NCBI GenBank assembly: GCA_023421635.1
Contig: JAEZSU010000351.1
Coordinates: 1 to 12,590, forward strand
DNA length: 12,590 bases
From: Actinomycetes bacterium
Lineage (GTDB): Bacteria; Actinomycetota; Actinomycetes; Actinomycetales; Microbacteriaceae
Direction of reading: 5' to 3'
Below, in pieces: positions 1-12,590 of the stretch; positions within the stretch are counted from its first letter, which is position 1, and each line of letters starts with the position of its first letter. Made by a program: the position numbers and the translations under genes. Below the pieces are notes generated by a model. The model worked only from the letters and a program-made list of their open reading frames with translations, ran no database searches and was not told where the DNA came from.

Positions 1-1214
1 CGCGCAAGCCATCCCCGGGCCGCGACGACGAGGTTCGCCACGCCACGCTCGATGGTCGGGTGGAGCACCGGGGCGAACAGCGGCGAGTGGTTCGTCGGGA
101 TGTCGCGGTCGACCCTGCCGGCAGCGACCGCAGCCGCGTACGCGTCGGGGTCGACCCCGCCCCAGAACCAGAACACGAGCGGCACCCCGGCGTCGCGGGC
201 GAACCACGAGACGTCCTCGCTGCCGGTGAACATGCCGGGGTCGACGACGGCCTCCGCGCCGAACGCGGCGCGGAACGCGTCGGCCGTCCGTGCCGTCGCG
301 CCGGGATCGTTGATCGTGGGTGGCAGCGTGTGGTCGGTGACGATGGTCGGTTCCCGTTCGGCGCCGGATGCGGTCGCCTCGGCGCGGATGACGCGCTCGA
401 CGCGTTCGAGCATGCGGGTGCGCGACTCGTCGTCGGGGTAGCGCAGGCTCAGCCGGAGCGTCGCGTCGGGCGGGATGATGTTGTTCTTCAGGCCCGCGTG
501 GATCGCCCCGACGGTGACGACGCCCATCTCCCGCGGGTCGATCTCACGGGAGACGATGGTCTGCAGCCGCATCACGGTCGCCGCCGCCATCACGATCGGG
601 TCGAGCGTCGCATGCGGCCGGGAGCCGTGGCCGCCGCGTCCGTGCAGCGTCACGGTGAGCCCGTCGGAGGCGGCCATCTGGGTGCCGGGCCGCATGCCGA
701 TCACCCCCGCGGGCAGGGGCGTGAGGTGCTGCCCGAGCACGATGTCGGGTGCGGGGAAGCGCTGCAGCATCCCGTCGTCGAGCATCGCCCGTGCGCCGGC
801 GCCGAACTCCTCCGCCGGCTGGAACACCGCGACGACGGTGCCCGCCCACGAGGCCGTGGTGCCCGAGAGCTGTTCGAGCGCGCCGAGGAGGGCCGTGACG
901 TGCATGTCGTGGCCGCAGGCGTGCATGACCGGCACGTCCTGGCCGGCCGGATCGACCCCGCGTGCCGTGCTGGCGTAGGGAAGACCGGTCTCCTCGGCCA
1001 CCGGCAGCGCGTCCATGTCGGCGCGGAGCCAGACCACGGGACCGGTGCCGTTGCGCAGCACCGCGGCCACGCCGGTGCCGCCGATCCCCGTCTCGTGCGG
1101 GATGCCGAGCTCGGTCAGCCGTGTCGCGACGACACCGGCGGTCCGGGTCTCCTGGAACGACAGTTCCGGATGCCGGTGCAGGTCGGTGTAGATCGCTTCG
1201 AGGTCGAGCGGCAT
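1..1214 (-). CDS. M20D-family amidohydrolase (N-acyl amino acid / hippurate hydrolase type), 3' end cut by window edge
   Basis: A zinc-dependent cytosolic amidohydrolase of peptidase family M20, subfamily D, the group holding hippurate hydrolase, AbgB-type and IAA-amino-acid hydrolases. The frame reads leftward from ATG at 1214 and stays open to base 1, giving 404 residues. The family is usually about 390-420 long, so only a few C-terminal residues are probably missing. Visible motifs are DLHRHPELSFQE near residues 11-22, RADMDALP (64-71), the metal-binding HACGHDMH at 98-105 with the Cys ligand typical of M20D, FQPAEE with the catalytic and metal-binding Glu pair at 135-136, GQHL near 160, TGSEDVSWF, and NHSPLFAP with the last His ligand. 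Initiation is probably leaderless: TAGGCT lies 6 nt before the ATG and no good Shine-Dalgarno is present. It follows the alpha-glucosidase on the same strand after 58 bp. The substrate cannot be read from sequence. Class is secure, specificity is not. Confidence 0.9.
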   Translation of the reverse strand, partial: MPLDLEAIYTDLHRHPELSFQETRTAGVVATRLTELGIPHETGIGGTGVAAVLRNGTGPVVWLRADMDALPVAEETGLPYASTARGVDPAGQDVPVMHACGHDMHVTALLGALEQLSGTTASWAGTVVAVFQPAEEFGAGARAMLDDGMLQRFPAPDIVLGQHLTPLPAGVIGMRPGTQMAASDGLTVTLHGRGGHGSRPHATLDPIVMAAATVMRLQTIVSREIDPREMGVVTVGAIHAGLKNNIIPPDATLRLSLRYPDDESRTRMLERVERVIRAEATASGAEREPTIVTDHTLPPTINDPGATARTADAFRAAFGAEAVVDPGMFTGSEDVSWFARDAGVPLVFWFWGGVDPDAYAAAVAAGRVDRDIPTNHSPLFAPVLHPTIERGVANLVVAARGWLA

Positions 1215-1220
1215 GGGCCG

Positions 1221-1226
1221 AGCCTA
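1221..1226 (-). promoter_or_regulatory. -10 box of leaderless promoter for the M20D amidohydrolase
   Basis: On the minus strand TAGGCT stands exactly 6 nt before the ATG at 1214, so transcription would begin at or beside the A of the start codon. No clear -35 hexamer and no Shine-Dalgarno are seen. The same geometry recurs at four other transcription-unit starts in this window. It means the amidohydrolase need not depend on readthrough from the upstream glucosidase. Confidence 0.6.
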
Positions 1227-1272
1227 CGCGGCCGGTGCCCACCGCATCCGGAGCCGCCCTCGACGGGAAGGG

Positions 1273-2937
1273 TTACTCCGCGGCGAGCCAGACCGTGGTG
1301 TCGGTGGGCAGCATCCCGTCCTCGACGGGGCTGCTCGAGACCAGGATGCGGCCGGCGGGCAGCTGCAGCGGCGCCTCGGCGAGGTTCGCGATCACGGTGA
1401 CCCCGTTGTTGCGGAACGCGATCGCCTCGTCGCCGAAGCCGTCGAGCCAGGTGAGCTCGCCGGCGCCGAGGCCGTGGTCGCGCCGCAGCCGCAGCAGCGT
1501 GCGGTACAGCGACAGGGTCGAGTCGGGGTCGTCCTGTTCGACGTCGCGGGCGAACCGCGCGAACTCGGCCGGCTGCGGCAGCCAGGCGGCGCCGGAGTCG
1601 TTGAACCCGAACGCGGGGGCGTCTGCCTCCCACGGGATCGGCACGCGGCAGCCGTCGCGGCCGTACTTCTCGTGGTTCGTGCGGAACCAGGTGGGGTCCT
1701 GCCGCGAGTCGTCGGGCAGGTCGACGACCTCGGGCAGGCCCAGCTCCTCGCCCTGGAACAGGTACGCGGAGCCCGGGAGGCCCAGCATGACCGACGTGGC
1801 GGCGCGGGCGCGGCGCAGACCCAGCTCCGGGATCGGCTGCGCGGCGGAGGTCGGGCCGATGCCCTCGCCCTGCGGGCTGTCGGCGGTGAGGGCGAGCCGC
1901 GAGGCGTGGCGGATCACGTCGTGGTTGGAGAGCACCCAGGTGGCGGGGGCGCCGACGGCGGGGAAGGCGCGCAGCGAGTCGGAGATGACCTTGCGCAGGG
2001 CCGGGCCGTTCCAGTCCGTCATCGCGTAGGGGAAGTTGAACGCCTGGTGCATCTCGTCCGAGCGCACCCACAGGGCGGTCTTCTCCGGGGTGGGCAGCCA
2101 GGCCTCGGCGCACAGCGCCCGGTTGCCGGGGTACTCGGCGAGCACCTGATGCCAGTCGCGGTACACGTCGTGCACGCCGGGCTGGCCCCAATACGGCACG
2201 TCCTCCTCTTCGCCGCCCATGGAGTCGGCGTCCTCGGCGGGCGTGTAGTCGGGCAGGCCGTCCTTCTTGATGAGCCCGGGCGCGACGTCGACCCGGAAGC
2301 CGTCGACGCCGCGGTCCAGCCAGAAGCGGAGGATGCGGCGGAACTCCGCCCGCACCTCGGGGTTGGTCCAGTCGAAGTCGGGCTGCGAGACGTCGAAGAT
2401 GTGCAGGTACCACTGGCCGGGGGTGCCGTCGGCCTCGGTGACCCGCTCCCACATGCCGCCGCCGAAGACGGACTCCCAGTTGTTGGGGGGCAGCTCGCCG
2501 TGCTCGCCGCGGCCGTCGCGGAAGATGTAGCGCGCGCGCTCGGGGCTGCCGGGCGCCGCCTTCAGCGCCTCCTGGAACCAGACGTGCTGGTCGGAGGAGT
2601 GGTTGGGGACGAGGTCGACGATGACCCGGATGCCGAGTTCGTGCGCCGTCTCCAGCATCCGGTCGAAGTCCTCGAGCGAGCCGAACAGCGGGTCGACGTC
2701 GCAGTAGTCCGCCACGTCGTAGCCGGCGTCCTTCTGCGGCGAGACCATGAACGGGCTCAGCCAGATCGCGTCCACGCCGAGTTCGGCAAGCGACCCGAGG
2801 CGCGCGGTGATGCCGGGCAGGTCGCCGATGCCGTCGCCGTTCGCGTCTGCGAAGGAGCGGGGATAGATCTGATAGATGACGGCGGTGCGCCACCACTCGG
2901 AACCGGGCGCGGATGCGACGTCGTGCAGCTGGGTCAT
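1273..2937 (-). CDS. GH13 alpha-glucosidase / oligo-1,6-glucosidase
   Basis: A retaining glycoside hydrolase of family GH13 of the alpha-glucosidase/oligo-1,6-glucosidase type, which releases glucose from short malto- or isomalto-oligosaccharides in the cytoplasm. It has 554 residues, normal for the group, and no signal peptide. The N-terminus has WWRTAVIYQIYPRSF and DANGDGIGDLPGI, typical of this subgroup. The conserved GH13 regions are in order: DLVPNHSSDQH (108-118), GFRVDVAPGL with nucleophile Asp217, CAEAW with acid/base Glu278, and LSNHD with transition-state stabiliser Asp340. A frame-compatible Met lies 13 codons further upstream. I chose ATG 2937 because homologues begin just before the EWW motif and because TACGCT lies 6 nt before this ATG, which would put the transcript start on it. 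No transporter or LacI regulator is next to it. Exact substrate (maltose, isomaltose, trehalose, sucrose) is undetermined. Confidence 0.95.
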   Translation of the reverse strand: MTQLHDVASAPGSEWWRTAVIYQIYPRSFADANGDGIGDLPGITARLGSLAELGVDAIWLSPFMVSPQKDAGYDVADYCDVDPLFGSLEDFDRMLETAHELGIRVIVDLVPNHSSDQHVWFQEALKAAPGSPERARYIFRDGRGEHGELPPNNWESVFGGGMWERVTEADGTPGQWYLHIFDVSQPDFDWTNPEVRAEFRRILRFWLDRGVDGFRVDVAPGLIKKDGLPDYTPAEDADSMGGEEEDVPYWGQPGVHDVYRDWHQVLAEYPGNRALCAEAWLPTPEKTALWVRSDEMHQAFNFPYAMTDWNGPALRKVISDSLRAFPAVGAPATWVLSNHDVIRHASRLALTADSPQGEGIGPTSAAQPIPELGLRRARAATSVMLGLPGSAYLFQGEELGLPEVVDLPDDSRQDPTWFRTNHEKYGRDGCRVPIPWEADAPAFGFNDSGAAWLPQPAEFARFARDVEQDDPDSTLSLYRTLLRLRRDHGLGAGELTWLDGFGDEAIAFRNNGVTVIANLAEAPLQLPAGRILVSSSPVEDGMLPTDTTVWLAAE

Positions 2938-2943
2938 CGCACC

Positions 2944-2949
2944 AGCGTA
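2944..2949 (-). promoter_or_regulatory. -10 box of leaderless promoter for the GH13 alpha-glucosidase
   Basis: TACGCT on the minus strand is 6 nt upstream of the ATG at 2937, predicting a transcript that starts at the initiation codon. This box lies inside the alternative upstream coding extension, which is a reason to prefer the shorter protein. No convincing -35 hexamer is seen at 17-18 bp. Confidence 0.55.
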
Positions 2950-2957
2950 CCCGCCGA

Positions 2958-2970
2958 AATCGTATCGATT
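2958..2970. promoter_or_regulatory. Short inverted repeat upstream of the alpha-glucosidase -10 box, candidate operator
   Basis: AATCG-TAT-CGATT is a perfect inverted repeat with 5-bp arms and a 3-bp spacer. It covers about -22 to -34 relative to the predicted transcript start at 2937, between the -10 box and the expected -35 position. Its location suits a repressor such as a LacI-type sugar regulator, but no regulator gene is nearby and arms of 5 bp can occur by chance. Low confidence. Confidence 0.25.
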
Positions 2971-3020
2971 CGACAAAGGCTCCGAGGTCGGGCCCGAGCG
3001 GGCATTCAGGCACCCCCGAC

Positions 3021-3026
3021 TACACT
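3021..3026 (+). promoter_or_regulatory. -10 box of leaderless promoter for apt
   Basis: TACACT lies 6 nt before the GTG at 3033. Nothing resembling a Shine-Dalgarno precedes that GTG, so a leaderless mRNA beginning with GTG is the simplest reading. The expected -35 region is GC-rich and has no recognisable hexamer. Confidence 0.6.
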
Positions 3027-3032
3027 CTTCTG

Positions 3033-3566
3033 GTGCCGCAACCCGACCCGAACGCCCTCGCGCGCGCTGAGAACCTCATCGCCCTGATCCCCGACTATCC
3101 GCAGCCGGGGGTGCTCTTCCGAGACATCGCCCCGCTGCTCGCGGACGGTCCCGCACTCCGCGCCGTGATCGACGCGCTCATCGCCCCGTTCGAGGGGGAG
3201 TTCGACGTCGTCGCCGGCATCGAGGCGCGGGGCTTCCTGCTCGCGGGCGCCGCGGCCATCGCCTACGACGTGGGGCTCGTGCCGATCCGCAAGGCGGGGA
3301 AGCTCCCGCGCCCGGCTGCGGCGGTCGACTACGCGCTGGAGTACGGCACCGCCACGATCGAGATGCACGACGACATCCCGAAGGGGTCGCGGGTGCTCCT
3401 GCTCGACGACGTGCTCGCCACCGGCGGCACGCTCGCCGCGGGCCGTGAGCTCGTCCGCCAGGTCGGCGGCGAGGTCGCCGGCATCGGCGCGCTGATGGAG
3501 CTTGAGGCCCTCGGCGGCCGCGCGGTGCTCGGCGAAGAAGGCCTGCACACGGTCTTCCGCGCCTGA
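3033..3566 (+). CDS. apt: Adenine phosphoribosyltransferase
   Basis: A purine salvage enzyme, cytosolic, converting adenine and PRPP to AMP and pyrophosphate. With the GTG start at 3033 the protein is 177 residues, the normal length for APT; the open frame extends 40 codons further upstream, but that stretch is Arg/Ser-rich, not conserved-looking, and contains the promoter. Motifs in order: YPQPGVLFRDIAPLL (22-36), the APT form of the N-terminal block; GIEARGF (62-68); RKAGKLP (86-92), the flexible loop; YALEYG (100-105); and the PRPP-binding signature VLLLDDVLATGGTL (121-134) with its acidic pair. It is divergent from the alpha-glucosidase and convergent with uraH, 11 bp away. In many actinobacteria apt sits near relA; here it stands alone beside a purine-degradation locus, so salvage and breakdown genes are neighbours. 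Confidence 0.96.
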   Translation: MPQPDPNALARAENLIALIPDYPQPGVLFRDIAPLLADGPALRAVIDALIAPFEGEFDVVAGIEARGFLLAGAAAIAYDVGLVPIRKAGKLPRPAAAVDYALEYGTATIEMHDDIPKGSRVLLLDDVLATGGTLAAGRELVRQVGGEVAGIGALMELEALGGRAVLGEEGLHTVFRA

Positions 3567-3577
3567 CCCGCGCGCGC

Positions 3578-3910
3578 TCAGCTGCCGCGATAGGTGCTGT
3601 AGCCGAACGGACTCAGCAGCAGCGGCACGTGGTAGTGCCGCGTGTCGGCGACGGTGAAATGCACCGTGACCTGGGGGTAGAAGGCCTCGACGTCGCGCTC
3701 GGCGAAGTACGCGCCGGTCGCGAAGGTGATCGCGTAGGTACCGGGCTCGAGCGAGTCCGGACCCAGCGCGAGCCTGCCGTCCGCGTCGGTGAAGCCCTCG
3801 GCGACCGTCCGCATCGTGCCGCCCTCGAGCTGATGGTGCAGCGTCACGGCGACGTGCGGCGCGGGTGTGCCGGCGGTCGCGTCGAGGATGTGGGTGGTGA
3901 GGTGGCTCAT
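3578..3910 (-). CDS. uraH: 5-hydroxyisourate hydrolase (transthyretin-related protein)
   Basis: Hydrolyses 5-hydroxyisourate, the product of urate oxidase, to 2-oxo-4-hydroxy-4-carboxy-5-ureidoimidazoline (OHCU). It is 110 residues, the normal length for bacterial HIU hydrolase, and folds like transthyretin as a homotetramer. The hallmarks are all present: the N-terminal THILD block with catalytic His7 followed by GTPAPHVAV, Arg46 in TDADGR, His94 in HYHVPLLLSPFGYSTYRGS, and the C-terminal tetrapeptide YRGS (107-110), which separates HIU hydrolases from true transthyretins. Its ATG overlaps the uraD stop by 4 bp (ATGA), and a GGAGG (3918-3922 on the plus strand as CCTCC) lies 7 nt upstream, so it is translated by coupling from uraD. 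Urate oxidase, the enzyme before it in the pathway, is not in the window. Confidence 0.97.
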   Translation of the reverse strand: MSHLTTHILDATAGTPAPHVAVTLHHQLEGGTMRTVAEGFTDADGRLALGPDSLEPGTYAITFATGAYFAERDVEAFYPQVTVHFTVADTRHYHVPLLLSPFGYSTYRGS

Positions 3911-4431
3911 TCGGCGTCCTCCGGTTCGGTGTCATCGTCCATGACGGTGCTGCGGAGCCGGAGCATCGCGATCTCGGCCAGCTGCGCCGTCGCCTCCCGG
4001 CCCTCGGTCGCGTCGTCGTTCTGCAGGCGCCGGTGCAGTTCGCCCAGGATCTCCTGGGGGCTCCGGCCCGCGGCGCGGATGAGGAACACCCGGCCGAACC
4101 GCTCCTCGTACGCCGCGTTCCCGGCCGCGATCTCCCCCGCCACGTCGTCGGCCGCGGTCGCCATCGCGGCCTGCTCGGAGCGGGATGCCGCAGCCTCCGC
4201 GCCCGAGCCCTTCGGCTTCTCCCCGATCCTCGGGTGGTGCGCGAGGGCGCGGTCGAGGTCGGCGCGCGACCACACCTCCGCAAGCTCGCCGGCATAGGCC
4301 GTCAGGGCGCCGAGGTCGGCGTACGGGCGGCCGGAGACGACCGCATCCACCCAGCCGGGGATGGCCGCCCACACCGCGACCGTCTGCGCCGCGGCGGCGG
4401 GGTCGAGGCTGTTGAACTCGCTCAATCGCAT
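3907..4431 (-). CDS. uraD: OHCU decarboxylase
   Basis: Decarboxylates OHCU stereospecifically to (S)-allantoin, directly after UraH in the urate pathway. It is 174 residues from ATG 4431, normal for the family. Visible motifs are the N-terminal FNSLDPAAAA, HHPRIGEK with catalytic His66 (65-72), SRSEQAAM with Glu86, and FGRVFLIRAAGRSP (112-125), which forms the substrate pocket. The open frame continues 21 codons upstream, but ATG 4431 is preferred since homologues begin just before the FN motif and a TAGGGT box lies 7 nt before it. The C-terminal tail is acidic (DDDTEPEDAE) and likely disordered. It is the first gene of a two-gene leftward operon with uraH and is divergent from allB, so both arms can be controlled from the 4432-4544 region. 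Confidence 0.95.
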   Translation of the reverse strand: MRLSEFNSLDPAAAAQTVAVWAAIPGWVDAVVSGRPYADLGALTAYAGELAEVWSRADLDRALAHHPRIGEKPKGSGAEAAASRSEQAAMATAADDVAGEIAAGNAAYEERFGRVFLIRAAGRSPQEILGELHRRLQNDDATEGREATAQLAEIAMLRLRSTVMDDDTEPEDAE

Positions 4432-4438
4432 GGCGGTC

Positions 4439-4444
4439 ACCCTA
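4439..4444 (-). promoter_or_regulatory. -10 box of leaderless promoter for uraD-uraH
   Basis: TAGGGT on the minus strand is 7 nt upstream of the uraD ATG at 4431, predicting a leaderless transcript. There is no consensus -35, consistent with an activated or repressed promoter. Confidence 0.55.
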
Positions 4445-4492
4445 TCCACCGCATGTGTCGCGTCGGTTTCACCGGCGTCCGCCGTCACGCGC

Positions 4493-4519
4493 AATGTTGG
4501 TCTGAGTTACATTCGCGAA
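4493..4519. promoter_or_regulatory. Candidate operator in the uraD/allB divergent control region
   Basis: Two symmetric elements overlap here. AATGT (4493-4497) and ACATT (4509-4513) are 5-bp inverted arms 11 bp apart, and TTCGCGAA (4512-4519) is a perfect 8-bp palindrome. They are the most AT-rich part of an otherwise GC-rich region and cover roughly -26 to -52 from the predicted allB transcript start. This is a natural place for a regulator sensing a ureide or urate. No regulator gene lies in the window, so the protein cannot be named, and the short arms leave chance possible. Confidence 0.35.
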
Positions 4520-4524
4520 ATGCG

Positions 4525-4529
4525 GGAGG
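4525..4529 (+). promoter_or_regulatory. Possible Shine-Dalgarno for an alternative GTG start of allB
   Basis: GGAGG stands 6 nt before a GTG at 4536 that is in frame with allB and would add three residues (MDA). It competes with the leaderless reading in which the transcript begins near ATG 4545. The two cannot both be used from the TAGCGT promoter, because that GTG overlaps the -10 box. Confidence 0.35.
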
Positions 4530-4531
4530 CC

Positions 4532-4537
4532 TAGCGT
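4532..4537 (+). promoter_or_regulatory. -10 box of leaderless promoter for the allB operon
   Basis: TAGCGT lies 7 nt upstream of ATG 4545, the same arrangement found before the other four transcription-unit starts here. It would drive the six-gene rightward ureide operon. TTACAT at 4507-4512 is a poor -35 candidate with 19 bp spacing. Confidence 0.5.
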
Positions 4538-4544
4538 GGACGCC

Positions 4545-5885
4545 ATGACCGTCCTTCCACCCACGCGGATCGCTGCGCGCCGGGTCTTCATCGACGGCGG
4601 GTTCGTCCCCGCCACCGTCCACGTCGCGGACGGCGCGATCACCGGGATCGCCGCCTTCGACGCCGGCGCGGACACCGTGCTCGCCGACGACGCCGTGCTG
4701 CTTCCCGGCCTCGTCGACTCGCACGTGCACCTGGACGAGCCCGGCCGCACCGAATGGGAGGGCTTCGCCACCGGCACCGCCGCGGCCGCGGCCGGCGGCG
4801 TGACGACGCTCCTCGACATGCCGCTGAATAGCGTGCCGGTGACCACCACCCCCGATGCGCTCGCCGCCAAGCGGGCGGCCGCGGTCGGCAAGCTCGCGGT
4901 GGACGTCGGCTACTGGGGCGGCGCCGTGCCCGAGAACCTCGGTCGGCTGCGCGAGCTCGCCGACGCGGGCGTCGTGGGCTTCAAGTGCTTCCTGCTGCCG
5001 AGCGGCATCGACGAGTTCGGGCACCTGGATGCGGCCCAGCTCGAGGCCGCCCTGACCGAACTCGCCGCATTCGACGGGCTCATGATCGTCCACGCCGAGG
5101 ATCCCACCCGCATCCACGGCGACGGACCACTGGGCGTCCACTACGCCGACTTCCTCGCGTCCCGCCCGCCGGCGAGCGAGCGCGCCGCGATCCGGCTCGT
5201 GATCGAGACCGCCCGGTGCACCGGGGCACGCGTGCACATCGTGCACGTCTCCGACGGCTCCGCGCTCGAGGACGTGCGCGTCGCGAAGGCGGAGGGCGTG
5301 CGGATCACGGTGGAGACCTGCCCGCACTACCTCACGCTGGACGCCGCGCAGGTACCCGACGGCGCCGGCGCCTTCAAGTGCTGCCCGCCCATCCGCGACG
5401 CCGCCAACCAGGACCGGCTGTGGGCCGGTGTCGTCGACGGCACGATCGACGCGATCGTCAGCGACCACTCGCCGGCCACCGCCGCGCTGAAGGGCGAGCC
5501 CGACTTCGGGCTGGCCTGGGGCGGCATCGCCGGGCTGCAGACCGGGCTGGCGGCGATCAACACGGCCGCGCGGGCCCGTGGCATCCCGCTCGAGACCGTG
5601 CTGCCGCTCATGACCACCGGCCCCGCCCGCATCGGCGGGCTCGACGGGCTCGGTCGCATCGAGGTGGGCGCACCGGCGCATCTGACGGTGTTCGCGCCCG
5701 ACGAGGAGCACCTCGTCCGCGCCGCCGACCTCGAGTACCGCAACCCCGTCTCACCCTGGGACGGTTCGACCCTCACCGGCCGCGTCCGCGCGACGTACCT
5801 GCGTGGGGAGGCCGTGTACCGTCACGGCGAGGCGGTGTCGGTGCGACACGGCCGTGAGCTGATCCGCGCGAAGGAGCGAGCGTGA
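4545..5885 (+). CDS. allB: Allantoinase (cyclic amidohydrolase)
   Basis: Hydrolyses the hydantoin ring of allantoin to allantoate. From ATG 4545 it is 446 residues, as expected. It shows the full binuclear-metal set of cyclic amidohydrolases: GLVDSHVHLDEPGRTEWEG (55-73) with His60 and His62, the carboxylated Lys147 in the FKCFL motif characteristic of allantoinases, His183 in MIVHAED, the HIVHVS block with His234, ETCPHYL, KCCPPIR, and DHSP with Asp307. These distances resemble E. coli AllB and exclude dihydroorotase. A GTG nine bases upstream (4536) with a Shine-Dalgarno is the alternative start; I prefer 4545 because a TANNNT box sits 7 nt before it, as at the other unit starts. The stop overlaps the next GTG by 4 bp. 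It is the first gene of the ureide operon. Confidence 0.96.
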   Translation: MTVLPPTRIAARRVFIDGGFVPATVHVADGAITGIAAFDAGADTVLADDAVLLPGLVDSHVHLDEPGRTEWEGFATGTAAAAAGGVTTLLDMPLNSVPVTTTPDALAAKRAAAVGKLAVDVGYWGGAVPENLGRLRELADAGVVGFKCFLLPSGIDEFGHLDAAQLEAALTELAAFDGLMIVHAEDPTRIHGDGPLGVHYADFLASRPPASERAAIRLVIETARCTGARVHIVHVSDGSALEDVRVAKAEGVRITVETCPHYLTLDAAQVPDGAGAFKCCPPIRDAANQDRLWAGVVDGTIDAIVSDHSPATAALKGEPDFGLAWGGIAGLQTGLAAINTAARARGIPLETVLPLMTTGPARIGGLDGLGRIEVGAPAHLTVFAPDEEHLVRAADLEYRNPVSPWDGSTLTGRVRATYLRGEAVYRHGEAVSVRHGRELIRAKERA

Positions 5886-6976
5886 CGTCACAGATCCTGC
5901 AGCCGGGCACCGGCCCCATCCCCGGTGACCACTACCTGCCCGCATCCCCCGACACCGTGCTGTGGGGTCGCCTGCCGTGCGCGCTCGACCCCGCGGTGCT
6001 CACCGTCGAGCCCGGGCAGACCGTCACGATCGACACGGTCAGCCACGAGGGCATCCTCGAGGACCAGGGCAAGGACCCGCTGGCGTACTTCACCGGCAAG
6101 GGCGTGGCCGAGGATGCGGTGCTGACCGACGCGATCGAGATCGCCCGCACGCTCTCGCGCGACGTGATGGCCGACGGCCCGCACGTCGTCACCGGCCCGA
6201 TCCACGTGCGCGGCGCGCAGCCGGGCGACCTGCTGAAGATCACCGTCGAGCAGCTCTCCCCGCGCGTGCCGTACGGCGTCATCTCGAACCGCCACGGCAA
6301 GGGCGCGCTCGTGGGCGAGCTCCCGCGCGGCGAGCACAACGTGAGCGTCTTCGCGCCGGTCGAGGAGCGCGACGCCGGCCCCGTCGGCGTGCTGCCCCTC
6401 ACCGAGGGCGGGGAGCGCGTCGTGGCGTTCCCGCTCGCGCCGTTCCTCGGCACGATGGGCGTCGCGGTCGCCGGGGACGAGCGTCCCCACTCGGTGCCGC
6501 CGGGCAGCCACGGCGGCAACATCGACATCAACCTGCTCGTCGAGGGCGCCGTGCTCTACCTGCCGGTGCAGGTGGAGGGTGCGCTCGCGTACGTCGGCGA
6601 CCCGCACTTCGCGCAGGGCGACGGCGAGGTCGCGCTCACGGCGCTGGAGGCGTCGCTGCGCGCGACGCTCCGGTTCGAGGTCGTGCCGCGCGAGGAGGCG
6701 CTCGCCGCCTTCGGCGAGGTCGCGGGTCCCCTCGTCCGCACCGACGAGTACCTCGTACCGACCGGGCTCGACCCCGACCTCGGCGAGGCGATGCGCCGCT
6801 GCGTCCGCGCCGCGCTGTCGCTCCTGCAGGCGCGGTACGGCATGGACGAGCACCTCGCCTACGCGTACCTGTCCGCAGCCACCGACTTCGACATCTCGCA
6901 GGTCGTCGACATTGTCTGCGGCGTGCACGCCCGCATCCGCGAGGCCGATTTCGCCGCGATCGGAGGCGAGGCGTGA
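5882..6976 (+). CDS. Acetamidase/formamidase (FmdA/AmdA) family amidase
   Basis: A 364-residue member of the FmdA/AmdA family, metal-dependent cytosolic enzymes that release ammonia from short amides such as formamide and acetamide. Family hallmarks are TIDTVSHEG (49-57), DQGKDPLAYF (61-70), GPIHVRGAQPGDLLKI (105-120), YGVISNRHGKGAL (131-143), PPGSHGGNIDINLL (206-219), a block ending LYLPVQVEGALAYVGD, and PHFAQGDGEV (241-250). The GTG start overlaps the allB stop (GTGA) and follows AAGGAG (5871-5876) by 5 nt, so it is translationally tied to allantoinase. Formamide is not an intermediate of purine breakdown. Its place between allB and the amidase fusion suggests a pathway amide: oxamate, released from oxalurate, is the candidate I favour. 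Plain scavenging of formamide or acetamide cannot be excluded. Family certain, substrate inferred. Confidence 0.9.
   Translation: MTSQILQPGTGPIPGDHYLPASPDTVLWGRLPCALDPAVLTVEPGQTVTIDTVSHEGILEDQGKDPLAYFTGKGVAEDAVLTDAIEIARTLSRDVMADGPHVVTGPIHVRGAQPGDLLKITVEQLSPRVPYGVISNRHGKGALVGELPRGEHNVSVFAPVEERDAGPVGVLPLTEGGERVVAFPLAPFLGTMGVAVAGDERPHSVPPGSHGGNIDINLLVEGAVLYLPVQVEGALAYVGDPHFAQGDGEVALTALEASLRATLRFEVVPREEALAAFGEVAGPLVRTDEYLVPTGLDPDLGEAMRRCVRAALSLLQARYGMDEHLAYAYLSAATDFDISQVVDIVCGVHARIREADFAAIGGEA
6962..6966 (+). promoter_or_regulatory. Shine-Dalgarno deciding the GTG start of the AtzH-amidase fusion
   Basis: GGAGG is 6 nt before the GTG at 6973. It supports starting the fusion protein there, just ahead of the complete AtzH-like domain, and not at an internal codon that would yield a stand-alone amidase. 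Confidence 0.7.
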
Positions 6977-8559
6977 GCGCGGTCCGCGAGGAGATCCCGG
7001 CCGACCTGTTCACCGCGTTCGACCGGTACGAGCGGGCGATCCTCGACAACGACCTCGATGTGCTCGACGAGATGTTCGCGCCGGATGCGGGCACGCTCCG
7101 CGGCGACGCGGCGGGACTCCTCGTCGGGCACGACGCGATCAGCGCCTTCCGCGGCGTCCGCGGCGGCGTCGCCCCGCGCGAGATCGAGCGCATCGAGTAC
7201 CGTCCCCTCGGCGAGGGCATCGCCCTGCTCGTGTCCGTGTCGCGGTACCGCGGTGGCGGGACGGGCCTCCAGACCCAGCTCTGGCAGCGGATCGACGGGG
7301 AGTGGCGCATCACCGCCGCGCACGTGTCCGGGCGCCCGCAGGCGCTCGACCGCTCCATCTGGCGTTCGGTGGGCGACCCGCTGCTGCAGGGCGCGTGGGA
7401 GGGCCCGCTCGAGGGACTCAACGTCGCCGTCAAGGATCTCTTCGCGATCGCCGGGTACCGCATCGGTGCCGGCAACCCGGCCTTCCTGGAGTCCGCGAAG
7501 CCGGAACCCAAGACCGCGCCCGCGGTGGCCGATCTGCTGCGCGGCGGGGCGTCGCTGCGCGGCATCGCGCGCACCGACGAGTTCGCGTACTCGATCGCCG
7601 GAGACAACGCCCACTACGGCACACCTCCCAACGGCGGTCTGCCCGGCGCGCTGCCCGGCGGCTCGTCCTCGGGTCCCGCCGCGGCGGTCGCCACCGGCCA
7701 GGCGGAGGTGGGCCTCGCGACCGACACCGCCGGCTCCATCCGCGTCCCCGCCTCGTACCAGGGGCTCTGGGGCCTGCGCACCACGCACGGCCTCGTGCCC
7801 CGGATGGGGATGCTGCCGCTCGCGCAGTCCTTCGACACGGTGGGGTGGCTCACCCGCGACGGCGACACCCTGCAGCGGGTGGCCGACTGGGTGCTCAGCT
7901 ATGACGGGTCGGAGTCCACGGAGAGCGTGTACGGCGAGTCGGGCGACGACCTGCCGTGGCGCTTCGTGGTGCCGCACGAGGTGATGGACGCGCTCGAACC
8001 CGAGACCCGCACCGCCTTCGACGAGCTGCTCGCCCGGCTCGCCGCCGCCGACGACGCCCCGCTCCTGCGGCGGGCGGAGATCGGCGCGCTCGACGAGTAC
8101 TTCGAGCCGTTCCGCATCGTGCAGGGTGCGGAAGCCTGGCGCAACAACGAGCGCTGGCTGCGCGCCCACCCGGGTTCCCTCGGCGCGGCCGTCGCCGAGC
8201 GGTTCCGCATCGCGAGCGAGGTGACCCCTGCCCAGGAGCAGGAGGCGCGCACCCGGCTCGCGGCGCTGCGCGACCGCATCCAGGACGTCGTCCGCGACGC
8301 CGTCCTGATCCTCCCCACCGTCCCCGGGCCGGCGCCGCTGCGCACCGCGGACGGCGCACGCATCGACACCGTGCGCCAGGCGACCCTGCGCATGACCGCG
8401 CCGGCCGCCATCGGGGGCCTGCCCGCCCTGTCCGCCCCGCTGATGACGGTCCCGTCGACGCTCGGCCCCGCCCCGGTCGGGGTGTGCCTCGTGTCGCGGG
8501 CCGGCACCGACATCGCGCTGGTCCGCCTCGCGCGGCGCCTCGCAGCGGTCGTGCGCTGA
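6973..8559 (+). CDS. Fusion of AtzH-like (DUF3225, SnoaL-fold) domain and amidase-signature amidase
   Basis: One 528-residue protein with two catalytic-type domains. Residues about 1-125 match AtzH/HpxZ (DUF3225): AFDRYERAI, LDEMF, TLRGD, VGHDAISAFR, and the closing LWQRIDGEWRITAAHVS. Tyr19 and Arg43 are 24 residues apart, the same spacing as Tyr22 and Arg46 reported as needed for AtzH activity. From about 130 on it is an amidase-signature serine hydrolase with Lys154 (AVKD), cis-Ser231 (GGSSSG) and nucleophile Ser255 (TAGSIR). The amidase lacks the long N-terminal region of GatA-like enzymes and closely resembles plant AMI1-type amidases in GPLEGL, DEFAYSI and AQSFDTVGW. Start GTG overlaps the preceding stop (GTGA). 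In Klebsiella the corresponding parts are separate proteins, HpxZ and HpxY, linked to the oxalurate branch. I infer a ureide such as oxalurate as substrate; another N-carboxy- or carbamoyl-compound is possible. No AtzG-like partner gene is present. Confidence 0.88.
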   Translation: MSAVREEIPADLFTAFDRYERAILDNDLDVLDEMFAPDAGTLRGDAAGLLVGHDAISAFRGVRGGVAPREIERIEYRPLGEGIALLVSVSRYRGGGTGLQTQLWQRIDGEWRITAAHVSGRPQALDRSIWRSVGDPLLQGAWEGPLEGLNVAVKDLFAIAGYRIGAGNPAFLESAKPEPKTAPAVADLLRGGASLRGIARTDEFAYSIAGDNAHYGTPPNGGLPGALPGGSSSGPAAAVATGQAEVGLATDTAGSIRVPASYQGLWGLRTTHGLVPRMGMLPLAQSFDTVGWLTRDGDTLQRVADWVLSYDGSESTESVYGESGDDLPWRFVVPHEVMDALEPETRTAFDELLARLAAADDAPLLRRAEIGALDEYFEPFRIVQGAEAWRNNERWLRAHPGSLGAAVAERFRIASEVTPAQEQEARTRLAALRDRIQDVVRDAVLILPTVPGPAPLRTADGARIDTVRQATLRMTAPAAIGGLPALSAPLMTVPSTLGPAPVGVCLVSRAGTDIALVRLARRLAAVVR

Positions 8560-8583
8560 GCACGTCCGCATCCGAAGAAACAC

Positions 8584-8589
8584 AAGGAG
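8584..8589 (+). promoter_or_regulatory. Shine-Dalgarno of the PucG-like aminotransferase
   Basis: AAGGAG stands 7 nt before the GTG at 8597 and fixes that start. It is one of the strongest ribosome-binding sites in the window and serves the only gene among the first five of the operon that is not overlapped with its predecessor (37-nt gap). Confidence 0.75.
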
Positions 8590-8596
8590 TACCACC

Positions 8597-9823
8597 GTGA
8601 CGATCCCCGGCCCCATCGACCCGCCCGCCCGCCTGCTCATGGGTCCGGGGCCGATCTCGGCCTACCCGTCGGTGCTGCGTGCGATGTCGGCGCCCCTGGT
8701 CGGGCAGTACGACCCGTTCATGACGGCCGCCATGAACGAGACGCAGGAGCTGTACCGCCAGGTGTGGGGCACCCGCAACGAGGGCACGATGCTGATCGAC
8801 GGCACCTCCCGTGCCGGCATCGAGGCCGCGATCGCCTCGCTCGTGCGCCCCGGCGACCGGGTGCTGGTGCCGGTGTTCGGCCGGTTCGGGCACCTCTTGG
8901 CGGAGATCGCCGAGCGCGCCATGGCCGAGGTGCACACGATCGAGACCGAGTGGGGCCAGGTGTTCCCGCCCAGCGTGATCGAGGACGCGATCGTGCGCGT
9001 CAAGCCGACGCTGCTCGCGCTCGTGCAGGGCGACACCTCCACGACGATGAACCAGCCGCTGGAGGAGATCGGCGCCATCTGCGAGCGGCACGGCGTGCTC
9101 TTCTACTCCGACGCGACCGCGTCGCTCGGCGGCAACGCGTTCGAGGCGGACGCCTGGGGACTGGATGCGGCGACGGCGGGCCTGCAGAAGTGCCTCGGCG
9201 GCCCCTCGGGTTCGGCGCCCATCACCCTCAGCGACAAGGCGGTCGAGGTCATCCGCAGCCGCGGCCGCATCGAGGCCGGCATCCGCGAGGCGGGCGACGA
9301 GTCCGCATCCGACTTCGTCCGCTCGAACTACTTCGACCTCGGCATGATCCTCGACTACTGGGGCCCGCGCCGGCTCAACCACCACACCGAGGCGACGAGC
9401 ATGCTCTACGCCGCCCGCGAATGCGCGCGCGTGCTCCTGCTCGAGGGTCGCGACGAGGTCATCGCCCGCCACCGGCTCGCGGGCGACGCCATGCTCGCCG
9501 GCGTCGAGGGCCTCGGCATGCGGGTGTTCGGCGATGTGGCGCACAAGATGAACAACGTCGTGGCCGTGCACATCCCCGGCGGCGTGCCCGGCGACGCCGC
9601 CCGCGCCGCGATGCTCGAGGACTTCGGCATCGAGATCGGCACCTCGTTCGGCCCGCTCCACGGCAAGGTGTGGCGTATCGGCACCATGGGCTACAACGCC
9701 CGGAAGGATGCGGTGCTCATCACGCTCGCAGCCCTCGAGGCGGTCCTTCGCCGGTTCGGCGCCGCGGTGCCCGCGGGCGGCGGCGTGGACGCCGCGGCAG
9801 ACGTGTACGCGGGGCGCGGCTGA
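8597..9823 (+). CDS. pucG: (S)-ureidoglycine:glyoxylate aminotransferase (class V, PucG-like)
   Basis: A PLP-dependent class V aminotransferase of 408 residues, in the alanine:glyoxylate aminotransferase group. UGXT enzymes such as PucG of Bacillus subtilis transfer the amino group of (S)-ureidoglycine to glyoxylate, giving oxalurate and glycine. Motifs: MGPGPI near 15-20 at the N-terminus, GTSRAGIEAA, the PLP-ring Asp172 in YSDATASLGG, the Schiff-base Lys198 in GLQKCLGGPSG, and an NHHTEAT segment (261-267) followed by a C-terminal IGTMGYNARKDAV block. Catabolic context (allantoinase before, allantoate amidohydrolase after) favours UGXT over serine- or alanine-glyoxylate aminotransferase, which are the alternatives. 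Its ATG-proximal neighbour allC starts one base into its stop (TGATG). Unlike an ureidoglycolate route, this step keeps nitrogen as glycine and leaves oxalurate for further cleavage. Confidence 0.85.
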   Translation: MTIPGPIDPPARLLMGPGPISAYPSVLRAMSAPLVGQYDPFMTAAMNETQELYRQVWGTRNEGTMLIDGTSRAGIEAAIASLVRPGDRVLVPVFGRFGHLLAEIAERAMAEVHTIETEWGQVFPPSVIEDAIVRVKPTLLALVQGDTSTTMNQPLEEIGAICERHGVLFYSDATASLGGNAFEADAWGLDAATAGLQKCLGGPSGSAPITLSDKAVEVIRSRGRIEAGIREAGDESASDFVRSNYFDLGMILDYWGPRRLNHHTEATSMLYAARECARVLLLEGRDEVIARHRLAGDAMLAGVEGLGMRVFGDVAHKMNNVVAVHIPGGVPGDAARAAMLEDFGIEIGTSFGPLHGKVWRIGTMGYNARKDAVLITLAALEAVLRRFGAAVPAGGGVDAAADVYAGRG

Positions 9824-11136
9824 TGGCACTGCTCACCGGGGTCAGCCCCGACCGGGTCGCCGCCGCCGCGCGCCGCGTCATGGCACGCTGCGACGAGCTC
9901 GCGCGGGTGAGCGCCACCACCGGGCGTATCGAACGCGTGTACCTCTCGCCCGAGCACGCCCGTGTCAACCGGCTCGCCGCGGAATGGATGCGCGAGATCG
10001 GCATGCGCACCAGGCAGGACGCCGCCGGCAACCAGGTCGGCCGGCTGGAGCGGGTGCACGGCGGCAGGCTCGAGCCCGACGCGCCGACGCTCGTGCTCGG
10101 CTCGCACCTGGACACCGTGATCGACGCCGGACGGTACGACGGCATCGTGGGCGTGCTGATGGCGCTCGAGGTGGTGCGGCTGCTGCGGACCCAGACCGAC
10201 GACGACCGGTACGGCGTCGACCTGCCGTTCGCGCTCGAGGTGGTGGCGTTCTCCGACGAGGAGGGCACCCGCTTCGGCAAGGCGCTGCTCGGCTCGTCGG
10301 CCGTGGCGGGGCAGTGGCGCGAGGAGTGGTGGGGCCTGACGGATGCCGACGGCACGACCCTGCGCGAGGCGTTCCTCGAGTTCGGCCTCGACCCGACCCG
10401 GGTGGGGGAGGCGGCCCGCCGACCGGACGAACTCGTGGGCTACCTCGAGGCCCACATCGAGCAGGGACCGGAACTCGACCGGCGAGGCGAGTCGCTGGCG
10501 GTCGTGTCCTCGATCGCCGCCGCACGTCGCTTCCAGCTCGTCGTCGAGGGCGAGGCCCGGCACGCCGGCGGCACCCCCTACGACATGCGGCGCGACGCCC
10601 TGCTCGGCGCGAGCGAGGCGGCGCTCGCCGTGGAACGGATCTGCGCGGCCGAGCACCACATCATCGGCACCGTCGGCCAGCTCGAGGCCTTCCCCGGCGC
10701 GGTGAACGTGGTGCCGGGCGAGGCGCGCTTCTCGCTCGATCTGCGTGGCGAGTTCGACGGCGACCGCGACCGGGTGTGGGTCGAGCTCTCCCGCGAGCTC
10801 GACGCCATCATGGGACGCCGCCATCTGCGCTGGAGCGCGCGCGAGGTGCACAACGCCCCGGCCGTCATGTGCGCGCCGCTCCTGCAGGACGTGGTGCGCG
10901 AGGGCATCCTCGCCACGCTCCCAGACGAGGAGCCGCCGACCCTGTTCAGCCCCGCCGGCCACGACGGCATGGCGATCGGCGCCGTCACCGACGTCGGGAT
11001 GCTGTTCCTGCGGAACCCCGACGGTGTCAGCCACCACCCCGACGAGGCGGTCTCGGGCTCGGACGTCGCCCTCGGCATCCGCGCGCTCGCCGAATCCGTG
11101 CTGCACCTCGCCTCCGACCGCGCCGGTCGCGCGTAG
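9823..11136 (+). CDS. allC: Allantoate amidohydrolase (M20 / amidase-hydantoinase-carbamoylase family)
   Basis: Hydrolyses allantoate to (S)-ureidoglycine with release of ammonia and CO2, using a binuclear metal site (usually Mn). It has 437 residues, slightly above the usual ~410. Motifs in order: GSHLDTV (93-99) with His95, AGRYDGIVG with bridging Asp106, FSDEEGTRF (143-151) with Glu146/147, EAHIEQGPELD (209-219) with His211, RHAGGTPYDMRRDAL (246-260) typical of the dimer and substrate region, SPAGHDGMAIG (376-386), and GVSHHPDEAV with the final His. The close relatives, N-carbamoyl-L-amino-acid hydrolase and beta-ureidopropionase, share these motifs; the pathway context decides for AllC. 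The ATG overlaps the pucG stop by one base (TGATG), giving translational reinitiation, and only a weak GC-rich Shine-Dalgarno is seen. It makes the substrate of the aminotransferase just upstream. Confidence 0.92.
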   Translation: MALLTGVSPDRVAAAARRVMARCDELARVSATTGRIERVYLSPEHARVNRLAAEWMREIGMRTRQDAAGNQVGRLERVHGGRLEPDAPTLVLGSHLDTVIDAGRYDGIVGVLMALEVVRLLRTQTDDDRYGVDLPFALEVVAFSDEEGTRFGKALLGSSAVAGQWREEWWGLTDADGTTLREAFLEFGLDPTRVGEAARRPDELVGYLEAHIEQGPELDRRGESLAVVSSIAAARRFQLVVEGEARHAGGTPYDMRRDALLGASEAALAVERICAAEHHIIGTVGQLEAFPGAVNVVPGEARFSLDLRGEFDGDRDRVWVELSRELDAIMGRRHLRWSAREVHNAPAVMCAPLLQDVVREGILATLPDEEPPTLFSPAGHDGMAIGAVTDVGMLFLRNPDGVSHHPDEAVSGSDVALGIRALAESVLHLASDRAGRA

Positions 11137-11137
11137 C

Positions 11138-11159
11138 ACCGGCGAAACACGGCGCCGGT
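11138..11159 (+). repeat. GC-rich hairpin between allC and the last amidohydrolase gene
   Basis: ACCGGCG (11138-11144) and CGCCGGT (11153-11159) form a perfect 7-bp stem with an 8-nt loop. It begins two bases after the allC stop. No T-tract follows, so it is not a classical intrinsic terminator; it could act as an attenuating or mRNA-end-protecting element, or its symmetry could be an operator. Its last T is also the first base of the TAGCGT box described next. Confidence 0.4.
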
Positions 11160-11164
11160 AGCGT
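11159..11164 (+). promoter_or_regulatory. Possible internal -10 box before the last gene
   Basis: TAGCGT is identical to the box before allB. It would start transcription near 11171 and give an mRNA leader of about 20 nt carrying GAAGGA (11181-11186), 4 nt before ATG 11191. This is not the leaderless spacing. It may allow separate expression of the last gene, but a six-base match is weak evidence. Confidence 0.25.
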
Positions 11165-11190
11165 TGCCGCACCCCGACCAGAAGGAACCC

Positions 11191-12576
11191 ATGTCCAGCA
11201 TGCTCGTCACCGGCGCCCGCCTCATCACCGTGCCCGCTGGCACCGACGACCCCGGCTACATCGACCACGGCTGGATGCTGGTGCAGGACGGTCGCATCGC
11301 CGACATCGGCGCGGGCGAGCCGCCCGCGACGATCCGCGCCGCCGCCGGCGAGGTGCTCGACGTCGACGGCGCCTTCGTCGCGCCCGGGTTCGTCTCCAGC
11401 CACTCGCACCTGTTCACGAGCGGGCTGCGCGGGCTCGGCGCCAACGAGACGCTCTACGGCTGGTGCGACTCGATGCTCGGGTTCACCGCGCACCTGAGCC
11501 CCGAGGACATGTACTGGTCGACGCTGCACGGGGCGCTCGACTTCCTCGCGAACGGCGTCACCACCGCGTACAACTTCACCGATCCGCTGCAGGCGTGGGA
11601 GTCCATGGTCGACGGCAAGCGGCTCGGCGGCGACGCCCCGCTCCGTGACCTGAGCTATCACACCCGGCAGGCGGACGGCTGCCTCGACGCGGGCCTGCGC
11701 TTCGTCGACGCGATCGGCATGGATGTGTCCACCGGCACGGACGACGAGATCTTCGACCGCTTCGCCGCCGAGGTCGCCCACACCAGGTCGCTCGACCCCG
11801 ACCTCGCGCTCGGCGCCTCGATCATGGGGCAGGTGCAGTGGTCCCCCCGTCCCGAGGCCGCCGAGATGGAGGTCGAGGCGATGCGCCGGTTCGGCGTCAC
11901 GAACCAGGCCCACTTCCTCGAGTCGCCCGAGGCCGTCCCGCTGCAGCAGGCGAAGTTCGCGCTGTACCGGGATGCGGGCGCCCTCGGGCCGGACATGATG
12001 TTCGGCCACTTCATCCAGACCACGCAGGAGATCATCCGCGCCACCGCGGAGGCGGGCGCCTCGATGTCGTGGCAGCCCGCATCCAACGGACGGCTCGCGT
12101 CGGGCGTCGCCCTCGTGCCGGAGATGCTCGAGCTCGGGATGCGGGTCGGGATGGGCCTGGACGACCAGGCCTGCACCGACATCGCCGACCCGTGGGGCAA
12201 CATGCGCGCCGGCGTCTTCATGCAGCGGGCACGCACCAAGGACCCGCTGTCGATGACGCCGGAGCGGGTGCTGCGGCTGCACACCCTCGGCGGCGCACGC
12301 ATCCTCGGCGTGGACGACCGGGTGGGCAGCCTCGAGGTGGGCAAGTTCGCCGACTTCGTCGTCGTGGATCCGCGGATGCCCGACGTCGGCCCGCTGTGGC
12401 ACCCGGTGCGCACCTACGTGCTGTCGATGAGCCTGCGGAACCTCAAGCGCGTCTACGTCGGCGGCGAGCTCGTGAGCGAGGAGGGGCGGTCCACCAACCC
12501 CCTCGCGGCCGAGGCGTCGGCCAGGCTGCACGCAGACCTGCCGGCGCGCGCAGCCCGCGTCGGCCACCCGCGCTGA
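11191..12576 (+). CDS. ATZ/TRZ-type amidohydrolase (purine/triazine deaminase-like)
   Basis: A 461-residue metal-dependent amidohydrolase of the ATZ/TRZ group, which holds AtzB, TrzN, 8-oxoguanine deaminase and guanine deaminase relatives that remove amino or other groups from heterocycles. The start ATG 11191 follows GAAGGA by 4 nt. The single-metal site is visible: HSHLF with His71 and His73 after APGFVSS, HFLE with His241 and Glu244, GHF with His273, and GLDDQ with Asp324; WQPASNGRLASG (294-305) is the usual SNxxLxxG block. A C-terminal VGSLEVGKFADFVVVDPR closes the beta-sandwich. It follows allC in the ureide operon after 54 bp. A deaminase feeding guanine, 8-oxoguanine or another amino-purine into the pathway would fit, but the active-site surroundings do not identify the substrate. 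Class is sure, function open. Confidence 0.82.
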   Translation: MSSMLVTGARLITVPAGTDDPGYIDHGWMLVQDGRIADIGAGEPPATIRAAAGEVLDVDGAFVAPGFVSSHSHLFTSGLRGLGANETLYGWCDSMLGFTAHLSPEDMYWSTLHGALDFLANGVTTAYNFTDPLQAWESMVDGKRLGGDAPLRDLSYHTRQADGCLDAGLRFVDAIGMDVSTGTDDEIFDRFAAEVAHTRSLDPDLALGASIMGQVQWSPRPEAAEMEVEAMRRFGVTNQAHFLESPEAVPLQQAKFALYRDAGALGPDMMFGHFIQTTQEIIRATAEAGASMSWQPASNGRLASGVALVPEMLELGMRVGMGLDDQACTDIADPWGNMRAGVFMQRARTKDPLSMTPERVLRLHTLGGARILGVDDRVGSLEVGKFADFVVVDPRMPDVGPLWHPVRTYVLSMSLRNLKRVYVGGELVSEEGRSTNPLAAEASARLHADLPARAARVGHPR

Positions 12577-12590
12577 GCGGTGCTCAGCGC

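What the first reader, a model, noticed from the sequence alone, without database searches (positions are those of the whole stretch)
6973..8559. AtzH-like domain fused to an amidase in a purine operon: possible single-chain oxalurate hydrolase
Seen: one open frame with a complete DUF3225 domain (Tyr19 and Arg43 with the same spacing as the AtzH residues Tyr22/Arg46) followed by a complete amidase-signature triad Lys154-Ser231-Ser255. Known, from recall: in the cyanuric acid pathway AtzG, AtzE and AtzH are separate proteins, AtzE being an amidase that needs AtzG and AtzH acting on 1,3-dicarboxyurea; Klebsiella hpxWXYZ encodes the same trio for the oxalurate stage of hypoxanthine use. Inferred: the fusion carries both activities in one chain, passes an unstable carboxylated intermediate between sites, and replaces the AtzG-dependent enzyme, since no AtzG-like gene is present. 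The 37-bp gap after it and the overlaps around it leave no room for AtzG.
Basis: partly seen in the sequence, partly recalled or inferred. Interest (0 to 1): 0.75.

Follow-up and report, generated by a model that had tools for sequence, protein, structure and literature searches.

The report
Fused amidase for purine breakdown
In Microbacterium and related soil bacteria, two enzyme parts that other bacteria make as separate proteins are joined in one protein, which sits among the purine-breakdown genes just where an enzyme for the intermediate oxalurate is expected, and which probably does that job.

Summary
Confirmed: 6973-8559 (+) encodes one 528-aa chain, AtzH-like domain (6-119) then amidase (143-516), in a uricolytic operon. 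It is no oddity. In 199 sampled genomes of the Microbacterium ulmi family, all 52 with an AtzH-like match over cut-off have it fused this way; 51 of these 52 also carry the oxalurate-forming aminotransferase UGXT encoded next door, against 6 of the other 147. A formamidase-family gene (FmdA) lies directly upstream in 46 of 52. All 57 UGXT genomes have the amidase; AtzG and AllG were found in none of the 57. Seven AtzH pocket residues and the Lys-Ser-Ser triad are identical in 39 of 39 aligned fusions. Best reading: the amidase deaminates oxalurate, the AtzH domain decarboxylates the product, FmdA hydrolyses oxamate, in place of HpxWXYZ. Corrections: the amidase is PRK08310-like, not AtzE/HpxY-like; the AtzH domain was lost about seven times while the amidase stayed, so it looks accessory. 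Side support: a separate, opposite-order amidase-AtzH fusion, and an FmdA-amidase single frame in M. kunmingense. Against: the amidase site residues are shared with stand-alone amidases of unknown substrate, and two fusions lie outside purine clusters. Activity is untested; site geometry could not be measured.

The parts
6973..8559 (+). AtzH-like/amidase fusion, 528 aa
   Evidence: one open frame; both Pfam domains over cut-off
6988..7329 (+). AtzH-like domain, residues 6-119; pocket Tyr19, Arg43, Arg60, Arg63, Arg69, Gln100, Gln102
   Evidence: PF11533 75 bits; residues identical in 39 of 39 fusions
7399..8520 (+). amidase-signature domain, residues 143-516; Lys154, Ser231, Ser255
   Evidence: PF01425 173 bits; residues identical in 39 of 39 fusions
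5882..6976 (+). FmdA_AmdA-family (acetamidase/formamidase) protein, proposed oxamate hydrolase
   Evidence: PF03069 108 bits; NCBIfam formamidase 71 bits, far under its cut-off of 500; directly upstream of the fusion in 46 of 52 genomes
8597..9823 (+). ureidoglycine-glyoxylate aminotransferase (UGXT), forms oxalurate
   Evidence: best solved relative 3nnk of that name, 585 bits; PucG 3isl 438 bits
9826..11136 (+). allantoate amidohydrolase (start chosen by me within a longer open frame)
   Evidence: NCBIfam NF006775 489.5 bits, cut-off 479
4536..5885 (+). allantoinase AllB
   Evidence: TIGR03178 527.8 bits, cut-off 357.85
3907..4494 (-). OHCU decarboxylase
   Evidence: TIGR03180 168.4 bits, cut-off 139.4
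3578..3910 (-). 5-hydroxyisourate hydrolase
   Evidence: TIGR02962 131.7 bits, cut-off 87.45

Best explanation
The fusion is the oxalurate-consuming enzyme of an aerobic uricolytic route. Inferred steps: AllB and allantoate amidohydrolase turn allantoin into ureidoglycine; UGXT turns ureidoglycine plus glyoxylate into oxalurate plus glycine; the amidase domain (Ser255 nucleophile) hydrolyses the terminal carbamoyl amide of oxalurate to N-carboxyoxamate and ammonia; the AtzH domain (Tyr19, Arg43, arginine-rich pocket) speeds decarboxylation of that unstable carbamate to oxamate; the upstream FmdA-family enzyme splits oxamate into oxalate and ammonia. This does the work of HpxWXYZ with a different amidase and a different last enzyme, and without AtzG. 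Shown here: domains, residues, the gene module and its co-inheritance. Inferred: every substrate and reaction. Because the AtzH domain was lost repeatedly, I take it to accelerate a step that can also run by itself.
For: UGXT is the next gene. In 199 genomes AtzH and UGXT occur together in 51, AtzH alone in 1, UGXT alone in 6, neither in 141; 44 of 51 within 10 kb. All 57 UGXT genomes have the amidase: 51 fused, 6 without AtzH. FmdA directly upstream in 46 of 52 and in 35 of 36 named loci, the one miss being a contig end. Where the module is split, the parts are still in the genome. AllG (E. coli oxalurate route) in 5 of 199 genomes, none of the 57 with UGXT; the E. coli control rang. AtzG in 0 of 199, positive control in G594. 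Pocket and triad identical in 39 of 39. Independent joinings: opposite-order fusion, FmdA-amidase single frame in M. kunmingense.
Against: No activity data. The amidase's conserved site residues checked (Arg381, Gln384, Arg410) are shared with most of 103 stand-alone relatives, so nothing in them points to oxalurate. AtzH was lost in 7 places (6 forced) and is degenerate in an eighth. G291 and G535 carry the fusion beside ABC transporters with no UGXT found. FmdA is not found with UGXT in G438 and G505; at E 1e-80 it occurs in 3 genomes without UGXT. In the G432/G505 pair the amidase has the highest dN/dS of four genes tested. The genomes are related, so the association is linkage by descent in part.
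Confidence: 0.5

Rival explanations
1. The amidase domain alone acts on oxalurate (perhaps to urea and oxalate), and the AtzH domain is only a dimerising or stabilising NTF2-type scaffold.
For: AtzH is absent from 7 amidases inside the fusion clade and degenerate in an eighth, with the triad kept in all 8; one loss is a clean in-frame excision (G432 against G505).
Against: Seven pocket residues identical in 39 of 39 fusions with 45-78% identity to the window; a bare scaffold would not need them. An AtzH domain was joined to such an amidase at least twice, in opposite orders.
Confidence: 0.22
2. The substrate is another ureide or N-carbamoyl compound of purine or pyrimidine breakdown, and oxalurate is handled by an enzyme not yet known.
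For: Two fusions lie outside purine clusters (G291: GntR, solute-binding protein, amidohydrolase, ABC transporter; G535: ABC transporter). In G034 separate AtzH and amidase genes flank an isochorismatase-family gene.
Against: 51 of 52 co-occurrence with UGXT, 44 of 51 within 10 kb, in the same order across most loci.
Confidence: 0.16
3. A general or aryl-acetamide amidase of the PRK08310 kind whose AtzH domain and purine neighbours are incidental.
For: Best NCBIfam match is 'amidase' PRK08310, 367.8 bits; many stand-alone relatives are named only 'amidase'. The likeness to plant indole-3-acetamide hydrolase is recalled, not tested.
Against: Co-inheritance with UGXT and FmdA in 199 genomes and lasting gene order.
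Confidence: 0.06

Closest known systems
AtzG-AtzE-AtzH of Pseudomonas sp. ADP (PMC6219798; abstract, section 14 and passages seen)
   Same: Amidase plus AtzH-type domain; catalytic Tyr/Arg pair and 7 of 9 listed pocket residues kept
   Different: Three separate proteins there; AtzE is a different amidase subfamily and is paired with AtzG, which was not found here; cyanuric acid pathway
ggt-atzG-atzE-atzH clusters of enterobacteria (PMC6219798, section 14), the same as hpxWXYZ by recall
   Different: Separate genes with AtzG; a gamma-glutamyltransferase-family enzyme (HpxW, oxamate amidohydrolase: PMC5270733, passage) instead of FmdA. HpxZ model 68.6 bits, cut-off 135
AllFGH oxamic transcarbamylase of E. 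coli (PMC11326118; abstract start and passages seen)
   Same: Consumes oxalurate from allantoin
   Different: Unrelated three-subunit enzyme giving carbamoyl phosphate and oxamate; AllG in 0 of 57 UGXT genomes
PRK08310 stand-alone amidases
   Same: Closest amidase subfamily; Arg381, Gln384 and Arg410 shared
   Different: No AtzH domain; substrate not known to me

Membership tests
AtzH-like (PF11533) | Profile score over the curated cut-off | tested here: met
   75 bits, cut-off 27
AtzH-like (PF11533) | Tyr22/Arg46 pair and arginine-rich pocket of AtzH | tested here: met
   Tyr, Arg and five more of nine pocket residues identical in 39 of 39; Phe94 and Arg96 not kept
AtzH-like (PF11533) | Decarboxylating activity on a dicarboxylated urea or amide | not testable with these tools
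   needs an assay
HpxZ (NF033625) | Equivalog score over cut-off | tested here: not met
   68.6 bits, cut-off 135
Amidase signature family (PF01425) | Lys-Ser-Ser triad | tested here: met
   Lys154, Ser231, Ser255 identical in 39 of 39
AtzE/HpxY amidases | AtzE model scores over cut-off | tested here: not met
   153.3 (cut-off 425.75) and 159.3 (cut-off 461)
AtzE/HpxY amidases | AtzG partner | tested here: not met
   no room in the operon; AtzG-like in 0 of 199 family genomes, control found in G594 at 32 bits; the window's own genome is not held
PRK08310 amidase (NF006169) | Equivalog score over cut-off | tested here: not met
   367.8 bits, cut-off 391: closest model, just short
HpxWXYZ-type oxalurate system | Oxalurate to oxamate to oxalate | not testable with these tools
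   needs an assay; HpxW relatives were not searched

The most novel reading that the evidence does not exclude
Actinobacteria evolved a third, independent route for oxalurate: a single-chain, AtzG-free deaminase-decarboxylase (AtzH domain fused to a non-AtzE amidase) working with an FmdA-family oxamate amidohydrolase. The joining of AtzH to such an amidase happened at least twice, in opposite orders, and the AtzH half is an accelerator that some lineages have shed.
Probability: 0.45. Interest if true: 0.65.

Novelty: new variant of a known kind. Interest (0 to 1): 0.55.

Why it matters
UGXT makes oxalurate, yet AtzG (of the HpxWXYZ type of system) and AllG (of the transcarbamylase) were not found in the 57 sampled genomes with UGXT. 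The module names a directly testable candidate for the missing step, suggests a substrate (oxamate) for an FmdA subfamily, and offers natural pairs with and without the AtzH domain for asking what that little-understood domain adds to an amidase.

Tried and rejected
Artefact: rejected, since all 120 listed relatives have both domains in this order. An antisense frame (6859-8640, -) was picked over this one by my crude codon-bias caller; rejected because the + frame has two conserved domains.

Geometry: the AlphaFold2 model is good (mean pLDDT 91.5, pTM 0.78), but no coordinates are given out, so whether the two sites face each other stays open. The PDB comparisons were filled by the amidase part; AtzH entries are not among the rows shown, which says nothing on the AtzH domain.

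An oxalurate-specific residue in the amidase: sought. Positions peculiar to the fusions are mostly in the linker (130-137), plus Ala199, Gly225, Leu265, Pro400; none points to a substrate.

The first AtzG search had no control that rang; repeated in four genomes with a looser limit, where only G594 was over cut-off. In the first tree rows L130, L131, L145 and L146 have long branches and unsure places; a second tree with more stand-alone amidases was built for the question of two origins. There P0132 joins a stand-alone amidase weakly, so the opposite-order fusion may have one or two origins. In one search I took G550 C53 for two genes because my script began at the wrong start; one search showed one frame. 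The search behind the 38 named loci used six short peptides of the window and favours close relatives; the genome samples do not have that bias. Paper searches that listed nothing on the fusion.

Full report
What is there. The frame 6973-8559 (+) is open and codes for 528 residues. It holds an AtzH-like domain (PF11533, residues 6-119, 75 bits) and an amidase (PF01425, residues 143-516, 173 bits), both well over their cut-offs of 27. The gene before it overlaps by 4 bp; the next starts after 37 bp. Around it lie 5-hydroxyisourate hydrolase, OHCU decarboxylase, allantoinase and allantoate amidohydrolase, each over an NCBIfam cut-off, an FmdA_AmdA-family protein (108 bits) and a class V aminotransferase. 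The aminotransferase is a ureidoglycine-glyoxylate aminotransferase (UGXT): its best solved relative is 3nnk, so named, at 585 bits over 400 residues, then PucG 3isl at 438 bits. That ureidoglycine aminotransferase leads to oxalurate is stated for B. subtilis in PMC5270733 (passage); the full equation is recalled. The source is most likely a Microbacterium: closest named protein 89% identical, a Microbacterium MAG locus 90%. The window's own genome is not held.

Residues. PMC6219798 (abstract, section 14, passages) lists nine pocket residues of AtzH. By the alignment and the counts, seven of them (Tyr22, Arg46, Arg63, Arg66, Arg73, Gln106, Gln108) are Tyr19, Arg43, Arg60, Arg63, Arg69, Gln100 and Gln102 here, identical in 39 of 39 fusions that I chose from those in hand; these have 45-78% identity to the window. 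Phe94 and Arg96 are not kept. Lys154, Ser231 and Ser255 are identical in 39 of 39.

Which amidase. The two AtzE models score 153 and 159 bits against cut-offs of 426 and 461; PRK08310 scores 368, just under its 391. In a tree of 60 rows with stand-alone amidases the forward fusions form one clade (100/98), with Microbacteriaceae, Cellulomonas, Streptomyces and Frankia-type members. Arg381, Gln384 and Arg410 are shared with most of 103 stand-alone relatives, so they do not tell the substrate.

Survey. 199 genomes of the family of Microbacterium ulmi (G001) were searched. AtzH-like over cut-off: 52. UGXT at E 1e-100: 57. FmdA at E 1e-80: 55. AtzH and UGXT both: 51; AtzH only: 1 (G535); UGXT only: 6; neither: 141. 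UGXT and FmdA both: 52; of the 5 UGXT genomes without an FmdA hit, 3 (G468, G495, G519) show one in my own comparison and 2 (G438, G505) do not; FmdA without UGXT: 3. In all 52 AtzH genomes an AtzH domain is in one frame with an amidase, and FmdA is directly upstream on the same strand in 46. AtzH is within 10 kb of UGXT in 44 of 51, on the same strand in 43; of the other 7, six have them on different contigs and one 458 kb apart. The Fisher value (1.8e-39) ignores kinship of the genomes. In 396 genomes of the phylum, 8 have AtzH over cut-off; 5 of the 8 are forward fusions (G001, G217, G291, G319, G346), and 4 of these 5 have UGXT at 73-90% identity, G291 having none at E 1e-60. Of 38 named loci, 36 hold the fusion; FmdA precedes and UGXT follows in 35 of 36 each, the misses being contig ends (L022, L002).

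The module taken apart. G405, G487 and G548 keep FmdA beside UGXT while the fusion lies elsewhere (in G405 and G548 beside recR and an aspartokinase gene). G429, G440, G502 and G570 keep FmdA beside the fusion while UGXT lies elsewhere. The parts stay in one genome.

Competing routes. AllG, part of the E. coli oxalurate enzyme (PMC11326118, abstract start and passages), is in 5 of 199 genomes and 0 of the 57 with UGXT; the E. coli control rang. AtzG-like: 0 of 199, with the control G594 over cut-off. HpxW relatives were not searched.

Losses. The 6 UGXT genomes without AtzH over cut-off, and M. kunmingense (no AtzH match in its genome at E 0.1), hold the amidase without a recognisable AtzH domain. 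In a tree of 74 rows these 7 fall in 7 places inside the fusion clade, 6 forced by well-supported branches. In G432, against its sister G505, the AtzH part is cut out in frame, leaving the N-terminus and the amidase. G065 has a shortened AtzH domain. The triad is intact in all 8, though Arg381 is replaced in G468 and G065. For G432/G505, dN/dS is about 0.50 for the amidase, 0.14 UGXT, 0.29 allantoate amidohydrolase, 0.19 allantoinase: constraint on that amidase may be relaxing. My reading: the AtzH step helps but is not essential, as expected of a carbamate that also decarboxylates by itself (inference).

Further joinings. In M. kunmingense FmdA and amidase share one open frame without a stop. 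In G550, besides the usual fusion, a 518-aa protein has the amidase first and AtzH last. Ten database relatives have that order, among them Herbiconiux, Agreia and Cellulomonas proteins. In the six that I aligned, the tyrosine and nearly all of the seven pocket residues are kept (P0122 has Gln for Arg66). They lie outside the forward-fusion clade. The G550 gene stands beside a ureidoglycolate-lyase-family gene and an FAD-enzyme gene. In G490 an amidase and an AtzH gene are adjacent but separate (L146). In G034 AtzH, an isochorismatase-family protein and a PRK08310-like amidase are three successive genes.

Known or new. Databases name such proteins 'AtzH-like' or 'DUF3225 domain-containing protein', so the architecture is visible in annotation. 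In the paper library DUF3225 occurs in one paper, whose text has neither 'fused' nor 'fusion'; the other searches listed nothing on it. I rate it a new variant of a known kind.

Noticed in passing
L145:9079-10635 (-); P0122-P0129, P0132, P0133: Opposite-order fusion, amidase first and AtzH last, beside a ureidoglycolate-lyase-family gene; outside the forward-fusion clade.
   Followed up: partly
L033:8330-11218 (+): In Microbacterium kunmingense FmdA and amidase are in one open frame and the AtzH domain is gone.
   Followed up: yes
L135 against L197: Sister genomes G432 and G505: clean in-frame excision of the AtzH domain from the fusion.
   Followed up: yes
L147, L152: Fusions that lie alone beside recR and aspartokinase genes while FmdA and UGXT stay together elsewhere.
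   Followed up: partly
L144:6525-10008 (-): G034: separate genes for AtzH-like, isochorismatase-family, PRK08310-like amidase, cupin and short-chain dehydrogenase in a row.
   Followed up: partly
L142:9312-14162: G291: fusion followed by GntR regulator, solute-binding protein, amidohydrolase and ABC transporter genes, no UGXT found; perhaps another substrate.
   Followed up: partly
P0130, P0131: Proteins of about 780 aa with two amidase domains in tandem; the two halves fall in different places of the tree.
   Followed up: no
P0190: Amidase with a Cupin_2 domain; its amidase is sister to that of G034, which has a separate cupin gene.
   Followed up: no
L010: A record named Planococcus sp. APC 4015 carries the Microbacterium-like module, fusion 76% identical; the record may be misnamed.
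   Followed up: no
window 11164-12576 (+): Amidohydrolase-family gene at the end of the operon, under every listed NCBIfam cut-off (8-oxoguanine deaminase model 160 bits, cut-off 532); role open.
   Followed up: no
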